Below, piece after piece: positions 1 through 64,000 of a DNA stretch of 64,000 nt. Source of the DNA: Solimonas fluminis (GTDB lineage: Bacteria; Pseudomonadota; Gammaproteobacteria; Nevskiales; Nevskiaceae); assembly GCF_002930645.1 (NCBI RefSeq), contig NZ_PSNW01000001.1, positions 674,600-738,599 on the forward strand. The letters run 5' to 3'. The notes under the pieces are model-generated. The model ran no database searches and had not been told where the DNA came from. It saw only the letters and a list, made by a program, of their open reading frames with translations. Both the position numbers and the translations under genes were made by a program. The stretch's first letter is position 1, and every line of letters begins with the position of its first letter.

Positions 1-1981
1 CGTGGCCCTGGTTGCCCTGGCTGTAGAGATGGGTGTTGTAGATCTTGCGGTTCTCGATGTCCTGCTGGTTCATGCGCAGGCCCTCGAAGCGAGGCAGGTT
101 CCAGAGCAGGCCGATCTGCTCGTACAGCAGATTGATGGCGTTCTGCGCCGTGGAGGGGCGCTCCTCCTCTCCCGGGCTGCAGACCCGGTAGGGGCTGGTG
201 CCGTCGTCGCCGCAGCGCAGCGCCTCGTACTTCCAGCCGAGCCTGGCGCTGTCGTAGGCCCGCTCGAAGTTCGTGTCGTAGCCCATCACCACCAGGCCCT
301 TCTGGTCCTCGCGTGCCGGCGTGGACACACGCCGCCAGATGTCCGGCCGCTCGCTGTCCGGGTCCAGCACGCCCCAGATGTTGGGGACCGAGGCATTGTG
401 CAGGTAGGGCGCCGCGGCCCAGGTTCCCCACAGCGGCGGGGCCAGCAGCACCGGCGTCTTGTTGTCCGTCTCGCCGTAGGCACCGCTGCCGCAGTAGAGG
501 AAGTTCTGCTTCTTGGTGGCCTCGGGGAAGTCGCCGTCGATGCTGCGCAGGCTCTGCATGGCGTCGGCATAGACCGGATCGGTGCGCACTACCGACATCG
601 GCACCACGTAGGCGGCCAGCCCGCCCAGCTCCGGCGTCTCCAGGTAGGCCGGGTCGTGGATGAAGCGCGGCGAGTAGGCGCCATGGCAGCTGGCGCAGGA
701 GCCGTTGCCCTCGGCCGGACGCGGTGCCGGGTTGTCCAGGCCGCGGCCCCACAGGTCCTTGGCGTGGAACAGGATGGCGCCGGCTTCGGCCAGCTTCGTA
801 TCGATCGCGCCCGGGTAGCGTGGCGGCGCCTGCGTCTCCGCCCAGACCTGGAAGGGTCCGGAATGCGCGTCGTTCCAGGCCAGCGCCTCGTCGTCACGGC
901 CGCTCAGGCTGGCTGCCAGGTCGTAGTACGCGGCCAGGTCGATGCGCGAAGAGTCGGTGGGCAGGATCGCGCCATGGAACTTCTGCGCGCGGTAGGCGAG
1001 GTTCCACCAGGGCGGGCTCTTGATGTTGCCGATGGCCTGGCTGAACAGGATCTTGGGATTCAGCAGCAGCTGCGGGTCACCGCGGCTGAACAGCACGAAG
1101 GCCAGCTGGAAGAAGTCGATGGCGCCGCTGCCGCGATTGGTCGAGATGGTGATCAGGTTGATGGCGCTGTTGAGCGAGAAGCCGCCGCTGGCCTGGCCCA
1201 GGTCGTATCCGCCCACCGCGAAATCGCCGATGCTGCCGGCGCCGGCCAGCTGCGGGCCGAGGTCCGCCCCGCCCTTGTCGCTGTCGATCTGGCCGTTGTG
1301 GCAGGCCACGCAGACCTTGGTGCCGATCTTGCCCGTCCAGGTACCATCGGCCTTGCGGATCTGCGTATAGGCCAGGGGCAACTGGCCGGAGCCGCCGTCG
1401 GTCTGGTTCGGATCCTCGCCCGGCAGCGGATACGGGTTGCGGTAGGGCGACAGCGGCGAGCCGTGGCGCTGCGCCACCAGTTCGTCGAAATTGTCCGGCC
1501 GGCCCGGCAGCCCCCAGACCTCCCAGAGCCGGTTGTAGGCTTCGGCCTCGACGCCGGCGGGGTCCTGCTGGCCGCCGGCGAAGCTCAGCGGCGTGCCGGG
1601 CTCGCCCTGCCCGTGCGCGACGAAGCGGCCGAGCTCCGCCTGCCGGCGCAGTTCCCCGCAGGTCTTCGGGCGCGCGACGGCGTTGCCGCAGTCGCGCCAG
1701 TACGCGTTGAAGGCCACGGCCTTGCCCTGGTTGACGCCAGGCACCAGCAGCTCGCGCGGGTCGCGCGGCAGTGCCGCGGCATCGTCCTTGTCCTTGCAGA
1801 AGTTCGCCCAGGCATTTCCCCCGCGGGCCCCGCCGAGCAGCGGGTACTGTTCCTGCGGGGTCTGCGTTTCGCCGCTGTTCTGCGGCACCGGCGCCACCGT
1901 CGTATCGCTGCGGCCGCAGCCCGACAGCAAGGCTGCCGACAGCAGCAAGCCGCAGCCCAGCTTTCCGATCATCGTCGTCAT
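1..1981 (-). CDS. RoxA-like dihaem c-type cytochrome lipoprotein (3' end cut by window edge)
   Basis: The reading frame runs off the left edge. By alignment with its upstream paralogue only about 20 C-terminal residues are missing. The N-terminus is a lipoprotein signal with lipobox LSGC (Cys22). Two haem c sites are visible: CVACH (224-228) and CASCH (429-433), the second followed by GAYSPR. The roughly 200-residue spacing of the motifs and the length fit the RoxA/RoxB rubber-oxygenase superfamily, which cleaves polyisoprene oxidatively. Substrate cannot be inferred here, and a MauG-like or electron-transfer role is possible. The start at 1981 is chosen because GGAG lies 10 nt upstream; an in-frame ATG at 1987 is the alternative. 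It follows the paralogue by about 20 nt, so they probably form one operon. Confidence 0.8.
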   Translation of the reverse strand, partial: MTTMIGKLGCGLLLSAALLSGCGRSDTTVAPVPQNSGETQTPQEQYPLLGGARGGNAWANFCKDKDDAAALPRDPRELLVPGVNQGKAVAFNAYWRDCGNAVARPKTCGELRRQAELGRFVAHGQGEPGTPLSFAGGQQDPAGVEAEAYNRLWEVWGLPGRPDNFDELVAQRHGSPLSPYRNPYPLPGEDPNQTDGGSGQLPLAYTQIRKADGTWTGKIGTKVCVACHNGQIDSDKGGADLGPQLAGAGSIGDFAVGGYDLGQASGGFSLNSAINLITISTNRGSGAIDFFQLAFVLFSRGDPQLLLNPKILFSQAIGNIKSPPWWNLAYRAQKFHGAILPTDSSRIDLAAYYDLAASLSGRDDEALAWNDAHSGPFQVWAETQAPPRYPGAIDTKLAEAGAILFHAKDLWGRGLDNPAPRPAEGNGSCASCHGAYSPRFIHDPAYLETPELGGLAAYVVPMSVVRTDPVYADAMQSLRSIDGDFPEATKKQNFLYCGSGAYGETDNKTPVLLAPPLWGTWAAAPYLHNASVPNIWGVLDPDSERPDIWRRVSTPAREDQKGLVVMGYDTNFERAYDSARLGWKYEALRCGDDGTSPYRVCSPGEEERPSTAQNAINLLYEQIGLLWNLPRFEGLRMNQQDIENRKIYNTHLYSQGNQGH

Positions 1982-2000
1982 GTCCATCTTGCTCCAGGGA

Positions 2001-4382
2001 CTACAGCGTTTTCAGGTACTCGATCAGCGCGCGGCGCTCTGTGTCGGTCAGCACCGCCGTGAAGTCGTGACCCTCGTTGCCCTGGCTGAAGAGATTGCTG
2101 TTGTAGATCTTGCGATCCTCGATCTGCTGCGGCGTGAACTGCAGCAGCGAGGTGACATTGCCGATGTTCCAGGCCGCCAGCAGGTTGCCGTAGAGCGCGT
2201 TGATCAATGCCCGCACCAGGGGATCCTCGTCCGGGTTCGCCGGATTGCAGTCGAGGAAGGGAACGGTGCCGGCGCCGCAGGCCATGACGTCGTACTTCCA
2301 GCCGAGCTTCGCGGCGTCGTAGGCACGACCGATATCCGTGTCGAAGCCCATCACCACCTTGCCGTCCTGGTCGGGACGCGGCGGCGTGGAGACCCGGCGC
2401 CACAGGCGCGGGCGCTCGGACGGCTTCAGCAGGGTCCAGGCATCGGGCACCGAGCCGTTGTGCAGGTACGGAGCAGTGGCCCAGACGCCGTACAGCGGCG
2501 GCGCGAGATAGCCGATCTCGCGGTCGTCGCCACGCGTGTCGGCGCGGGTCTGTGCTCCGCAATCCTTCTGCGGACCGGCGTCGGCCGTCTCGGGATAGCC
2601 GATGGAGGTGCGCGACAGGGCCTGCGACACACCCTCGTTGTCGGTCATGGCGCGGGCGAAGTCGGTGCGGATCACCGCCTTGGGCGCCACGTAGCTGGCG
2701 ACGCCTTCCAGCGCCGGGTCGGCGAGATAAGCCTTGTCATGCACGAAGCGCGGCGAATAGGCACCGTGGCAGCTGGCGCAGGAACCGTTGCCGCCGGCCG
2801 GACGCTGCGCGGGATTTTCCAGGCCCTCGGCCCAGAGGTTCTTGCTGTGGAACAGGATGGCGCCCTGCTCCGCTAGCGCCGTGTCGACCGGCAGCGGATA
2901 GGCCGGCGCCTTGCGCGCCAGCACCCAGTGGTCGGCATCCTGCGCATGCTCGCTGACGAACGCCGCCGAGTCACCGCCACCCAGCGGCGTGAAGAAGGCC
3001 AGGTCCACGCGTACCGCATCGGCCGGGAAGGAGCCGTTCCAGAACTTCAGCGGACGATGGCCCATGTTCCACCACGCCGGATTGTCGCCAGAGGCGTTGG
3101 ATCCCGAGCGCAGCGTGTCGAGCAGCGACAGGTCGGGCCGCACGCCGCCCAGAGCGGCGATGTTGAAGAAGGCCGCGTTGTTGGTGCCGCGCTGCGTGCT
3201 GAACAGCGCGAAGGCCGAGATGGCAGGCGCGCCGGTCAGGCCCAGGTCGCGGGCAATGACCGAGACGTCGCCGTTGGGATTGCCCGAGCCGTAGGCCAGG
3301 CCCAGTCCAGGGCCGTCCGCCGGCGTGCCGATCTGGCCACTGTGGCAGCCGTGGCAGTTCAGGCCGATGCGGCCGGTCCAGCGGCCGTCAGCCGTACGAG
3401 TCTGCGTGAGGCTGGCGGGCAACTGGCCGCTGCCGCCATCCACCGCCGGGTCGTTGGGGTCTTCGCCCGGCAGCGGATAGGGATTGCGCTCCGGCGTGCG
3501 CGGCAGGCCGAAACGCTCCGCCACCAGGTCGTCGAAGTTGTCGGGACGCTCGCTCAGGCCCCAGATGCGCCAGAGCTTGTTGTAGCCGTCGGCGGTGGTC
3601 GAGAACAGTCCGCCCTCGCCGGTGGCCGCGAAGAAGTTGCCCGCGCCGACCCGCCCCAGGCCCTCCATCAGGATCGCGCCGCGGTCATGGCTGGCGCGCA
3701 GTTCGCCGCAGGTCTTCGGGTGCGGGCGCTCGTTCACCTTCTCCGGCTCGGCGTGGCAGTCTTTCCACCAGGCGTTGTAGTAGACCGCCTTGCCGTCATT
3801 GAACCCGGGCTGCACCAGCGAGCGCGGGTCCGCGGGCAGTGCGGCCTCGTCGTCCTTGCCCTCGCAGAAGTCGAACCAGCGATGCCCGCCGCGGGAGCTT
3901 CCCAGCAGCGGCAGCAGTTCGCCCACGTCGATGCCGCCCCCGAGGCTGCAGGTCGAGGGATCCCCGAAGCACTTCAGCAGGATTTCCATGTTCCGGTACG
4001 GCGCGCTGTCCACGGGCCAAGGGGCGCCGCCGGTATGCGGCGTCTCCTGCCCGGAAGCCATCAGCAGGATGCGCGAGGTGGGGTTGTTGCCGCCCAGGCG
4101 CTCCCAGTTGGCCCGCAGATCCTGCATGTCCTGGGATTTGCCCGCGGACAGCATGAAGTCGCGGCCGTCCTCCACGTCGGCCACGCCGCCAGGGACATGA
4201 CAGCTGCGGCAAAAGTCGAGGTTGGGCTGCACGCGGCTGCCGAAGTGTTCGTCCAGGCTGCGCGCCCCGCCCTCGCCGCCGGCGCCGACGGGGCTGCTGC
4301 GACTGGGCGCGCAGGCGGACAGCAGCGCGGTACAAAGGACGCCTGCCAGCAGCAGGCCTGATCGGGATATGCCGTGGTTCAT
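2001..4382 (-). CDS. RoxA-like multihaem c-type cytochrome lipoprotein (three CXXCH motifs)
   Basis: This 793-residue protein is a paralogue of the downstream gene. The start at 4382 has GGAGGAG six nt upstream; a longer frame reaches into the operator and is rejected. Lipobox LSAC (Cys24) predicts a lipid-anchored periplasmic or outer-membrane protein. CHGCH (343-347) and CASCH (535-539) match the two sites of the paralogue. CRSCH (58-62) is an additional haem site in an N-terminal extension of roughly 130 residues that the paralogue lacks. The motif PYLHNGSVP near the C-terminus is shared by the pair. Family knowledge suggests oxidative cleavage or peroxidase-type chemistry; the extra haem could be an electron entry site (inference). 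It is divergent from a TetR gene. Confidence 0.82.
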   Translation of the reverse strand: MNHGISRSGLLLAGVLCTALLSACAPSRSSPVGAGGEGGARSLDEHFGSRVQPNLDFCRSCHVPGGVADVEDGRDFMLSAGKSQDMQDLRANWERLGGNNPTSRILLMASGQETPHTGGAPWPVDSAPYRNMEILLKCFGDPSTCSLGGGIDVGELLPLLGSSRGGHRWFDFCEGKDDEAALPADPRSLVQPGFNDGKAVYYNAWWKDCHAEPEKVNERPHPKTCGELRASHDRGAILMEGLGRVGAGNFFAATGEGGLFSTTADGYNKLWRIWGLSERPDNFDDLVAERFGLPRTPERNPYPLPGEDPNDPAVDGGSGQLPASLTQTRTADGRWTGRIGLNCHGCHSGQIGTPADGPGLGLAYGSGNPNGDVSVIARDLGLTGAPAISAFALFSTQRGTNNAAFFNIAALGGVRPDLSLLDTLRSGSNASGDNPAWWNMGHRPLKFWNGSFPADAVRVDLAFFTPLGGGDSAAFVSEHAQDADHWVLARKAPAYPLPVDTALAEQGAILFHSKNLWAEGLENPAQRPAGGNGSCASCHGAYSPRFVHDKAYLADPALEGVASYVAPKAVIRTDFARAMTDNEGVSQALSRTSIGYPETADAGPQKDCGAQTRADTRGDDREIGYLAPPLYGVWATAPYLHNGSVPDAWTLLKPSERPRLWRRVSTPPRPDQDGKVVMGFDTDIGRAYDAAKLGWKYDVMACGAGTVPFLDCNPANPDEDPLVRALINALYGNLLAAWNIGNVTSLLQFTPQQIEDRKIYNSNLFSQGNEGHDFTAVLTDTERRALIEYLKTL

Positions 4383-4419
4383 GCTGTCTCCTCCAACAGT
4401 CCATGACCTGGGTTTGTTA

Positions 4420-4458
4420 TGACTTTTGTCAATATATTCCAATATTGACATTTGTCAA
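4420..4458. promoter_or_regulatory. Twin TetR-type operator overlapping the divergent promoter
   Basis: Two 12-bp dyads of form TGAC-N4-GTCA occur at 4420-4431 (TGACTTTTGTCA) and 4446-4457 (TGACATTTGTCA), with centres 26 bp apart. A further perfect inverted repeat, TGTCAATAT/ATATTGACA, spans 4427-4450. On the minus strand TTGACA (4458-4453) and TATATT (4436-4431), 16 bp apart, form a near-consensus promoter for the cytochrome genes lying inside the dyads. The tract is AT-rich in a GC-rich genome. I infer binding by the divergent TetR protein. Confidence 0.7.
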
Positions 4459-4488
4459 TTAGATGAGCGGCCACTATGCTTCGCCCTC

Positions 4489-5148
4489 ATGAACGACGCC
4501 CTGGACCCCTCGGCCGTAGCGCGGCAGCCCACGCAGCGGCGCGCGAAGGACCGCTTCGACCGCATCCTGCAGGCGGCCGAGACGCTGCTGACCGAGCAGG
4601 GGCTCTCGGGCTTCTCGATCCCGGCCCTGGCCGAGCGCCTGGGCTACACGCGCGGCAGCGTCTACGCCTACTTCCCCACGCCCTACGCGATCCTCAACGA
4701 GCTGGTGGGGCGCTACCTGGTGGAACTGGAGGCGGTGTTCTTCTCCCGCGCCGAGGAGCTGCGCAACCTGGGCTGGCGCGACGGCACCGCCGCGGTGGTC
4801 GACCATGCGGTCGCCTTCCACAATGCCCACCCCGCGGCACGCCTGCTGATCCTGGGCGGTGCCGTCACCGACGACAGCTACCGCGCGCAGGAGCGGACCA
4901 ACCAGCGCCTGGGTGAACTGGGACGCATGGTCTGGTACCAGGGCGGCCTGCTGCCCGAAGGTCCGCCGGACCTGACGACCCTGGCCGCGGACATCGGCAC
5001 CGCCTGCTTCCGCCGCTCGTTCTTCGAGCACGGCGAGATCACGCCGGCCTACCGCGACGCCGCGGTGGCGGCGATGGCCGGCTTCCTGGGGCCCTACATG
5101 GAGGCGGCGGTGAAGCCGGCCGCCCGGGCGCGCCGCAAGGCCGGCTGA
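4489..5148 (+). CDS. TetR/AcrR family regulator of the cytochrome pair
   Basis: A 219-residue regulator. An N-terminal helix-turn-helix (about residues 20-65, with the motif GSVYAYFPTP typical of TetR recognition helices) is followed by an all-helical ligand/dimer domain. An in-frame TTG at 4426 would place the start inside the operator, so ATG 4489 is preferred. It is divergent from the two RoxA-like cytochrome genes with a 106-bp intergenic region that holds two dyads, so it most likely represses both itself and the cytochrome operon. The inducer is unknown. It ends just before the terminator of the RND operon, which converges on it. Confidence 0.85.
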   Translation: MNDALDPSAVARQPTQRRAKDRFDRILQAAETLLTEQGLSGFSIPALAERLGYTRGSVYAYFPTPYAILNELVGRYLVELEAVFFSRAEELRNLGWRDGTAAVVDHAVAFHNAHPAARLLILGGAVTDDSYRAQERTNQRLGELGRMVWYQGGLLPEGPPDLTTLAADIGTACFRRSFFEHGEITPAYRDAAVAAMAGFLGPYMEAAVKPAARARRKAG

Positions 5149-5163
5149 GCCCGGACGACGGGC

Positions 5164-5188
5164 AAAAAAAGGCCCGCTTGCGCGGGCC
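5164..5188 (-). terminator. Rho-independent terminator of the RND efflux operon
   Basis: A perfect 7-bp stem GGCCCGC/GCGGGCC (5171-5177, 5182-5188) with a TTGC loop is followed on the minus strand by seven T residues (5170-5164). It lies 25 bp after the RND pump stop codon. Confidence 0.9.
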
Positions 5189-5212
5189 GAATGGGCTGAG
5201 AGCGGAAAAAAA

Positions 5213-8200
5213 TCAGTGATTGAGCTGCGGCTGCGCCGCCGGCGCATGCGATTTCGACAGGTCGTGGCCCAGGTACAGGTACATGGCCGGCACCACGTAC
5301 AGCGTGAACAGCGTGCCGATCGACATGCCCGCGGCGATCACCAGGCCCATCGAGAAGCGGGCGGCGGTGCCGGGGCCCGAGGACAGCAGCAGCGGCACCA
5401 TGCCGATCACCAGGGCCGCGGTGGTCATCAGCACCGGGCGCAGTCGCACCGACGTCGCTTCCTCGATCGCCTCGCGCTTGTTCAGGCCCTGCTCCTGCAG
5501 CTTGTTGGCGAACTCCACGATCAGGATGCCGTGCTTGGAGATCACGCCGATCAGGGTGATCAGGCCGACCTGCGTGTAGATGTTCAGCGTCATGCCGGGC
5601 AAGGCCGTCAGCTGCATGCCGTTGGTAATGCCGAAGATGTTCAGCACCAGCAAGGCACCGCAGATGGCCATCGGCACCGTCACCAGGATCACCAGCGGGT
5701 CGCGGAAGGACTCGAACTGGGCCGCCAGCACCAGGTAGATGATGATCAACGCGAAGGCGAAGGTCACCAGCAGCGCCGAGCCTTCCGTCTTGAACTGGCG
5801 CGAAGGACCGGCGTAGTCGACCTGGAAGCCGGCCGGCATCACCTCGGCGGAGATGTCCTCCAGGATCTTCAGGGCCTCGCCCTGGGTCACGTCGGGACGC
5901 GGCACCGCGACGATGGTGTTGGAGTTGAGCTGCTGGGCATGTTCGATCGAGCGCGGCACGATGCGGGAGCTGATCTTCACCAGCGTCGAGATCGGGATCA
6001 GCTCGCCGTTGGAGGCGCGCGTGTAGTAGCCCTCGAGCTGCGCCGGGTTGAGGCGCTCGCCGCGTTCCACCTGCTGGATCACCTTGTAGGACCGGGCGTC
6101 GTAGGAGAAGCGGTTGACCTCGCCGCCGGCCAGCAGGGCCGACAGGTCGCCCGACAGCTGCGCCATGTCCACGCCCAGCAGCGCCGCCTTGTCGCGGTCG
6201 ATCTCGATCACCGCCTCGGGGCGGTCGACGCGCAGGCGCGGCGCGGCGTAGAAGAACTTCTTGGTCGCCATGGTACGCTGGATGATCTCGTCGCCGATGC
6301 GTGCCATGGTGATGGGGTCGGTGGTGGACTTGAGCACGAACTCCACCGGATAGCCCTGGCCCGGCGTCGGCAGCGGCGGCGGCTGGATGCCCGCCCAGCG
6401 GATGCCGCTGACCTTTTCCATGTCGGGCTGCAGTTCCGCCAGGATGTTCTTGGTGGAAGTCTGGCGCTCGGTCCAGGGCTTCATCACCATGCCCATGAAG
6501 GCCTGGTTGGTGTCGATCACGAAGGTGAAGATGTGATCCAGCTCCGGATGCTTCAGCGCGACCTTCTGCACCGCCGCGAAGTACTCGTCCATGTACTCCT
6601 GGGTAGCGTAGCCGTCGGTCTCGCTGATGGAGAAGGCGAAGCCCAGGTCCTCCTCCGGCGCCAGCTCGGCGGCCGTGGAACGGAACAGCGCGATGCAGGA
6701 CGCGAACATCAGCGCGCCGAACACCATGATCACCAGGCGCGTTTCCAGCGCGCTGTGCAGGCGCCGCTTGAAGGCGTTGCGCCACTGTTCGAACTTCGTG
6801 TCGAGCCAGGTCGCCAGGCGGTTCTCCTCGGCCCCCTCGCCATGGGTGGGCTTGAGGATACGTGCACACATCATCGGCGTGAGAGTCAGCGCGATGACGC
6901 CCGACACCAGTACGCTGCCCGCCAGCGTGAAGGCGAACTCCGTGAACAGCTTGCCGGTGATGCCGCCCAGGAAGGCGATCGGCGCGTACACCGCCATCAG
7001 CGTGATGGTCATGGAGATGACCGGGCCGACCAGCTCGCGCGCGCCCTTGATGGAGGCGTCGAAGGGCTTCATGCCCTCTTCGATGTGGCGGTGGATGTTC
7101 TCCATCACGATGATGGCGTCGTCCACCACCATGCCGATTGCCAGCACCATCGCCAGCAGCGTCAGCAGGTTGATGGTGAAGCCCATGATCAGCATGATGA
7201 ACAGGCCGCCCACCAGCGACAGCGGCACGGTGATCGCCGGGATCAGCGAGTTGCGCATCGACCCCAGGAACAGGAAGATCACCACGATGACGATCAGCAC
7301 GGCCTCGATCAGGGTCTTGACCACCTCGTTGATCGCTTCCTTGATGTAGATCGTCGAGTCGTAGCCGATCTCCGCCTTGAGGCCCTCCGGCAGCGCCTTG
7401 AGCATGGACGGCCACATGTCGTTGACCGCCTTGGTCACGTCGAGCACGTTGCCGTCAGGGCGGATCTTGATCGCCACGAACAGCGCCGGGTCGCCGTCCC
7501 AGCCGGCGCCGCCCTCATAGGTCTCGGAGCCGAGGATGACGTTGGCGACGTCGCCCAGGCGCACTACGGTATTGCCGTCGGACTTGACCACCAGCTGCCG
7601 GAATTCGTCGGTGGTGCGCAGGTCGGTCTGCGCCGAGAGGCCGATCTTGACGAAGTTGCCCTTGGTCTCGCCCACCGCCGACAGCACGTTCTGCTGGCGG
7701 ATGCGGGAGAAGACCTCCCCCGCGGTGAGGTTGTGCGCCGCCAGGCGGTCGGGCTTGAGCCAGATGCGCATGGCGTAGGTGCGCGCACCCTGCAGTTCGG
7801 CGCGCTCGATGCCCGGGATAGCGGCCAGCTGCGGCTCCACCACGCGGGTCAGGTAGTCGGTGATCTGGCTCTTGTCCAGCACCAGGGACGAATAGGTCAG
7901 GTACATCGCCGCGGTGCCGCCGCCCTCGGCCACCGTGATGATCGGGTCCTCGGAGCCCTCTGGCATCTGGCTGCGCAGTTTGGCGACCTTGGCCGAGATG
8001 TCGGTCATCGCCTCGGCCGGGCTCTTGTCCATGCGCAGGTTGGCGGTGATGGTGCTCAGGCCCTGCGCGCTGGTGGACGTCAGGAAGTCGATGCCGTCCG
8101 CCGTGGCGATCTCGCGCTCCAGCGGCGTGGTGATGAAGCCTTCCACCAGGGCCGGATCGGCACCCGGATAGGCCACCGTGACCAGCAGCTGCGCGTTCTG

Positions 8201-8320
8201 CAGGAAGGGGTACTCGCGCACGGTCAGGTTGAAGAAGGCGCGCACGCCCAGCAGCAGGATGACCAGGCTGATGACCGTCGCCAGGACCGGCCGCTTGATG
8301 AAGATGTCGGTGAAGTTCAT
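5213..8320 (-). CDS. RND multidrug efflux permease (HAE1/AcrB-MexF family)
   Basis: A 1035-residue inner-membrane proton-driven exporter, the usual length for AcrB-type pumps. The N-terminus (FTDIFIKRPVLATVISLVIL) is the first transmembrane helix. The proton-relay motif GMVVDDAIIVMENI, with the Asp-Asp pair of TM4, lies near residue 405, and the second half repeats the architecture. Start ATG 8320 is preferred over an in-frame GTG at 8329 because AGG sits 8 nt upstream. It is the last gene of the operon tetR-tolC-adaptor-pump, separated from the adaptor by about 200 bp that contain a long hairpin. Substrate is not predictable from sequence. Confidence 0.95.
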   Translation of the reverse strand: MNFTDIFIKRPVLATVISLVILLLGVRAFFNLTVREYPFLQNAQLLVTVAYPGADPALVEGFITTPLEREIATADGIDFLTSTSAQGLSTITANLRMDKSPAEAMTDISAKVAKLRSQMPEGSEDPIITVAEGGGTAAMYLTYSSLVLDKSQITDYLTRVVEPQLAAIPGIERAELQGARTYAMRIWLKPDRLAAHNLTAGEVFSRIRQQNVLSAVGETKGNFVKIGLSAQTDLRTTDEFRQLVVKSDGNTVVRLGDVANVILGSETYEGGAGWDGDPALFVAIKIRPDGNVLDVTKAVNDMWPSMLKALPEGLKAEIGYDSTIYIKEAINEVVKTLIEAVLIVIVVIFLFLGSMRNSLIPAITVPLSLVGGLFIMLIMGFTINLLTLLAMVLAIGMVVDDAIIVMENIHRHIEEGMKPFDASIKGARELVGPVISMTITLMAVYAPIAFLGGITGKLFTEFAFTLAGSVLVSGVIALTLTPMMCARILKPTHGEGAEENRLATWLDTKFEQWRNAFKRRLHSALETRLVIMVFGALMFASCIALFRSTAAELAPEEDLGFAFSISETDGYATQEYMDEYFAAVQKVALKHPELDHIFTFVIDTNQAFMGMVMKPWTERQTSTKNILAELQPDMEKVSGIRWAGIQPPPLPTPGQGYPVEFVLKSTTDPITMARIGDEIIQRTMATKKFFYAAPRLRVDRPEAVIEIDRDKAALLGVDMAQLSGDLSALLAGGEVNRFSYDARSYKVIQQVERGERLNPAQLEGYYTRASNGELIPISTLVKISSRIVPRSIEHAQQLNSNTIVAVPRPDVTQGEALKILEDISAEVMPAGFQVDYAGPSRQFKTEGSALLVTFAFALIIIYLVLAAQFESFRDPLVILVTVPMAICGALLVLNIFGITNGMQLTALPGMTLNIYTQVGLITLIGVISKHGILIVEFANKLQEQGLNKREAIEEATSVRLRPVLMTTAALVIGMVPLLLSSGPGTAARFSMGLVIAAGMSIGTLFTLYVVPAMYLYLGHDLSKSHAPAAQPQLNH

Positions 8321-8476
8321 GTGTCGCACCTGCTTCTGGGTTCGCCGGCGTTCGGGGGAACGGCAGCTACAGCTTGTACTGCTCGTACTGCTTTGCAGCC
8401 TCTACAGGCCGGGCCTGTCACGGTCATCGCCAGCCACGGCAAGACACTCCCCGCCCGGTCATCCGGGCCAGGCCCG

Positions 8477-8524
8477 AAACCGCCGGGCGGATGCCCAGCG
8501 GGCATCCGCCGGCTCCGGCGGTTT
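8477..8524 (-). other. Long two-part hairpin between adaptor and pump genes
   Basis: An 11-bp perfect stem GGCGGATGCCC/GGGCATCCGCC (8486-8496, 8500-8510) is nested inside a 9-bp stem AAACCGCCG/CGGCGGTTT (8477-8485, 8516-8524). The outer stem reaches the last base of the adaptor stop codon. There is no T-run on either strand, so it is not a standard terminator. It could stabilise the upstream mRNA or reduce pump expression (inference). The rest of 8330-8476 shows nothing I can name. Confidence 0.7.
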
Positions 8525-9693
8525 CAGCCCTCCGCCGGCTTCGGCGTCAGGGTGTTCTTCAGCTCGCCTTCCTGGGTGATGATCACCGGCTGCTGGTTGC
8601 GCAGCTTCAGCAGGCCGGAGGTCGCCACCTGTTCGCCTTCCTTGATGCCGTCGATCACGGCCACGAAGTCGCCGCGGGCGTCTCCGACCTTGATGAAGCG
8701 CTGCGCCACCTCGAAGTCGACCTGCGGCGCCGGCGGCATGCCCGGCATGGGCTCCGGCTTGGGCGCATTGGGATCGACCTTCTTCTTCTGCACCACGAAA
8801 ACCGAGGTGCCGTAGGAGTCGTAGTTGATCGCGGTACGCGGGATCGCCAGGATCTCGCGCGAACCCGGCAGTTCCAGGCGCACGCGGCCGAACTGGCCCG
8901 CGCGCAACTGGTGGTCCGGGTTCGGCAGGCGGGCGCGCAGCTTGAAGTTGCGGGTGGCCTCGTCGATCTTCGGCTCCACCGCCAGGATCTGGCCGGCGAA
9001 CTCCAGCTCCGGATAGGCCTCGACCCTGACCGCCACCTTGAAGCCCGGCTTCACCGAGGCGATGTACTGCTCCGGCAGGGTCAGGTCGATGTCGATCGGG
9101 TCCAGCGACTGCAGGTTGACGATCGGCGAGCCCGGATTGATGAACTGGCCGACGTTGACGCGGCGGATGCCCAGTTCGCCGGCGAAGGGGGCACGGATTT
9201 CCTTCTGCGCCAGCTTGGCGCCCTGCGCCTCGACGGCGGCCTTGGCGGCATTGGCCTCGCTGACCGCGGCGTCGTAGTCGGACTTGGAGATCGCCTCGAG
9301 CTTGTAGAGCTTCTCGCGGCGGGCGCGGTTGAGCTCGGCCAGTTCGGCCTGGGCCTGCAGGCGCTTGTATTCGCCGCGCTCGTTGGCGGCGTCCAGCGTC
9401 ACCAGGCGGTCGCCCTTCTGCACGCGCTGGCCCGACTCGAAGTGGATCGCGGTGACGATGCCGCCGGCCTCGGTGGTGACGTCGGTGCCGTTGACCGGCA
9501 CGAAGCTGCCGATGGCCTCGAGACGGTTGTCCCAGCTCATCTTCTTCACCGCGCCGGCCGTGATCGTCGCCGCCGGGACCGGCATGGCGTCAACGTACTT
9601 GTTCATCATTACGTTGCCCATGTACTTCATGCCGAACACACCGCCGAAGACGACGGTGACCAGCACCAGCATGATGATCATTCTCTTGGTCAT
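8524..9693 (-). CDS. RND efflux periplasmic adaptor (membrane-fusion protein)
   Basis: A 389-residue HlyD/AcrA-type adaptor. A single N-terminal membrane anchor (about residues 5-25) is followed by the lipoyl half-motif (GGIVTAIHFESGQRVQKGD), a coiled-coil hairpin of about 60 residues, the second lipoyl half (IRAPFAGELGIRRVNVGQF) and the beta-barrel domain. It bridges the inner-membrane pump to the TolC-type channel. AGGA lies 8 nt before ATG 9693. It is separated by 27 bp from the upstream tolC-like gene, consistent with one transcript. Confidence 0.95.
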   Translation of the reverse strand: MTKRMIIMLVLVTVVFGGVFGMKYMGNVMMNKYVDAMPVPAATITAGAVKKMSWDNRLEAIGSFVPVNGTDVTTEAGGIVTAIHFESGQRVQKGDRLVTLDAANERGEYKRLQAQAELAELNRARREKLYKLEAISKSDYDAAVSEANAAKAAVEAQGAKLAQKEIRAPFAGELGIRRVNVGQFINPGSPIVNLQSLDPIDIDLTLPEQYIASVKPGFKVAVRVEAYPELEFAGQILAVEPKIDEATRNFKLRARLPNPDHQLRAGQFGRVRLELPGSREILAIPRTAINYDSYGTSVFVVQKKKVDPNAPKPEPMPGMPPAPQVDFEVAQRFIKVGDARGDFVAVIDGIKEGEQVATSGLLKLRNQQPVIITQEGELKNTLTPKPAEG

Positions 9694-9720
9694 AACAGGT
9701 CCTTCAGGGCAATCCGTGTC

Positions 9721-11061
9721 TTACTGCGCTTGGGGGGACAGCAATTGGTCGATCTGGGCGAAGTCCCGCTCGGTCAGGCTGCCGGCGGCCTGCTTGAGCT
9801 GCAGCAGGTTCAGCAGCAGCGAGTAGCGGGTGGAGTCGTAGTTGAGGCGCGCCTGCACCGTGCGCGACTGCGCATCGAGCACGTCGGTGATGGTGCGGGT
9901 GCCGGCCTCGTAGCCGGCGCGCGTCGCCTTCTCCGCCGCCTGGGCCGAGATCAGCGCCTTGTGGTAGGCCTCGGTCTCGGCATAGGCCGTCTGCACCTGG
10001 TTGAAGAGCTGGCGCGTCTGGCGCTCGGTCTCCAGCGTGGTGCGGCTGAGTTCGGCGGCGGCGAAGCGCTCCTTGGCGGCGGCCTGGCGCTTGGCGGCGC
10101 TGACGGCGCCGCCGGCGTACAGCGGCACGGTCAGCTCCACGCCGACGCGCGAGTCGTCCATCCTCTGGCCAAAATCGAACTCGCTGTCGTCGCTGCGCGC
10201 CACCTTGCCCACCAGGTCCAGCGACGGCGCCGCCTCGGCCACGCGGCTGCGGCGGTCGGCACCGGCGATCACCAGGTTCTGCCGTGCCTGCAGGATGCCC
10301 GGGTTGTGATCGCGCGCCGCCTTGACCCAATCGTCCACCTGGGCCGGCTGCAGCGGCGGGAACACGGTGTTCTCCCCGATCTGCGGCAGGTCGACGCGGC
10401 CATTGCCGGTCACCTCGTCCAGTGCATCGCGGGCGTTCTCCAGCGAGCGCCGCGCCGACAGCAGGCGCGCCTGCGCCAGGTCGTCGCGCGCCTGGGCTTC
10501 CTTGAGATCGGTACCCGGCACCAGCTCCACCTCGTAGCGCTTGCGCGTATCCTCCAGCGATTCGCGCACCGCCTCGGCCTCGGCCCCGGCCTGGGACACG
10601 GCGTCCTGGGCATTGAGCACGCCGAAATAGCGCTCCGCCACGCGCAGCAGCAGCTTCTGGCGGCGATCCACCACGGAGATGTCGCTCAGTTCATCCAGCG
10701 CGCTGGCGCGATCGCCGCGGGCGAACCAGTCCAGGCGGAACAGCGGCTGGCGGGCCGAGAGGGCAGCCGACCAGGACGGATAGGGATCGTCGGCGCTGCC
10801 GAACACACCCTTGGCATCGGTGCGCGCGTACTCGTACTTGCCGCTGGCCGAAACCACCGGCCGCAGGGTGGCGCGCTCCAGTTCGCTGGCCTCGCGGTCG
10901 GCCTCGTACTGGGCCAGGGAACTCGCGATCGCCGGGTCGTGCTGCACGGCACGCTGGTAGGCATCGCCGAGCGTCATCGCCGAGGCAGGGGCGGCAGCGC
11001 CGCCGAGCATGCCGATCAGCAGCAGGGCCAGCGGCCGCGTCTTATTCGCTGCACAGGTCAT
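9721..11061 (-). CDS. TolC-family outer-membrane efflux channel
   Basis: A 446-residue outer-membrane factor with a Sec signal peptide (cleavage near ASA, residue 28) and two OEP repeats of long amphipathic helices. Near the C-terminus the phrase GTRTITDVLDAQ is characteristic of TolC proteins. The start at 11061 lies 20 nt inside the upstream tetR gene and has GAGG six nt upstream, so the two genes are probably translationally coupled. It provides the exit duct for the adaptor and RND pump encoded next. Confidence 0.93.
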   Translation of the reverse strand: MTCAANKTRPLALLLIGMLGGAAAPASAMTLGDAYQRAVQHDPAIASSLAQYEADREASELERATLRPVVSASGKYEYARTDAKGVFGSADDPYPSWSAALSARQPLFRLDWFARGDRASALDELSDISVVDRRQKLLLRVAERYFGVLNAQDAVSQAGAEAEAVRESLEDTRKRYEVELVPGTDLKEAQARDDLAQARLLSARRSLENARDALDEVTGNGRVDLPQIGENTVFPPLQPAQVDDWVKAARDHNPGILQARQNLVIAGADRRSRVAEAAPSLDLVGKVARSDDSEFDFGQRMDDSRVGVELTVPLYAGGAVSAAKRQAAAKERFAAAELSRTTLETERQTRQLFNQVQTAYAETEAYHKALISAQAAEKATRAGYEAGTRTITDVLDAQSRTVQARLNYDSTRYSLLLNLLQLKQAAGSLTERDFAQIDQLLSPQAQ

Positions 11062-11767
11062 CGAACACCTCGTTGCAAATTCTCTTGATCAGCGCGTCCA
11101 GGGCCGCGCCGTCGCTGACGTCCACCAGCGGATGCCAGCCGTAGCCATTGAGCATGACCTGCGTATGTCGGCACATCAGCCGGTAAGGGTCGCGCACGTT
11201 GAAATCCTCAAGCACGCCCTCGGCATGGACCAGGTTGTGCGTCCCCGCCGACAGCGCCCAAAGCCCGGTGCAGATCTCCTCGGCCGACATGTCTCGGAGC
11301 TCCAGCTCACCGGCCGCGACCGCGTCATTGACGATGCCCACCACCACGTCGGCGATCGGGTCGCTGGCGGCGAGCATGGCCTGCCGCCGCTCGGGGGATG
11401 CCGCCTTCCACACCACCTCGGTGAAGACGTACTGCCCGAGCCGGAAGAAATCCGGGTTGCGGCGCACGAAGATCATGTCGGCCACCGCGATCGCGACCAT
11501 GCGGTCGCGCGGGCTCGCCTTCCATTGCGTCGCGCGCTGGAACATCGATACGTGCTTTTCGGTATCCACCGCGGCCAGGGCCAGCAGCAGGTCTTCCTTG
11601 GAGGCGAAATGCTTGTAGAGGGTTCCGACCGCGTACTCGCTCTTTTCGGCGATGCGCGACATCTGCAGGTTCAGCAGCCCCTCGTCGCGGATCAGGTCGC
11701 GCGCACAGTCGAGGAAGACCTTTTCCCGGTCCTCGAACTCACGCTGGCGACGTTCCTTGGTACCCAT
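11042..11767 (-). CDS. TetR/AcrR family regulator heading the efflux operon
   Basis: A 241-residue TetR-type repressor with an N-terminal HTH (about residues 15-65; GTLYKHFASKEDLL is the recognition-helix region) and a C-terminal ligand domain. It is the first gene of the efflux operon and its 3' end overlaps the tolC-like start, so regulator and transporter are co-transcribed. This arrangement favours autorepression that is relieved by the pump substrate. A dyad at 11810-11826, 43 bp upstream of the start, is the obvious operator candidate. The first 20 residues are rich in charged residues (KERRQREFEDREK). Confidence 0.88.
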   Translation of the reverse strand: MGTKERRQREFEDREKVFLDCARDLIRDEGLLNLQMSRIAEKSEYAVGTLYKHFASKEDLLLALAAVDTEKHVSMFQRATQWKASPRDRMVAIAVADMIFVRRNPDFFRLGQYVFTEVVWKAASPERRQAMLAASDPIADVVVGIVNDAVAAGELELRDMSAEEICTGLWALSAGTHNLVHAEGVLEDFNVRDPYRLMCRHTQVMLNGYGWHPLVDVSDGAALDALIKRICNEVFDDLCSE

Positions 11768-11809
11768 GCGAGACCGGAGAGGCAGTAAGAATGTAATGCG
11801 ATTATGTGC

Positions 11810-11826
11810 CGTGAATCTTATTCACG
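11810..11826. promoter_or_regulatory. Candidate operator upstream of the efflux operon
   Basis: A perfect 7-bp inverted repeat CGTGAAT-CTT-ATTCACG lies in an unusually AT-rich stretch (about 11785-11910) upstream of the TetR gene. A TTGACA hexamer is present on the minus strand at 11837-11832 and CATAAT at 11806-11801, but their 25-bp spacing is not promoter-like, so the exact promoter is unresolved. The rest of 11768-11978 contains no gene I can support. Confidence 0.5.
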
Positions 11827-11978
11827 AATTGTGTCAAATACAAGAAGTGATCGAATTTTACTAATGTCAGGACACAAGATTGCGATCAAGCCATTGTTTT
11901 AAATGGCCTTCCCTGAAATCAGGACAATCGGTGAATTGACTTGGCGCGCAATGGCCAGGCGATTCCTGCATGTGCAGG

Positions 11979-12725
11979 CTAGGCCGACATGAACTGCCCG
12001 CCGTTGACGGGCAGGTTGGCACCGGTGATGAAGGCCGCCTGCTCCGCGCAAAGGAAGGTCACCGCGTCGGCGATATCCTGGGGCTGGCCGAAGCGGCCAG
12101 CGGGAATGCCTTCGAGGATGCGGGCGCGGATGTCCTCGGGCACGGCACGGATCATGGGGCTGTCGATGTAGCCCGGAGAGACCGTATTGACGGTCACGCC
12201 CTTGCGCGCGGTTTCCGCGGCGAGCGCCATGGTGAAGCCGTGTACCCCGGCCTTGGCCGCGGAGTAGTTGGTCTGGCCGAACTGCCCCTTCTGGCCGTTG
12301 ACCGAGGAGATGTTGACGATGCGTCCCCAGCCGCGCTCGCACATGCCTTCGATGACATGCCGGCTGACGTTGAAGACACTGTCGAGGTTCACGCGCAGCA
12401 CGTCCTGCCACTGCTGCGGCTGCATGCGCCGCAACGGCGCGTCGCGGGTGATGCCGGCGCAGTTGACCAGGATATCGACCGTGCCGATGCGTGCCAGCGC
12501 GCCGGCACAGGCCTCGAAGCGGGCCACGTCGAAGGGCTCCAGGGCGATTTCCAGGCTCTCCTTGCGCCAGCGCGCCTGCTGTTCCTGCGCCGCCGGCAGG
12601 TCGGACTCGGCGCAGTTGGCCGTAACCTGCGCGCCGGCCCGGGCCAGCGCGGCACAGATGCGCGAACCGATCGCGCCGGTGCCCCCGGTTACCAGGGCGC
12701 GACGGCCGGCGAGGTCGATGCGCAT
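11979..12725 (-). CDS. phaB: Acetoacetyl-CoA reductase (PhaB-type SDR)
   Basis: A 248-residue short-chain dehydrogenase. The cofactor motif TGGTGAIG (13-20) and the catalytic set Asn113, Ser140, Tyr154 and Lys158 are in place. The segment NISSVNGQKGQFGQTNYSAA is highly characteristic of NADPH-dependent acetoacetyl-CoA reductases of polyhydroxybutyrate synthesis. It would reduce acetoacetyl-CoA to (R)-3-hydroxybutyryl-CoA. FabG is the alternative, but the motif favours PhaB. No phaA or phaC is adjacent. Instead its ATG shares one base with the stop codon of a carbonic anhydrase gene. An acetoacetyl-CoA synthetase gene lies about 49 kb away in this window. Confidence 0.88.
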   Translation of the reverse strand: MRIDLAGRRALVTGGTGAIGSRICAALARAGAQVTANCAESDLPAAQEQQARWRKESLEIALEPFDVARFEACAGALARIGTVDILVNCAGITRDAPLRRMQPQQWQDVLRVNLDSVFNVSRHVIEGMCERGWGRIVNISSVNGQKGQFGQTNYSAAKAGVHGFTMALAAETARKGVTVNTVSPGYIDSPMIRAVPEDIRARILEGIPAGRFGQPQDIADAVTFLCAEQAAFITGANLPVNGGQFMSA

Positions 12726-13411
12726 CAGGCTTCCCGGCGGCCCGAGTAGTGTTCGCGCCGGGCCGCGCCAATCTTGGCGACGGCCTCGGCCCGCAGCAGT
12801 TCCAGGTCGGTCTCGCCGTCCACGCTGAAGTCCAGGTGGCGCAGGCGGCCGTCACCCAGGCGGTAGATCCAGCCGTGCACGGCCAGCTTCTGCCCGCGGC
12901 CCCAGGCATTGCGCACCGGCACCGAGGAGCAGACGTTGAAGGCCTGCTCCAGCACGTTCAGTTCGCAGAGGAAGGATTCGCGGCGATGGTCGTTGTCCTG
13001 CTCGCCCAGCACCGAGGCATGACGCGCCGCCACCGATCGTACCTGGCTCAGCCAGAAGTCCGAGACGCCGCCCAGTTCCTTGGCATGCAGGGCCGCATGC
13101 ACGCCGGAGCAGCGGTAATGGCCCACCACCATGATGTGCTCCACCTTGAGCACCTCCACGGCGAACTGGATCACCGACTGCGCATTGACGTCCGACAGCG
13201 GCACCACGTTGGCGATGTTGCGGTGGACGAACAGTTCGCCCGGTTGCAGGTCGACGATCTCGTTGGCCGGCACGCGTGAATCCGAGCAGCCTATCCAGAG
13301 GTACTTCGGGGTTTGCTGGCCAACCAGGCGCTTGAAGAACTCGGGATCTTCGGCCACCACACGCTCGGCCCAGCGTTCATTGCGGTCGAGCAGGTCCTGT
13401 AAATCGTCCAA
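12725..13411 (-). CDS. can: Beta-class carbonic anhydrase
   Basis: Interconverts CO2 and bicarbonate in the cytoplasm. Starting at TTG 13411, the zinc ligands fall at Cys42, Asp44, His98 and Cys101, the same numbering as E. coli Can, and GGAG lies six nt upstream. This supports TTG over the longer frame to 13510. The length is 228 residues and the motif CSDSRVP is intact. The stop overlaps the start of the acetoacetyl-CoA reductase by one base (TGATG), implying coupled translation. A TAGAAT hexamer at 13455-13450 (minus) may be its -10 element. Confidence 0.92.
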   Translation of the reverse strand: MDDLQDLLDRNERWAERVVAEDPEFFKRLVGQQTPKYLWIGCSDSRVPANEIVDLQPGELFVHRNIANVVPLSDVNAQSVIQFAVEVLKVEHIMVVGHYRCSGVHAALHAKELGGVSDFWLSQVRSVAARHASVLGEQDNDHRRESFLCELNVLEQAFNVCSSVPVRNAWGRGQKLAVHGWIYRLGDGRLRHLDFSVDGETDLELLRAEAVAKIGAARREHYSGRREA

Positions 13412-13599
13412 GGGGAACTCCGGGCAACGGGTGAGGGATAACGGCCGGGATTCTAAGGCAATTCCGGCTTCCCGCCCCCGCCCTCGACAAGCCCGGAGCC
13501 CCGGCGGCACCGACAGAAGGGGGTTTTCCGGCGGCGAAACGGCTCACCCGGCGCCGGATTTCCGGCGCATGCTGAAGGCGACTCCCTTGGAATCCCCAT

Positions 13600-13627
13600 G
13601 GCCCGCCCCGAGCGGGCCTCTTTTTTT
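13600..13627 (+). terminator. Plus-strand intrinsic terminator with no plus-strand gene before it
   Basis: A 7-bp GC stem GGCCCGC/GCGGGCC (13600-13606, 13612-13618) with a CCCGA loop is followed by TCTTTTTTT on the plus strand. The neighbouring genes on both sides are on the minus strand, so the transcript it ends is unexplained; a small RNA or short gene between about 13412 and 13600 is possible. Confidence 0.75.
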
Positions 13628-13644
13628 GGATCCGGTGCAGGATC

Positions 13645-14205
13645 CTAGACGCGCCAGTTGGCGTTGCGCTCCCAGAATTCGACGCTGCGGCGGTAGGCGT
13701 CGCGGTCCAGCGGCACGCCGGAACCGCCCTCGTCCACGCCGAGCGCGTTGCGCATCATGGTGATCGGCGCCATCGGGATCTCTTCCGGCTCGGCCGTGGC
13801 CAGGCAGCCGACCACGCCCCAGTCGGCGTCCACCGGCGTGCCTTCCTTCTGCATCTGCTCGCGGCTGTACAGGATCACCACGAGGTAGCTCGCCACCGGC
13901 GGTTCCACGCCCTCGAACCAGCGCACCAGCACCGGCAGCTCCTCGCGCGAGCGCGCCTCGTAGCCGCTGCGCAGCAGGTGCTGGTTTTCGGGAGTGATGG
14001 GTACCGTCAGGCAGCGCGTCTGGGTCCAGTTGGCGTGCACGTGCAGCTTGCAGAACGGCGCGTAGCCGTCGAGAACCTTCAGCGGCTCATGCTCGTTGAG
14101 GTAGCGCTCCCAGTCCGCGGGCGTGGCACCGACGATGGCGTTGCGGCGGCCGGAGGACGGGAACAGGCGCGTGCGCGCAAACGGGGTGAGGATGATCTTC
14201 GTCAT
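13645..14205 (-). CDS. DUF3228 family protein
   Basis: A 186-residue soluble protein recognised as DUF3228, a conserved family of unknown function found in proteobacteria and eukaryotes. No signal peptide or membrane segment is visible, and it is rich in aromatic residues and conserved Pro/Glu. ATG 14205 is chosen because the GTG 21 nt upstream lacks a ribosome site and GGAG lies 11 nt before the ATG. It sits downstream of tRNA-Gln on the same strand but a terminator separates them. No metabolic role can be assigned. Confidence 0.75.
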   Translation of the reverse strand: MTKIILTPFARTRLFPSSGRRNAIVGATPADWERYLNEHEPLKVLDGYAPFCKLHVHANWTQTRCLTVPITPENQHLLRSGYEARSREELPVLVRWFEGVEPPVASYLVVILYSREQMQKEGTPVDADWGVVGCLATAEPEEIPMAPITMMRNALGVDEGGSGVPLDRDAYRRSVEFWERNANWRV

Positions 14206-14228
14206 GGTTCTCTGGGCTCCAGACACAA

Positions 14229-14249
14229 GAAAGCCCGCTTGCGCGGGCT
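14229..14249 (-). terminator. Terminator after tRNA-Gln
   Basis: Stem AGCCCGC/GCGGGCT (14232-14238, 14243-14249) with loop TTGC, followed on the minus strand by TTTCTT. The core CCGCTTGCGCGG is the same as in the RND operon terminator at 5171-5188. Confidence 0.75.
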
Positions 14250-14265
14250 GTCGTGTTGATTCGGA

Positions 14266-14339
14266 TGGTTGGGAGACTAGGACTCGAACCTAGATAAACA
14301 GAGTCAGAATCTGTTGTCCTACCATTAGACGATCTCCCA
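14266..14339 (-). tRNA. tRNA-Gln (anticodon CUG)
   Basis: A full cloverleaf is visible on the minus strand. The acceptor stem TGGGAGA pairs with TCTCCCA, followed by discriminator A and an encoded CCA. The anticodon stem ACAGA/TCTGT encloses loop TTCTGAC, giving anticodon CTG. The T arm carries GGTTCGAGTCC. It is 74 nt including CCA. It lies upstream of the DUF3228 gene and downstream of rpsI on the same strand. Confidence 0.95.
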
Positions 14340-14402
14340 TCCGGAACCGGAAATCGCAGGGCGGCGAGTATAACCCCGCCGCCCCAAAAGCCAAGCGATT
14401 TT

Positions 14403-14801
14403 TTAGCGCTTGGAGTACTGCGTGCCGCGACGGGCCTTGTGCAGGCCGACCTTCTTGCGCTCGACCTCGCGGGCGTCGCGGGTGACGAGGCCGGCGGCGC
14501 GCAGCGCCGGGCGGAAGCTCTCGTCGTACTGCATCAGCGCGCGGGTGATGCCGTGGCGCACGGCACCGGCCTGGCCCGAGGGGCCACCGCCGACGACGGT
14601 GACCTTGATGTCGAAGCGGGTCAGCGCGTCGACCAGTTCCAGCGGCTGGCGAACCAGCATGCGGGAGGTCTCACGGCCGAAGTACTCCTCGACCGTCTTG
14701 CTGTTGATGGTGATCGCGCCGGAGCCCGGCTTGAGGAACACGCGCGCCGCGGCAGTCTTGCGACGGCCCGTGCCGTACTTGTATTCGATGTTCTTGGCCA
14801 T
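14403..14801 (-). CDS. rpsI: 30S ribosomal protein S9
   Basis: A 132-residue protein with the S9 signature [19 protein letters not shown] and the C-terminal basic tail GTQYSKR that reaches the ribosomal P site. It starts at ATG 14801, 11 bp after the rplM stop, the standard rplM-rpsI order. Its N-terminus [20 protein letters not shown] matches proteobacterial S9. Length is normal. Confidence 0.99.
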
Positions 14802-14812
14802 GGATCGGAACC

Positions 14813-15241
14813 TTAGAAGTTGAGCGGCTTCGGCTGCTGGGCGGTGTGCGGGTGCTCGGCACCGGCATAGACCTTCAGCTTGCGGAACTGGGCGAAGCCC
14901 AGGGGGCCGGTCGGCAGCATGCCCTTGACCGCCTTCTCGATGACGCGGGTCGGGTGCTCCTGCAGCATCTTGCCGAGCGTGGTCGAGCGGATGCCGCCCG
15001 GGTACTCGGTGTGACGGTAGTAGACCTTGTCCTGGACCTTGTTGCCGGTGGTACGCACCTTCTCCGCGTTGATCACGACGATGTAGTCGCCGGTATCGCA
15101 GTTCGGGGTGTACTCGGGCTTGTGCTTGCCGCGCAGGCGGCGCGCGCACTCGGTGGCCAGGCGGCCCAGCGTCTTGTCCGTTGCGTCAATCACGTACCAG
15201 TCGCGCTTGACGGTTTCGGAATTCACGAAGATGGTCTTCAT
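14813..15241 (-). CDS. rplM: 50S ribosomal protein L13
   Basis: At 142 residues it is the same length as E. coli L13, beginning [23 protein letters not shown] 15241 follows GGAACG; a longer frame to 15256 lacks a better ribosome site. First gene of rplM-rpsI. A TATAAC hexamer at 15267-15262 and a small dyad GTTGCC/GGCAAC (15273-15288) lie in the leader, where L13 autoregulation would act in other bacteria; no specific element can be proven here. Confidence 0.99.
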
Positions 15242-15426
15242 CGTTCCATTCCACATCGGTAGTTATAGTTCAGTTGCCCGGAGGCAACCTCGGTACAGCC
15301 CTGGCGCCCCCGAGGGAGGCCAGAAAGGTCGCGGAGTTTAGTGATTCAGGCCTCGCGGCGCAAGTGCCGGGCCGTGCCGGCACCGGTTTTTGCTAAGCTG
15401 GCGGGCCACTTACCCCGTTCTTGCCC

Positions 15427-15945
15427 ATGTCCGCGCGCCTCCTCGCCGCCCTGATCGCCCTGGCCGCCTGCGGCCCCCTGCAGGCCGCCGAACCCGCCAG
15501 CCCGGCCCCGGAGCCGCCCGCCGCCGCGGAGCCCGGCCCCGTCCAGGAACCGGCTCCGGACGGGATGCCCGCCGGCCCGCAGCCCCCCGCCGCCGAGGTC
15601 CCGGCCACGGCGGATGCGCCGACGGAAGCCGCCCCCGCCGTCGAGCCCCCTGCCCCTGCCGCCGCGCGGGAGCGCGAGGTCGAGGGCACCAAGCTGCTGT
15701 TCCTGCGCATGACCCTGCGCATCAAGCTGGTGGAGCAGGAACTGCTGTCCATGAGCCCGGACCGGCTGCTGGAGCACATGGGAGCCGCCGCCGACCTGCT
15801 GGACCAGTTGCGCAACCGTCCCCTGGAAGAGCCCGAGATTGCGCGTGCCGAGAGCATGGAGCAGTACCTGCAGTTCCTGGCCGAAAGCTACGTCCAGCTC
15901 CACGCGGGCAAGTCCCCGAAGAAGCCGAAGAAGCGACGGAAGTAG
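15427..15945 (+). CDS. Secreted Pro/Ala-rich protein with helical C-terminal domain, function unknown
   Basis: A 172-residue product. The first 22 residues form a signal sequence (either signal peptidase I cleavage after LQA or lipoprotein lipobox LAAC at Cys17). Residues 23-82 are almost entirely Ala, Pro, Glu and Gly, a flexible spacer. Residues 85-160 are predicted helical with repeated Leu/Met heptads, ending in a Lys-rich tail (KSPKKPKKRRK). No family is recognised. The start is ATG 15427, although its ribosome site is weak. It stands alone between rplM and the repeat tract. GC-rich codon use is like its neighbours, so it is probably real. Confidence 0.6.
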   Translation: MSARLLAALIALAACGPLQAAEPASPAPEPPAAAEPGPVQEPAPDGMPAGPQPPAAEVPATADAPTEAAPAVEPPAPAAAREREVEGTKLLFLRMTLRIKLVEQELLSMSPDRLLEHMGAAADLLDQLRNRPLEEPEIARAESMEQYLQFLAESYVQLHAGKSPKKPKKRRK

Positions 15946-15966
15946 CGCCGGGCGGGCCGTCCGTGG

Positions 15967-16425
15967 CGGCGTTCGGCTAAAAAAAGTCCGGGGTTCTGAG
16001 GGGGGATCAGGGGGGCCATCCATGGCGGGACTTCTGTTGCCTGATGGACCCCCGGCCCGTGATTGGCTTACTTCGGCATAACATGGGTCATGCCTCAGCG
16101 AGGCCAATCACTCCATGGCCGGGCGTTCGGCCAAAAAATGTCCTGGGGTTCCGATGGGGAGATCATGGAGGCCATCCATGGCGCGACTGCTGTTGCCTGA
16201 TGGCCCCCCGGCCCGTGATTGGCTTACTTCGGCATGACATAGGTCATGCCTCAGCGAGGCCAATCACTCCATGGCCGGGCGTTCGGCCAAAAAATGTCCT
16301 GGGGTTCCGATGGGGAGATCATGGAGGCCATCCATGGCGCGACTTCTGTTGCCTGATGGCCCCCCGGCCCGGCCATCCATGGCCGGGCGTTCGGCCAAAA
16401 AATGTCCTTTGGACATTTTTTGGCC
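15967..16425. repeat. Tandem repeat tract of about 156-bp structured units
   Basis: Units start at 15967 (154 bp), 16121 (156 bp), 16277 (107 bp) and 16384 (truncated), each beginning G(G/C)GGCGTTCGGC(C/T)AAAAAA. The full units contain a 53-bp cruciform module: outer arms GTGATTGGC/GCCAATCAC (16215-16223, 16259-16267) around an 8-bp hairpin GGCATGAC/GTCATGCC (16231-16238, 16243-16250). The third unit has lost exactly this module. The second and third units are almost identical, while the first has diverged. No convincing gene lies here; the open frames across it only echo the repeat. Confidence 0.9.
16393..16425. terminator. Perfect 15-bp palindrome abutting the last pilT-like stop codon
   Basis: GGCCAAAAAATGTCC (16393-16407), loop TTT, GGACATTTTTTGGCC (16411-16425). 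The stop codon of the upstream minus-strand gene starts at the next base. It has terminator character (stem with internal T-run) in both directions and reuses the sequence that begins each 156-bp unit, so the repeat family ends in this hairpin. Confidence 0.6.
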
Positions 16426-17487
16426 TCACCCCCCGAAGTTGATCTTGGCTTCGAGGTTGGTGCGGGAGTCGGCGTTGTTCAGGGCCTCGTCGAGTTCGAT
16501 GATGCCCTGCTTGTAGAGGCCGTAGAGCGAGGCGTCGAAGGTCAGCATGCCCTTGTCCGAGGACTGGTTCATGGCGTCCTTGATCTCGTCGATGCGCTTG
16601 TGGAGGATCAGTTCCTGCACGTACGGCGTGTTGATCATGACCTCGAAGGCCGGCACGCGGCGGCCGTCCTTGCGGCGCACCAGGCGCTGCGAAATGATCG
16701 CGCGCAGCGTCAGCGACATGTCCATGTAGAGCTGGTCGCGCAGGTCCGGCGGGTACAGGTTCACGATGCGCTGCAGCGCCTGGTAGGCGTTGTTGGCATG
16801 CAGCGTGGAGACCGCCAGGTGGCCGGTGTTGGCCAGCTGGATGCAGGCCTCCATGGTCTCGCGCACGCGCACCTCGCCGATCAGGATCATGTCCGGCGCC
16901 TCGCGCAGCGAGCTCTTCAGCGCGCGCTCGTAGCTCACCGTGTCGGTGCCGACCTCGCGCTGGTTGACGATGCTGCGGCGGTTGGGGTGGACGAACTCCA
17001 CCGGGTCCTCGATCGTCAGGATATGGCCGCTGGCCAGCTCGTTGCGGTGGTTGATCATCGCCGCCAGCGTCGTGGACTTGCCCGAGCCGGTGGCGCCCAC
17101 CATCAGGATCATGCCGCGCTTGAGCATGATCAGGTCGCCCAGCACCTCGGGCACGCCCAGTTCGGCGATGGTCGGCACCTGCGACTTCACGTAGCGCAGC
17201 ACCATGGCCAGCGTGCCGCGCTGGTTGAAGATGTTGACGCGGAAGCGGCCCAGACCGCCGGCCTGGGTCGCCAGGTCCAGTTCCCAGTGCTCCTCCAGGT
17301 GCTTCTGCTGCTCCGGGGTCAGGATGCTGTAGGCCAGTTCGCGGATGAACTCGGTGGTCATCAGCGTCTTGCCCACGGCGTGCATCTCGCCCTCGATTTT
17401 CAGCATCGCCGGCGCATTGGCCGTGAAGAAGATGTCGGAGGCGTTCTTCTCCACCGCCAGTTTCAGGTACGGCAGGATCTTCAGCAT
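16426..17487 (-). CDS. PilT/PilU-family type IV pilus ATPase (third copy)
   Basis: A 353-residue hexameric secretion-type ATPase. Walker A is GATGSGKSTT, the Asp box is LTIEDPVEFVH, Walker B is the MILIGEVR segment, and the His box is GHLAVSTLHANNA. It resembles PilT/PilU but begins MLKILPYLKLAVEKNASDIF and has a shorter C-terminus than the adjacent PilU. It is the last gene of a three-ATPase cluster (gap 37 bp from pilU) and its stop codon touches the palindrome at 16393-16425. Its role could be accessory retraction or twitching in a specific mode; that is inference. Confidence 0.9.
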   Translation of the reverse strand: MLKILPYLKLAVEKNASDIFFTANAPAMLKIEGEMHAVGKTLMTTEFIRELAYSILTPEQQKHLEEHWELDLATQAGGLGRFRVNIFNQRGTLAMVLRYVKSQVPTIAELGVPEVLGDLIMLKRGMILMVGATGSGKSTTLAAMINHRNELASGHILTIEDPVEFVHPNRRSIVNQREVGTDTVSYERALKSSLREAPDMILIGEVRVRETMEACIQLANTGHLAVSTLHANNAYQALQRIVNLYPPDLRDQLYMDMSLTLRAIISQRLVRRKDGRRVPAFEVMINTPYVQELILHKRIDEIKDAMNQSSDKGMLTFDASLYGLYKQGIIELDEALNNADSRTNLEAKINFGG

Positions 17488-17524
17488 CTGGGTACCACTC
17501 CCTGTGTTCGAGTCGGATGCACGA

Positions 17525-18691
17525 TCAGCGATGCATCAGCTGCGATTTCTCTTCTTCCTTCATCTGCATCTTGCGCACCATGTCGTCGTCCATCAGGTTC
17601 TGGCGCGCACGGCGGGATTCGAGCTTCACGCGCAGGCGCAGCTCGTTTTGCGAGTCGGCATTGCGGACCGCCTCGTCGTAGTTGATGACGCCGTCCTCGA
17701 ACAGCTCGAACAGGAACTGGTCGAAGGTGATCATGCCCTGCTCGTTGGAGCGGGCCATGACCTCCTTGATGCCGGCCACCTCGCCCTTGAAGATCATGTC
17801 CGAGATCAGCGGCGAGTTGATCATGATCTCCATCGCCGCGGCTCGGCCGCCGCCTTCCTTGCGTACCAGGCGCTGGGAGATGATGGCCTTGAGGTTGAGC
17901 GAGAGGTCCATCAGCAGCTGTTCGCGCTTCTCCTCGGGGAAGAAGTTGATGATGCGGTCCAGCGCCTGGTTGGCGCTGTTGGCATGCAGCGTGGACAGCA
18001 CCAGGTGGCCGGTTTCCGCGAAATTGACCGCGTACTCCATGGTCTCGCGGGTGCGGATTTCACCGATCTGGATCACGTCCGGTGCCTGGCGCAGCGTGTT
18101 CTTGAGGGCGTTCTCCCAGGAAAAGGTGTCCTGTCCGACCTCGCGCTGCGTCACCATGCAGCCGTTGTGCGGGTGCACGTACTCGATCGGATCCTCGATG
18201 GTGATGATGTGGCCACGCGAGTTGGCGTTGCGATAGCCCACCATCGCGGCCAGCGAGGTCGACTTGCCCGAGCCGGTGGCGCCCACCATCAGCACCAGGC
18301 CGCGCTTCTCCATCACCACCTTCTGCAGCTGCTGGGGCAGGCCCAGCTGCTCGAAGGTCGGGATCGTGGTGTTGATCGTACGCATCACGCCGCCGACGCG
18401 GCCCTGCTGCACGAAGGCGTTGACGCGGAAGCGTCCGATGCCCGGCGGGCTGATCGCGAAGTTGCACTCGTTGGTGGCTTCGAATTCCTTGATCTGGCGG
18501 TCGTTCATCAGCGAACGCATGATGATGGCCGCCTGCTCGGGCTGCAGCGGCTTGTCCATCACCGGCGTCATCTGGCCGTCGAGCTTGATCGCCGGCGGGA
18601 AGCCCGCCGAGATGAACAGGTCCGATGCGCCCTTCTGCTTCATCAGCGTGAGCAGCTGCTGTACGAGTTTTATTGCCTGGTCGCGTTCCAT
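17525..18691 (-). CDS. pilU: Type IV pilus retraction ATPase PilU
   Basis: A 388-residue ATPase. Walker A is GATGSGKSTS, the Asp box is ITIEDPIEYVHPHN, the Walker B region is VIQIGEIR and the His box is GHLVLSTLHANSA. The roughly 30-residue C-terminal extension beyond PilT, rich in Arg/Lys/Met, is typical of PilU. PilU assists PilT in powering pilus disassembly at the cytoplasmic base. It lies 31 bp downstream of pilT. Start ATG 18691. Confidence 0.95.
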   Translation of the reverse strand: MERDQAIKLVQQLLTLMKQKGASDLFISAGFPPAIKLDGQMTPVMDKPLQPEQAAIIMRSLMNDRQIKEFEATNECNFAISPPGIGRFRVNAFVQQGRVGGVMRTINTTIPTFEQLGLPQQLQKVVMEKRGLVLMVGATGSGKSTSLAAMVGYRNANSRGHIITIEDPIEYVHPHNGCMVTQREVGQDTFSWENALKNTLRQAPDVIQIGEIRTRETMEYAVNFAETGHLVLSTLHANSANQALDRIINFFPEEKREQLLMDLSLNLKAIISQRLVRKEGGGRAAAMEIMINSPLISDMIFKGEVAGIKEVMARSNEQGMITFDQFLFELFEDGVINYDEAVRNADSQNELRLRVKLESRRARQNLMDDDMVRKMQMKEEEKSQLMHR

Positions 18692-18722
18692 CGCCGGCCT
18701 CCCTGGGTTCTTCCGACCCGAA

Positions 18723-19766
18723 TCAATTGACGGTGAAGTTGCGCGGATCCGCGGACTTGATGCGGGCCTCTTCCAGCCCGACGACGCCCTTCTTGACCAT
18801 TTCCTTGAGGCACTGGTCCAGCGTCTGCATGCCCTCCTTCTGGCCGGTCTGGATCGCCGAGTACATCTGGGCGACCTTGGCCTCGCGGATCAGGTTGCGG
18901 ATGGCGGGAGTGCCGATCATGATCTCGTGCGCCGCCACGCGGCCGCCGCCCTTCTTCTTCAGCAGGGTCTGCGAGATCACCGCGCGCAGCGATTCGGACA
19001 GCATCGCGCGCACCATTTCCTTCTCCGCCGCCGGGAACACGTCGATGATGCGGTCGATGGTCTTGGCGGCCGACGAGGTGTGCAGGGTGCCGAACACCAG
19101 GTGTCCGGTTTCCGCGGCGGTCAGCGCCAGGCGGATGGTCTCCAGGTCGCGCATTTCGCCCACCAGGATGACGTCGGGGTCTTCACGCAGAGCCGAGCGC
19201 AGCGACTCGTTGAAGCCCAGGGTATCGCGATGCACTTCGCGCTGGTTGATCAGGCACTTCTTGGACTGGTGGACGAATTCGATCGGGTCCTCGATGGTGA
19301 GGATGTGGCCGTACTCGTTCTCGTTGATGTGGTTGATGATGCCGGCCAGGGTCGTCGACTTGCCGGAGCCGGTCGGGCCGGTCACCAGCACGACGCCGCG
19401 CGGATACTCGGCGATGTCCTTGAAGATGGACGGACACTTGAGGTCTTCCAGCGACAGGATCTTGGAGGGAATGGTACGGAACACCGCGCCGGAGCCGCGC
19501 GAGTGGGTGAAGGCGTTGACGCGGAAGCGCGCCAGGCCGGGAATCTCGAAGGAGAAGTCCGTTTCCAGGAACTCGTCCCAGGCCTTGCGCTGCTTGTCGT
19601 TCATGATGTCGTACACCATGTCGTGGACCTGCTTGTGGTCCAGCGGCGGCAGGTTGATGCGCTTGACATCGCCGTCGACACGGATCATCGGCTCGACCCC
19701 AGCGGAAAGGTGCAGGTCTGACGCGCCCTGTTTGACGCTGAAGGTCAGCAACTGCGCGATGTCCAT
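18723..19766 (-). CDS. pilT: Type IV pilus twitching motility ATPase PilT
   Basis: A 347-residue protein that closely matches canonical PilT, with N-terminus MDIAQLLTFSVKQGASDLHL, Walker A GPTGSGKSTTLA, Asp box LTIEDPIEFVH, and the AIRNLIREAKVAQMYSAIQT retraction motif. It hydrolyses ATP to depolymerise the pilus, driving twitching and DNA uptake. It heads the cluster pilT-pilU-pilT-like on the minus strand and is divergent from yggS (71 bp apart), the conserved pilT/yggS arrangement of gammaproteobacteria. Confidence 0.98.
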   Translation of the reverse strand: MDIAQLLTFSVKQGASDLHLSAGVEPMIRVDGDVKRINLPPLDHKQVHDMVYDIMNDKQRKAWDEFLETDFSFEIPGLARFRVNAFTHSRGSGAVFRTIPSKILSLEDLKCPSIFKDIAEYPRGVVLVTGPTGSGKSTTLAGIINHINENEYGHILTIEDPIEFVHQSKKCLINQREVHRDTLGFNESLRSALREDPDVILVGEMRDLETIRLALTAAETGHLVFGTLHTSSAAKTIDRIIDVFPAAEKEMVRAMLSESLRAVISQTLLKKKGGGRVAAHEIMIGTPAIRNLIREAKVAQMYSAIQTGQKEGMQTLDQCLKEMVKKGVVGLEEARIKSADPRNFTVN

Positions 19767-19837
19767 TCGGTAGCTCCCCAGCTATGCTCTTTGCTTTGAT
19801 TCCCGAGACGTTATCGGCATTTAGGCGCGCAGGCAAC

Positions 19838-20530
19838 ATGACGGACATTCCCTACAACCTGGCCTCGGTCCGGACGCGGATCGCCGCCGCCTGCAAGGCC
19901 GCCGGACGGCCTGGAACTGCCGTCGAACTGCTGGCGGTTTCCAAGACCTTCGGCCCGGCGGAAATCCGGCAGGCGCAAGCCGCCGGGCAGCGCGCCTTCG
20001 GCGAGAACTACCTGCAGGAAGCCCTGGACAAGCAGGCCCAACTGGCCGACCTGGCGCTGGAATGGCATTTCATCGGCCCGGTCCAGTCCAACAAGACCCG
20101 CCCGCTGGCGGAGCGCTTCGACTGGGTCCACGGCGTGGAACGCCTGAAGATCGCCCAGCGCCTGTCCGAGCAGCGCCCGGCAGCCCTGCCGCCGCTGGAC
20201 GTCTGCGTGCAGGTCAACGTCTCCGGCGAGGCCAGCAAATCGGGCTGCGCGCCGGCCGAGACGCTGGAGCTGTGCCGGGCCGTGGCGCGGCTGCCGCGGC
20301 TGCGCCTGCGCGGCCTGATGGCGATTCCGGCTCCTGCCGCGGCCGCCGCCGACCGCCGTGCGCCGTTCCGCGCATTGCGCGGACTGTTCGACGAACTGCG
20401 CCGGTCCGGGCTGGAAGTGGATACAATTTCGGCCGGCATGTCGGACGACCTGGAAGACGCCATCGCGGAGGGCTCCACGCTCGTCCGGGTGGGCAGCGCC
20501 CTGTTCGGCTCGCGGCCGCCCAAAGCCTGA
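19838..20530 (+). CDS. yggS: YggS/PLPBP family pyridoxal-phosphate homeostasis protein
   Basis: A 230-residue single-domain PLP-binding barrel protein. The PLP lysine lies in the early motif [12 protein letters not shown], followed by [10 protein letters not shown] and [12 protein letters not shown], then GLMAIP and [12 protein letters not shown]. It buffers PLP and affects amino-acid metabolism but has no known catalytic turnover. ATG 19838 is used, since the upstream extension lies in the pilT promoter region. Divergent from pilT and 23 bp upstream of rpiA. Confidence 0.96.
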
Positions 20531-20553
20531 CCCATTCCAACCGAGCACCCGTC

Positions 20554-21216
20554 ATGACCCAGGACGAGGCCAAGAAGGCCGCCGCCGAAGCCGCACTCAA
20601 GTACGTCGTACCCGGCGAGGTCCTCGGCGTGGGCACCGGCTCCACCGTCAACTACTTCATCGACGCCCTGGCCAGGATCCGCGACGACATTCCCGGCGCC
20701 GTCTCCTCATCCAACGCCTCCACCGAGCGCCTGAAGAAGATCGGCATCCCGGTGCTGGACCTGAACAAGACCGGCACGCTGTCGATCTACGTCGACGGTG
20801 CCGACGAGGCCAACAAGCACCTCCAGCTGATCAAGGGCGGCGGCGCGGCGCTGACGCGCGAGAAGATCGTGGCGGGGGCTTCGCGCAAGTTCATCTGCAT
20901 CGCCGACGAATCCAAGCTGGTCGGCGTGCTGGGCAAGTTCCCGCTGCCGATCGAGGTGATCCCGATGGCGCAGAGCTATGTCGGCCGCGAGATCGTCAAG
21001 CTGGGCGGCCAGCCCTACCTGCGCGACGGCGTCATCACCGACAACGGCAACGTCATCATCGACGTGCGCGGCCTGGAGATCCTGGACCCGGTGAAGCTGG
21101 AGGCCCAGATCAACCAGATTGCCGGCGTGGTCACCGTGGGCCTGTTCGCCCACCGCCCGGCCGACGTGCTGCTGCTGGGCACGCCGGTCGGGGTAAAGGA
21201 GATCAAGGCGGGTTAG
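20554..21216 (+). CDS. rpiA: Ribose-5-phosphate isomerase A
   Basis: A 220-residue enzyme, the normal RpiA length, interconverting ribose-5-P and ribulose-5-P in the pentose phosphate pathway. Substrate-binding motifs [28 protein letters not shown] and [12 protein letters not shown] are all present, including catalytic Asp in the DGADE motif and Glu in REKI. It follows yggS by 23 bp, likely co-transcribed. A strong 12-bp hairpin follows the stop. Confidence 0.98.
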
Positions 21217-21227
21217 GCCGTCTTGTA

Positions 21228-21253
21228 GCGGGAGCGGCCAGGGCCGCTCCCGC
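21228..21253. repeat. REP-like 12-bp hairpin after rpiA
   Basis: GCGGGAGCGGCC-AG-GGCCGCTCCCGC is a perfect inverted repeat preceded by TGTA. It resembles the GGGAGCGGC REP core seen at 59695 and 60193. It sits between convergent rpiA and the RRM gene and may act as a shared transcript end, although no T-run follows. Confidence 0.7.
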
Positions 21254-21266
21254 AGGGGTTCGCCTT

Positions 21267-21533
21267 TTAGCGGCGGCCCCGGCCGTTCTTGTCGCGCGGC
21301 TGTTCCTCGTTGACCTTGAGCGGCTTGCCGCGCAGTTCCTTGCCGTTGAGGCCGGCGATCGCGGCGCGGGCCTCGTGGCCCTCCATCTCGATGAACCCGA
21401 AGCCCTTGCACTGGCCGCTGAACACGTCCTGCATCAGCTTGATCGAGCGCACGCGGCCAAAACCGGCGAACAGGGCGGACAGCTCCGCCTCGGTGGTGTC
21501 GCTGGGCAGGTTGCCGGCAAAGATGCGCTTCAT
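21267..21533 (-). CDS. Small RRM-type RNA-binding protein
   Basis: An 88-residue protein consisting of one RNA recognition motif: RNP2 RIFAGNL at residues 3-9, RNP1 KGFGFIEM near residue 44, then a basic C-terminal tail (DKNGRGRR). Such single-RRM proteins in bacteria bind RNA and are often cold-inducible. It lies downstream of the rhlE helicase on the same strand, separated by about 140 bp of inverted repeats, suggesting joint RNA-metabolism roles (inference). Confidence 0.93.
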   Translation of the reverse strand: MKRIFAGNLPSDTTEAELSALFAGFGRVRSIKLMQDVFSGQCKGFGFIEMEGHEARAAIAGLNGKELRGKPLKVNEEQPRDKNGRGRR

Positions 21534-21558
21534 GTCGTTACTCCAGGTGAATCATGAC

Positions 21559-21669
21559 CCGCGGGCGGCTGCCCGCGGGGGACATCACGGATAACTCGCA
21601 GGAGCGGCCGCAAACCGCCAAGGATGGTGGTCATGACGACCTCCCCTCGCGGCCAACCGCCGCTCCTGC
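21559..21669. repeat. Nested inverted repeats between rhlE and the RRM gene
   Basis: A perfect 8-bp hairpin CCGCGGGC/GCCCGCGG is at 21559-21578. A distant pair GCAGGAGCGG (21598-21607) and CCGCTCCTGC (21660-21669) flanks about 52 bp, like a REP doublet. The tract forms the intercistronic region on the minus strand and has no gene of its own. Confidence 0.6.
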
Positions 21670-21676
21670 AAGTACC

Positions 21677-23014
21677 TCAGTGAACCTTGCGGCTCTTGCC
21701 CGCCAGATGCTCGGCGGTCTTGTGCGGCGAACCCTTGGTCTGCCAGGACTTGCGGCCGCCCGGCCCCGCCTGCTGAGGACGCTTGTCGGAGCCCTTGTCG
21801 CGGCCGCGCTCGGTGTTCTGGCGGCGCTGGCCCTGGGGCGGGCGCGGCGGGCGCGGCGGTTCCGGCGCCTGCGGACGCGGCGTGTAGCCTTCGACCGTCA
21901 TGACCGGCACGGGTTTCTTCAGCAGGCGCTCGATATCCTTGAGTTCGCCGCGCTCTTCGGGCGACACCAGCGAGACCGCCTCGCCCTCGGCACCGGCACG
22001 GCCGGTGCGGCCGATGCGGTGGACGTAGTCCTCCGGAACGTTCGGCAGCTCGAAGTTCACCACATGCGGCAGCTGGTCGATGTCCAGGCCGCGGGCGGCG
22101 ATGTCGGTGGCCACCAGCACGCGCACCGCGCCGGACTTGAAGTCGGCCAGCGCGCGGGTACGCGCGTTCTGGCTCTTGTTGCCGTGCAGCGCCGCGGTGG
22201 TGATGTCCCACTTGGCCAGCTTCTCGGCCAGGCGGTTGGCGGCATGCTTGGTGCGCGTGAACACCAGGGTCTGGCGCCAGTTGCCGCTGCTGATCATGTA
22301 GGCCAGCAGGTCCGCCTTCTGCGTCTTGTCGGTATGAACCACGCGCTGCGTCACCGTCTCCGCCGCCGAATTGCGCGGCGCGATGTCGATGGTCGCGGGA
22401 TTCTTCAGCAGGCCCTCCGCCAGCGAGCGGATTTCCTTGGAGAAGGTGGCCGAGAACATCAGGTTCTGGCGCGTCTGGGGCAGCAGGGCCAGCACGCGCT
22501 TGATGTCGTGGATGAAGCCCATGTCGAGCATGCGGTCGGCCTCGTCCAGCACCAGGAACTCGACCTTGCCCAGGTGCACGGCGCGCTGGCCGGCCAGGTC
22601 CAGCAGGCGGCCCGGCGTGGCGACCAGGATGTCGCAGCCGCGCTTGAGGTTGTCGATCTGCGGGTTGATGTTGACGCCGCCCACCACCATCACGGTGCGC
22701 AGGTGGCGCAGCTGCTTGCCGTAGGTGCGCACGCTGTCGGCCACCTGGGCGGCCAGTTCGCGGGTCGGCACCAGCACCAGGGCCCGCACGCGATGCGTGC
22801 CGTTGGGGTCCGGCGGGGTCAGGCCCAGCTTGTGCAGCAGCGGCAGGGTGAAGGCGGCGGTCTTGCCGGTGCCGGTCTGGGCGGCGGCCAGCAGGTCGCG
22901 GCCCGACAGCACCACCGGGATGGCCTGGGCCTGGATCGGCGTAGGGTCGGTGTAGCCTTCCTGGGCAACGGCTTGCAGCAGGCCTTCGGAAAGGCCCAGA
23001 TCGGAAAACGGCAT
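21677..23014 (-). CDS. rhlE: DEAD-box RNA helicase RhlE
   Basis: A 445-residue ATP-dependent RNA helicase. Q motif and motif I AQTGTGKT, Ia PTRELAAQ, Ib [14 protein letters not shown] ([12 protein letters not shown]), [28 protein letters not shown] and [12 protein letters not shown] are all present. The C-terminus (from about residue 365) is a basic, Pro/Arg/Gly-rich tail typical of RhlE. AGGAGG lies six nt before ATG 23014. A long untranslated leader of about 130 nt is suggested by the -10 element at 23158-23153. Acts in ribosome assembly and RNA turnover, often in cold. Confidence 0.96.
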
Positions 23015-23152
23015 GTAAAACCTCCTGAACGCGCCTGCTGCGGGGAATCTGTCCGAGCCGGTTCAGGCTGCTGGAAATCAAAGGGGGCGGAAGGGGCTGG
23101 CGGTGCCGCTGGCCCACGGCGCCAACCGGGGGGCGCCTCGCGAAAGGCGCGC

Positions 23153-23158
23153 AGTATA
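23153..23158 (-). promoter_or_regulatory. Putative -10 element for rhlE
   Basis: TATACT on the minus strand preceded by TTG matches a sigma-70 -10 box; the -35 region is weak. It would give a leader of about 130 nt before rhlE, with the inverted repeat formed by GGCGCC segments inside it. Confidence 0.4.
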
Positions 23159-23242
23159 CAAGGGCGCCCCGGGATCACCTAATCGCCCCCGCCGCATCGT
23201 ATGATCCCCGCACTGTCATCCCCCCACTACACGGAGAATCCG

Positions 23243-23731
23243 ATGCGTCTTGCCTGTATCGCCGCCGTACTGACCGCCGCAGCCGCCCTGCCCGCGCAGG
23301 CCGACACCTGGAAGGACCTCAAGGGCATGGCCAAGCAGCAGGCCAGCCAGAAGGCGGAGGAGCAGCTGGGCCTGCCGCAGGCCGCGCCGGCCGGTGCCTC
23401 GGTGTACTTCATCGAACCCAAGGACGGCGCCACGGTGAAGGGGCCGGTCAAGGTCGTCTTCGGCCTGGCCGGCATGGGCGTGGCCCCGGCGGGCGTCAAC
23501 CAGGCCAATACCGGCCATCACCACCTGCTGATCGACGATCCGGCGGTGGACCTGACCAAGCCCCTGCCGATGACCGACCAGATCAAGCATTTCGGCGGCG
23601 GCCAGACCGAGACCACGCTGGACCTCAAGCCCGGCAAGCACACCCTGCAGATGGTGCTGGGCGACTGGAAGCACCAGCCCCACAACCCCTCGCTGACCTC
23701 GCCCAAGATCACGATCACCGTCACCAAGTAA
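23243..23731 (+). CDS. DUF4399 secreted protein
   Basis: A 162-residue periplasmic protein with a Sec signal (cleavage after PAQA, residue 20). The C-terminal two thirds match DUF4399: the phrases FIEPKDGATVKGPVKVVFGL, GHHHLLID and LGDWKHQPH are diagnostic. A short coiled helical segment (residues 22-45) follows the signal. The His-rich GHHH motif hints at metal binding but no function is established for the family. ATG 23243 has CGGAG seven nt upstream. It ends before a strong bidirectional terminator. Confidence 0.85.
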   Translation: MRLACIAAVLTAAAALPAQADTWKDLKGMAKQQASQKAEEQLGLPQAAPAGASVYFIEPKDGATVKGPVKVVFGLAGMGVAPAGVNQANTGHHHLLIDDPAVDLTKPLPMTDQIKHFGGGQTETTLDLKPGKHTLQMVLGDWKHQPHNPSLTSPKITITVTK

Positions 23732-23745
23732 CCCCGGCTGCAACG

Positions 23746-23775
23746 AAAAAGGGCGGCCCGAGGGCCGCCCTTTTT
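23746..23775. terminator. Bidirectional intrinsic terminator
   Basis: GGGCGGCCC-GA-GGGCCGCCC (23751-23770) is flanked by AAAAA on the left and TTTTT on the right, so it can terminate the DUF4399 gene (+) and the convergent outer-membrane protein gene (-). Confidence 0.93.
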
Positions 23776-23794
23776 GTTTCGCCTCGCGGCGCGC

Positions 23795-24685
23795 TCAGAT
23801 CTTGAAGTCCAGGCGCACGCCGAAGTGGTAGCCATACACGCGCGAGTCGCGGTCGGCGCGGTAGACCAGGCCGCCGCCGCCGACGCGGATATCGGGGAAC
23901 CACTCGGAGTTCAGCGTGATCGGCACTTCCAGGTTGACGCCGTAGGACACGCCGTCGAAGGTTTCGCTGGCGCCGCCCTTCTCGGCCTTCATCGAGGAGT
24001 AGCCGATGGGCACGGAAATCTCCACCAGCTCGAACAGCGAGCCGGTGGGCACCACGAAGATGCCGTAGTACTCGCCGACCTCGAACTTCTTGGCCTCGTC
24101 GTCCTTGTCGTCGGCGATGCCGTACTGCAGTTCCAGGCCCACGGCCTCGAGCAGGCGCATGCCGGCGCGGATGCGGAACAGGCTGGAGTCCAGCTCGTCG
24201 CTGCCGAAGGCGGTTTCCAGCGCGTCATCCGACAGCGCCAGCGTCACCTCGGCCTTGTCCACGCCCAGGTAGAAATGGAACGGCTCGCCGGAATCCTCGC
24301 TGGCCGTCTCCTCGGCCGGGGCCTCTTCCGCCGGGGCTTCCTCGGCGGCGGCTTCCACCGGGGCTTCCTCGGCCGGGGCGGCTTCGGCGCTCAGGTCCGC
24401 GGCCGCGGCGTCAGCCGGGGCAGACTCGGCGCTGGCGTCCGCGGGAGCGGCTTCGGCGGAGGGATCGGCAGGGGCGGCTTCGGCGGAAGCGTCCGCGGGG
24501 GCTTCAGCCGGTGCGGCTTCCTCGGTGGCGGCGGCATCCGCGCCGGCTTCGGCCGGCGCTTCGGCAGGAGCCGCCTCGGCGGACTCGGCAGCCGGGGCCT
24601 CCTCGGCAACCGGATCCTGTGCCAGGGCCGGAAGCGAGAACAGCATTCCCATCAATACCGCAGCGGCGCTGGCGGACCTTTTCAT
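23795..24685 (-). CDS. Outer-membrane beta-barrel protein with acidic Ala/Glu/Pro repeat region
   Basis: A 296-residue protein. The Sec signal (cleavage after ALA, about residue 22) is followed by a roughly 110-residue low-complexity region built on repeats such as AEAAPADPS and APAEEAP. The C-terminal 160 residues look like alternating beta strands ending in FGVRLDFKI, with the terminal aromatic/hydrophobic pattern of an OmpA/OmpW-type small barrel. The acidic spacer may cross the periplasm or cell wall. No specific family can be named. Convergent with DUF4399. Confidence 0.75.
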   Translation of the reverse strand: MKRSASAAAVLMGMLFSLPALAQDPVAEEAPAAESAEAAPAEAPAEAGADAAATEEAAPAEAPADASAEAAPADPSAEAAPADASAESAPADAAAADLSAEAAPAEEAPVEAAAEEAPAEEAPAEETASEDSGEPFHFYLGVDKAEVTLALSDDALETAFGSDELDSSLFRIRAGMRLLEAVGLELQYGIADDKDDEAKKFEVGEYYGIFVVPTGSLFELVEISVPIGYSSMKAEKGGASETFDGVSYGVNLEVPITLNSEWFPDIRVGGGGLVYRADRDSRVYGYHFGVRLDFKI

Positions 24686-24875
24686 GTCTCCCCCTTTAGG
24701 AATGATTTAGAACACTTTAGTCAGGTGCGCCGAATGTTCCCGCATTTTTCTTTGCAAATCCAGCGATTGATGCGGGTCATGCAGACGGACGATGCGCCCC
24801 CGGAGAAGCTTCGGGCAGCCGGACCGGAACCTGCCGGGCTCGACGTTCCGCCGCCACGGCCCTAGCATTGCGGCC

Positions 24876-25781
24876 ATGTCCTCGATCCTACCGACCCTGG
24901 CACGCTGGTCTGCCGGTGCCGCCTTGCTGTTCGCCGCGGCCGGTGCCGCCGTGGCCCAGCAGGAGGCGCCCGCGGCGCTGACCCGGGTCGCCGCCGAGGG
25001 TCCGATCCAGAGCGCCGACCTCGACGCGGCGCTGGCCGGCCTGCAGGGCCGCCCGCTGGACGAGGCCCTGCTGGAGGAGGCCCGGGCCCTGGTGCAGGAC
25101 TACTACGGCTGGCTGGAATGGCGCGAGGTGCAGGTCTCCGTGCAGCACAGCGAGGCCGCTCCGGACGAACTGCACCTGCGGATCGAGGCCCAGCCGCCCC
25201 CGCCGCCGCCGGAACCTCCGGTGGCCCTGGCGGAACCCGAGACTCCGAAGAAGCGGGCACGCAAGCGCGAGGCCCCGATCCTGGCGAGCGACTACGCCGG
25301 CTGGCTGCACTCCCCGGCACGCGTGCTGGTGGACGCCAGCCAGCGCCGGCTCTGGCTCAAGCGCGGCAAGCAGATCGTCAGCTACACCGTGGCGGTGGGC
25401 ACGGAGCGCACGCCGACGCCGCCGGGTGTCTACCGCGTCGAGCAGATCTCGCACCGCCCCACCTGGTATCCCACGGCCACGATCCGCCGCGACCATGCCG
25501 CGCGCGGCATCAAGCTGCCCAGCGCCGTCCCGCCGGGAGCGGGCAACCCGCTGGGAGCCTGGTTCGTGCGCCTGCAGGATTCCATCGGCATCCACGGCAC
25601 CAACGAGCCCTCCTCCATCGGCCAGGCCAGCAGCTACGGCTGCGTGCGCATGCACGAGCGAGACCTGGAAGAACTGGCGCGCAGCCTGCGGCCCGGCGAC
25701 CGCGTGCTGATCATCGGCGAGCCTCCGGTCGCCAGCGGCCAGCAGGTCAGCCTGCGCGACACCGGCAGCCCGCATCCGTGA
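24876..25781 (+). CDS. L,D-transpeptidase (YkuD domain)
   Basis: A 301-residue periplasmic enzyme. A signal peptide (about residues 1-28) precedes a region of unknown fold (30-105), a Pro/Lys linker, and a YkuD catalytic domain (about 145-290). The catalytic motif is present as IHGTNEPSSIGQASSYGCVR, with His, Ser-x-Gly-Cys and Arg conserved. It would form 3-3 peptidoglycan cross-links or attach proteins to peptidoglycan. The start ATG 24876 is preferred to a longer frame without signal peptide. It overlaps the next gene by one base (TGATG). Confidence 0.92.
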   Translation: MSSILPTLARWSAGAALLFAAAGAAVAQQEAPAALTRVAAEGPIQSADLDAALAGLQGRPLDEALLEEARALVQDYYGWLEWREVQVSVQHSEAAPDELHLRIEAQPPPPPPEPPVALAEPETPKKRARKREAPILASDYAGWLHSPARVLVDASQRRLWLKRGKQIVSYTVAVGTERTPTPPGVYRVEQISHRPTWYPTATIRRDHAARGIKLPSAVPPGAGNPLGAWFVRLQDSIGIHGTNEPSSIGQASSYGCVRMHERDLEELARSLRPGDRVLIIGEPPVASGQQVSLRDTGSPHP

Positions 25782-26371
25782 TGACGCCCGTCATCAAGTT
25801 CTGCAACGTCTGCGGCCACGGCGTGGACCTGCGCGTGCCGCCGGACGATCATCTCGAGCGCCACGTCTGCGGCCACTGCGGCAACATCCAGTACCTCAAC
25901 CCCAAGGCCATCGTCGGCATCGTGCCGGAGGCCGAGGATGGCCGCGTGCTGATGTGCCGCCGCAACATCGAACCGCGCCTGGGCCTGTGGACCTTTCCCG
26001 CCGGCTTCATGGAACTGGGCGAAACCAGCGGCGACGGCGCGGCACGCGAGGCGCGCGAGGAAGCGCAGGCCGAGGTCGAGCCGCTGGAACTGATCGCCGT
26101 CATCAACGTGCCCTACGTCAGCCAGGTCTACCTGATCCACCGCGGCCGCCTGCGCGGCACGCATTTCGGACCCACCGCCGAAAGCTCGGAGGTACGGCTG
26201 ATGAGCGAGGGCGAGATCCCCTGGGACGACATCGCCTTTCCCACGATCTGGCACAGCCTGAAGTTCTTCTTCGAGGACCGCCGCCGCGGCCGCTACGAAA
26301 CGCACAGCCTCGATCTGAAGTACCGCCCGCGCCCGCCGCAGCGCGCCGAAATCAGCGGCGGCAACATCTAG
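25781..26371 (+). CDS. Zinc-ribbon NUDIX hydrolase
   Basis: A 196-residue protein. A two-knuckle zinc ribbon (Cys8/11 and Cys30/33) precedes a NUDIX domain with box GFMELGETSGDGAAREAREE. The box keeps the metal-binding REAREE glutamates but ends AQ where most families have AG. Related proteins are annotated as ADP-ribose or NAD(H) pyrophosphatases; the exact substrate is open. Translation is coupled to the L,D-transpeptidase by a TGATG overlap, an unexpected pairing of a cytoplasmic housekeeping hydrolase with a wall enzyme. Confidence 0.9.
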   Translation: MTPVIKFCNVCGHGVDLRVPPDDHLERHVCGHCGNIQYLNPKAIVGIVPEAEDGRVLMCRRNIEPRLGLWTFPAGFMELGETSGDGAAREAREEAQAEVEPLELIAVINVPYVSQVYLIHRGRLRGTHFGPTAESSEVRLMSEGEIPWDDIAFPTIWHSLKFFFEDRRRGRYETHSLDLKYRPRPPQRAEISGGNI

Positions 26372-26384
26372 GCTCCCGCGTCAT

Positions 26385-26418
26385 CCCCCATATCGGGGGC
26401 ATGCCCCCGATATGGGGG
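26385..26418. repeat. Perfect 16-bp palindrome after the NUDIX gene
   Basis: CCCCCATATCGGGGGC-AT-GCCCCCGATATGGGGG is a perfect hairpin. The half motif CCGATATGGG appears again immediately after (26427-26436) in CACCGATATGGGTG. There is no T-run, so it may be a REP-like element or operator rather than a classical terminator. Confidence 0.7.
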
Positions 26419-26508
26419 AGAGCCACCGATATGGGTGGAAACAGATCGGCACCGTCTCCGTAAATTTGCCCGCACCCAGACCGGGTGGACCAGTTTCCGG
26501 AGAACCTG

Positions 26509-27636
26509 ATGAACAACACGACAAAGGCGACGCTGCGCATGACGGCGCTGGCCGCGATGGTGGCGATGAGCGGGATGATGGCGGGCTGCACCGACGACGA
26601 TGACGGCGGCCCCGGCGGTTCGGGTGGCGGCGGCGGTGGCGGTGCCGGCGGCTCCGGCGATGCGGTCAGCTTCTCCGGCACCAACGGTCCAGCCTCGGCC
26701 GTCTCGCAGGCCCTGTCGCTGTCGAGCTTCGCGGCCCAGGCCGCGGCCGTGGCCGGCAGCATTGCTCCCGCGGCGCCCGCAGCGGCGGCGGAGGCCAAGG
26801 CCACGGACGGTCCCTGCACCGAAGGCGGCTCCTTCACCAATCGCGCCAGCAGCAACGGCACCAATCCGAACGTGCCCTTCGAAGGCGCCGCATCCACCCA
26901 GTTCAGCCTCGGCGGCGCCGACTTCAGCAACTGCGTGATCGCGGCGTCCTCGGGCAGCAACGGCGGCATCACGGTCGACAGCAAGACGCTCATCAACGGC
27001 CCGATCACCAGCGGCTCGGCCAGCGGTCTGGCCTTCGTCTCGATCGGCGACTCCGACAGCAAGACGCTCGACTACGTCATCGACGTGAAGTCCAGCGGCA
27101 CGGCAGGCGGCCAGTCCTTCAACGCCACCTCCAAGGCCACGCTGAGCCAGTTCTACCGCTTCGACATCAAGTCGATCACCGGCGGCTCCGAGCAGCAGCT
27201 GTTCAGCGTCTTCAAGTTCAAAGCCCAATCGACCGGCTCCTCCGGCGGCCAGACCGGCTCCGGCGGCGCGACCGGACTGGTGCGCTACGGCAAGAGCCTG
27301 AGCGACCGCTTCAAGTTCGTCAGCAACGCCGAAGGCTTCTCGATGAACGGCAGCTACTTCTACGACCTGACCACCTGCTCGGGTGAAGTCACCGTAGCCA
27401 CCGAAGAGCCCCTGACGGTCTCCCCCTCGGGCCTGTCGGCCGGCCGCCTCAAGCTGACCGCGGGCGGTCAGTCGGTGACCGTCAGCTACGACAACGGCAG
27501 CGTGATCTACAACGAAGGCAAGGCCGACCAGAAGGTCTTCACGGCCCAGGAAGCGGCCCAGGCCGCGTCGTCCAACGTCTGCGCCGGCGCCCTGGGGCTG
27601 ACCCCGGCCGCCGCGCTGGCCTACCTGCCGCGCTGA
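26509..27636 (+). CDS. Gly/Ser-rich lipoprotein, function unknown
   Basis: A 375-residue predicted lipoprotein. ATG 26509 has CGGAG eight nt upstream. The signal ends in lipobox MAGC (Cys27), followed by an acidic run (TDDDD) and a poly-Gly/Ser linker (residues 33-50). The remainder is Ser/Thr/Ala/Gly-rich and probably beta-structured, with two cysteine pairs that could form disulfides. I recognise no family. It lies alone between the palindrome at 26385 and its own terminator. Composition suggests a surface or periplasmic structural protein. Confidence 0.8.
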   Translation: MNNTTKATLRMTALAAMVAMSGMMAGCTDDDDGGPGGSGGGGGGGAGGSGDAVSFSGTNGPASAVSQALSLSSFAAQAAAVAGSIAPAAPAAAAEAKATDGPCTEGGSFTNRASSNGTNPNVPFEGAASTQFSLGGADFSNCVIAASSGSNGGITVDSKTLINGPITSGSASGLAFVSIGDSDSKTLDYVIDVKSSGTAGGQSFNATSKATLSQFYRFDIKSITGGSEQQLFSVFKFKAQSTGSSGGQTGSGGATGLVRYGKSLSDRFKFVSNAEGFSMNGSYFYDLTTCSGEVTVATEEPLTVSPSGLSAGRLKLTAGGQSVTVSYDNGSVIYNEGKADQKVFTAQEAAQAASSNVCAGALGLTPAAALAYLPR

Positions 27637-27653
27637 TCGCCACCGTCGTGCCC

Positions 27654-27687
27654 GGAAGCCCCGCCCCCGGCGGGGCTTCCCTTTTTT
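27654..27687 (+). terminator. Intrinsic terminator of the Gly-rich lipoprotein gene
   Basis: A 12-bp stem GGAAGCCCCGCC/GGCGGGGCTTCC (27654-27665, 27669-27680) with a CCC loop, followed by CTTTTTT. Confidence 0.93.
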
Positions 27688-27796
27688 GGCCGCCCCGGGG
27701 GCCGCGCCGACCAGTCCGGACGGACGACCCCGCGGGCGTTGCAGTTTCGTTTAAAATACGCCCCCCGATTGTCCCAGCCGCCCTGAAGTAGAAGCC

Positions 27797-28120
27797 ATGA
27801 CCTTCGTCGTTACCGAAAACTGCATCAAGTGCAAATACACCGACTGCGTGGAAGTCTGCCCGGTCGACTGTTTCCACGAAGGCCCCAATTTCCTGGTGAT
27901 CGACCCCGAGGAGTGCATCGACTGCACCCTGTGCGAGCCGGAATGCCCGGCCGAAGCCATCTTTGCCGAGGACGACCTGCCCGCCGACCAGGCCCAGTTC
28001 AAGCAGATCAACGCCGAGCTGACCAAGATCTGGCCGGTGATCACCGAGAAGAAGGACATGGCCCCCGACGCCAAGGAATGGGACGGCAAGCCGGGCAAGC
28101 TGGCCCAGCTCGAGCGCTAG
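27797..28120 (+). CDS. fdxA: 7Fe ferredoxin (FdxA)
   Basis: A 107-residue ferredoxin. After Met removal the cysteines fall at 8, 11, 16, 20, 24, 39, 42, 45 and 49, identical to Azotobacter ferredoxin I, which binds one [3Fe-4S] and one [4Fe-4S] cluster. It transfers low-potential electrons; partners are not indicated by context. A TAAAAT -10-like box lies at 27752-27757, giving a leader of about 35 nt. A strong terminator follows. Confidence 0.97.
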
Positions 28121-28144
28121 TCCATTCCGGCCCGCGGGCCGACG

Positions 28145-28177
28145 AACGCGGCGGGCCTCCGGTCCGCCGCGTTTTTT
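28145..28177 (+). terminator. Intrinsic terminator of fdxA
   Basis: A 13-bp stem AACGCGGCGGGCC/GGTCCGCCGCGTT (28145-28157, 28161-28173; one G-T pair) with a TCC loop and a run of six T. Confidence 0.92.
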
Positions 28178-28359
28178 GTTGCCCCATGCCCGCCTGGACC
28201 GGCGCCCCCGGAAATTGAAGGACGCCCCGTTCATCGGAGCCGGCGCAGACAAAGAGGAAATTCCTCTCCGATTCCCCGCAAGCATCGGCCCTGTTCCCTT
28301 CTTCCTCCGGGAGACGGGTTGGGCAAGGCAAGGGAAACCCGGCAGGCCGGCGAAGAGCC

Positions 28360-28416
28360 TGTAGGAGCCCGCTTGCCGGCGACGCCGACCTTGTCGCCGG
28401 CAAGCGGGCTCCTGCA
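28360..28416. repeat. REP-type long hairpin
   Basis: 24-nt arms at 28360-28383 and 28393-28416 (TGTAGGAGCCCGCTTG... and its near-perfect complement, one mismatch) around a 9-nt loop. The TGTAGGAG opening is typical of REP elements of Pseudomonas and Xanthomonas. The stretch 28178-28359 before it contains no gene I can support. Confidence 0.8.
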
Positions 28417-28430
28417 CCGGCGCCGATACG

Positions 28431-28460
28431 GAAAAAGCCCGCCGGAAGGCGGGCTTTTTC
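28431..28460. terminator. Bidirectional terminator at the end of the argG transcript
   Basis: GAAAAAGCCCGCC-GGAA-GGCGGGCTTTTTC is a perfect palindrome with A/T runs on both sides. It is the first clear terminator downstream of argG (minus strand), after about 660 bp of tandem repeats. Confidence 0.93.
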
Positions 28461-29126
28461 ATGCAGCCAGGCAGCGCCTCAGGCCTTGCGGTCGCGCTTG
28501 GCGCCGGTACGCAGACGCAGCGCGTTCAGGCAGTTGAAGCCCTCGGCGTCCCTCTGGTTGTGCGGTGCGCAGCCCGGCGAGGGGCCCCATGCCAACAGGC
28601 ATGGGGATCGACGGCCGCGGAGTCACCGCGGCTTACAACCTCAGGCCTTGCGGTCGCGCTTGGCGCCGGTACGCAGACGCAGCGCGTTCAGGCGGATGAA
28701 GCCCTCGGCGTCCTTCTGGTTGTGCGGTGCGCAGCCCGGCGAGGGGCCCCATGCCAACAGGCATGGGGATCGACGGCCGCGGAGTCACCGCGGCTTACAA
28801 CCTCAGGCCTTGCGGTCGCGCTTGGCGCCGGTACGCAGACGCAGCGCGTTCAGGCGGATGAAGCCCTCGGCGTCCTTCTGGTTGTGCGGTGCGCAGCCCG
28901 GCGAGGGGCCCCATGCCAACAGGCATGGGGATCGACGGCCGCGGAGTCACCGCGGCTTACAACCTCAGGCCTTGCGGTCGCGCTTGGCGCCGGTACGCAG
29001 ACGCAGCGCGTTCAGGCGGATGAAGCCCTCGGCGTCCTTCTGGTTGTGCGGTGCGCAGCCCGGCGAGGGGCCCCATGCCAACAGGCATGGGGATCGACGG
29101 CCGCGGAGTCACCGCGGCTTACAACC

Positions 29127-30341
<1,215 letters not shown>

Positions 30342-30495
30342 GGTTTTCTTGAACCGGGGTCAGAGGAAAAAGCGCGCGGATTTTGCCTGAAACGCCGGCG
30401 GCCCGCATGCGCGGCCCCACGGCAGGCCCGGAATCGGGGAAAATACCGGGCCGCGCGCCCCAAGGGGCCGCGCACGCCGCCATCCGGAACCCGCC

Positions 30496-31176
30496 TTGAA
30501 CGACCAGACCGCCCCCGCCCCTGCCCCTCGGCCGCCCAAGCTCGGCCACCGCTTCCGCGGCTTCCTGCCCGTGGTGGTGGACGTGGAGACCGGCGGATTC
30601 AACGCCCAGACCGACGCCCTGCTGGAGATCGCCGCAGTGATCCTGGGGGTGGACGAGAACGGCGACCTGGTGCGCCGCCAGACCGTGTTCTCGCACGTGA
30701 CCCCCTTCCCGGGAGCCAACCTGGAAAAGGCCTCGATGGAGATCAACGGCATCAAGGTCGACAACCCGCTGCGCCTGGCGCGGCCGGAGGCCGAGGCCCT
30801 GGCCCATATCTTCAAGCCGATCCGCCAAGCGGTCTCGGAGAACGGCTGCACCCGCGCCATCCTGGTCGGCCACAACGCCCATTTCGACCTGGGCTTCCTC
30901 AACGCCGCCATCGCCCGCACCGGCATCAAGCGCAGCCCCTTCCACCCCTTCTCGGCCTTCGACACCGTGACCCTGGCCGGCGCCATGCTCGGCCAGACCG
31001 TGCTGGCGCGCTCGCTGCAGGTGGCGGGCCTGGGCCACGACCAGAGCGAGGCGCACTCGGCGATCTACGACGCCGAGAAGACCGCCGACCTGTTCTGCCT
31101 GCTGGTCAACCGCCTCAAGGGCCTGATGCCCGCCGACGACGGCGGCGCCCCCGAGGACGCCGGGGAGCCGGCGTGA
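30496..31176 (+). CDS. rnt: Ribonuclease T
   Basis: A 226-residue DEDDh exonuclease that trims 3' ends of tRNA and other stable RNAs. Exo I is [10 protein letters not shown] (Asp29, Glu31), Exo II is [12 protein letters not shown] and Exo III is [14 protein letters not shown] with the catalytic His and Asp. The start appears to be TTG 30496 with GGA eight nt upstream; no ATG precedes the Exo I motif. Length fits RNase T. Divergent from argG, and followed by opgG after 113 bp. Confidence 0.95.
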
Positions 31177-31289
31177 ACCGCTCCCTGCCGTGCCGGGCCG
31201 TGTTCAGCCCGGAGCAAGGCCTTGCCCTGCAAGCTCCTGCGTTCTTTTAGAATCGCGCGCAAAACCCGCATTCCAGCCCGCCCGCCCTG

Positions 31290-32807
31290 ATGCCGACCCT
31301 GTCCCGCTGCCTGCTGACGATGCTCCTCGCCCTGGCGCTGGCCGGCCCGGCGCAGGCCTTCAGCTTCAATGACGTCACCCGGCGCGCGCAGGCCCTGTCC
31401 GAGCGCTCCTACGAGAAGCCGGACACCCGGCTGCCCAAGGAGCTGGCCGACCTCGGCTACGACCAGTACCGCGACATCCGCTTCCGCCAGGACCAGTCGC
31501 TGTGGCGCAAGGCCAAGCTGCCCTTCGAGCTGCAGTTCTTCCATCCGGGCCTGTATTACAACCAGGAAGTGAAGATCAACCTGATCACGGCGCAGGGCGT
31601 CACGCCGTTCCGCTTCAACCCGGACTATTTCGACTACGGCCGCAACAACGTCGACCGGGCAAAGTTCAAGGACCTGGGCTACGCCGGCTTCCGCGCGCAC
31701 TTCGCGCTGAACTCCAAGGCCTACAAGGACGAGCTGATCGTCTTCCTCGGCGCCAGCTACTTCCGCGCCCTGGGCAAGGGACAGCGCTATGGCCTGTCGG
31801 CCCGCGCGCTGGCGGTCGACACCGGCCTGATGTCGGGCGAGGAGTTCCCCCACTTCAACGAATTCTGGGTGCAGGCGCCGAAGGCCGGCGACCAGGAACT
31901 GCTGATCTACGCCCTGCTGGATTCCAAGCGCCTGTCCGGTGCCTACCAGTTCCGCATCAAGCCCGGCGACACCACCCAGATCGAGGTGAAGAGCCGCGTC
32001 TACCTGCGCGAGGAGGTCGGCAAGCTGGGCGTGGCGCCCCTGACCAGCATGTACCTGTTCGGCGAGAACCAGCCGAACCAGAACGCCGACTACCGCCCCG
32101 AGGTCCACGACTCCGACGGGCTGCTGGTGCAGACCGACAAGGAGTGGCTGTGGCGGCCGCTGTCCAACCCGCGGCGCCTGCTCATCACCTCCTTCAGCAC
32201 CTCCGGTCCCAAGGGCTACGGCCTGATGCAGCGCGACCGCGACTTCCGCCGCTACGAGGACCTGGAGGCACACTACGAGCAGCGCCCCAGCGCCTGGGTG
32301 GAACCCCGGGGCAACTGGGGGCCCGGACGGGTCGAACTGGTACAGATTCCGACGCCCGACGAGACCAACGACAACATCGTGGCCTACTGGGTGCCGGAAC
32401 AGCTGCCCTCGCCGGGCAAGCCGCTGGACCTGGAGTACACGCTGCACTGGCAGAAGAACAAGGAAACCCGGCCGGAGGGCCTGGCCCGGGTGGTGCAATC
32501 GCGCTTCGGCCACGGCCTGACCCGCGGCCCCGACGACAGCGTCCGCTTCCATATCGATTTCGAGGGGGGTGCCCTGCCGGACCTGCCGGACGACGCCAAG
32601 CTGGTCGGCGGCATCTGGGTGGGCGACAACGGCGAACTGCTGGAGCGCCAGACCTACCGCAACGGCGTCACCGGCGGCTGGCGCATCAGCCTGCGCGTCA
32701 AGCGCCAGGACCCGGAGAAACCCCTGGAGATGCGGGCCGTGCTGCGCAACGACAAGGACACGCTCTCCGAGACCTGGAGCTACATCCTGCCCGGCGAGCC
32801 GAAGTAG
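31290..32807 (+). CDS. opgG: Glucan biosynthesis periplasmic protein OpgG (MdoG)
   Basis: A 505-residue periplasmic protein. Signal peptide cleavage follows AQA (residue 23). The family signature regions (HPGLYYNQEVKINLI, FRFNPDYFDYG, GFRAHFALN, FLGASYFRALGKGQRYGLSARALAVDT) are present. OpgG works with OpgH to make branched osmoregulated periplasmic glucans. A TAGAAT -10-like element lies about 35 bp upstream (31247-31252). opgH follows after 15 bp, the usual operon order. Confidence 0.97.
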   Translation: MPTLSRCLLTMLLALALAGPAQAFSFNDVTRRAQALSERSYEKPDTRLPKELADLGYDQYRDIRFRQDQSLWRKAKLPFELQFFHPGLYYNQEVKINLITAQGVTPFRFNPDYFDYGRNNVDRAKFKDLGYAGFRAHFALNSKAYKDELIVFLGASYFRALGKGQRYGLSARALAVDTGLMSGEEFPHFNEFWVQAPKAGDQELLIYALLDSKRLSGAYQFRIKPGDTTQIEVKSRVYLREEVGKLGVAPLTSMYLFGENQPNQNADYRPEVHDSDGLLVQTDKEWLWRPLSNPRRLLITSFSTSGPKGYGLMQRDRDFRRYEDLEAHYEQRPSAWVEPRGNWGPGRVELVQIPTPDETNDNIVAYWVPEQLPSPGKPLDLEYTLHWQKNKETRPEGLARVVQSRFGHGLTRGPDDSVRFHIDFEGGALPDLPDDAKLVGGIWVGDNGELLERQTYRNGVTGGWRISLRVKRQDPEKPLEMRAVLRNDKDTLSETWSYILPGEPK

Positions 32808-32822
32808 GGACGGGATCGATCC

Positions 32823-35342
32823 GTGAGCTCCGCCGAGCCCCTGCGCGCCCGAGTCGACGACTACCTCGCCCGCCTGCCGCTGGAACCGGCGCAGGCGGAA
32901 CTGCTGCGCACCCGCGCCGACGCCCTGCTGCGGCGCCACCCCACCCCGGACGCCGCGGCGGTCTTCAGCGAGCTGCACGAGGCCCTGGGCGGCGAAACCC
33001 CGCCGCAGGACGCTCCGTCGCTGGCCTCGCTGGAGGCGCGGCTGCAGCGCCTGGGCGCCGGCCATCCCCGGCGCGGCGACGAAGCCCTGGAGCACGCCTT
33101 CCAGCATGACCGCCAGGGCCGCGTGCGCCTGGTGTCGACGCCGCCGATGCGGCGCGCCTCGATGGTGCCGCGCCCCTGGGACCGCAACCCGCTGCGGCGC
33201 CTCTGGCACTGGCTGGGCGACCGCCTCGGCCGCGAGCGGCCGCACCTGCAGTCGCGCGATGAACCGCTGGTGCCGGATTCGCCGGTGACCCAGGCCCCCT
33301 GGCGCAATGCCGGCCGCAACCGCCGCCTGCTGCTGCTGGCCCTGGTGCTGGCCCAGACCTATGTCGCCAGCTACTTCATGATGGCGGTGCTGCCCTATCA
33401 CGGCCGCCATTACCTGGAGATGGCGCTGCTGGCGGTCTACGCCGTGCTGTTCGCCTGGATCTCCGCCGGGTTCTGGACCGCGATGATGGGCTTCTGGGTG
33501 CTGCTGTGGGGCCGCGACAAGTACGCGATCTCGGCCAGCGCCGCGCCGGACGCACCGCTGCCGCCCAAGTCGCGCACGGCGATCCTGGTGCCGATCTGCA
33601 ACGAGGACGTGGTGCGGGTCTTCGCCGGCCTGCGCGCCACCTATGACTCGCTGGCCCGGGCCGGGGTGCGCGAGCACTTCGACTTCTACATCCTCAGCGA
33701 CACCTCCAAGGCCGACGTGCGCGTCGCCGAGCTGGACGCCTGGCTCAGGCTCTGCCGCGAGGTGGACGGCTTCGGCCACATCTTCTACCGCCTGCGCCGC
33801 CACCGCATCAAGAAGAAGGCGGGCAACGTCGCCGACTGGTGCCGCCGCTGGGGCAGCCTGTACCGCTACATGGTCATCCTGGACGCCGACAGCGTGATGT
33901 CCGGCGACTGCCTCAGGCGCCTGGTGCAGCTGATGGAAGCCAATCCCGGCGCCGGCATCATCCAGACCGCGCCTCGCGCCGCCGGACGCGAGACGCTGTA
34001 TGCGCGCATCCAGCAGTTCGCCACCCGCGTCTACGGCCCGCTGTTCACCTCGGGCCTGCATTTCTGGCAGCTGGGCGAAAGCCACTACTGGGGCCACAAC
34101 GCCATCATCCGCGTGGCGCCGTTCATGAAGCATTGCGCCCTCGGCAGCCTGCCGGGCAAGGGCGCCCTGTCGGGCGCGATCATGTCGCACGACTTCGTCG
34201 AGGCGGCCCTGATGCGCCGCGCCGGCTGGTCGGTATGGATCGCCTACGACCTGCCGGGCTCCTTCGAGGAAATGCCCCCCGCCCTGCTCGACGAACTCAA
34301 GCGCGACCAGCGCTGGTGCCAGGGCAACCTGCAGAACTTCCGCCTGTTCTTCACCTCGGGCCTGCACCCGGCGCACCGCGCGGTGTTCATGACCGGCGTG
34401 ATGGCCTACCTGTCGGCGCCGCTGTGGTTCCTGCTGCTGATCCTGTCCACCGCCGCATTGGCCATGAGCGTGCACGTGGAGCCGCAGTACTTCACCGAGC
34501 CCTACCAGCTGTTCCCCAACTGGCCGGAATGGCATCCGGAATGGGCCCTGCGCCTGTTCGGCGCCACCATGACCCTGCTGTTCCTGCCCAAGATCCTCAG
34601 CGCCGTGCTGATCCTGTTCCGGCGCCAGGACCTGAAGCTGCACGGCGGCCCCGGCCGCCTCGGCGCCAGCCTGCTGCTGGAGATGCTGTTCTCCGCCGTG
34701 CTGGCGCCGGTGCGCATGCTGTTCCACACCCGCTACGTGCTGGGGGCCCTGCTGGGCTTCGCCGTGCAGTGGAAGTCGCCGCCGCGCGACGATGCCGCCA
34801 CGCCCTGGAGCGAGGCCATCAGGCGGCATGGCCTGGGCACGCTGCTGGGCCTGGGCTGGGGCGCCTACGTCTACACCCTGGACAAGGACTTCCTGTGGTG
34901 GCTGCTGCCGGTGGTCGGCAGCCTGGTGATCGCGATCCCGGTCTCGGTCTGGAGCTCGCGCTCCGGCATCGGCCGCTGGTTCCGCCAGCGCCGCCTGTTC
35001 CTGATCCCGGAAGAGTCCTTCCCGCCGCGGGAACTGCGCTGGCTGCGCGCGGGCCTGCGCCGCAACGGCGCCGAGCCGCCGGATTTCCGCCTGGCGGTGA
35101 CCGATCCGCTGGTCAACGCCCTGTCCTGCGCCTTCGGCATGCCGCGCGAGATGCAGCCGGAGGAGATGCGGCGCCACCGCGGCCTGCTCGTGCAAAAAGC
35201 ACTGGCCCGCGGCCCGTCCGGCCTGAACGATGCCGAACGCAACTTGTTGCTGTCCGACCCGGTCTCTCTATCGCGCCTGCACGGTCTGGCATGGACCGCG
35301 CCGGAGGCATCGCCGGAATGGACTCCAGCGTCACCGAACTGA
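32823..35342 (+). CDS. opgH: Glucan glucosyltransferase OpgH (MdoH)
   Basis: An 839-residue inner-membrane glycosyltransferase (E. coli 847). It starts at GTG 32823. The cytoplasmic N-terminal region (1-160) precedes two TM helices. The GT2 catalytic domain carries VILDADSVMSGD (DxD), and QRWCQGNLQNF (QxxRW-type), followed by at least four further TM helices. It polymerises UDP-glucose into the linear backbone of periplasmic glucans and extrudes it to OpgG. The C-terminal tail after residue 740 is cytoplasmic and Arg-rich. Confidence 0.97.
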   Translation: MSSAEPLRARVDDYLARLPLEPAQAELLRTRADALLRRHPTPDAAAVFSELHEALGGETPPQDAPSLASLEARLQRLGAGHPRRGDEALEHAFQHDRQGRVRLVSTPPMRRASMVPRPWDRNPLRRLWHWLGDRLGRERPHLQSRDEPLVPDSPVTQAPWRNAGRNRRLLLLALVLAQTYVASYFMMAVLPYHGRHYLEMALLAVYAVLFAWISAGFWTAMMGFWVLLWGRDKYAISASAAPDAPLPPKSRTAILVPICNEDVVRVFAGLRATYDSLARAGVREHFDFYILSDTSKADVRVAELDAWLRLCREVDGFGHIFYRLRRHRIKKKAGNVADWCRRWGSLYRYMVILDADSVMSGDCLRRLVQLMEANPGAGIIQTAPRAAGRETLYARIQQFATRVYGPLFTSGLHFWQLGESHYWGHNAIIRVAPFMKHCALGSLPGKGALSGAIMSHDFVEAALMRRAGWSVWIAYDLPGSFEEMPPALLDELKRDQRWCQGNLQNFRLFFTSGLHPAHRAVFMTGVMAYLSAPLWFLLLILSTAALAMSVHVEPQYFTEPYQLFPNWPEWHPEWALRLFGATMTLLFLPKILSAVLILFRRQDLKLHGGPGRLGASLLLEMLFSAVLAPVRMLFHTRYVLGALLGFAVQWKSPPRDDAATPWSEAIRRHGLGTLLGLGWGAYVYTLDKDFLWWLLPVVGSLVIAIPVSVWSSRSGIGRWFRQRRLFLIPEESFPPRELRWLRAGLRRNGAEPPDFRLAVTDPLVNALSCAFGMPREMQPEEMRRHRGLLVQKALARGPSGLNDAERNLLLSDPVSLSRLHGLAWTAPEASPEWTPASPN

Positions 35343-35348
35343 CATGAC

Positions 35349-35408
35349 GCCGTAATACGGCTTCAACGCGCGGTTCATAGAGTTCGCTCCGTCAAAATAG
35401 GAGCGAAC
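35349..35408 (+). promoter_or_regulatory. Operator-like dyad and RBS-sequestering hairpin before olsB
   Basis: GCCGTA-A-TACGGC (35349-35361) is a perfect dyad just after the opgH stop. GTTCGCTCC (35382-35390) and GGAGCGAAC (35400-35408) form a 9-bp hairpin with a 9-nt loop. GGAG, the only good ribosome site for the next gene (ATG 35412), lies inside the second arm, so folding could block translation. Confidence 0.6.
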
Positions 35409-35411
35409 GGA

Positions 35412-36200
35412 ATGTCCGCAATCATGGAAGGCGACCTCCCGCGCAAGCCGCGCTTCGAGCTGGGCTTCGCGGAGACCGCAGAGGAAGTGCTGGAAACCCA
35501 GCAGCTGCGCTATCGCATCTTCGCCGGCGAGCTCGGCGCGCAGATCGACAGCGGCGCCGAAGGCGTCGACCGTGACCAGTACGATCCGTACTGCCGTCAT
35601 CTGTACGTCCGCGAACTGGAATCCGGCCGCATCATCGCCTGCACCCGCATCCTCACCGACGAGCGCGCGGCCCTGGCCGGCGGCTTCTACTCGGCCGGCG
35701 AGTTCGACCTGGACATGATCAACAGCCTGCCGGGCCGCGTCATGGAGATCGGCCGCACCTGCGTGGATGCCGACTACCGCAGCGGCGCGGTGATCGCGAC
35801 CCTGTGGCAGGGCATCGCCGCCTACATCACCAACGAGGGCTACGACTACCTGTTCGGCTGCGCCTCGATCGGCCTGGAGGACGGCGGCGCCACCGCGCAC
35901 GCGATCCTCGACCAGATCCGCGGCAAGTACCTGGCCCCCGCCGGCCAGCACGTGCGCCCCTACGTCACGCTGCCGGCCGCCGACGCCCGTCCCACCGAGA
36001 AGCCGAAGCTGCCGCCGCTGCTCAAGGCCTACCTCAGCCTGGGCGCCAAGGCTTGCGGCGAGCCCTACTGGGACCAGGACTTCAACTGCGCCGACGTGTT
36101 CATGCTGCTGAACGTGTCGGACCTGCACCCGCGCTACGCGCGCCACTTCCTCGGCAAGAGCGCCGAGGAGACCGCGCCGCTCGCGGCGGGCCACGCCTGA
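35412..36200 (+). CDS. olsB: Ornithine-acyl-ACP N-acyltransferase-like protein (OlsB-type GNAT)
   Basis: A 262-residue acyltransferase of the OlsB/autoinducer-synthase-like GNAT fold. The phrases LRYRIFAGELG, ACTRIL, EIGRTCVDADYRSGAVIATL and FGCASIGLEDGG are typical. OlsB attaches a 3-hydroxyacyl chain to ornithine to make lyso-ornithine lipid. The assignment is supported by the following PlsC-type gene, which fits OlsA. An exosortase-linked GNAT is the alternative but no such system is nearby. The ribosome site is inside a hairpin. Confidence 0.82.
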   Translation: MSAIMEGDLPRKPRFELGFAETAEEVLETQQLRYRIFAGELGAQIDSGAEGVDRDQYDPYCRHLYVRELESGRIIACTRILTDERAALAGGFYSAGEFDLDMINSLPGRVMEIGRTCVDADYRSGAVIATLWQGIAAYITNEGYDYLFGCASIGLEDGGATAHAILDQIRGKYLAPAGQHVRPYVTLPAADARPTEKPKLPPLLKAYLSLGAKACGEPYWDQDFNCADVFMLLNVSDLHPRYARHFLGKSAEETAPLAAGHA

Positions 36201-36211
36201 GGCGCCGTCGC

Positions 36212-36985
36212 ATGAACGCGGCGATCGCCTGGCTGCGCGGCCTGCGCCTGGTCATCCACCTCGCGGTGGGCCTGGTGCTGGCGGCAGCCGTGCGCATCGA
36301 CCTGACGCGCCGCCTCAGCGGCCCGCGCCTGATGCACTGGTGGACAGGGATGCTGCTGGAGATCCTCAACATCCGCCTGTTCGTCAGCGGACAGCCGGCC
36401 ACGGGCGCGCGCTTCACCGTGGCCAACCACGTCTCCTGGCTCGACATCCCGCTGATCGGCGCCTGCGAGCCCACGCACTTCCTGTCCAAATCCGAGGTCC
36501 GCGACTGGCCGGTCGCCGGCATGCTGGCCAATGCCTCCGGCACCTTCTACATCCGCCGCGGCAAGGGCGGCGCCCGCCCCTTGCTGAACCAGCTGGTGCC
36601 GCACCTGCAGGCCGGCGGCAACATCACCGTCTTCCCCGAGGGCACCACCAGCGACGGCCGCGGCGTGCTGCCCTTCCACCCCCGGCTGTTCGGTGCCGCC
36701 ATCGAAGCCGGCTGCCCGGTGCAGCCGGTGGCGATCCGCTACGGCCTCGGCCCGGATGGGGCCGCCGTCGCCCCCTTCATCGGCGACGACGACCTGGTGA
36801 GCCACATCCTGCGCATCCTGCGCACCCCGGAACTGGTGGCCGAGGTGACCTACTGCCGGCCGATTGCGCCGCAGGGCCAGGACCGCGACAGCCTCTGCGC
36901 TGCCGCCCAGGCCGCGGTGAGCGGCCGCGTCAGCCCGGGCCTGCCGCTGGCGGAACTGCCCCTGGAAGAACCTGCCGTAGCCTGA
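36212..36985 (+). CDS. olsA: Lysophospholipid acyltransferase (OlsA/PlsC type)
   Basis: A 257-residue 1-acyl-glycerol-3-phosphate acyltransferase family member with an N-terminal membrane helix (8-30). The catalytic box NHVSWLDIP (HX4D) and the second block FPEGTTSDG are intact. After an OlsB-type gene (gap 11 bp) it most likely adds the second acyl chain to lyso-ornithine lipid; a general PlsC role is possible. Ornithine lipid replaces phospholipid or modifies envelope stress resistance. Follows opgGH on the same strand. Confidence 0.88.
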   Translation: MNAAIAWLRGLRLVIHLAVGLVLAAAVRIDLTRRLSGPRLMHWWTGMLLEILNIRLFVSGQPATGARFTVANHVSWLDIPLIGACEPTHFLSKSEVRDWPVAGMLANASGTFYIRRGKGGARPLLNQLVPHLQAGGNITVFPEGTTSDGRGVLPFHPRLFGAAIEAGCPVQPVAIRYGLGPDGAAVAPFIGDDDLVSHILRILRTPELVAEVTYCRPIAPQGQDRDSLCAAAQAAVSGRVSPGLPLAELPLEEPAVA

Positions 36986-37065
36986 AAGGGGCCAGGATCG
37001 CCGGGATGGGCCGCCCCCGGCCCAAAGGACTGTAAAATAGGCCTCAGGTCCGTCCCCGAGCGCCC

Positions 37066-38031
37066 ATGAGCACCACGCCTCCCCCCGCAGTGAAACCCAT
37101 CGTCCAGGGCGAGAAGCTGCGCGGCGCCGACAAGATGGCGCGCATCCCGGTCAAGATCGAGGCCTCCACCACCCTGCTGCGCAAGCCGGAATGGATCCGC
37201 GCCAAGCTGGGCGAGTCCGAGGAAGTGGCTCGGGTCAAGAAGGCCCTGCGCGACAATGACCTGCACACGGTCTGCGAGGAAGCCAGCTGCCCCAACCTGG
37301 GCGAGTGCTTCGGCAAGGGCACGGCCACCTTCATGATCATGGGCGCCATCTGCACGCGGCGCTGCCCGTTCTGCGATGTCGCCCACGGCCGCCCCAACCC
37401 CCTGGACCCGGACGAGCCGCTGAAGCTGGCCCGGACCATCCGCGACATGCGCCTGCGCTACGCGGTCATCACCAGCGTCGACCGCGACGACCTCAAGGAC
37501 GGCGGCGCCGCCCACTTCGCCGCCTGCATCCGCGAGAGCCGCGCGCTGTCGCCGACGCTGCAGATCGAGGTGCTGGTGCCCGATTTCCGCGGCCGCATGG
37601 ACCCGGCCCTGGCGATCTTCAAGGACACGCCGCCGGACGTCTTCAACCACAACCTCGAGACCGTGCCGCGCCTCTACAAGCAGGCCCGTCCCGGCTCCGA
37701 CTACGAGTGGTCGCTGGACCTGCTGGAACGCTTCAAGGGCCTGCATCCCGAAGTGCCGACCAAGTCCGGCCTGATGCTGGGCCTGGGCGAGGAGATCGAG
37801 GAGATCGAACAGGTCATGCGCGACCTGCGCGCCCACAACGTCGACATGCTGACCCTGGGCCAGTACCTGCAGCCCTCGCGCAACCACCTGCCGGTGGCCC
37901 GCTACGTGCACCCCACCGAATTCGAGCGCCTGCGCGTGATCGGCGAGCAGATGGGTTTCAAGCACGTCGCCAGCGGCCCGATGGTGCGCAGCAGCTACCA
38001 CGCCGACCAGCAGGCCCACGGCGTCATCTGA
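37066..38031 (+). CDS. lipA: Lipoyl synthase
   Basis: A 321-residue radical SAM enzyme that inserts two sulfurs into octanoyl groups on lipoyl domains. The auxiliary cluster cysteines are Cys70, Cys75 and Cys81, and the radical SAM motif is CTRRCPFC (Cys96, Cys100, Cys103). The C-terminal RSSYHAD motif supplies the serine ligand. TAAAAT at 37033-37038 is a likely -10 box. lipB is not adjacent in this window. It is followed after 11 bp by a small acidic gene. Confidence 0.98.
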
Positions 38032-38042
38032 AGCGGTTCTCC

Positions 38043-38435
38043 ATGGATATCGAAGACAGCCACGTCGAGAAGTTTGCCGCCGTCTGCGCCGAGGCGATCC
38101 TCACCTACCTGGACTCCGGCGAACCGCAGTGGGTCACCTGGGACGGCCACTCGCACCGTTTCGACTTCCTGTCGGTGGAGCTCGACCCGCCGATCCTGCC
38201 CGTGGTGGTCAGCATCGAGGAAGGCTGGGACCAGATCGGCGACATCGGCGAGATCACCGACCCGAACCACGAGCATTTCGACGCCGACGCCCTGCGCGAC
38301 GCCATCGTCCACCTGCTGGTGGAGGAAGGCGTGGGCGAACGCATCCTCAAGCGCTTCCTGGCCAAGCTCGACAAGCTGGAGCAGGACCTGGACGAAGACC
38401 AGGACGAAGGCTCGCCGGGACCGGACGAGGATTGA
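38043..38435 (+). CDS. Small acidic protein downstream of lipA, function unknown
   Basis: A 130-residue cytoplasmic protein, strongly acidic, ending in an Asp/Glu-rich tail (DLDEDQDEGSPGPDED). The body contains aromatic and hydrophobic segments (WVTWDGHSHRFDFL, PVVVSIEEGWDQIG). No signal, membrane segment or known motif. It begins 11 bp after lipA, so co-transcription is likely. I do not recognise the family. Codon use is like the surrounding genes, supporting a real gene. Confidence 0.75.
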   Translation: MDIEDSHVEKFAAVCAEAILTYLDSGEPQWVTWDGHSHRFDFLSVELDPPILPVVVSIEEGWDQIGDIGEITDPNHEHFDADALRDAIVHLLVEEGVGERILKRFLAKLDKLEQDLDEDQDEGSPGPDED

Positions 38436-38460
38436 TCGTCCGCGGCCGGGCGCCGGGGTG

Positions 38461-38489
38461 AAAAAAAGGGGCCGGCATCCGCCGGCCCC
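38461..38489 (-). terminator. Intrinsic terminator of the DUF4394 gene
   Basis: Stem GGGGCCGGC/GCCGGCCCC (38468-38476, 38481-38489) with loop ATCC, followed on the minus strand by seven T (38467-38461). Convergent with the small acidic gene, it may also limit its transcript. Confidence 0.92.
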
Positions 38490-38508
38490 TTCGTCCTTGC
38501 CGCTCCGC

Positions 38509-41052
38509 CTACTGGACCCGCAAAGCGATGCTGCGCACCGCCGCGCCGCCGGTGGCGACGTTGCCGAGCGAGCTTGCCGCGCCGGTGCCGAGGTTGACGC
38601 GCACCAGGGTCGACAGACCACCACCCGAGGGCTGCAGCGCCGCCAGGGCGTAGCCATTGCGCCCGCCGACGATGTCCATGTCGCCCAGCTGGCTCAGCGG
38701 CGGCGTGACCACGCCCAGCGGACCCACCGTGGTGACCACGCCGCAGTTCGGGTTGCCGGCGTCCGGCATGGCCGGGGCCATCGGCATGCAGGCGCCGCCG
38801 GTAGCCGGGTCGGCGCCCACCCGCACCAGTGCGCCGCTGGCCGCGTCGATGCCGTACAGGGCCGTCGCCGTGGTACCCACGAAGCTGTTGGTGTAGGCCG
38901 CCGCCATCAAGCCCGTGGTCGCACCGCTGATGGGGCTGTCGACCGTCACGCCATTGGCCGCATCCACGTTGATGCGCAGGTTCTGGCCGCTGGTGGTGAT
39001 CAGGCGCAGCAGGTCCGGCACCGGGTTGAAGTCCAGGGCCGTGCCGCCGCTCAACGTCACGTCCGCGCCCGCCGCCGTCTTCAGCACGCGGCCATTGCTG
39101 GCCGCGCCCGTCGCGGGGTTGATGTCGTACAGGCGGTTCTGGTTGCTGACGCCGACCAGCTGGCGGTTGCGCTGGGCGTTGCCCGTCACGCGGAAGTCGA
39201 TGTCGAGCAGCGACTCGCCGCCGGCCAGGCCGGTGATCGCCACCGGTGCCGAGGGCGTGCCCGCGGCAGACGGCAGGAAACTGACCAGGTCGGTGCCGTT
39301 CTCCAGCAGCGCGAACACGGTGACCGATGCCCCCGGCAACGCCGCAGGCACCAGGGCCAAGCCACGCACCCGTTCACCGCCGCCGATGGTGCGGGATGCC
39401 GCCGTCGCGCTCAGGTCTGCCGCGCCGGTGGCCAGATTCACCGGGTAGAGCTGGGAGCTGCCCGCGCCGGAGATGGAACCCACGACCCAGGCTGCGCCAT
39501 TGGCACCGTCGATCTCCATCGCGGAAACCGCCTCCAGATCCACGCCGAGCGCTCCCCCGACGTCGGATACCACGCCGCAGTTCGGGTTGCCGGCGTCCGG
39601 CACGGCCGGGGCCATCGGCCTGCAGGAGCCGCCGCTGGCGGGATCGCTGCCGATCCGCACCAGCCGGCCACGGCGGGTGTCCACGCCGAACAGCGTGGTG
39701 CTGGCGCCGCTGTTCAGGTTCTCGGCGGCGCTGCGCAGGCTGTTGCTGTAGGCCACCGCGGTGACGTCGGCCGTGCTGGCGCCGGACAACGGCTCGTCGG
39801 TCGTCACGTTGGGGGTGATGCCCGCTCGCGGATCGATGCGCAGGTTCACGCCGTTGGCGGCCACCACGCGCAGGCGATCCGGCACCGGATTGAAGTCCAT
39901 GCCGAAGGAACTGCCCGCCGGCAGGGCCGTGCTGAGCACCACGCGCTCGGTGGCGGCACCGGTATCCGGGTCGATCACCACCAGGCGGCTCGCGTCGGTC
40001 AGGCCGTAGAGCTCGCCGGTGGCCGGTCGCGTGTCGATCCCCACGACGCTCTCGGCGGTGTTCAGGCCGGTCACGGCGGTCGGCGCGGTGCAGAGCTTGG
40101 CCGGAGAACCTCGGTTGAAGCTCACCAGCTTGTTGCTCTCCGTCAGAGCGACCAGTTCGCCGCGCGCCTGCCTGGTCGGGGAAGCCGCCACCGGGCTGGC
40201 CAGCGCCACGATCTGCTCGCCGGCATTCACGGCCACCGGGCCGATGGCGGTGGCCGCGCCGGTGGCGAGATTGATGGTATGGAAGGTGGGAACCCCGCCG
40301 ATGCCGAGCACCGCGACGGCGCTGTTGGCCGGAAGCCCATCGACCGCCGTGCCGGTGAGCACGTCGAAGCCATTGACCGCCCCCGGCGCAGCCAGGCCCA
40401 GGCTGCCCACCGTGAATACCGTGCCCGCATTGGGATCGGCCGAGGTCAGCAAGGTACCGGTGGAACTGTTGATGTAGTAGATCGTCGTGCGGCAGGCTTC
40501 CTTGAAGCTCATGGTGTAGGCGGTGGCCGTGATGCCGGAGACATCTGCCGTCGTGGCCGTGCGGCGATCCGGCTTCAGCGTACCGTCGACCGTGGTGGTG
40601 CCGTCCGCCACATTGATGCGCAGATTCTGCCCCGTGTTGCTGACCACGCGCAGGCGGTCCGGTACCGGGTTGAAATCCACGCCGAAGTCGGTGGCAGCGG
40701 CGTCCAGGGTCACGCTGAGGGTGACGGGTGCCGAGGCCACGCCGGTTTCCGGATCGAGGCGCAGGACGCGGCTCGCGCTGGTCACCGCGTAGAGGTTTCC
40801 GTCGGCAGGGCGGAAGTCGGCGCCGACGATGCGTTCGCCGCCCGCCAGGCCGGTGATGGTTCTCTGGGTACGCACGGAGCCCGGTGTCGCACGATTGAAG
40901 CTGAGGACACGCTGGCCCGCGGCGCTGGAGGTGACCACGAAGGTGTCGCCTGGCGTCGCGCCAATGAACTCATCGTCGCTGCTGCAGGCCGCCAGGCCTG
41001 TCATGGCCGTCAGCAGCAAGCCGGCGCGCCAGGTGAATCCGCTGTTCTGCAT
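38509..41052 (-). CDS. Lipoprotein with three DUF4394 beta-propeller-like repeats
   Basis: An 847-residue lipoprotein (lipobox LAAC, Cys23). It carries three tandem modules of about 270 residues, each with the DUF4394 phrases GLAGGE(R/S), DFRPADGNLYAVT or its equivalent, DFNPVPDRLRVV, and GQNLRIN. The modules look like WD-like sheets. The modules have diverged in their detail but keep the core. The function of DUF4394 is unknown; it is likely an extracytoplasmic binding or scaffold protein. Monocistronic, with its own terminator. Confidence 0.88.
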   Translation of the reverse strand: MQNSGFTWRAGLLLTAMTGLAACSSDDEFIGATPGDTFVVTSSAAGQRVLSFNRATPGSVRTQRTITGLAGGERIVGADFRPADGNLYAVTSASRVLRLDPETGVASAPVTLSVTLDAAATDFGVDFNPVPDRLRVVSNTGQNLRINVADGTTTVDGTLKPDRRTATTADVSGITATAYTMSFKEACRTTIYYINSSTGTLLTSADPNAGTVFTVGSLGLAAPGAVNGFDVLTGTAVDGLPANSAVAVLGIGGVPTFHTINLATGAATAIGPVAVNAGEQIVALASPVAASPTRQARGELVALTESNKLVSFNRGSPAKLCTAPTAVTGLNTAESVVGIDTRPATGELYGLTDASRLVVIDPDTGAATERVVLSTALPAGSSFGMDFNPVPDRLRVVAANGVNLRIDPRAGITPNVTTDEPLSGASTADVTAVAYSNSLRSAAENLNSGASTTLFGVDTRRGRLVRIGSDPASGGSCRPMAPAVPDAGNPNCGVVSDVGGALGVDLEAVSAMEIDGANGAAWVVGSISGAGSSQLYPVNLATGAADLSATAASRTIGGGERVRGLALVPAALPGASVTVFALLENGTDLVSFLPSAAGTPSAPVAITGLAGGESLLDIDFRVTGNAQRNRQLVGVSNQNRLYDINPATGAASNGRVLKTAAGADVTLSGGTALDFNPVPDLLRLITTSGQNLRINVDAANGVTVDSPISGATTGLMAAAYTNSFVGTTATALYGIDAASGALVRVGADPATGGACMPMAPAMPDAGNPNCGVVTTVGPLGVVTPPLSQLGDMDIVGGRNGYALAALQPSGGGLSTLVRVNLGTGAASSLGNVATGGAAVRSIALRVQ

Positions 41053-41161
41053 AGTTCCCTCCGGTGAACCCGACGGAACCGCGCTGCCCAGGGCGGACAG
41101 GCGGGTCGGATACCGGGGGTACGCGCAGGCGGCGGCGCCGGATGCACTACCGGCACAGAAC

Positions 41162-42505
41162 TCAGCTTGCCAGCTCTTTCAGCAGCTTGCCGTGGATACC
41201 GCCGAAATCGCCGTTGGACATCACCAGCACGCGGTCGCCCTTCCGCGCTTCGCCGGCGATGGCCCCGATCAGCAGCGCCAGGTCGTGGTGCACGCTCAGG
41301 CGCGGCCCGACCTCCTGCAAGGCGGCGGCCGCATCCCATTTCAGGTCCGGGCGGGCATAGACGAAGACCTTGTCCGCTGCCTGCAGGCTGTGCGCCAGTT
41401 CGCCGGAATGCGAGCCCAGGCGCATGGTATTGGAGCGCGGCTCCAGCACGGCCAGGATGCGGCCCTCGCCCGGCTGCTGGCGCAGCGCGTCCACCGTGAC
41501 CGCGATGGCGGTGGGGTGATGCGCGAAATCATCGTAGACCTTCACGCCGCGCGCCGCGCCCACCAGTTCCAGGCGCCGCTTGACGCTCTGGAACTTCGCC
41601 AGGCCCTCGGCCAGGGTCGCCACCGGTACGCCGACATGGTGCGCCGCCGCGAAGGCCGCCAGGGTATTGGAACGGTTGTGCGTGCCGGCCAGCGGGCTGG
41701 CGACCAGACCCTGGTCCGCGCCGCGGACGAACAGGCGGAAACCCTCGGCCGTAGGCTCGGCACGCCAGCCCAGGTCGCTGTCGAACCAGTCGCGCTCGCT
41801 CCAGCAGCCCTGCTCCAGCACCCGCGCCAGCACCGCGTCGGCCCCGTTGACCACCAGACGCCCCTGCCCCGGCACGGTGCGCACCAGGTGATGGAACTGG
41901 CGCTCGATGGCGGCCAGGTCCGGGAAGATGTCGGCGTGGTCGAATTCCAGGTTGTTGAGGATGCAGGTGCGCGGCCGGTAGTGGACGAACTTGCTGCGCT
42001 TGTCGAAGAAGGCCGTGTCGTACTCGTCGGCCTCGATGACGAAATACTTGCCCTTGCCCAGGCGCGCCGACAGGCCGAAGTTCATCGGCACGCCGCCCAC
42101 CAGGAAGCCGGGCTCCAGGCCCGCGTGCTCCAGCAGCCAGGCCAGGATGCTGGTGGTGGTGGTCTTGCCATGCGTGCCGGCCACGGCCAGCACATGGCGG
42201 CCCTGCAGCACGTTCTCCGCCAGCCACTGCGGGCCGGAGATGTAGGGCAGGCCCTCGTTGAGCACGTACTCCATCGCCGGATTGCCGCGCGTCACGACGT
42301 TGCCCACCACCACCATGTCCGGGCGCGGCATCAGGTGGTCGGGCTCGTAGCCGCGCATCACGGCGATGCCGAGCTGTTCCAGCTGCGTGGACATCGGCGG
42401 CCAGGCGTTGGCGTCGGAGCCGGTGACGGTATGGCCCGCCTCGCGCGCAATCGCGGCGATGCCGGCCATGAAGGTGCCGCAGATACCGAGGATATGGATG
42501 TGCAT
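41162..42505 (-). CDS. mpl: UDP-N-acetylmuramate:tripeptide ligase Mpl
   Basis: A 447-residue Mur ligase family enzyme that reattaches recycled tripeptide to UDP-MurNAc in peptidoglycan recycling. The Rossmann start HILGICGTFM, the ATP loop AGTHGKTTTTS, and the segments FVIEADEYDTAFFD and ILNNLEFDHADIF are diagnostic of Mpl rather than MurC. Length is normal (about 450). It follows a membrane-protein gene by 8 bp on the same strand. Confidence 0.97.
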   Translation of the reverse strand: MHIHILGICGTFMAGIAAIAREAGHTVTGSDANAWPPMSTQLEQLGIAVMRGYEPDHLMPRPDMVVVGNVVTRGNPAMEYVLNEGLPYISGPQWLAENVLQGRHVLAVAGTHGKTTTTSILAWLLEHAGLEPGFLVGGVPMNFGLSARLGKGKYFVIEADEYDTAFFDKRSKFVHYRPRTCILNNLEFDHADIFPDLAAIERQFHHLVRTVPGQGRLVVNGADAVLARVLEQGCWSERDWFDSDLGWRAEPTAEGFRLFVRGADQGLVASPLAGTHNRSNTLAAFAAAHHVGVPVATLAEGLAKFQSVKRRLELVGAARGVKVYDDFAHHPTAIAVTVDALRQQPGEGRILAVLEPRSNTMRLGSHSGELAHSLQAADKVFVYARPDLKWDAAAALQEVGPRLSVHHDLALLIGAIAGEARKGDRVLVMSNGDFGGIHGKLLKELAS

Positions 42506-42513
42506 GGCGGGGA

Positions 42514-43071
42514 TCAGGCGGCGCCGAGCTGCAGGCCGACCATCAGGAACAGGATTCCGACGAATACCAGCATCGTCCAGACGCCGGCGGCGAGCATGAA
42601 GATGCGGCAGATGACCACGATCTGCCAGATGCCCAGCAGCATCAGCGCGCTCATCGCCGAGGACGGCGGCGTCGGCAGCATCTCGGGCTTGTTGGCCAGC
42701 GAAGGGTCCTTCTGCACCATTTCGGCGATCTGGGCCAGCACCGGCGCGATCTTGGCGAAGAAGGGCAGCATGAACAGCGTCAGTACCGCGGTGGTGGCCA
42801 GCAGGGCGTTGAAGGTCTGCTGGAAGCGGTTGTCGAGCTTGCGCGTGGCCAGGCTGAAGCGCGTGAACAGGGCCAGGAAGGCCGTGTTCACCGCCGCGCC
42901 CGCCAGCGCTGCCGCGGGCGGCAGCAGGAAGCTCAGCAGGGCCGCATTGGACAGCACCGCGAAGGCGATGCAGCCCAGCAGCAGGCTGCGGCCCGGGTCA
43001 TAGGGAAAGTCCTCCGGCCCTGCGCGGAAGAACAGGAGCTTCAGGGTCGCGGCGGAAACAGAAGCGAGCAT
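42514..43071 (-). CDS. Inner-membrane protein, function unknown
   Basis: A 185-residue multi-pass protein with about five hydrophobic segments (near residues 28-50, 52-72, 90-110, 140-160 and 160-182) and a hydrophilic loop around 115-138. The composition resembles YIP1-type membrane proteins but the assignment is weak. It lies 8 bp upstream of mpl, probably in one operon, suggesting a link to envelope metabolism. Divergent from rnd with 57 bp between starts. Confidence 0.7.
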   Translation of the reverse strand: MLASVSAATLKLLFFRAGPEDFPYDPGRSLLLGCIAFAVLSNAALLSFLLPPAAALAGAAVNTAFLALFTRFSLATRKLDNRFQQTFNALLATTAVLTLFMLPFFAKIAPVLAQIAEMVQKDPSLANKPEMLPTPPSSAMSALMLLGIWQIVVICRIFMLAAGVWTMLVFVGILFLMVGLQLGAA

Positions 43072-43128
43072 GTCGGCGGTCTGGTGCGTAAAGCCGGTAT
43101 TCTAATGGGAATATCCCCCAAGACTCCC

Positions 43129-44217
43129 ATGCCTACCCCTTTCATCAATACCCCCGCCCCGCTGGCCGCGCTGGCCCAGGGCTGGGCCGGCCGCGACTGG
43201 CTGGCGATCGACACCGAGTTCGTCCGCGTGGACACGTACCATGCCCGCCTCTGCCTGATCCAGGTCGGCGACGGGACGGACTCCGTCTGCGTGGACCCCC
43301 TGGCGATCAAGGACCTGAAGCCGCTGCTGGACGTGCTGGCGCAGCCCCGGATCACCAAGGTGCTGCACTCCGCCAGCCAGGACTACGAGATCTTCGTGCA
43401 GCTCACCGGTGCCGCGCCGGCCCCGCTGTTCGACAGCCAGATCGCCGCCACCCTGCTGGGCTACGGCGACCAGATCGGCTATGCCGGGCTGATCGAGAAG
43501 CTCTGCGGCGTGACCCTGGACAAGAGCCTGTCGCGCACCGACTGGGCGCGGCGCCCGCTGAGCGAAGCCGAGCTGGCCTACGCCGCCGCCGACGTGAAGT
43601 ACCTGGCCGAGATCTACCCGCGCCTGCGCGAGGAACTGGTGGCCTCCGGCCGCCTGGCCTGGCTGGAGGAGGACTGTGCTCGCCTCTGCGACCCGCTGCG
43701 CTACCGCACCGCGCCGGAGGAAGCCTGGCAGCGCCTGAAGGGCCTGGCGCGCCTGCCGGCGCGCGAGCAGCAGGTCGCGGCGGCGCTGACCGCCTGGCGC
43801 GAAACCGAGGCCCAGGCCCGCAACCGCCCGCGCAAGTGGATCCTGGACGACGAGCCGGTCTACCGCCTGGCCGAGCGCAAGCCCCAGACCCTGGCGCAGC
43901 TGGAAGCCCTGCAGGTCCTGCCGCCCAAGACCCTGGAGCGCCATGGCGAGCGCCTGCTCGCGCTGGTGGCACAGGGCCTGGCCGCCCCGGCCGAAGTGCT
44001 GGCCACCGACGAACAGCTGTCGCCGGAGCAGAAGGCACGGCTCAAGGCCCTGCAGGCGAGGCTGGCGGACATCGCCACCGGCCTGAAGCTGCCGCCGACC
44101 TTCATCGCGCCGCGCGCCGACATGCTGGCGCTGCTGCTGGAAGGCGACCGCGGCCAGGTGCCGCTGCTGCAGGGCTGGCGGCGGCGGGTGGCGGGCGAGG
44201 AACTGCTGAAGCTGTAG
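43129..44217 (+). CDS. rnd: Ribonuclease D
   Basis: A 362-residue 3'-5' exonuclease with DEDD motifs: Exo I IDTEFVRVDT, Exo II HSASQDYEIF, Exo III YAAADVKYL. A HRDC domain follows (about residues 200-290), and the C-terminal part is helical. It matures tRNA 3' ends. ATG 43129 is preferred over 43105 since TCTAAT at 43101-43106 looks like its -10 box. Its terminator is at 44353. Confidence 0.95.
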   Translation: MPTPFINTPAPLAALAQGWAGRDWLAIDTEFVRVDTYHARLCLIQVGDGTDSVCVDPLAIKDLKPLLDVLAQPRITKVLHSASQDYEIFVQLTGAAPAPLFDSQIAATLLGYGDQIGYAGLIEKLCGVTLDKSLSRTDWARRPLSEAELAYAAADVKYLAEIYPRLREELVASGRLAWLEEDCARLCDPLRYRTAPEEAWQRLKGLARLPAREQQVAAALTAWRETEAQARNRPRKWILDDEPVYRLAERKPQTLAQLEALQVLPPKTLERHGERLLALVAQGLAAPAEVLATDEQLSPEQKARLKALQARLADIATGLKLPPTFIAPRADMLALLLEGDRGQVPLLQGWRRRVAGEELLKL

Positions 44218-44225
44218 CTTCACGT

Positions 44226-44341
44226 CTTGCCTCTCCCCTCGGGAGAGCTCGCGCGCAGCGCGGGCGAGGGGCGCGCGAGCAGAGGGCGCCGCTCTCCAAC
44301 CGCCTTCCCTCGCCCTGCCCTCTCCCGGAGGGAGAGGGGTC
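44226..44341. repeat. Dispersed intergenic repeat with paired CTCTCCC/GGGAGAG hairpins
   Basis: CTCTCCC-CTC-GGGAGAG at about 44231-44247 and CCCTCTCCC-GGA-GGGAGAGGG near 44320-44340 flank a GC-rich stretch (GCGCGCAGCGCGGGCGAGGG). Such CTCTCCC doublets are a familiar scattered intergenic repeat in proteobacteria. Lies between rnd and its terminator. Confidence 0.65.
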
Positions 44342-44352
44342 CGGAAAACAGA

Positions 44353-44381
44353 ACGGGCCCGCATCTGCGGGCCCGTTTTTT
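44353..44381 (+). terminator. Intrinsic terminator for rnd
   Basis: ACGGGCCCGCA-TC-TGCGGGCCCGT (44353-44376), followed by TTTTT, on the plus strand. Confidence 0.93.
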
Positions 44382-44391
44382 CAACCAGCGA

Positions 44392-44955
44392 TCAGCGCGT
44401 AACCGCGAGGATGCGGTTGAAGATCTCTTCCAGGCTGCCGATGCCTTCCACGGTCACGACCTTGCCCTGCTTGCTGTAGTAGTCCAGCAGCGGGCGCGTC
44501 TCGGCGTTGTACACCTCGATGCGCTTGCGGATGACGTCTTCCTTGTCGTCCTCGCGGCCTTCCTTCTGCGCGCGATCCAGCAGGCGCTTGACGATCTCCT
44601 CGTCGGTCACGTGCAGGTGCACGGCCTTGTCGATGCCCGGCTGGCCCAGGCGCTTGAGCATGCCGTCGAGCACCTCGGCCTGCGCGGTATTGCGCGGGAA
44701 GCCGTCGAGGATGAAGCCCTTCTGCGCGTCCGGCTGGCCGAGACGTTCCTCGACGATGCCGATCACGATCTCATTGGCCACCAGGCCGCCGGCGTCCATC
44801 GTCGCCTTGGCCTTCTTGCCCAGCTCCGTGCCGGCCTTGACGGCAGCACGCAGGGCATCGCCGGTGGAGATCTTGGGAATCCCGAAATGGGCGACCAGCT
44901 TCTCACCCTGGGTGCCCTTGCCCGAGCCGGGCGCACCCAGCAGTACGAGTCTCAT
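44392..44955 (-). CDS. adk: Adenylate kinase (short form)
   Basis: A 187-residue enzyme balancing AMP, ADP and ATP. P-loop GAPGSGKGTQ, the AMP-binding segment STGDALRAAVK, GFPRN, and a short LID (DRAQKEGREDDKEDVIRKR) instead of the zinc/long LID of E. coli Adk. Start ATG 44955. Divergent from ppa; this adjacency of two nucleotide-phosphate enzymes is shared with related lineages. Confidence 0.97.
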   Translation of the reverse strand: MRLVLLGAPGSGKGTQGEKLVAHFGIPKISTGDALRAAVKAGTELGKKAKATMDAGGLVANEIVIGIVEERLGQPDAQKGFILDGFPRNTAQAEVLDGMLKRLGQPGIDKAVHLHVTDEEIVKRLLDRAQKEGREDDKEDVIRKRIEVYNAETRPLLDYYSKQGKVVTVEGIGSLEEIFNRILAVTR

Positions 44956-45090
44956 CTTGTTTTCAGCCTCTTGTGTGTAGAACCCGCGGCGCCTTGGAAT
45001 CCCCCGCCGGGGTTGAAACGGCCACCGGCGACATTGCCCGGTGGAAATGCGTGGCTGCCGGCAGTTTATTAAACTATGGGGCTCTAGCCT

Positions 45091-45135
45091 AGGGGCCTGG
45101 GATTGCCGGCGGCGCGCCGGCAGTCCCAGGCCCCT
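45091..45135 (+). promoter_or_regulatory. Long leader hairpin upstream of ppa
   Basis: AGGGGCCTGGGA (45091-45102) pairs perfectly with TCCCAGGCCCCT (45124-45135), with an inner GCCGGC/GCCGGC stem (45105-45110, 45116-45121) after a 2-nt mismatch, loop GGCGC. It lies 50 bp before the ppa start and has no T-run. Could be a leader structure or operator. Confidence 0.55.
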
Positions 45136-45185
45136 GGCTTGTTCGCACCCCCGCCAGCCGGCAACTAACGAGGTTAATCAAGCAC

Positions 45186-45716
45186 ATGGGCATCGAAGCA
45201 CTGGGTCCGGGCGACAAGGCCCCGAACGAGTTTTATGTCGTCATCGAAATCCCGGCCTATGGCCCGCCGGTCAAGTACGAGGTGGACAAGGACACCGGCC
45301 TGCTGATGGTGGACCGCTTCATGAACGTGGCCATGTCCTACCCGGCCAACTACGGCTACGTGCCGAAGACCCTGGCCGGCGACGGCGACCCGGTGGACGT
45401 GCTGGTGCTCACCCCGCACCCGATCGTGGCCGGCTCCGTGGTCAAGTGCCGCGCGCTCTGCGTGCTGGACACCGAGGACGAGAAGGGCACCGACGCCAAG
45501 CTGCTCGCCGTGCCGGTGGACAAGGTCAGCAACAACGCCTACGACCACCTCAAGGACCTGGCCGACGTGCCGGAGCGCCTGAAGAACGAGATTCACCACT
45601 TCTACAGCTCCTACAAGGCGCTGGAGAAGGGCAAGTGGGTGAAGATCTCCGGCTGGCGCGACGCCGCCGCCGCGCGCGAGGAAATCGCCAACGGCATCAA
45701 GGCCTACAAGGGCTGA
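45186..45716 (+). CDS. ppa: Inorganic pyrophosphatase (family I)
   Basis: A 176-residue soluble enzyme that hydrolyses PPi to drive biosynthesis. Signature residues are in DGDPVDVLVLTP (metal-binding Asp), ANYGYVPKTLAGDGD, and KVSNNAYDHLKDL. Length equals E. coli Ppa. The ribosome site is weak (GAGG about 14 nt upstream), and a long hairpin sits in the leader. Divergent from adk. Confidence 0.98.
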   Translation: MGIEALGPGDKAPNEFYVVIEIPAYGPPVKYEVDKDTGLLMVDRFMNVAMSYPANYGYVPKTLAGDGDPVDVLVLTPHPIVAGSVVKCRALCVLDTEDEKGTDAKLLAVPVDKVSNNAYDHLKDLADVPERLKNEIHHFYSSYKALEKGKWVKISGWRDAAAAREEIANGIKAYKG

Positions 45717-45745
45717 TTCCGGACCCGATTTCCGGTACCGCTGCA

Positions 45746-45781
45746 GGAAAAGGCAGGCTCGTCGCCTGCCTTTTCCTTTTT
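45746..45781 (+). terminator. Intrinsic terminator of ppa
   Basis: A 13-bp stem GGAAAAGGCAGGC/GCCTGCCTTTTCC (45746-45758, 45764-45776) with loop TCGTC and TTTTT after it. Confidence 0.95.
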
Positions 45782-45831
45782 GCACGACCGCCTGCCTATA
45801 CTCGGCCGCACCAGGGACGGGGGACATCCGC

Positions 45832-46728
45832 ATGCGGTTGCAGGGGACATGGCAGGCGCTCGCCTGCACGATGATGCTGGCCAGCGGCCTGGCCGCGGCG
45901 CAGGCACCGGAACTGGCTCGCGCCATGACGCTGCAGCCGCCGGTCTGGGTCGAGCGCGGCGACACGCGCGAACCGCTGCGCCCTGGTGCCGCCGTCTTCC
46001 CCGGCGACCGCCTCTCCACCGGGCCCGGCGGCCGCCTGCACCTGGAACTGGAGGACAGCAGCACGATCAAGCTCGGCGAGGACGCCGAGTTCGAGATGCC
46101 GGCGCTGCAGGTGATCGACGACGGCAGCGACAGCGGCCTGCTCAAGGGCGTGCTGAAGCTGGCCAGGGGGGCCTTCCGCTTCACCACCGGCGCGCTGTCG
46201 CAGTTCCGCAAGCGCGAGCTGGATATCCGCATCGGCCCCACCGTCACAGCCGGCATCCGCGGCACCGACATCTGGGGCCGCTCGGAAAGCAGCCAGGAAC
46301 TGCTGTGCCTGATCGAAGGCAGCATCAGCGTCTCCAGCCCCGGCTATCCCGAGCAGCCCATGGACCAGCCGCGCAGCTTCTACGTGGTGCCGCGCGGACA
46401 GCCGCCCAGGCCCGTCGCTGCCACGCCGCCGGGCAAGCTGGAAGGCTGGGTACCGCTCACCGAGATGGCCGACGCTCCCGCGCTGCAGTCCGGCGGGCGC
46501 TATCGCCTGGTGCTGCTGTCGGTGGGCACGGAAAAGCAGGCCGCCGGTGAAGCCTCGCGGCTCGCCGCGCTGGGCTATGCCACCGACGTGCTGGCCAGCG
46601 AAACGCCGGCGGGGCCGCGATACCGCTTGCTGCTCGGCGGCTTCGCCAGCTACGAGGACGCCCAGCAGTACCGCCGGATCGCCGCGGACCGGCTCAAGAT
46701 CACCGGCAGCTGGGTCATGCGCCCTTGA
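45832..46728 (+). CDS. Exported FecR-domain protein with C-terminal SPOR domain
   Basis: A 298-residue periplasmic protein. Signal peptide to about residue 24 (LAAAQA). Residues 40-165 match the FecR/LysM-like fold used in surface-signalling (DRLSTGPGGRLHLELEDSS, GTVTAGIRGTDIWGR-like phrase). Residues 220-298 form a SPOR domain (RYRLVLLSVGTEKQAAGEA, RLLLGGFASYEDAQQYRRI), which binds denuded peptidoglycan. Combining a FecR-like sensor with septal-glycan binding suggests a role at the division site or wall. No adjacent sigma factor or TonB receptor. Confidence 0.85.
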   Translation: MRLQGTWQALACTMMLASGLAAAQAPELARAMTLQPPVWVERGDTREPLRPGAAVFPGDRLSTGPGGRLHLELEDSSTIKLGEDAEFEMPALQVIDDGSDSGLLKGVLKLARGAFRFTTGALSQFRKRELDIRIGPTVTAGIRGTDIWGRSESSQELLCLIEGSISVSSPGYPEQPMDQPRSFYVVPRGQPPRPVAATPPGKLEGWVPLTEMADAPALQSGGRYRLVLLSVGTEKQAAGEASRLAALGYATDVLASETPAGPRYRLLLGGFASYEDAQQYRRIAADRLKITGSWVMRP

Positions 46729-46766
46729 CGCGAGCCCTTGACGCGAGCCTTTGACGCGAGCCCTTG
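46721..46766. repeat. 13-bp tandem repeat at the FecR-SPOR stop codon
   Basis: Three and a half copies of GCCCTTGACGCGA (46721, 46734, 46747, 46760; third copy GCCTTTG). The TGA in the first copy is the stop codon of the upstream gene. Confidence 0.85.
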
Positions 46767-46837
46767 AACGGCGCGATTCAGCCCCGATGCAGCTAGGGAC
46801 CGCTACCTTTTCCCGCCCCTCACGCGAGAACCCTGCG

Positions 46838-47191
46838 ATGAACGAGCCGCTTCCCGTCGACAACGCCATCCCCGAGCAGGAGCGCACCACCCTGCTGGTT
46901 GCCTATGTCCTGCACATCGTCGCGCCCTTCACCTTCTGGACCGCGGCCATCGTCGGCGTGATCATCGATCACCTCAAGATCGGCGAGACGCAGAACGAAT
47001 TCATCCGCAGCCACCACCGCTGGCTGATCCACACCTTCTGGTGGGGCCTGCTGTGGCTGGTGGTCGCCACCATCCTGATGTGGGTGCTGGTGGGCTTCGT
47101 GGTCTACCTGGTCGTGGCCGTCTGGTGGCTGTACCGCGTCGTGCGCGGCGTGCTCAGCTTCATGGAGAAGCGGCCGATGCCGGTGGATTGA
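46838..47191 (+). CDS. Small inner-membrane protein (DUF4870-like)
   Basis: A 117-residue protein with three hydrophobic helices (about 20-45, 65-85 and 85-105) separated by a short cytoplasmic loop containing SHHRWLIHTFWW. Its size and topology are like DUF4870 proteins, but I cannot be certain of the family. Function unknown. It lies downstream of the FecR-SPOR gene on the same strand, about 110 bp away. A GAGAA sequence lies 8-10 nt before the ATG. Confidence 0.75.
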   Translation: MNEPLPVDNAIPEQERTTLLVAYVLHIVAPFTFWTAAIVGVIIDHLKIGETQNEFIRSHHRWLIHTFWWGLLWLVVATILMWVLVGFVVYLVVAVWWLYRVVRGVLSFMEKRPMPVD

Positions 47192-47230
47192 GGGAAAGCA
47201 ACCCGCTGCGATTCAACACCGCCCTCGCCC

Positions 47231-47331
47231 GTCCGCTCGTGCTGAGCCTGTCGAAGCACGAACGGATGCAAGCAAGGCCCGGGGGCGGCTACCCGCCGTT
47301 CACCCTTCGACAAGCTCAGGGCGAACGGCCA
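47231..47331. repeat. Inverted pair of a dispersed repeat (TTCGACAAGCTCAG type)
   Basis: Two imperfect palindromes, TGCTGAGCCTGTCGAAGCA (centred about 47245) and CCCTTCGACAAGCTCAGGG (centred about 47311), are in inverted orientation. The core CTTCGACA(A/G)GCTCAG is a common scattered repeat in proteobacterial genomes. The second copy overlaps the 3' end of the ROK gene. Confidence 0.75.
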
Positions 47332-48254
47332 TGGAACCCTGACGATTCCACCGGCCAAAGCCACGCTGCCCCGCGCACTCCGCTGCTGTCCCCATGCCTC
47401 GCCGGCACCAGCCGCGTCTCGACGCGGTCCGAGAACACCCATGGGTCCCATAGCGCCGGCACGTGCCGGTAGAGGCGCGCCAGCTTCGACACGCCGCCGC
47501 CCAGCACGATCACGTCGGGATCGATCAGGTTGATCACGTGCGCCAGGGCCCGCGCCAGCCGGTCCTCGTAGCGCGACAGCGTGGCAGCGCAGGCGGCATC
47601 GCCCTGCTCCGCGCGCCGCGCCACGTCCTCGCCGGACAGGCGCTCGCCGCCGACCCGCTCGTGATCCCAGGCCAGGCCGACGCCAGACAGCCAGTTCTCG
47701 ATCGCGCCATGGCGCCCGTCGAAATTCAGCGGCCCCGGAACCTCGTCCCACTCCGGCCGCGGCCAGGGCAAGGGGTTGTGGCCCCACTCGCCGGCAATGG
47801 CATTGGGCCCGGACAGGAGGCTGCCGTCGACGACGATGCCGCCGCCCACGCCGGTCCCCAGGATCACGCCGAACACCACGGCCGCACCGGCCGCCGCGCC
47901 GTCGCTGGCCTCGGACAGGGCCAGGCAGTCGGCATCGTTGGCCAGGCGTACCTCGCGCGCCAGCGCAAGTTCCAGGTCCTGCTTCAGCGGCTGGCCATTG
48001 AGGCAGGTGGAGTTGCAGTTCTTCATGCGGCCGGTCCGGCGCGAGATCGCCCCCGGCGTGCCGAAGCCGACGCGCAGGCCGGTCCGGCCCACTTCCCCTT
48101 CGAGCCGGGCGACGAGTCCGGCACAGGCCGCCACCGTGGCCGCGTAGTCGCCGGCCGGCGTCGCGATGCGCCGGCGCGCGACGATGGACGAGTCGGCGCC
48201 CATGACGACGCCCTCGATCTTGGTGCCGCCGAGGTCGATGCCGATCCTGTACAT
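47316..48254 (-). CDS. ROK-family sugar kinase lacking the usual zinc cysteines
   Basis: A 312-residue kinase. N-terminal phosphate loop DLGGTKIEGVV, catalytic Asp in NDADCLAL, and the second ATP region LGTGVGGGIV are conserved. In nearly all ROK fructokinases a CxCGxxGCxE zinc motif follows; here the equivalent is NFDGRHGAIE, so all three cysteines are replaced. Substrate is unknown (fructose, mannose or N-acetylglucosamine are usual). The C-terminal residues and the stop codon are encoded by a dispersed repeat, so the original end may have been altered. Confidence 0.88.
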   Translation of the reverse strand: MYRIGIDLGGTKIEGVVMGADSSIVARRRIATPAGDYAATVAACAGLVARLEGEVGRTGLRVGFGTPGAISRRTGRMKNCNSTCLNGQPLKQDLELALAREVRLANDADCLALSEASDGAAAGAAVVFGVILGTGVGGGIVVDGSLLSGPNAIAGEWGHNPLPWPRPEWDEVPGPLNFDGRHGAIENWLSGVGLAWDHERVGGERLSGEDVARRAEQGDAACAATLSRYEDRLARALAHVINLIDPDVIVLGGGVSKLARLYRHVPALWDPWVFSDRVETRLVPARHGDSSGVRGAAWLWPVESSGFHGRSP

Positions 48255-48292
48255 CCGATGCGCTCCCGCTGCAGGAGCGCCATCTTAAACGC

Positions 48293-50077
48293 TCAGCAAC
48301 CCGCCCCCACCGCCCGGCAGGCATCGCTGCCCGGCAGCACCGGCAGCTGCAGGCGCGAAGGCGTGTCGCCGCCGATGGAGACGAAGTTCAGGTTCGGCGT
48401 GGGGATGCTGTAGGTCGCCGCGCCCACCAGGTAGAGGCGCAGCCGGTGACCGGCGGCGAAGCGGTTGCCGATGGGCCAGAATTCCACGTGGTACTCGCGC
48501 GTCTGCCCCGGCAAGGCCCGGTCCTTGGCGCTGAAGTCGGCGTAGGGCTGCACGATCTCGCCACGGCTGTCGCGAATGCTGCGTTCCTCGACGATATGCG
48601 GGTAGCCGGTGCGCAGGCGGCCCAGGCCTACGGCGTGGGCGCTGCCGTCGGGCCAGACGTCGGCGACCACGGCATGCAGGTCCGCTTCCGGCAGCGCGGC
48701 GGAGACGAACACCGTCAACGCGGCGGGGCCCACCACGTCCACGTCCTCGGTGAACGCCGGCGTGGTCCAGCTCAGGGACAGGGGCTCCATCAGCGCCAGC
48801 TCCGTGAGGATCGGGAAGACCTTGAACAGGGTCAGCGCGCCGCCCGCCGCGACCGTGCCGGTGGTGTTGGGATCGGTGGCGGTGGGCAGCGAGGTGAGGG
48901 CCAGGTAAGGCAGGGTGGACCGGCTCTCCGGACTCACCGGCGACAGCCCGCCGTCGTTCAGCGAGAAGGTTCCGTGGCCGCGCTCCGGATCCAGGAAGAA
49001 GCTCTGCCAGCGCGTGCCCGGCACCGGCCAGTCGGCGGCGTCCAGCTTGGTGACGGCGCCCTCGATCTGCGCCTCGTAGCTGCCGTGGCCGATCAGCAGC
49101 TGCACGCGCGGCTCGCGGTCGATGCCGTTCTTCCTGCCCAGCAGGTAGCGGTCGAACCAGCGCTGGTACTCCGGCATGGGGCCCGGCGTGCCCTTGGGGT
49201 AGCCGTCATGCGCACCGAACACGCGCAGGTGCACCGGCACGCCCTGGTCGCGCAGCAGCTGGTAGCTCTCGAAGGGCCCGCGGGATTCTACGTCGTAGAA
49301 GCCGGTGTCGGCCAGCACCGGGAAACGATTGGGGTTGGTGTCGTAGCGCTGCGTGCGCTCCTGCCAGAACTCGTTCTCGTCGACGTTCAGGATCACCTGC
49401 AGGATCGTGCCGAGGAAGCCGACGCCGGAGAAGATCGCTTCCAGCGGCAACTGGCCGGTCTGGAAGAAGTCGATGAAGCCGCCGGCGATCAGCGGCAGGC
49501 CGACGCCGAAGCTGACGACCGCGCCCGGCACCAGGTTGAACATGCCGCCGGGATACAGCAGGTCGCGGTAGAGATCGGCGGTGCCGGCCATCAGCGCCGC
49601 GGCCTCCACGCACTCCAGCTTCTGGTGCAGGGAGTTGTAGACGGCGATGGCGCTGGCGGAGAAGCCGTAGAGGCCCAGGCGGCCGCTGCTCCAGGGCTGC
49701 TTGCAGGCCCAGGACAGGAATTCGGCGATGTCCTGCTGATCGCGCAGGCCGATGGCGGACCAGGTGCCGCTGCTCTGGCCGGTGCCGCGCACGTTGACGT
49801 AGGCATAGTTGTAGGCGGGGCCGAAGTCCGGCAGGTCGCGCCCCAGGTCGCCGTAGGGGCTGAACTGGACGATCACCGGCCGCGCGCGCAGGTCGCCGTA
49901 GCCGGTGAGCATGACGTGCAGGTCCGCGCCGTCGCTGGTCTCGAAATCGACGATCTCCGTGACCTTGGGCGCATCCCCGCCGGGCTCCGGGCCTTCCGCC
50001 CCCTGCCCCACCGGGTCCGAGCTGCCGCCGCAAGCGGCGAGCAGCAACGCCGACAGCAGCAGGGCCGTGTGCTTCAC
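48293..50077 (-). CDS. CocE/NonD-family hydrolase lipoprotein
   Basis: A 594-residue lipoprotein (lipobox LAAC). Alpha/beta hydrolase of the X-Pro dipeptidyl-peptidase/cocaine-esterase group: the nucleophile region GLYGFSASA, the Asp/His sections later (DRALPGQTREYHVEFW, GHRLRLYLVG) and a C-terminal jelly-roll domain. Known relatives hydrolyse esters or amides; here the surface anchoring suggests extracytoplasmic action. The ATG shares four bases (ATGA) with the stop of the preceding SDR gene, so the two are coupled. Confidence 0.9.
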   Translation of the reverse strand: MKHTALLLSALLLAACGGSSDPVGQGAEGPEPGGDAPKVTEIVDFETSDGADLHVMLTGYGDLRARPVIVQFSPYGDLGRDLPDFGPAYNYAYVNVRGTGQSSGTWSAIGLRDQQDIAEFLSWACKQPWSSGRLGLYGFSASAIAVYNSLHQKLECVEAAALMAGTADLYRDLLYPGGMFNLVPGAVVSFGVGLPLIAGGFIDFFQTGQLPLEAIFSGVGFLGTILQVILNVDENEFWQERTQRYDTNPNRFPVLADTGFYDVESRGPFESYQLLRDQGVPVHLRVFGAHDGYPKGTPGPMPEYQRWFDRYLLGRKNGIDREPRVQLLIGHGSYEAQIEGAVTKLDAADWPVPGTRWQSFFLDPERGHGTFSLNDGGLSPVSPESRSTLPYLALTSLPTATDPNTTGTVAAGGALTLFKVFPILTELALMEPLSLSWTTPAFTEDVDVVGPAALTVFVSAALPEADLHAVVADVWPDGSAHAVGLGRLRTGYPHIVEERSIRDSRGEIVQPYADFSAKDRALPGQTREYHVEFWPIGNRFAAGHRLRLYLVGAATYSIPTPNLNFVSIGGDTPSRLQLPVLPGSDACRAVGAGC

Positions 50078-50958
50078 CGCGCGCCTCCGCGTGCGGCGGC
50101 ATCGGCGCGCACGCGCTCCTGCCGCTGCATCACCTTGTGCATCACATGGTTCATGAGACGCATGACGATGTCGTAGGTGATCGGAAACTTGCCCTGGAAG
50201 AAGTAGCCCAGGCGGATGTCCATGGAGGTGAATACCAGGTAGCGGCGCGCGCGGATGCCGGACAGGATCGCCTTGGCGGCTTTCTCCGGGGAGATGGCAT
50301 GGGCCTGGAACATCGCGCGCAGCTTGGTCATGAACGGCGCGCTGGTATCCACGCCGGCGATCTGCACGGTCTGCACCAGACCGGTATCGACGCCGCCCGG
50401 ACAGACCAGGCTGACGTCGATGTTGTGGCGGCGCAGGTCGAAGCGCAGCACCTCGGACACGCCGCGCAGGCCGAACTTGCTGCCGCTATAGGCTGCGTGC
50501 CAGGGCAGGCCGAAGAGGCCGGCGGCGGACGATACGTTGACCAGGTGCCCGCCACGGCCGGCATGGACCATCTGCGGCAGGAAGGACTCGATGACATGGA
50601 CCGGCCCCATCAGGTTGACGTCGATCACCTGACGCCACTGGCGGTGCTCCATGTTCTCCACCGCGCCCCAGATCGCGATGCCGGCGATGTTCAGCACCAG
50701 GTCCATGCTGCCATGCGCGGCATGGATGTCGCGGGCGTAGTCGCGCACCGCCTCGTAGTCGGAGACATCGAGCGCGCGGCTCATGGTCACCGTGCCGCCT
50801 CCCTTGCGGATTTCGCCGGCCACCGCTTCCAGCGAGGCGGCATTGATGTCGGTGAGGAACAGTTCCGCCCCTTCGCGCCCGAGGGCGATGGCGGTAGCAC
50901 GGCCGATACCGCTGGCGGCGCCGGTGACGAAGGTTTTCTTGTTCTTGAAGCTTTTCAT
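50074..50958 (-). CDS. Short-chain dehydrogenase/reductase
   Basis: A 294-residue classical SDR. Cofactor motif TGAASGIGRA, active-site Ser in VNVSSAAGL and YSGSKFGLRG (Tyr, Lys). The C-terminal 50 residues after the SDR fold are basic and hydrophobic (AMFQAHAISPEKAAKAI, RYLVFTSMDIRLGYFF), as seen in lipid- or steroid-acting SDRs. ATG 50958 with GGAAG nine nt upstream; the longer frame is not favoured. Its stop overlaps the CocE-type gene. Substrate unknown. Confidence 0.9.
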   Translation of the reverse strand: MKSFKNKKTFVTGAASGIGRATAIALGREGAELFLTDINAASLEAVAGEIRKGGGTVTMSRALDVSDYEAVRDYARDIHAAHGSMDLVLNIAGIAIWGAVENMEHRQWRQVIDVNLMGPVHVIESFLPQMVHAGRGGHLVNVSSAAGLFGLPWHAAYSGSKFGLRGVSEVLRFDLRRHNIDVSLVCPGGVDTGLVQTVQIAGVDTSAPFMTKLRAMFQAHAISPEKAAKAILSGIRARRYLVFTSMDIRLGYFFQGKFPITYDIVMRLMNHVMHKVMQRQERVRADAAARGGAR

Positions 50959-51134
50959 GGGGTCTTCCCGCCGGGGTGGCGTCGCGTGAATCCATGGTAG
51001 GCAGCCCCCCTGCCGCCGGACAGGCTCGAAAGCGGTCATGGGATGGATCAAAATCGGCCACGATCACCCCTCCGCAGGGGGCATGGCAGGATTTGCCACC
51101 AGGCCACCTGCATCCGGACTTCACCGCCGCAACC

Positions 51135-52184
51135 ATGTCGACGACCGCCGCCAAACCCCTGTCGGGCTGGATTTCCGCGCGCCATCTGCAGCACATGATC
51201 GGTCGCGGCGAGGCCGCCGGCCTGCGCTTCGACGACCTGCTGGGCGAAGCCGGGCTGTCGCGGGAGAAACTGGTCGATGGCGAGGGCCGTGTACCTTTGT
51301 CGGTCATCGAGTCGGTGCTTTCGGCCATTTCCGAGCGCTACCCGGACCCCCTGCTGGGCCTGCATGCGGCCCAGGACATCAAGCCGGCGGCCTTCGGTCC
51401 GCTGGGCCTGATCCTGGAGGCCTGCACCACCTTTTCCGACGCCCTGGACATGGTGATCCGCTACCGCGGGCTGCTCAGCAACATCGGGCGCTCCTCGGTA
51501 CGGCGCATGCCCGGCGAACTGCAGGTCTGCTGGGAATGCCTGGTCGGCGGGCCCGCGCTGCGGCGCCAGGCTACCGAATACGTGCTGGGCACCTTCGCCG
51601 CGATCACCGGCGTGCTGCTCGGCCGGCAGATGCTGCAGTCGGTGTACTTCAGCCATTCCCGCGCCGAAGCCCCGGAGGCGGCGCGCGAGTACTTCCAGCA
51701 TTTCGGCTGCCCGGTCTACTTCGACCGCCCCGAGTCCAGCCTGAACTTCCCCGACCAGGTCCTGCAGATGCGCCTGCCCCATGGCGACGCCCTGCTGAAG
51801 GACCTGCTGGAGCGCCACGCCCAGGCCCTGCTGGCGGAACGCGAGCAGCCGCGCGCGCTGACCGACGAAGTGCGCCACCTGATCCAGGCGATGATCATCG
51901 AGGGCGTGCCGATGCGCGACCGCGTCGCCGAGCAGCTCGGCATGAGCGGGCGCAGCCTGCACCGCAAGCTGATCGAGGCCGGCAGCGGTTACCGCGAGCT
52001 GCTCGACGAGGTGAGACTGGGGTTGGCGCAGCAGCGCCTGAGCCAGAGCAGCGATTCGGTCACCGTGATCGCCGACTTCCTCGGCTTCAACTCGCACCAG
52101 GCCTTCCTGCGCTGGTTCAAGCAGGCCAGCGGGGGCCAGACGCCCGGCCAGTATCGCAAGCAGCAGCAGGGAGATTCCGCTTGA
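51135..52184 (+). CDS. AraC-family transcriptional regulator
   Basis: A 349-residue regulator with an N-terminal ligand/dimer domain of the arabinose-binding type (about 20-205), then two HTH motifs near residues 255-340; RLSQSSDSVTVIADFLGFNS and FNSHQAFLRWFKQASGQTPG-like text mark the second. It is divergent from the SDR/CocE operon (176 bp between starts) and directly precedes a CMD-type gene and a DUF1302 gene, so it probably controls one or both sides. ATG 51135 is chosen as the first start after the intergenic region. Confidence 0.9.
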   Translation: MSTTAAKPLSGWISARHLQHMIGRGEAAGLRFDDLLGEAGLSREKLVDGEGRVPLSVIESVLSAISERYPDPLLGLHAAQDIKPAAFGPLGLILEACTTFSDALDMVIRYRGLLSNIGRSSVRRMPGELQVCWECLVGGPALRRQATEYVLGTFAAITGVLLGRQMLQSVYFSHSRAEAPEAAREYFQHFGCPVYFDRPESSLNFPDQVLQMRLPHGDALLKDLLERHAQALLAEREQPRALTDEVRHLIQAMIIEGVPMRDRVAEQLGMSGRSLHRKLIEAGSGYRELLDEVRLGLAQQRLSQSSDSVTVIADFLGFNSHQAFLRWFKQASGGQTPGQYRKQQQGDSA

Positions 52185-52801
52185 GCATCCGCGAACTCCA
52201 ACCCGAAGGCGGCTGGATCCAGCTCGCCGAGCCGCGCCTGCGGCCGCCGCCGCCGCCGCAGCGCGGGCTGCTGTTCCGCGCGGTCTCCGGCGGCGCCCGC
52301 ATGTTCGGCCGCAAGCAGCTGCCGGACCTGTTCCCGGTATTCCACATCAATCGCCGCCTGTTCTGGCCCTGGCTGTTCTTCGCCTCGCGCCTGATGCCCG
52401 GCGGCCGGCTCAAGGCCCAGGAGCGCGAGAAGGTCATCCTGCGCACCGGCTGGAACTGCCGCTGCCGCTACGAATGGGGCCAGCACCTGGAGATCGGCCT
52501 GGGCGCGGGCCTGTCCGACGATGACATCCTGCGCATCTCGCGCGGACCGTCGCAGGCGCTGGACGAGCGCGAGCGCGCCCTGCTGCAGGCCTGCGACGAC
52601 ATGGCCCGCGAGCAGGTCATCTCCGCCGCCACCTGGGCGACGCTGGCGGGGCACTACCGCGAGCCGCTGCTGATCGAGATCACGATCCTGATCGGCCACT
52701 ACCAGATGGTGGCCGGCTTCCTGAACAGCAGCGGCATCGCGCTGGAGCCGGCCATCGAGCAGGTCGTGCAGGACTTCCACCGGCGCATCGGCATGAGCTA
52801 G
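52181..52801 (+). CDS. Carboxymuconolactone decarboxylase-like protein
   Basis: A 206-residue protein of the AhpD/CMD superfamily, with WNCRCRYEWGQHLEIGLGAG resembling the proton-relay segment of that family and helical repeats after it. TTG 52181 overlaps the AraC stop codon (TTGA), with GGGAG seven nt before. Related proteins are found in aromatic or steroid catabolism and antioxidant systems, but the usual catalytic CxxC is replaced here by CRC. Function is not clear. Confidence 0.8.
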   Translation: MSIRELQPEGGWIQLAEPRLRPPPPPQRGLLFRAVSGGARMFGRKQLPDLFPVFHINRRLFWPWLFFASRLMPGGRLKAQEREKVILRTGWNCRCRYEWGQHLEIGLGAGLSDDDILRISRGPSQALDERERALLQACDDMAREQVISAATWATLAGHYREPLLIEITILIGHYQMVAGFLNSSGIALEPAIEQVVQDFHRRIGMS

Positions 52802-52867
52802 CGGCGCGCAGACAACAAGAGCCGCCCACCGAGGCGGCCTGCACCACGAAAACAGGAGGAGACGGCA

Positions 52868-55039
52868 ATGAACCACACTGCTGCAACGGGCGGTCGTGCC
52901 CGCAGCGCGGGACTGATCGCGGGCCTGCTGAGCTGCGGACAGGCGGTGGCGCTCGACTATGAATGGCGCGACATCGACATCTCGCTGAACGGCCGCGCCA
53001 GCATCGGCGCCATGTGGCGCATGGAAGAGCGCGACAACCGCCTGGTCGGCAAGCTCAACGTGCCCGGCCAGCAGGGCCTCTGCTCGCGGGACGACTGCAT
53101 CGACCTGGGCGGGGACTCCGAGCCCAACCAGCGGCTGGTGGACGCGCAGGGCGCCTACATCGGCCATGCCTTCGACGACGGCAACCTCAACTACGACCAG
53201 TACGACATGACCTCGGCGGTCGCCCGGCTCAAGGCAGACACGGTCCTGACCTGGGGCGAGACGCTGCTGAAGCTCTCGGGCGTGGCCTTCTTCGACGCCG
53301 TGAACGTCGATGCCGACGACTACCACCCGGACACCACGCACCAGCCTCGGCATACCAAACGCTCGCAGCGGGTGGAGCGCGACCTCGGCACCGACATCGA
53401 CCTGCTGCAGCTCTACGTGGCGCGGAGCTTCGAGCTCGAGAACCACACCGTCAACGTCTCGGTCGGCCAGCAGGTGCTGCGCTGGGGCGAGAGCAACCTG
53501 GTCGCGCTCAACAGCCTGGCCGAGATCAATCCGCCGGACGAGAACATCTTCTGGATGCCCGGCGCGCAATTGCCCGACGCCTTCCAGGCCGTGCCGCTGG
53601 CGATCCTCTCGGCCGACCTGACCGACACCGTCGACGCCGAGTTGTTCTACCAGTTCGGCTGGAGGCCCGCCAAGGCCGCCGCCGCGGGCGGCTTCATGTC
53701 GCTGTTCGAGAGCGCCAACGGCCGCGACCACTTCATCCTGACGCAGGGACAGACCCCGGAGGACCCCGACGGCGAGCATCACATCTCGGGCCTGGCCACG
53801 CTGCTGACCGACAGTTCCGCCACGGCGCGCATGATCGGCAGCAACGATCCCGAGGACGGCGGCCAGTTCGGCCTGCGGCTGAACTGGCGGGTGGACGAAC
53901 TCCTGGGCGGCACGCAGTTCAGCTTCTACGCCGCCAACTACCACAGCCGCGTCCCTTACCTGAGCATGATCGCCGGCGACGAGTCCTGCATCCGCGACTC
54001 CACCACCATCGTCGGCGCCGTGCTCGATTGTCCGCTGCTGCTCAGCGGCTCGCTCGACCTGGCCGATCTGCTCTACCACTACCTGGGGGTCGACCTCAGC
54101 GGCATTCCCCCGGTCGACATCGACCTCAGCAACGGCAACGATGCCCTGCCCTTCGACACGCCGAAGGGCTTCCTGGACTACCCCGAGGACATCCAGATGT
54201 ACGGCATCAGCTTCAACACCACGGTCGGCAGCTGGTCCCTGTCGGGCGAGTACGCCTACCGCCCGAACCTGCCGCTGCAGGTGGCCCTGACCGACGTGAT
54301 CATGACGGCCGCGCAGCCTTTGTTCCCGCGCCAGGACATCGTGGTGGGGCTGCCGCAGCTCGCCACCATCCCCGGCGCCCGGACCTTCATCCCGGACTTC
54401 CTCAGCGTCTACCGCGGCTACGACAACAGCATCCCCGAGCGCTCGATCCAGGCCGGGCAGGTCATCCGTGGCTACGAGCGCATGAAGGTCGGCCAGTTCA
54501 ACCTCTCCGCGATCAAGGCGCTGTCGCCCTCGGACCTGCCCTTCCCGCTGGGCACCGACCAGATCCTGGTGCTGCTGGAATCCGGCATCACCCATGTCCT
54601 GGACATGCCGGACAGGGAACAGCTCCAGTTCGAGGGCTTCATCCTGCACAAGAACACGCATGCCAGCCCCGGCGCCGACGGCACCGGCTCGGGCGGCGTG
54701 CCCGGCCTGCGCCTGACGCCGACCCAGCAGACCGAGGGCTTCGCGGACGATTTCGCCTGGGGATACCGCATCAGCGTGATGATGGAGTACAACGATGTCC
54801 TCGGCCAGCTCAACATGAAGCCCTGGCTGATCTGGGGGCATGACGTGCAGGGCATCTCGCCGCTGCCGAAGTCGGGCTACCAGGGCTTTGCGGAAGGCCG
54901 CACATTCTTCCAGATCGGCTCCGAGTTCTACTTCCTCAAGGACTGGTCCGGGGGACTGTTCTACCGGGGCTCCAGCGGCAGCAACGAGACCCTGCGCGAC
55001 CGCGACAGCCTGACGGCCTACGTCGCCTATACGTTCTAG
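52868..55039 (+). CDS. DUF1302 outer-membrane protein
   Basis: A 723-residue protein of the DUF1302 family, a large porin-like beta-barrel group of proteobacteria often encoded with DUF1329 and hydrophobic-compound degradation genes. A signal sequence (about 1-28) is followed by strands such as RASIGAMWRMEERDNRLVG and ends in DSLTAYVAYTF with the C-terminal Phe recognised by the BAM machinery. AGGAGG lies nine nt before the ATG. DUF1329 is not adjacent. Follows the CMD gene. Confidence 0.93.
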   Translation: MNHTAATGGRARSAGLIAGLLSCGQAVALDYEWRDIDISLNGRASIGAMWRMEERDNRLVGKLNVPGQQGLCSRDDCIDLGGDSEPNQRLVDAQGAYIGHAFDDGNLNYDQYDMTSAVARLKADTVLTWGETLLKLSGVAFFDAVNVDADDYHPDTTHQPRHTKRSQRVERDLGTDIDLLQLYVARSFELENHTVNVSVGQQVLRWGESNLVALNSLAEINPPDENIFWMPGAQLPDAFQAVPLAILSADLTDTVDAELFYQFGWRPAKAAAAGGFMSLFESANGRDHFILTQGQTPEDPDGEHHISGLATLLTDSSATARMIGSNDPEDGGQFGLRLNWRVDELLGGTQFSFYAANYHSRVPYLSMIAGDESCIRDSTTIVGAVLDCPLLLSGSLDLADLLYHYLGVDLSGIPPVDIDLSNGNDALPFDTPKGFLDYPEDIQMYGISFNTTVGSWSLSGEYAYRPNLPLQVALTDVIMTAAQPLFPRQDIVVGLPQLATIPGARTFIPDFLSVYRGYDNSIPERSIQAGQVIRGYERMKVGQFNLSAIKALSPSDLPFPLGTDQILVLLESGITHVLDMPDREQLQFEGFILHKNTHASPGADGTGSGGVPGLRLTPTQQTEGFADDFAWGYRISVMMEYNDVLGQLNMKPWLIWGHDVQGISPLPKSGYQGFAEGRTFFQIGSEFYFLKDWSGGLFYRGSSGSNETLRDRDSLTAYVAYTF

Positions 55040-55044
55040 GACCC

Positions 55045-55085
55045 GTTGACGCTATGGGCATTGCAGCGACGGCCATAGCGTCAAC
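55045..55085. terminator. Inverted repeat between convergent genes
   Basis: GTTGACGCTATGG (55045-55057) and CCATAGCGTCAAC (55073-55085) are perfectly complementary, separated by 15 nt. There is no T-run, but the location between the DUF1302 gene and glk suggests a shared transcript end. Confidence 0.55.
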
Positions 55086-55090
55086 AGGCC

Positions 55091-56071
55091 CTAGCGGGAG
55101 GATGCGGCCTGCAGCCCCATCGCCGCCGCTCCCAGCAGGCCCGCCTGCGGGTGCAGGATCAGCTGCGTCGGCACCGCACGCATCAGCGGCGCATGGCGGC
55201 CCTTGGTCTCGAAACGCTGGCGGAAGGCACCGCGCTGCAGCCGCGGCAGCAGTTTCTGCGCAACGCCGCCGTGCAGGAAGACGCCCTGCCAGGCACCGAA
55301 GGCCAGCGCGATGTCGCCGGCAAAGCTGCCGAGCATCGCGCAGACGCGGTCCAGCGCCTGCGCGGCCAACCCTTCCGGATCGCGCTCCGCGAGCACTGCC
55401 ACCTGCTCCGCGCTGTCCGCCTGCGACGGGCGCCCGGCGATCTCGCAGAGCGCGTGGTAGACATTGACGATGCCCATGCCGGACACCAGGCGCTCCGCGG
55501 AGACCCGGCCATGGCGCTCCGCCACCAGGCGCAGTACCTCGGCCTCGGTGGCGTCGATGGGCGCGAAGTCCATGTGTCCGCCCTCGGACTCGATGACGGT
55601 CATCCCGCCACCCTCCGCAATCAGCCCGCTGACGCCCAGGCCGGTACCGGGACCGAGCACGGCATAGACCTGCCGCGGCGAGGACCGTGAGGACGGCAAG
55701 GGACCGATCGGCGCCAGTTCCTCGCCGCGCAGCAGCGGCAGGGCGCGGCTCACCGCGGCAAAGTCGTTGACCACGCGCAGCGACAGGCCCAGCGCATCGG
55801 CCGTGGTGCCGACGGAGAAGGTCCAGGGATTGTTGGTGATGCGGACCCGGTCTCCCGTCACCGGCGCCGCCACGGCCAGCAAGGCCTGTTGCGGCCGCCG
55901 CGCCTCGCTGCGCTCGAGAAAATGCAGGGCCGCTTCCGCCAGGCCCGGAAACTCGGCGCAGCGCAATTGCATCACGGACTCCAGCCGCGGCCTTTCCACG
56001 CCCGCGGAGGCCAGCGCGAAGCGGACGTTGGTGCCTCCGATGTCGCCGACCAGCAAGCTTGCAGCTTCCAT
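55091..56071 (-). CDS. glk: Glucokinase (Glk)
   Basis: A 326-residue bacterial-type glucokinase. Phosphate loop LLVGDIGGTNVRFAL, the sugar-binding NNPW and VVNDFAAV segments, GPGTGLGVSGLI and EGGHMDFAP are conserved. It phosphorylates glucose for glycolysis and for UDP-glucose that would feed OpgH (inference). Length matches E. coli Glk (321). Start ATG 56071. Confidence 0.96.
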   Translation of the reverse strand: MEAASLLVGDIGGTNVRFALASAGVERPRLESVMQLRCAEFPGLAEAALHFLERSEARRPQQALLAVAAPVTGDRVRITNNPWTFSVGTTADALGLSLRVVNDFAAVSRALPLLRGEELAPIGPLPSSRSSPRQVYAVLGPGTGLGVSGLIAEGGGMTVIESEGGHMDFAPIDATEAEVLRLVAERHGRVSAERLVSGMGIVNVYHALCEIAGRPSQADSAEQVAVLAERDPEGLAAQALDRVCAMLGSFAGDIALAFGAWQGVFLHGGVAQKLLPRLQRGAFRQRFETKGRHAPLMRAVPTQLILHPQAGLLGAAAMGLQAASSR

Positions 56072-56205
56072 GTCCGATCCGTCGCTCCGGGCATTTCGCC
56101 CTGTAGGCCTCGGCGCCCGAACTCCGGCGGCCGCGCAGGTTCCAAGATCACAGCATGGACGCCGCCAGGGCGCCAGCAGTTCCCCTCCACGGATGGAGAT
56201 TCACC

Positions 56206-56580
56206 ATGCCCAACGAACGATTCTCGGCTTGCATCGATGCCTGTGATGCCTGCGCGGCCGCCTGCGATCACTGCGCCGCGGCCTGCCTGCGCGAGGCGGA
56301 TGTCACGCCCATGGCCCGCTGTATCCGGCTCGACATCGACTGCGCCGCCCTTTGCCGGCTGGCCAGCGCGATGATGATGCGCGACAGCGAACTGGCCGCC
56401 GGCATCTGCGCCGCCTGCGCCGCCGCCTGCGACGCCTGCGCGGAGGAATGCGCCCAGCACCGGCACGAGCATTGCCAGGCCTGCGCGGTGGCCTGCCGGG
56501 ACTGCGCCCAGGCCTGCGAACTGATGGCGGTCCCGGTGCTGCAGTCTTCCTCCACCGGCCTGAGACCGGGAGCGGCCTAG
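56206..56580 (+). CDS. Csp-type four-helix-bundle copper storage protein
   Basis: A 124-residue protein with 19 cysteines in repeated CxxxC and CxxC spacing (for example CIDACDACAAACDHC and CAACAAACDACAEEC), the hallmark of Csp copper storage proteins, in which Cys thiolates line a four-helix bundle and bind many Cu(I) ions. There is no Tat or Sec signal, so it resembles the cytosolic Csp3 class. ATG 56206 has GGAG eight nt upstream. It neighbours other metal-linked genes. Confidence 0.93.
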   Translation: MPNERFSACIDACDACAAACDHCAAACLREADVTPMARCIRLDIDCAALCRLASAMMMRDSELAAGICAACAAACDACAEECAQHRHEHCQACAVACRDCAQACELMAVPVLQSSSTGLRPGAA

Positions 56581-56691
56581 CCCCGACTAGCGACCGGGCA
56601 AAGGACGGTCATCTGCTCTCCCCGCTCGGCCGCCTCTGTCGTGCGGCCTCTTGCTCGTCGCTGAGGGCCAGCATAAGCCCTAAAATGCACC

Positions 56692-57186
56692 ATGAATTCA
56701 GATGTCATGCGCTCGAGCGAGCTGGCCGGCGGGGCGCTGGAAGCGCTGCTGAGCCCCTATGGCCTGCAGCTGCGCTGGCTGCCGCCGGACGCCCCTATCC
56801 CCGGCAGCTACTGGGGCGAGACCGAAGCCGGGCTGGTGGGCGACACGCTCTACCTGCGCGCCGACACGCCGGTGCACTCAGCCCTGCACGAGGCCTGCCA
56901 CTGGATCTGCGTGGACTCCGCGCGCCGCGCCACGCTGCATACCGACGCCAAGGGCTGCGACACCGAGGAGATGGGCGTCTGCTACCTGCAGGCCCTGCTG
57001 GCCGATGAACTGCCGGGCTACTCGCGCGCGCGCCTGTTCGCCGACATGGATGCCTGGGGCTACAACTTCGTGCTCGGCAGCGCCGCCGCCTGGTTCGAGC
57101 GCGACAGCGCCGATGCGCTGGCCTTCCTGCAGCGCCATGGCCTGGTCGACCAGGCCCTGCGCCCCCGCGGACGCCGCCGCGACTGA
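56692..57186 (+). CDS. HEXXH-motif protein, probable metallohydrolase-like, function unknown
   Basis: A 164-residue cytoplasmic protein. HEACH within HSALHEACHWICVD is a classic HEXXH zinc site, and a Glu in TEEMGVCYLQALL could be the third ligand. No signal or membrane segment. TAAAAT at 56681-56686 places transcription start almost on ATG 56692, suggesting a leaderless mRNA; ATG 56707 is an alternative. I cannot name the family. It lies between the copper-storage gene and the DUF2946/ZnuD pair. Confidence 0.75.
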   Translation: MNSDVMRSSELAGGALEALLSPYGLQLRWLPPDAPIPGSYWGETEAGLVGDTLYLRADTPVHSALHEACHWICVDSARRATLHTDAKGCDTEEMGVCYLQALLADELPGYSRARLFADMDAWGYNFVLGSAAAWFERDSADALAFLQRHGLVDQALRPRGRRRD

Positions 57187-57233
57187 ACCACGGCACTGGA
57201 CTTGGGACCGCGCCTGCGCGTAAGGTCCGGCCC

Positions 57234-57518
57234 GTGCGCGTCCGGACCCACCATTCCCTGCTGCTCGCACTGGCCCTGCTGCTGGGCCAGTGGCTGGCGT
57301 TCGCGCACGAACTGCAGCACCCGGCCCTCGGCGCCGATGTCGACTGCCAGCTGTGCGTGCATGCGCACAACCTGGCCTCGGGGGCCCCGGCCGCCGCGGC
57401 TGCGCAGGCGTTCGCGCAGTACACGCAGGAATCGCCTGCCGCCGCCACCCCGGTCGCCGTCGTCGCGGCGCAGCGCCGCCTCCATCCCATCCGCGGTCCT
57501 CCCGAAGCCCAGGCCTGA
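57234..57518 (+). CDS. DUF2946-type small metal-associated protein
   Basis: A 94-residue protein starting at GTG 57234, with an N-terminal signal/anchor (THHSLLLALALLLGQWLAFA), a CQLC pair in DCQLCVHAHNL and a His-rich start, and the C-terminal R-x-x-RGPP motif. These are typical of DUF2946, a family encoded next to metal-linked TonB receptors. It lies 66 bp before such a receptor, with a hairpin between them. Exact role unknown. Confidence 0.8.
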   Translation: MRVRTHHSLLLALALLLGQWLAFAHELQHPALGADVDCQLCVHAHNLASGAPAAAAAQAFAQYTQESPAAATPVAVVAAQRRLHPIRGPPEAQA

Positions 57519-57537
57519 TCCCTTCCGCCTGAGTACC

Positions 57538-57572
57538 GGCGCGCCTTCGCGCGCCTTCTGATCTTCTTTTCG
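57538..57572 (+). terminator. Possible attenuator hairpin between DUF2946 and the receptor gene
   Basis: GGCGCG/CGCGCC (57538-57543, 57550-57555), followed by TTCTGATCTTCTTTT, gives a weak terminator just before the receptor start. Confidence 0.4.
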
Positions 57573-57584
57573 GGAATCCGCTTC

Positions 57585-59651
57585 ATGAACGCATCCGCCG
57601 TCCGCGGCGCGCAGGCCCTGCCCGCCGCGCCCCGCCTCCAGCTTTCCTTCACCCTGCGCGCCCTGGCCGCAGCCGCTGCCTCCTTCCCCCTGCTGGCCGC
57701 CGCCGAGGAACCGCCGTCGGCGGTCGAACTCGCACCGGTCGTGGTCCAGGCCAGTGCCCTGGGCCGTACCGCCGACGAGCTGGTGCAGCCGGTCACCGTG
57801 CTCGCCGACGAGGAACTGCAGCGCAAGCGCCGCGGCACCCTCGGCGAGACGCTGGAGAACGAACCCGGCATCGCCACCACCGACTTCGGCGCCGGCGCCG
57901 GGCGCCCGGTGATCCGCGGCCAGGCCGGCCCGCGCGTGGAAGTCCTGCAGAACGGACTGTCCACCATGGACGTATCCGAGCTGAGCCCCGACCACGCGGT
58001 GACCATCGACCCCGCCCATGCCCAGCAGGTCGAGGTGCTCAAGGGTCCGGCGACGCTGCTCTACGGCAACGGCGCCTCGGGCGGCGTGGTCAACGTGCGC
58101 GACGCCCGCCTGCCCGAGGAAGTGACCGAAGGCCTGCACGGCGGGTTCGACACCTCCTGGGGCAGCAACGGCGACACCGGTGCCTTCAGCGGCGAGGCCG
58201 GCTACGGCAGCGGCAAGCACCAGTTGCGCGCGGACTTCGGCTGGCGCGAGGCCGGCGACTACGACCTGGCCGGCCCGGCCAACGTCGACGGCAGCGGCCC
58301 GCGCCGCCGCCTGCCGAACAGCGACGTCGAGGCGCGCTCCGGCGGCGCCTCGTACTCCTGGATCGAGGACAGCCGCACGCTGGGCCTGGCGGTGAGCCGC
58401 TTCGAATCGCAGTACGGCCTGCCGGTGGAGGAGAGCGCCTTCATCGACATGCACCAGACCCGCATCGACGCCCAGGGCATCTTCCGCAATCCGCTGCCGG
58501 GCCTGGAGTCACTGAAGCTGCGGCTCGGCAGCTCCGAGTACGAGCACACCGAGTTCGAGGAACCCGGCGTGGCCGGCACGCGCTTCGACAATCGCCAGTA
58601 CCAGGGCCGCCTGGAAGCGGTGCACGTGCCGCTCGCCGGCTTCCGCGGCGTGGCCGGGCTGCAGATCAACTGGCGCGACTTCCAGGCCATCGGCGAGGAG
58701 GCCTACGTGCCGCCGGTGCTGAGCCGGCAGGCCGGCCTGTTCATCGTCGAGGAGCGCCCCTGGCGCCTGGGCAAGCTGGAGATCGGCGCTCGCGTGGACC
58801 GCAACACCAACGATCCGCAGGGCCTGCCGTCGCGCGACTTCACGCCGCTGAGCTTCTCGCTGGGCTCGGTGTTCAACCTCGGCGAGCACGCGCACCTGAA
58901 GCTCTATGCCACCAGCTCCGAGCGCTCGCCCGCGCCGGAGGAGCTGTATGCCGACGGTCCGCATGCCGCCACCGCGACCTACGAGCGCGGCAACGCCGAC
59001 GCCGGAAAGGAAAGAGCCCAGAACCTGGAACTGGGCTACGACTACCACCGCGAGCGCTGGACCCTGCAGGCCAGCGTCTACTACAACCGCGTCTCCGAAT
59101 TCCTCTACCTGTCCGAGTCCGACCAGGACGCCGACGGCGTGGCCGACCGCGTGGACGAGGAAGGCGTGCTCGACCCCGCCGGCGAGTTCCTGCTGGTGGA
59201 CTATCGCCAGGCCGACGCGAAGTTCTGGGGCTACGAGGCTTCCGCCGGCTACGCGCTGCTGGACCAGGGCCCGCTGCGCCTGGACCTGCGGCTGTTCACC
59301 GACCAGGTGCGCGGCGAGCTCGACGGCGGCGGCAACCTGCCGCGCGTCACGCCGCAACGCTGGGGCCTGGGCCTGGACGGCCGCTGGCAGCAGTTTGCCG
59401 CCAGCCTCGACTACATCCGCGTGGACCGCCAGGACCGCATCGCCTCGCTGGAGACGGAAACCGCCGGCTACGACCTGCTCAACGCCAGCCTGTCCTGGCG
59501 CGTGCAGGGCGACGAGCAGCACGGCACCACCCTTTACCTGCGCGGCAGCAACCTGCTCGACGAGGACATCCGTCGCGCCACGTCCTTCATCAAGGACGCG
59601 GTGCCGGCACCGGGACGCGGGATCTACGCGGGGCTGCGCTTCTCGCTGTAG
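57585..59651 (+). CDS. znuD: ZnuD-type TonB-dependent receptor
   Basis: A 688-residue outer-membrane receptor. Signal region, then a plug domain with TLGETLENEPGIATTDFGAG, RPVIRGQAGPRVEVLQNG, LSPDHAVTIDP and VLKGPATLLYGNGASGGVVN; these phrases closely match ZnuD zinc receptors of Neisseria and Acinetobacter. The barrel ends in GRGIYAGLRFSL. ATG 57585 fits. The family imports zinc (or haem) using TonB energy. No Zur box was seen upstream. Partner DUF2946 precedes it. Confidence 0.88.
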   Translation: MNASAVRGAQALPAAPRLQLSFTLRALAAAAASFPLLAAAEEPPSAVELAPVVVQASALGRTADELVQPVTVLADEELQRKRRGTLGETLENEPGIATTDFGAGAGRPVIRGQAGPRVEVLQNGLSTMDVSELSPDHAVTIDPAHAQQVEVLKGPATLLYGNGASGGVVNVRDARLPEEVTEGLHGGFDTSWGSNGDTGAFSGEAGYGSGKHQLRADFGWREAGDYDLAGPANVDGSGPRRRLPNSDVEARSGGASYSWIEDSRTLGLAVSRFESQYGLPVEESAFIDMHQTRIDAQGIFRNPLPGLESLKLRLGSSEYEHTEFEEPGVAGTRFDNRQYQGRLEAVHVPLAGFRGVAGLQINWRDFQAIGEEAYVPPVLSRQAGLFIVEERPWRLGKLEIGARVDRNTNDPQGLPSRDFTPLSFSLGSVFNLGEHAHLKLYATSSERSPAPEELYADGPHAATATYERGNADAGKERAQNLELGYDYHRERWTLQASVYYNRVSEFLYLSESDQDADGVADRVDEEGVLDPAGEFLLVDYRQADAKFWGYEASAGYALLDQGPLRLDLRLFTDQVRGELDGGGNLPRVTPQRWGLGLDGRWQQFAASLDYIRVDRQDRIASLETETAGYDLLNASLSWRVQGDEQHGTTLYLRGSNLLDEDIRRATSFIKDAVPAPGRGIYAGLRFSL

Positions 59652-59657
59652 ACCAGC

Positions 59658-59717
59658 ATCGCGGCTGAAGCTGCTCCCACAGCCGTATGTTCACGTGGGA
59701 GCGGCTTCAGCCGCGAT
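59658..59717. repeat. REP doublet downstream of znuD
   Basis: Inverted 23-nt arms ATCGCGGCTGAAGCTGCTCC... (59658-59680) and its complement GTGGGAGCGGCTTCAGCCGC... (59695-59717) with one mismatch. The stop codon of the adjacent transposase (59707-59709) lies inside the second arm. Confidence 0.92.
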
Positions 59718-60182
59718 CTTCCTCGAGCCAGATCGCATCCCAAAGCGGATAGTCGCCCACTCTTCCGACCAGGCCCGCCCGCAGCGGATTGGCGACGATG
59801 TAGCGCGCTGCATCGCGCAGATTATCGTCGTCCCGGATCAGGTGGTCGTAGTAGCCGGGTTGCCAGAGCGGGCCGTTCCCGCCGCAGCGGCGATTCACAC
59901 GCAGAGCGCTGACGGATTTGAAGCGACGCACGAGCGACGCCAACTCGGCCTGCTCACCCAGTTGGACCAGCCAGTGCAGATGATCCGGCATCCAGGTCCA
60001 GGCAAGAGTGCGTGAATCTCCTGAGACCTCACGGTCATGGAGACAGGCGGCTACCACCCTCCCCCGCCAGAAATCATCAAAGACCGGCTTGCGTTCCTGC
60101 GTGGCAAAGCGCAGGTGATAAACGTGATGCGGAAGAGAAACCCGCCTCGGCGCAGTGCAGACGAGTGCGGGTTGTGGGTCAT
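59707..60182 (-). pseudogene. REP-associated tyrosine transposase (RAYT), frameshifted
   Basis: The minus strand encodes a Y1 transposase of the REP-associated class: PDHLHWLVQL (HUH-type), the catalytic tyrosine region QPGYYDHLIRDDDNLRDAA, and NPLRAGLV. The region from 60057 to 59707 is open, but its N-terminus lacks a start. A proper start (ATG 60182, MTHNPHSSALRRG) is in another frame and joins the homologous RVSLPHHVYHLRFATQERK by one added base near 60141-60149. A single-base deletion is the simplest reading, so the gene is likely inactive. It lies between two REP doublets and would be about 158 residues if repaired. Confidence 0.85.
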
Positions 60183-60192
60183 GGGGGAAAAG

Positions 60193-60256
60193 ATCGCGGC
60201 TGAAGCCGCTCCCACAAGGAAAAAAGCAGCCCCGTGGGAGCGACGCAAGTCGCGAT
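60193..60256. repeat. REP doublet upstream of the RAYT and downstream of gpmA
   Basis: ATCGCGGCTGAAGCCGCTCC... (60193-60215) and the related GTGGGAGCGACGCAAGTCGC... (60234-60256) face each other as inverted arms. The GTGGGAGCG...CGCGAT frame is common to both, while the centre of the second arm differs (a second REP subtype). Confidence 0.9.
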
Positions 60257-60263
60257 CTTGATC

Positions 60264-61012
60264 TCAGCCCTTCGCCTTCGCCTGGTTCGCCACCGCCTCG
60301 GCGGCCTTCTTCGCCGCCTCGGGGTCGCCGAGGTAGCGGTGCGACTTCACCGTCAGGTCGTCGTTCAGCTCGAACAGCAGCGGAATGCCGGTGGGGATGT
60401 TCAGCTCCAGGATTTCCTTGGGCGAGACGTTGTTGAGGTACTTGTAGAGCGCGCGCAGCGAGTTGCCGTGCGCGGTCACCAGCACGGTCTGGCCGGCCTT
60501 GAGCTGCGGGGCGATGGCGTCGTGCCAGTAGGGCAGCACGCGATCCAGCGTGGTGGCCAGGGACTCGGTGCCCGGCAGCGCCTGGGCGTCGAGCTTGGCG
60601 TAACGCGGATCGTTGGCCGGGTGGCCGGGATCCTTGATGTCCATCGCCGGAGGCGGGATGTCATAGGAACGGCGCCAGACCTTGACCTGCTCCTCGCCAT
60701 GCTTGGCGGTGGTCTCGGCCTTGTCCAGGCCCTGCAGCGCGCCGTAGTGGCGCTCGTTCAGGCGCCAGGTCTTGTTCACCGGAATCCACATCTGGTCCAT
60801 CGCGTCCAGCGCGGTGTACAGCGTGCGGATGGCACGCTTGAGGACCGAGGTGTGTGCTACGTCGAAATGGAAGCCCTCGGCCTTCATCAGCTCGCCGGCG
60901 GCCCTGGCTTCGCGCGCGCCCTGCTCGGTGATGTCCACGTCGACCCAGCCGGTGAAGCGGTTGTCGAGGTTCCACTGGCTCTGGCCGTGGCGGAGGAGGA
61001 CGAGTTTCTTGG

Positions 61013-61016
<4 letters not shown>
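60264..61016 (-). CDS. gpmA: 2,3-bisphosphoglycerate-dependent phosphoglycerate mutase
   Basis: A 250-residue glycolytic enzyme. Phosphohistidine motif [10 protein letters not shown] (His), ERHYGALQG, and [10 protein letters not shown] (second His), and length as in E. coli GpmA. The start ATG 61016 overlaps the aacS stop by four bases (ATGA). The C-terminal tail is Ala/Lys-rich ([17 protein letters not shown]). A REP doublet follows at its 3' end. Confidence 0.98.
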
Positions 61017-62965
<1,949 letters not shown>

Positions 62966-63008
62966 CCTTGATCTCCTTGAAGCAGCACTGTCCCCGGCGG
63001 CCGTGGCC

Positions 63009-63533
63009 CTAGCCGAGGTATTTGTTCTTGACCTTCACGTAGTTGTCGGCGGAGTACTTCAGCGAGGCGATCTCCTCCGCGGTGAGTTCGCGGGCCGCCT
63101 GCGCCGGGGCGCCGCGGTACAGCCAGCCGCTCTTCAGCGTCTTGCCCGGCGGCACGGTGCTGCCGGCGGCGATCAGGACATCGTCCTCCACCACCACCTT
63201 GTCCATCACGATCACGCCCATGCCGACCAGGCAGCGGTTGCCGATGCGGCAGGCATGCAGGATCACGCCGTGGCCGATGGTCACGTCGTCGCCGATCTGC
63301 AGGTCGGCGCCGCCGGGCGAATAGGGCCCGTCGTGGGTGACGTGCAGCACGGAGTTGTCCTGCACGTTGCTGCGGGCACCGATGCGGATGCGGTTGACGT
63401 CGCCGCGGATCGACACCAGCGGCCAGACCGAGGCATCGTCACCCAGCACTACGTCGCCGATGACCTGGGCGGAGGGGTCGATGTAGACACGCTCGCCGAC
63501 CTTGGGCCAGAGGCCCTGGAACGGCCGGATCAT
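63009..63533 (-). CDS. Gamma-carbonic anhydrase family protein (left-handed beta-helix)
   Basis: A 174-residue trimeric hexapeptide-repeat protein (YrdA/PaaY type). Repeats of the form IGDDVTIGHGVILH and CRIGNRCLVGMG form the helix; the zinc His residues lie in HVTHDG and GHGVILH. The family includes true carbonic anhydrases and thioesterase-associated proteins. The start overlaps the stop of the upstream alpha/beta hydrolase (ATGA), and it precedes aacS by 43 bp. Confidence 0.93.
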   Translation of the reverse strand: MIRPFQGLWPKVGERVYIDPSAQVIGDVVLGDDASVWPLVSIRGDVNRIRIGARSNVQDNSVLHVTHDGPYSPGGADLQIGDDVTIGHGVILHACRIGNRCLVGMGVIVMDKVVVEDDVLIAAGSTVPPGKTLKSGWLYRGAPAQAARELTAEEIASLKYSADNYVKVKNKYLG

Positions 63534-64000
63534 GGCGAGGACAGCGGCACGGACTCGATCTCCAGCGGCACGGCCTGGATGTCGGAAGGCGTCTGCGGGG
63601 AGGGGCGCTGGTAGGTCGCCATGCGCTTGACGAATTCGTCGACGTGGTCGACCACGTCGGTGGAGCCGCGCAGCACCGAGCCGAAAGCACCGATGATGAA
63701 GGTGTGGCTCATCTTGGGATAGATCACCGTCTCCACCGGGCCGCCGGCGTTGGCGACGGCCTTGGCCAGGCTGCGGGTGTTGTCCGGCCAGACGATCTCG
63801 TCGTTCTCGCCGTGCAGCAGCAGCAAGGGCGGATTGAGTCCGTCGGCGAAGAAGACCGGCTGCGACTGCTCGAAGCGCTCCGGCGGGCCGAAGATGTCGC
63901 GCAGCACCGGGTCGGTGATCGGCAGGAAGTTGTAGGGTCCGGCCAGGCCGATCATGCCGCGCAGCCAGCCGCGCGAGCCCCCGACCTTCTTCAGGTAGGA
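63530..64000 (-). CDS. Alpha/beta hydrolase (5' end outside the window)
   Basis: The C-terminal 155 or so residues of an esterase/lipase-like hydrolase; the frame continues beyond position 64000. AGPYNFLPITDPVLRDIFG and LLLHGENDEIVWPDN (catalytic Asp) and KMSHTFI (catalytic His) are visible, while the nucleophile lies upstream off the window. It overlaps the next gene by ATGA, so it begins the operon carrying the gamma-carbonic anhydrase, aacS and gpmA. Substrate unknown. Confidence 0.85.
   Translation of the reverse strand, partial: SYLKKVGGSRGWLRGMIGLAGPYNFLPITDPVLRDIFGPPERFEQSQPVFFADGLNPPLLLLHGENDEIVWPDNTRSLAKAVANAGGPVETVIYPKMSHTFIIGAFGSVLRGSTDVVDHVDEFVKRMATYQRPSPQTPSDIQAVPLEIESVPLSSP

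Follow-up and report, generated by a model that had tools for sequence, protein, structure and literature searches.

A TetR-linked operon of RoxA-fold cytochrome lipoproteins in Solimonas fluminis, a candidate system for surface cleavage of polyisoprene

The window analysed here, a stretch of 64,000 nucleotides of the Solimonas fluminis genome, begins with two adjacent genes, W2 and W1, that code for multihaem c-type cytochromes of the RoxA fold and lie divergent from a gene for a TetR-family regulator, TetR_W (Table 1). On balance, we favour the reading that these genes belong to a TetR-repressed operon for the cleavage of polyisoprene, or of fragments of it, at the cell surface, followed by uptake and beta-oxidation. 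The substrate points to polyisoprene because the operator is found again at a locus holding lcp, and because the sister operon of a related genome includes a predicted roxB.

Table 1. Positions of the genes, promoter and operator boxes discussed in the text (the first six rows are numbered in the window)
Feature	Position	Strand	Remarks
W2, dihaem cytochrome lipoprotein, 681 aa in full	1-1981	-	CXXCH at 224, 429; gene ends 64 bp outside the window
W1, trihaem cytochrome lipoprotein, 793 aa	2001-4382	-	CXXCH at 58, 343, 535; Pfam, PDB and NCBIfam matches
Operator box 2, ATTGACAAAAGTCATA (minus strand)	4418-4433	.	overlaps the predicted -10, TATATT 4436-4431
Predicted sigma-70 promoter of W1-W2, TTGACA-16 bp-TATATT	4431-4458	-	11/12 matches
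Operator box 1, perfect palindrome ATTGACAAATGTCAAT (minus strand)	4444-4459	.	covers the predicted -35, TTGACA 4458-4453
TetR_W, TetR-family regulator	4489-5148	+	PF00440 43.2 bits; divergent from W1; recognition helix TRGSVYAYF
Box sites of the lcp locus	G000:C5:102576; G001:C1:3102789		exact ATTGACANNNGTCA search
Operator match	G003:C17:61489		

The two cytochromes

Both proteins carry a lipobox as read from the motif, LSAC in W1 (whose length is counted from the lipoprotein Met) and LSGC in W2, and they are 48% identical, with 19 bp between their genes. The full length of W2 was taken from the assembly (L009:7936-9981). The sequence-only reading of this DNA had described two paralogous lipoprotein cytochromes with CXXCH sites about 200 residues apart, and both points hold, the distance being 192 residues in W1 (343 to 535) and 205 in W2 (224 to 429). 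It was also right that both are multihaem proteins, but it overlooked an additional N-terminal CXXCH in W1 (CRSCH, residue 58), which makes W1 a trihaem protein. The likely axial ligands in W1 are H347, H539 and H772, together with the MauG-motif H641, and those of the third haem are H62 and perhaps H116, 54 residues further on; H44 and H98 of a RoxC of Fontimonas have the same spacing in the published description (PMC10837239). An H(S/T)GG motif is present in 63 of the 70 trihaem proteins of the Rox set described below.

The RoxA-like domain PF21419 is found above the Pfam cut-off in W1 (72.2 bits) and W2 (55.5 bits), and the sole PDB sequence match of each protein is RoxA of Steroidobacter cummioxidans 35Y (4b2n; E 2.8e-115 and 9.7e-89, respectively). 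The general di-haem peroxidase model (CytoC_perox) scores 86.0 bits for W1 and 86.5 for W2, both under its cut-off of 150. AlphaFold models were built from 31-row alignments, with a mean pLDDT of 77.3 for W1 and of 66.1 for W2, which is a poor model; for both of them, Foldseek retrieved RoxA alone below E 0.001. With VIA, the W1 model matched RoxA at Z 32.1 (569 residues, rmsd 3.1), compared with Z 10 to 11 for MauG and for the peroxidase YhjA, while none beyond the named families exceeded Z 10, which is not evidence of absence. The peroxidase/MauG class is thus not the best match of either protein by sequence or by structure. In the checks that had been proposed for the RoxA/RoxB likeness, the profile search gave RoxB scores far above the peroxidase ones, the fold of the W1 model agreed best with RoxA, and no ordinary peroxidase or carrier lacking the RoxA fold emerged as the best match.

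The residues at RoxA positions 301, 302, 316 and 317 are used here as a four-letter pocket code, with a numbering anchored on 4b2n, where H195, H394, F301, W302, A316 and F317 agree with the positions given in the published accounts (PMC10837239, PMC6311187). In W1 the corresponding residues are F447, W448, A462 and F463, identical to those of RoxA, and in W2 they are F335, H336, A350 and A351, so that F301 is kept and Phe317 and Trp302 are absent. Phe317 and Phe301 of RoxA are described as holding the haem-bound O2, the replacement of these residues as lowering activity, and changes of Phe317 as reducing or abolishing it (PMC6797691). Since W1 keeps Phe301, Phe317 and Trp302, and W2 only F301, the prediction is an oxygenase for W1 and no RoxA-type dioxygenase for W2. 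The geometry of the W1 pocket in the model is of low confidence because residues 391-430, a stretch that includes part of it, have a pLDDT of 48-56. Asn407 of W1 was considered as a polar departure at RoxA position 255 and discarded, the HMMER alignment placing it at 256 with a gap.

Placement in the Rox family

The genome of S. fluminis harbors ten PF21419 genes over the Pfam cut-off in five places, W1 and W2 being two of them, and the four genomes of the genus harbor 10, 16, 9 and 3. A Rox set was assembled from the own assembly, the family genomes and named loci at a BLAST score of at least 280, giving 101 distinct proteins after removal of 8 duplicates from 109. A 95-row tree omitted 6 fragments or odd rows, and a careful, unrooted tree was computed from 58 hand-picked rows of the 101 with the pocket columns masked.

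Pocket codes track the clades of the 101 proteins. RoxA has the code FWAF, predicted RoxBs have FVVF (FAVF in one case), the large RoxC type has FFAA, mostly with CFxCH at the catalytic haem, and W2 and its relatives have FHAA; further codes include FFSF, FQIF, FQGF and FWAI, among others. W1 and both of its orthologues carry FWAF. In the careful tree these three fall in an 11-row clade (support 96/89) that is sister to five predicted RoxBs, the 16 rows together having a support of 100/97, and RoxAs are far away. The five predicted RoxBs, dihaem proteins with RoxB scores of 1038.2 to 1123.7, are nested among trihaem lipoproteins, and the three RoxA-labelled proteins score 1234.2 to 1285.5 with the RoxA model. 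Membership of W1 in RoxA, as hinted at by FWAF, is ruled out by the family score (468.2 against a cut-off of 1000) and by the tree. As RoxA remains remote from W1 with the pocket columns masked, a separate gain of Trp302 in W1 would be the simplest way to read this tree, which is unrooted. Trp at 302 is also seen in the FWAI and LW groups. No W1 orthologue outside the genus was found among the fetched loci, a search that left out low-scoring PF21419 matches and a few on short contigs.

With the NCBIfam models for RoxB (LatA, NF050034), RoxC (NF051462) and RoxA, whose cut-offs are 900, 900 and 1000 bits, W1 scores 879.8, 870.5 and 468.2 and reaches none, and W2 scores 969.9, 605.3 and 429.4 and passes that of RoxB alone. 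The RoxB label of W2 is nevertheless doubtful, because Phe317 is missing and because W2 clusters with FHAA lipoproteins, which are mostly trihaem. W1 belongs to the same core family as RoxB, has Phe317, and has RoxB as the closest clade among the labelled Rox types, but it is trihaem, carries a lipobox and has Trp at 302, whereas the predicted RoxBs are dihaem with FVVF or FAVF. The RoxB trait of a Sec-secreted dihaem protein devoid of a lipid anchor is not found in the pair, in which motif readings give a lipobox in both W1 and W2 and a third CXXCH in W1. RoxA, likewise dihaem and secreted, shares with the pair the fold, the haem spacing and the MauG motif.

The resemblance to RoxC is closer in architecture, with a lipoprotein signature, an acidic pI (5.22 for W1, 5.26 for W2) and, in W1 only, a third N-terminal haem, although both proteins remain below the RoxC cut-off. 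RoxC, to which 243 of 458 sequences are reported to belong, is the largest of the three clusters of Rox proteins and has no assigned function, and lipoproteins and trihaem forms of it have already been described (PMC10837239). According to the same source, RoxCs lack some of Phe317 and Trp302; W2, which lacks both, fits this description, whereas W1 has both. Two RoxCs that were expressed are listed there as showing no rubber activity; their haem motif CFQCH, Phe at 302 and Ala at 317 (PMC10837239, Table 1) would match them, by residue code only, to the FFAA clade. These negative results say little on W1, because the tested proteins carry the opposite pocket code. The earlier placement near RoxA and RoxB is therefore retained as far as the RoxA-fold family is concerned, but the sequence comparisons support a resemblance of W1 and W2 to the published RoxC lipoproteins rather than to RoxA, with W1 nearest to RoxB in the tree.

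Regulator and operator boxes

The divergent TetR gene of the sequence-only reading is confirmed, and twin boxes of the TTGACAnnnGTCA type, 26 bp apart, were identified between it and W1. A promoter scan of 301 bp gave two promoter-like sites against a mean of 0.1 in shuffled sequences, the second one, on the plus strand, facing TetR_W. Together with the lipobox in each protein, this twin-box promoter strengthens the earlier idea of an inducible surface system. The spacing and arrangement of the W1 twin boxes are identical in two other genomes of the genus (G001 and G002). A twin-box promoter is also present before a third rox gene of G001 and before the DUF1302 gene, upstream of which boxes occur in S. 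fluminis (G000), G001 and G002; in S. fluminis the box overlaps with the earliest start available to the reading frame, so that translation of DUF1302 probably begins at a later one.

An exact search for ATTGACANNNGTCA in the four genus genomes returned 15 rows, which reduce to 13 distinct sites when the two readings of a palindrome are counted as one: nine in W operons, two at the lcp locus and two elsewhere. The reversed pattern, used as a control, gave one match. The match at G000:C23:258279, which by eye seems to lie just past a gene end, was dismissed as chance. Beyond the W and lcp loci, a weight matrix made from the box sites reached at least 20 bits at six other loci in 1.96 Mb, of which L132, L136 and L139 are rox loci and the remaining three are unrelated. 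A 215-aa reading frame beside a perfect palindrome in L132 was examined as a possible TetR and rejected, giving no TetR alignment.

Recognition helices of the form TRGS(V/I)Y(A/S)YF pair with TTGACAnnnGTCA boxes, and the TetRs of the C23 cluster have IYKFF-type helices and GTTAC/GTAAC-like boxes. With 12 of its 20 inner branches open, the TetR tree has little resolution, so that the comparison of these regulators rests on identities and recognition helices. A metagenome-assembled genome of Salinisphaerales (G063) harbors a TetR_W-like gene (57% identity), the boxes and a W1-like gene with Leu at 317, but no lcp, indicating that the operator switch is not tied to lcp. Regulators of the TetR/AcrR type, LcpR among them, are reported to bind palindromes upstream of lcp in actinomycetes (PMC7413915); those palindromes differ by eye from the TTGACAnnnGTCA boxes, and the regulators described there target lcp and not cytochrome lipoproteins.

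The lcp locus

The lcp product matches PDB entry 5o1l, 'Rubber oxygenase', at 455 bits, an entry which we take to be Lcp of Streptomyces K30. Its identity rests on this match, no NCBIfam family being found at E 1e-15. Four MPAB_Lcp matches are present in the S. fluminis genome, the PDB comparison covering the one on C5, and the lcp of G001 is an intact frame of 408 aa, an observed stop falling outside the frame. Strong lcp matches occur in two of 58 family genomes, S. fluminis and G001, both of which have the W operon, with one weak match in G019, and in none of the 14 named-locus genomes, where one weak 93-bit match was found.

The box at this locus, L154:5575-5590, is not in the lcp promoter. 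It precedes a gene for an AraC-type regulator that is convergent with lcp, about 1.1 kb past the lcp stop, and overlaps the predicted -10 of that gene (9 or 10 of 12 promoter matches), so any effect of the box on lcp would be indirect. The locus also holds an AMP-binding enzyme and a TetR 69% identical to TetR_W; as it has a TetR paralogue of its own, the shared boxes may reflect paralogy and not one regulon.

Operon content and conservation

Downstream of W2 lie genes for an AraC-type HTH protein (146 aa), DUF1302, DUF1329, an alpha/beta hydrolase and an acyl-CoA dehydrogenase. G001 has the identical gene order with the third rox gene following W2, and G002 has W1, a predicted roxB, W2, AraC, DUF1302, hydrolase and dehydrogenase, DUF1329 being absent from its operon. 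The predicted RoxB of G002 scores 1123.7 bits (cut-off 900) and by eye has a Sec-like signal and no lipobox. In G003 a deletion scar joins the acyl-CoA dehydrogenase gene to TetR, all that lies between them being lost as far as the first TetR codons; this genome has no lcp, and none of its three rox genes carries the RoxB code. These four genomes are related and not independent samples, and G002 is 93% complete. G063 and G070 harbor nine Rox genes each over the cut-off and no lcp.

In Povalibacter and Microbulbifer the best whole-genome match of the acyl-CoA dehydrogenase is a neighbour of roxA, and in Sphingomonas about 8 kb separate the two, but in Nannocystis the match is not near roxA. This exception, together with a 68% identical paralogue elsewhere in the S. 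fluminis genome, weakens the use of this gene as a marker of rubber degradation.

Proposed function and alternative readings

From the sequences, haem sites, fold class, conserved gene order, boxes, and lcp and predicted roxB partners, we infer the following scheme of repression, localisation, substrate and catalysis, with roles for W2 and the downstream genes. The substrate would be natural rubber, a similar cis-polyisoprenoid or oligo-isoprenoids cut from it, attacked at the outer cell surface. W1 would act as a membrane-anchored dioxygenase in which O2 on the H347 haem, held by F447 and F463, cleaves the C=C bond, with W448 between the catalytic and the second haem as in RoxA, and with the extra N-terminal haem domain serving as electron entry or spacer. 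W2 may carry out a second oxidative step on the products, and the AraC-type, DUF1302, DUF1329, hydrolase and acyl-CoA dehydrogenase products may serve the import of fragments and the start of beta-oxidation. TetR_W would repress the operon through the two boxes over -35 and -10. In strains bearing lcp, the box and the TetR paralogue before the AraC-type regulator could draw lcp indirectly into the response.

A more specific form of this scheme is, in our view, less likely than not. In it, W1 would represent a new, third type of rubber oxygenase, trihaem and anchored to the cell, which is related to RoxB but has evolved the Phe/Trp site of RoxA anew. At the surface it would be paired with an endo-cleaver that is secreted, Lcp in two of the Solimonas genomes and RoxB in another, with W2 as a dedicated second step on the released keto-aldehydes. 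If this were true, the RoxC group would split into functional types readable from the four-letter pocket code.

A different substrate class, unsaturated fatty acids or lipids, is an unlikely alternative. W1 would then form a hydroperoxide and W2 would rearrange it, as in the PA2077-PA2078 pair (FadCcp) of Pseudomonas aeruginosa, an oleate 10S-dioxygenase and a 7,10-diol synthase. That pair also consists of tandem large di-haem oxygenases; it was modelled on RoxA, with an inter-haem Trp in PA2077 and Ser in PA2078 according to the published description (PMC4496055), by which alone it was compared here, and the asymmetry of W1 and W2 is alike. Unsaturated fatty acid oxidation is moreover what the RoxC authors suggest in their account (PMC10837239), and DUF1302/DUF1329, hydrolase and acyl-CoA dehydrogenase would suit lipids equally. 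However, PA2077 and PA2078 are described as periplasmic and as having Gln at 301 (PMC4496055), where W1 and W2 both have Phe, F317 also being kept in W1; the RoxB-model scores of W1 and W2 (880 and 970) are far above those with the di-haem peroxidase model; and the recurrence of the operator at the lcp locus and the predicted roxB of the sister operon argue for rubber.

Less probable again is that the same chemistry acts on a smaller isoprenoid such as squalene, a carotenoid, a terpenoid or a sterol side chain, lcp having been recruited later under a copied TetR. The regulator, boxes and W1-like gene of G063 in a genome free of lcp are consistent with this, as is the number of Rox-type genes per genus genome (3 to 16), seemingly beyond the need of one polymer, whereas roxB in G002 and lcp in S. 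fluminis and G001 belong to polyisoprene-cleaving families and neither gene is found in G003, from which the operon was lost. Finally, it is improbable that the two proteins lack oxygenase activity and serve in the outer membrane as peroxidases or in electron transfer, for although MauG and YhjA share the core fold and W2 lacks Phe317 and Trp302, RoxA is by far the better match of both proteins and W1 keeps both distal Phe.

Significance

Among the literature matches listed, no title or abstract beginning mentions such an operon or operator, although a 2019 paper on Lcp of Solimonas fluminis may treat rox genes. As far as these matches go, the W1 type, with its RoxA-like code and its place next to RoxB in the tree, the twin-box operon, and the link to the lcp locus and roxB are new.

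Under the polyisoprene reading that we favour, the locus gives the RoxC group a testable role, through a W1 with the catalytic Phe, an operator found again at the lcp locus, and the predicted roxB of the sister operon. TetR_W and its boxes are, in addition, candidates for a regulator and an operator that control rubber genes in Gram-negative bacteria.

Neighbouring genes and the lcp locus

The TetR gene that is divergent from the two RoxA-like cytochrome lipoprotein genes, W1 and W2, is adjoined by two putative efflux-type genes (see table below), and both stay beside it in the genus relatives G002 and G003; neither was seen in a third relative (G001) within the stretch fetched. In G003, the genes lying between the acyl-CoA dehydrogenase and TetR genes are gone at a deletion scar. 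A profile search of the own 4.67-Mb assembly recovered 23 DUF1302 genes over the cut-off. The lcp (latex clearing protein) locus of the own genome and its counterpart in G001 comprise a Tat-type latex clearing protein gene, an AraC-type regulator convergent with it, an AMP-binding enzyme and a TetR that is a paralogue of the window's.

Features of the window and of related loci
Feature	Location	Remarks
RND efflux permease-like gene	window 5213-8329	convergent with TetR; scores under NCBIfam model cut-offs
Gene of a 389-aa protein, apparent membrane fusion partner of the permease-like gene	window 8524-9693	convergent with TetR; by eye
DUF1302 gene	window 52898-55036	one of the 23 of the own genome
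lcp locus	L154:3195-8104 (G000:C5)	counterpart L156 (G001)
Deletion scar	L158, around 11700 (G003)	acyl-CoA dehydrogenase gene, in part, fused to TetR gene
Two adjoining large frames with CXXCH motifs	L014:4333-9099	RoxA-like match below cut-off only

Other Rox-type genes and box variants

Eight further Rox-type genes are present at four other places in the own assembly, L010 (C23), L011 (C12), L012 (C1) and L013 (C29), two of which are three-gene clusters with TetR genes. The boxes of the C23 cluster are GTTAC/GTAAC-like, unlike those of the W1-W2 operon. In three genomes, the rox gene of the FQIF type (residues at RoxA positions 301/302/316/317) is preceded by a variant box, TTGACTTAAGTCA (L012:6109, L107:4684 and L101:5420), and no TetR was seen next to this box. 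At L132:2729 (G051), a perfect palindrome, ATTGACAAATGTCAAT, precedes an ORF that by eye resembles a redoxin, together with two rox genes, and no TetR was recognised at this locus.

Dense Rox arrays are found in Spongiibacter pelagi (nine genes in 54 kb, G070:C23:304870-358848) and in a Salinisphaerales MAG (six genes in 24 kb, G063:C1:410294-434690), and neither genome has a strong lcp match. Spongiibacter thalassae harbors an open frame of 1642 residues with three CXXCH motifs (L038:7201-12126) that is only 38% identical to W1. Finally, no Pfam family was found for the 799-aa frame of the CXXCH pair at L014, and the two frames could represent a diol-synthase-like pair.
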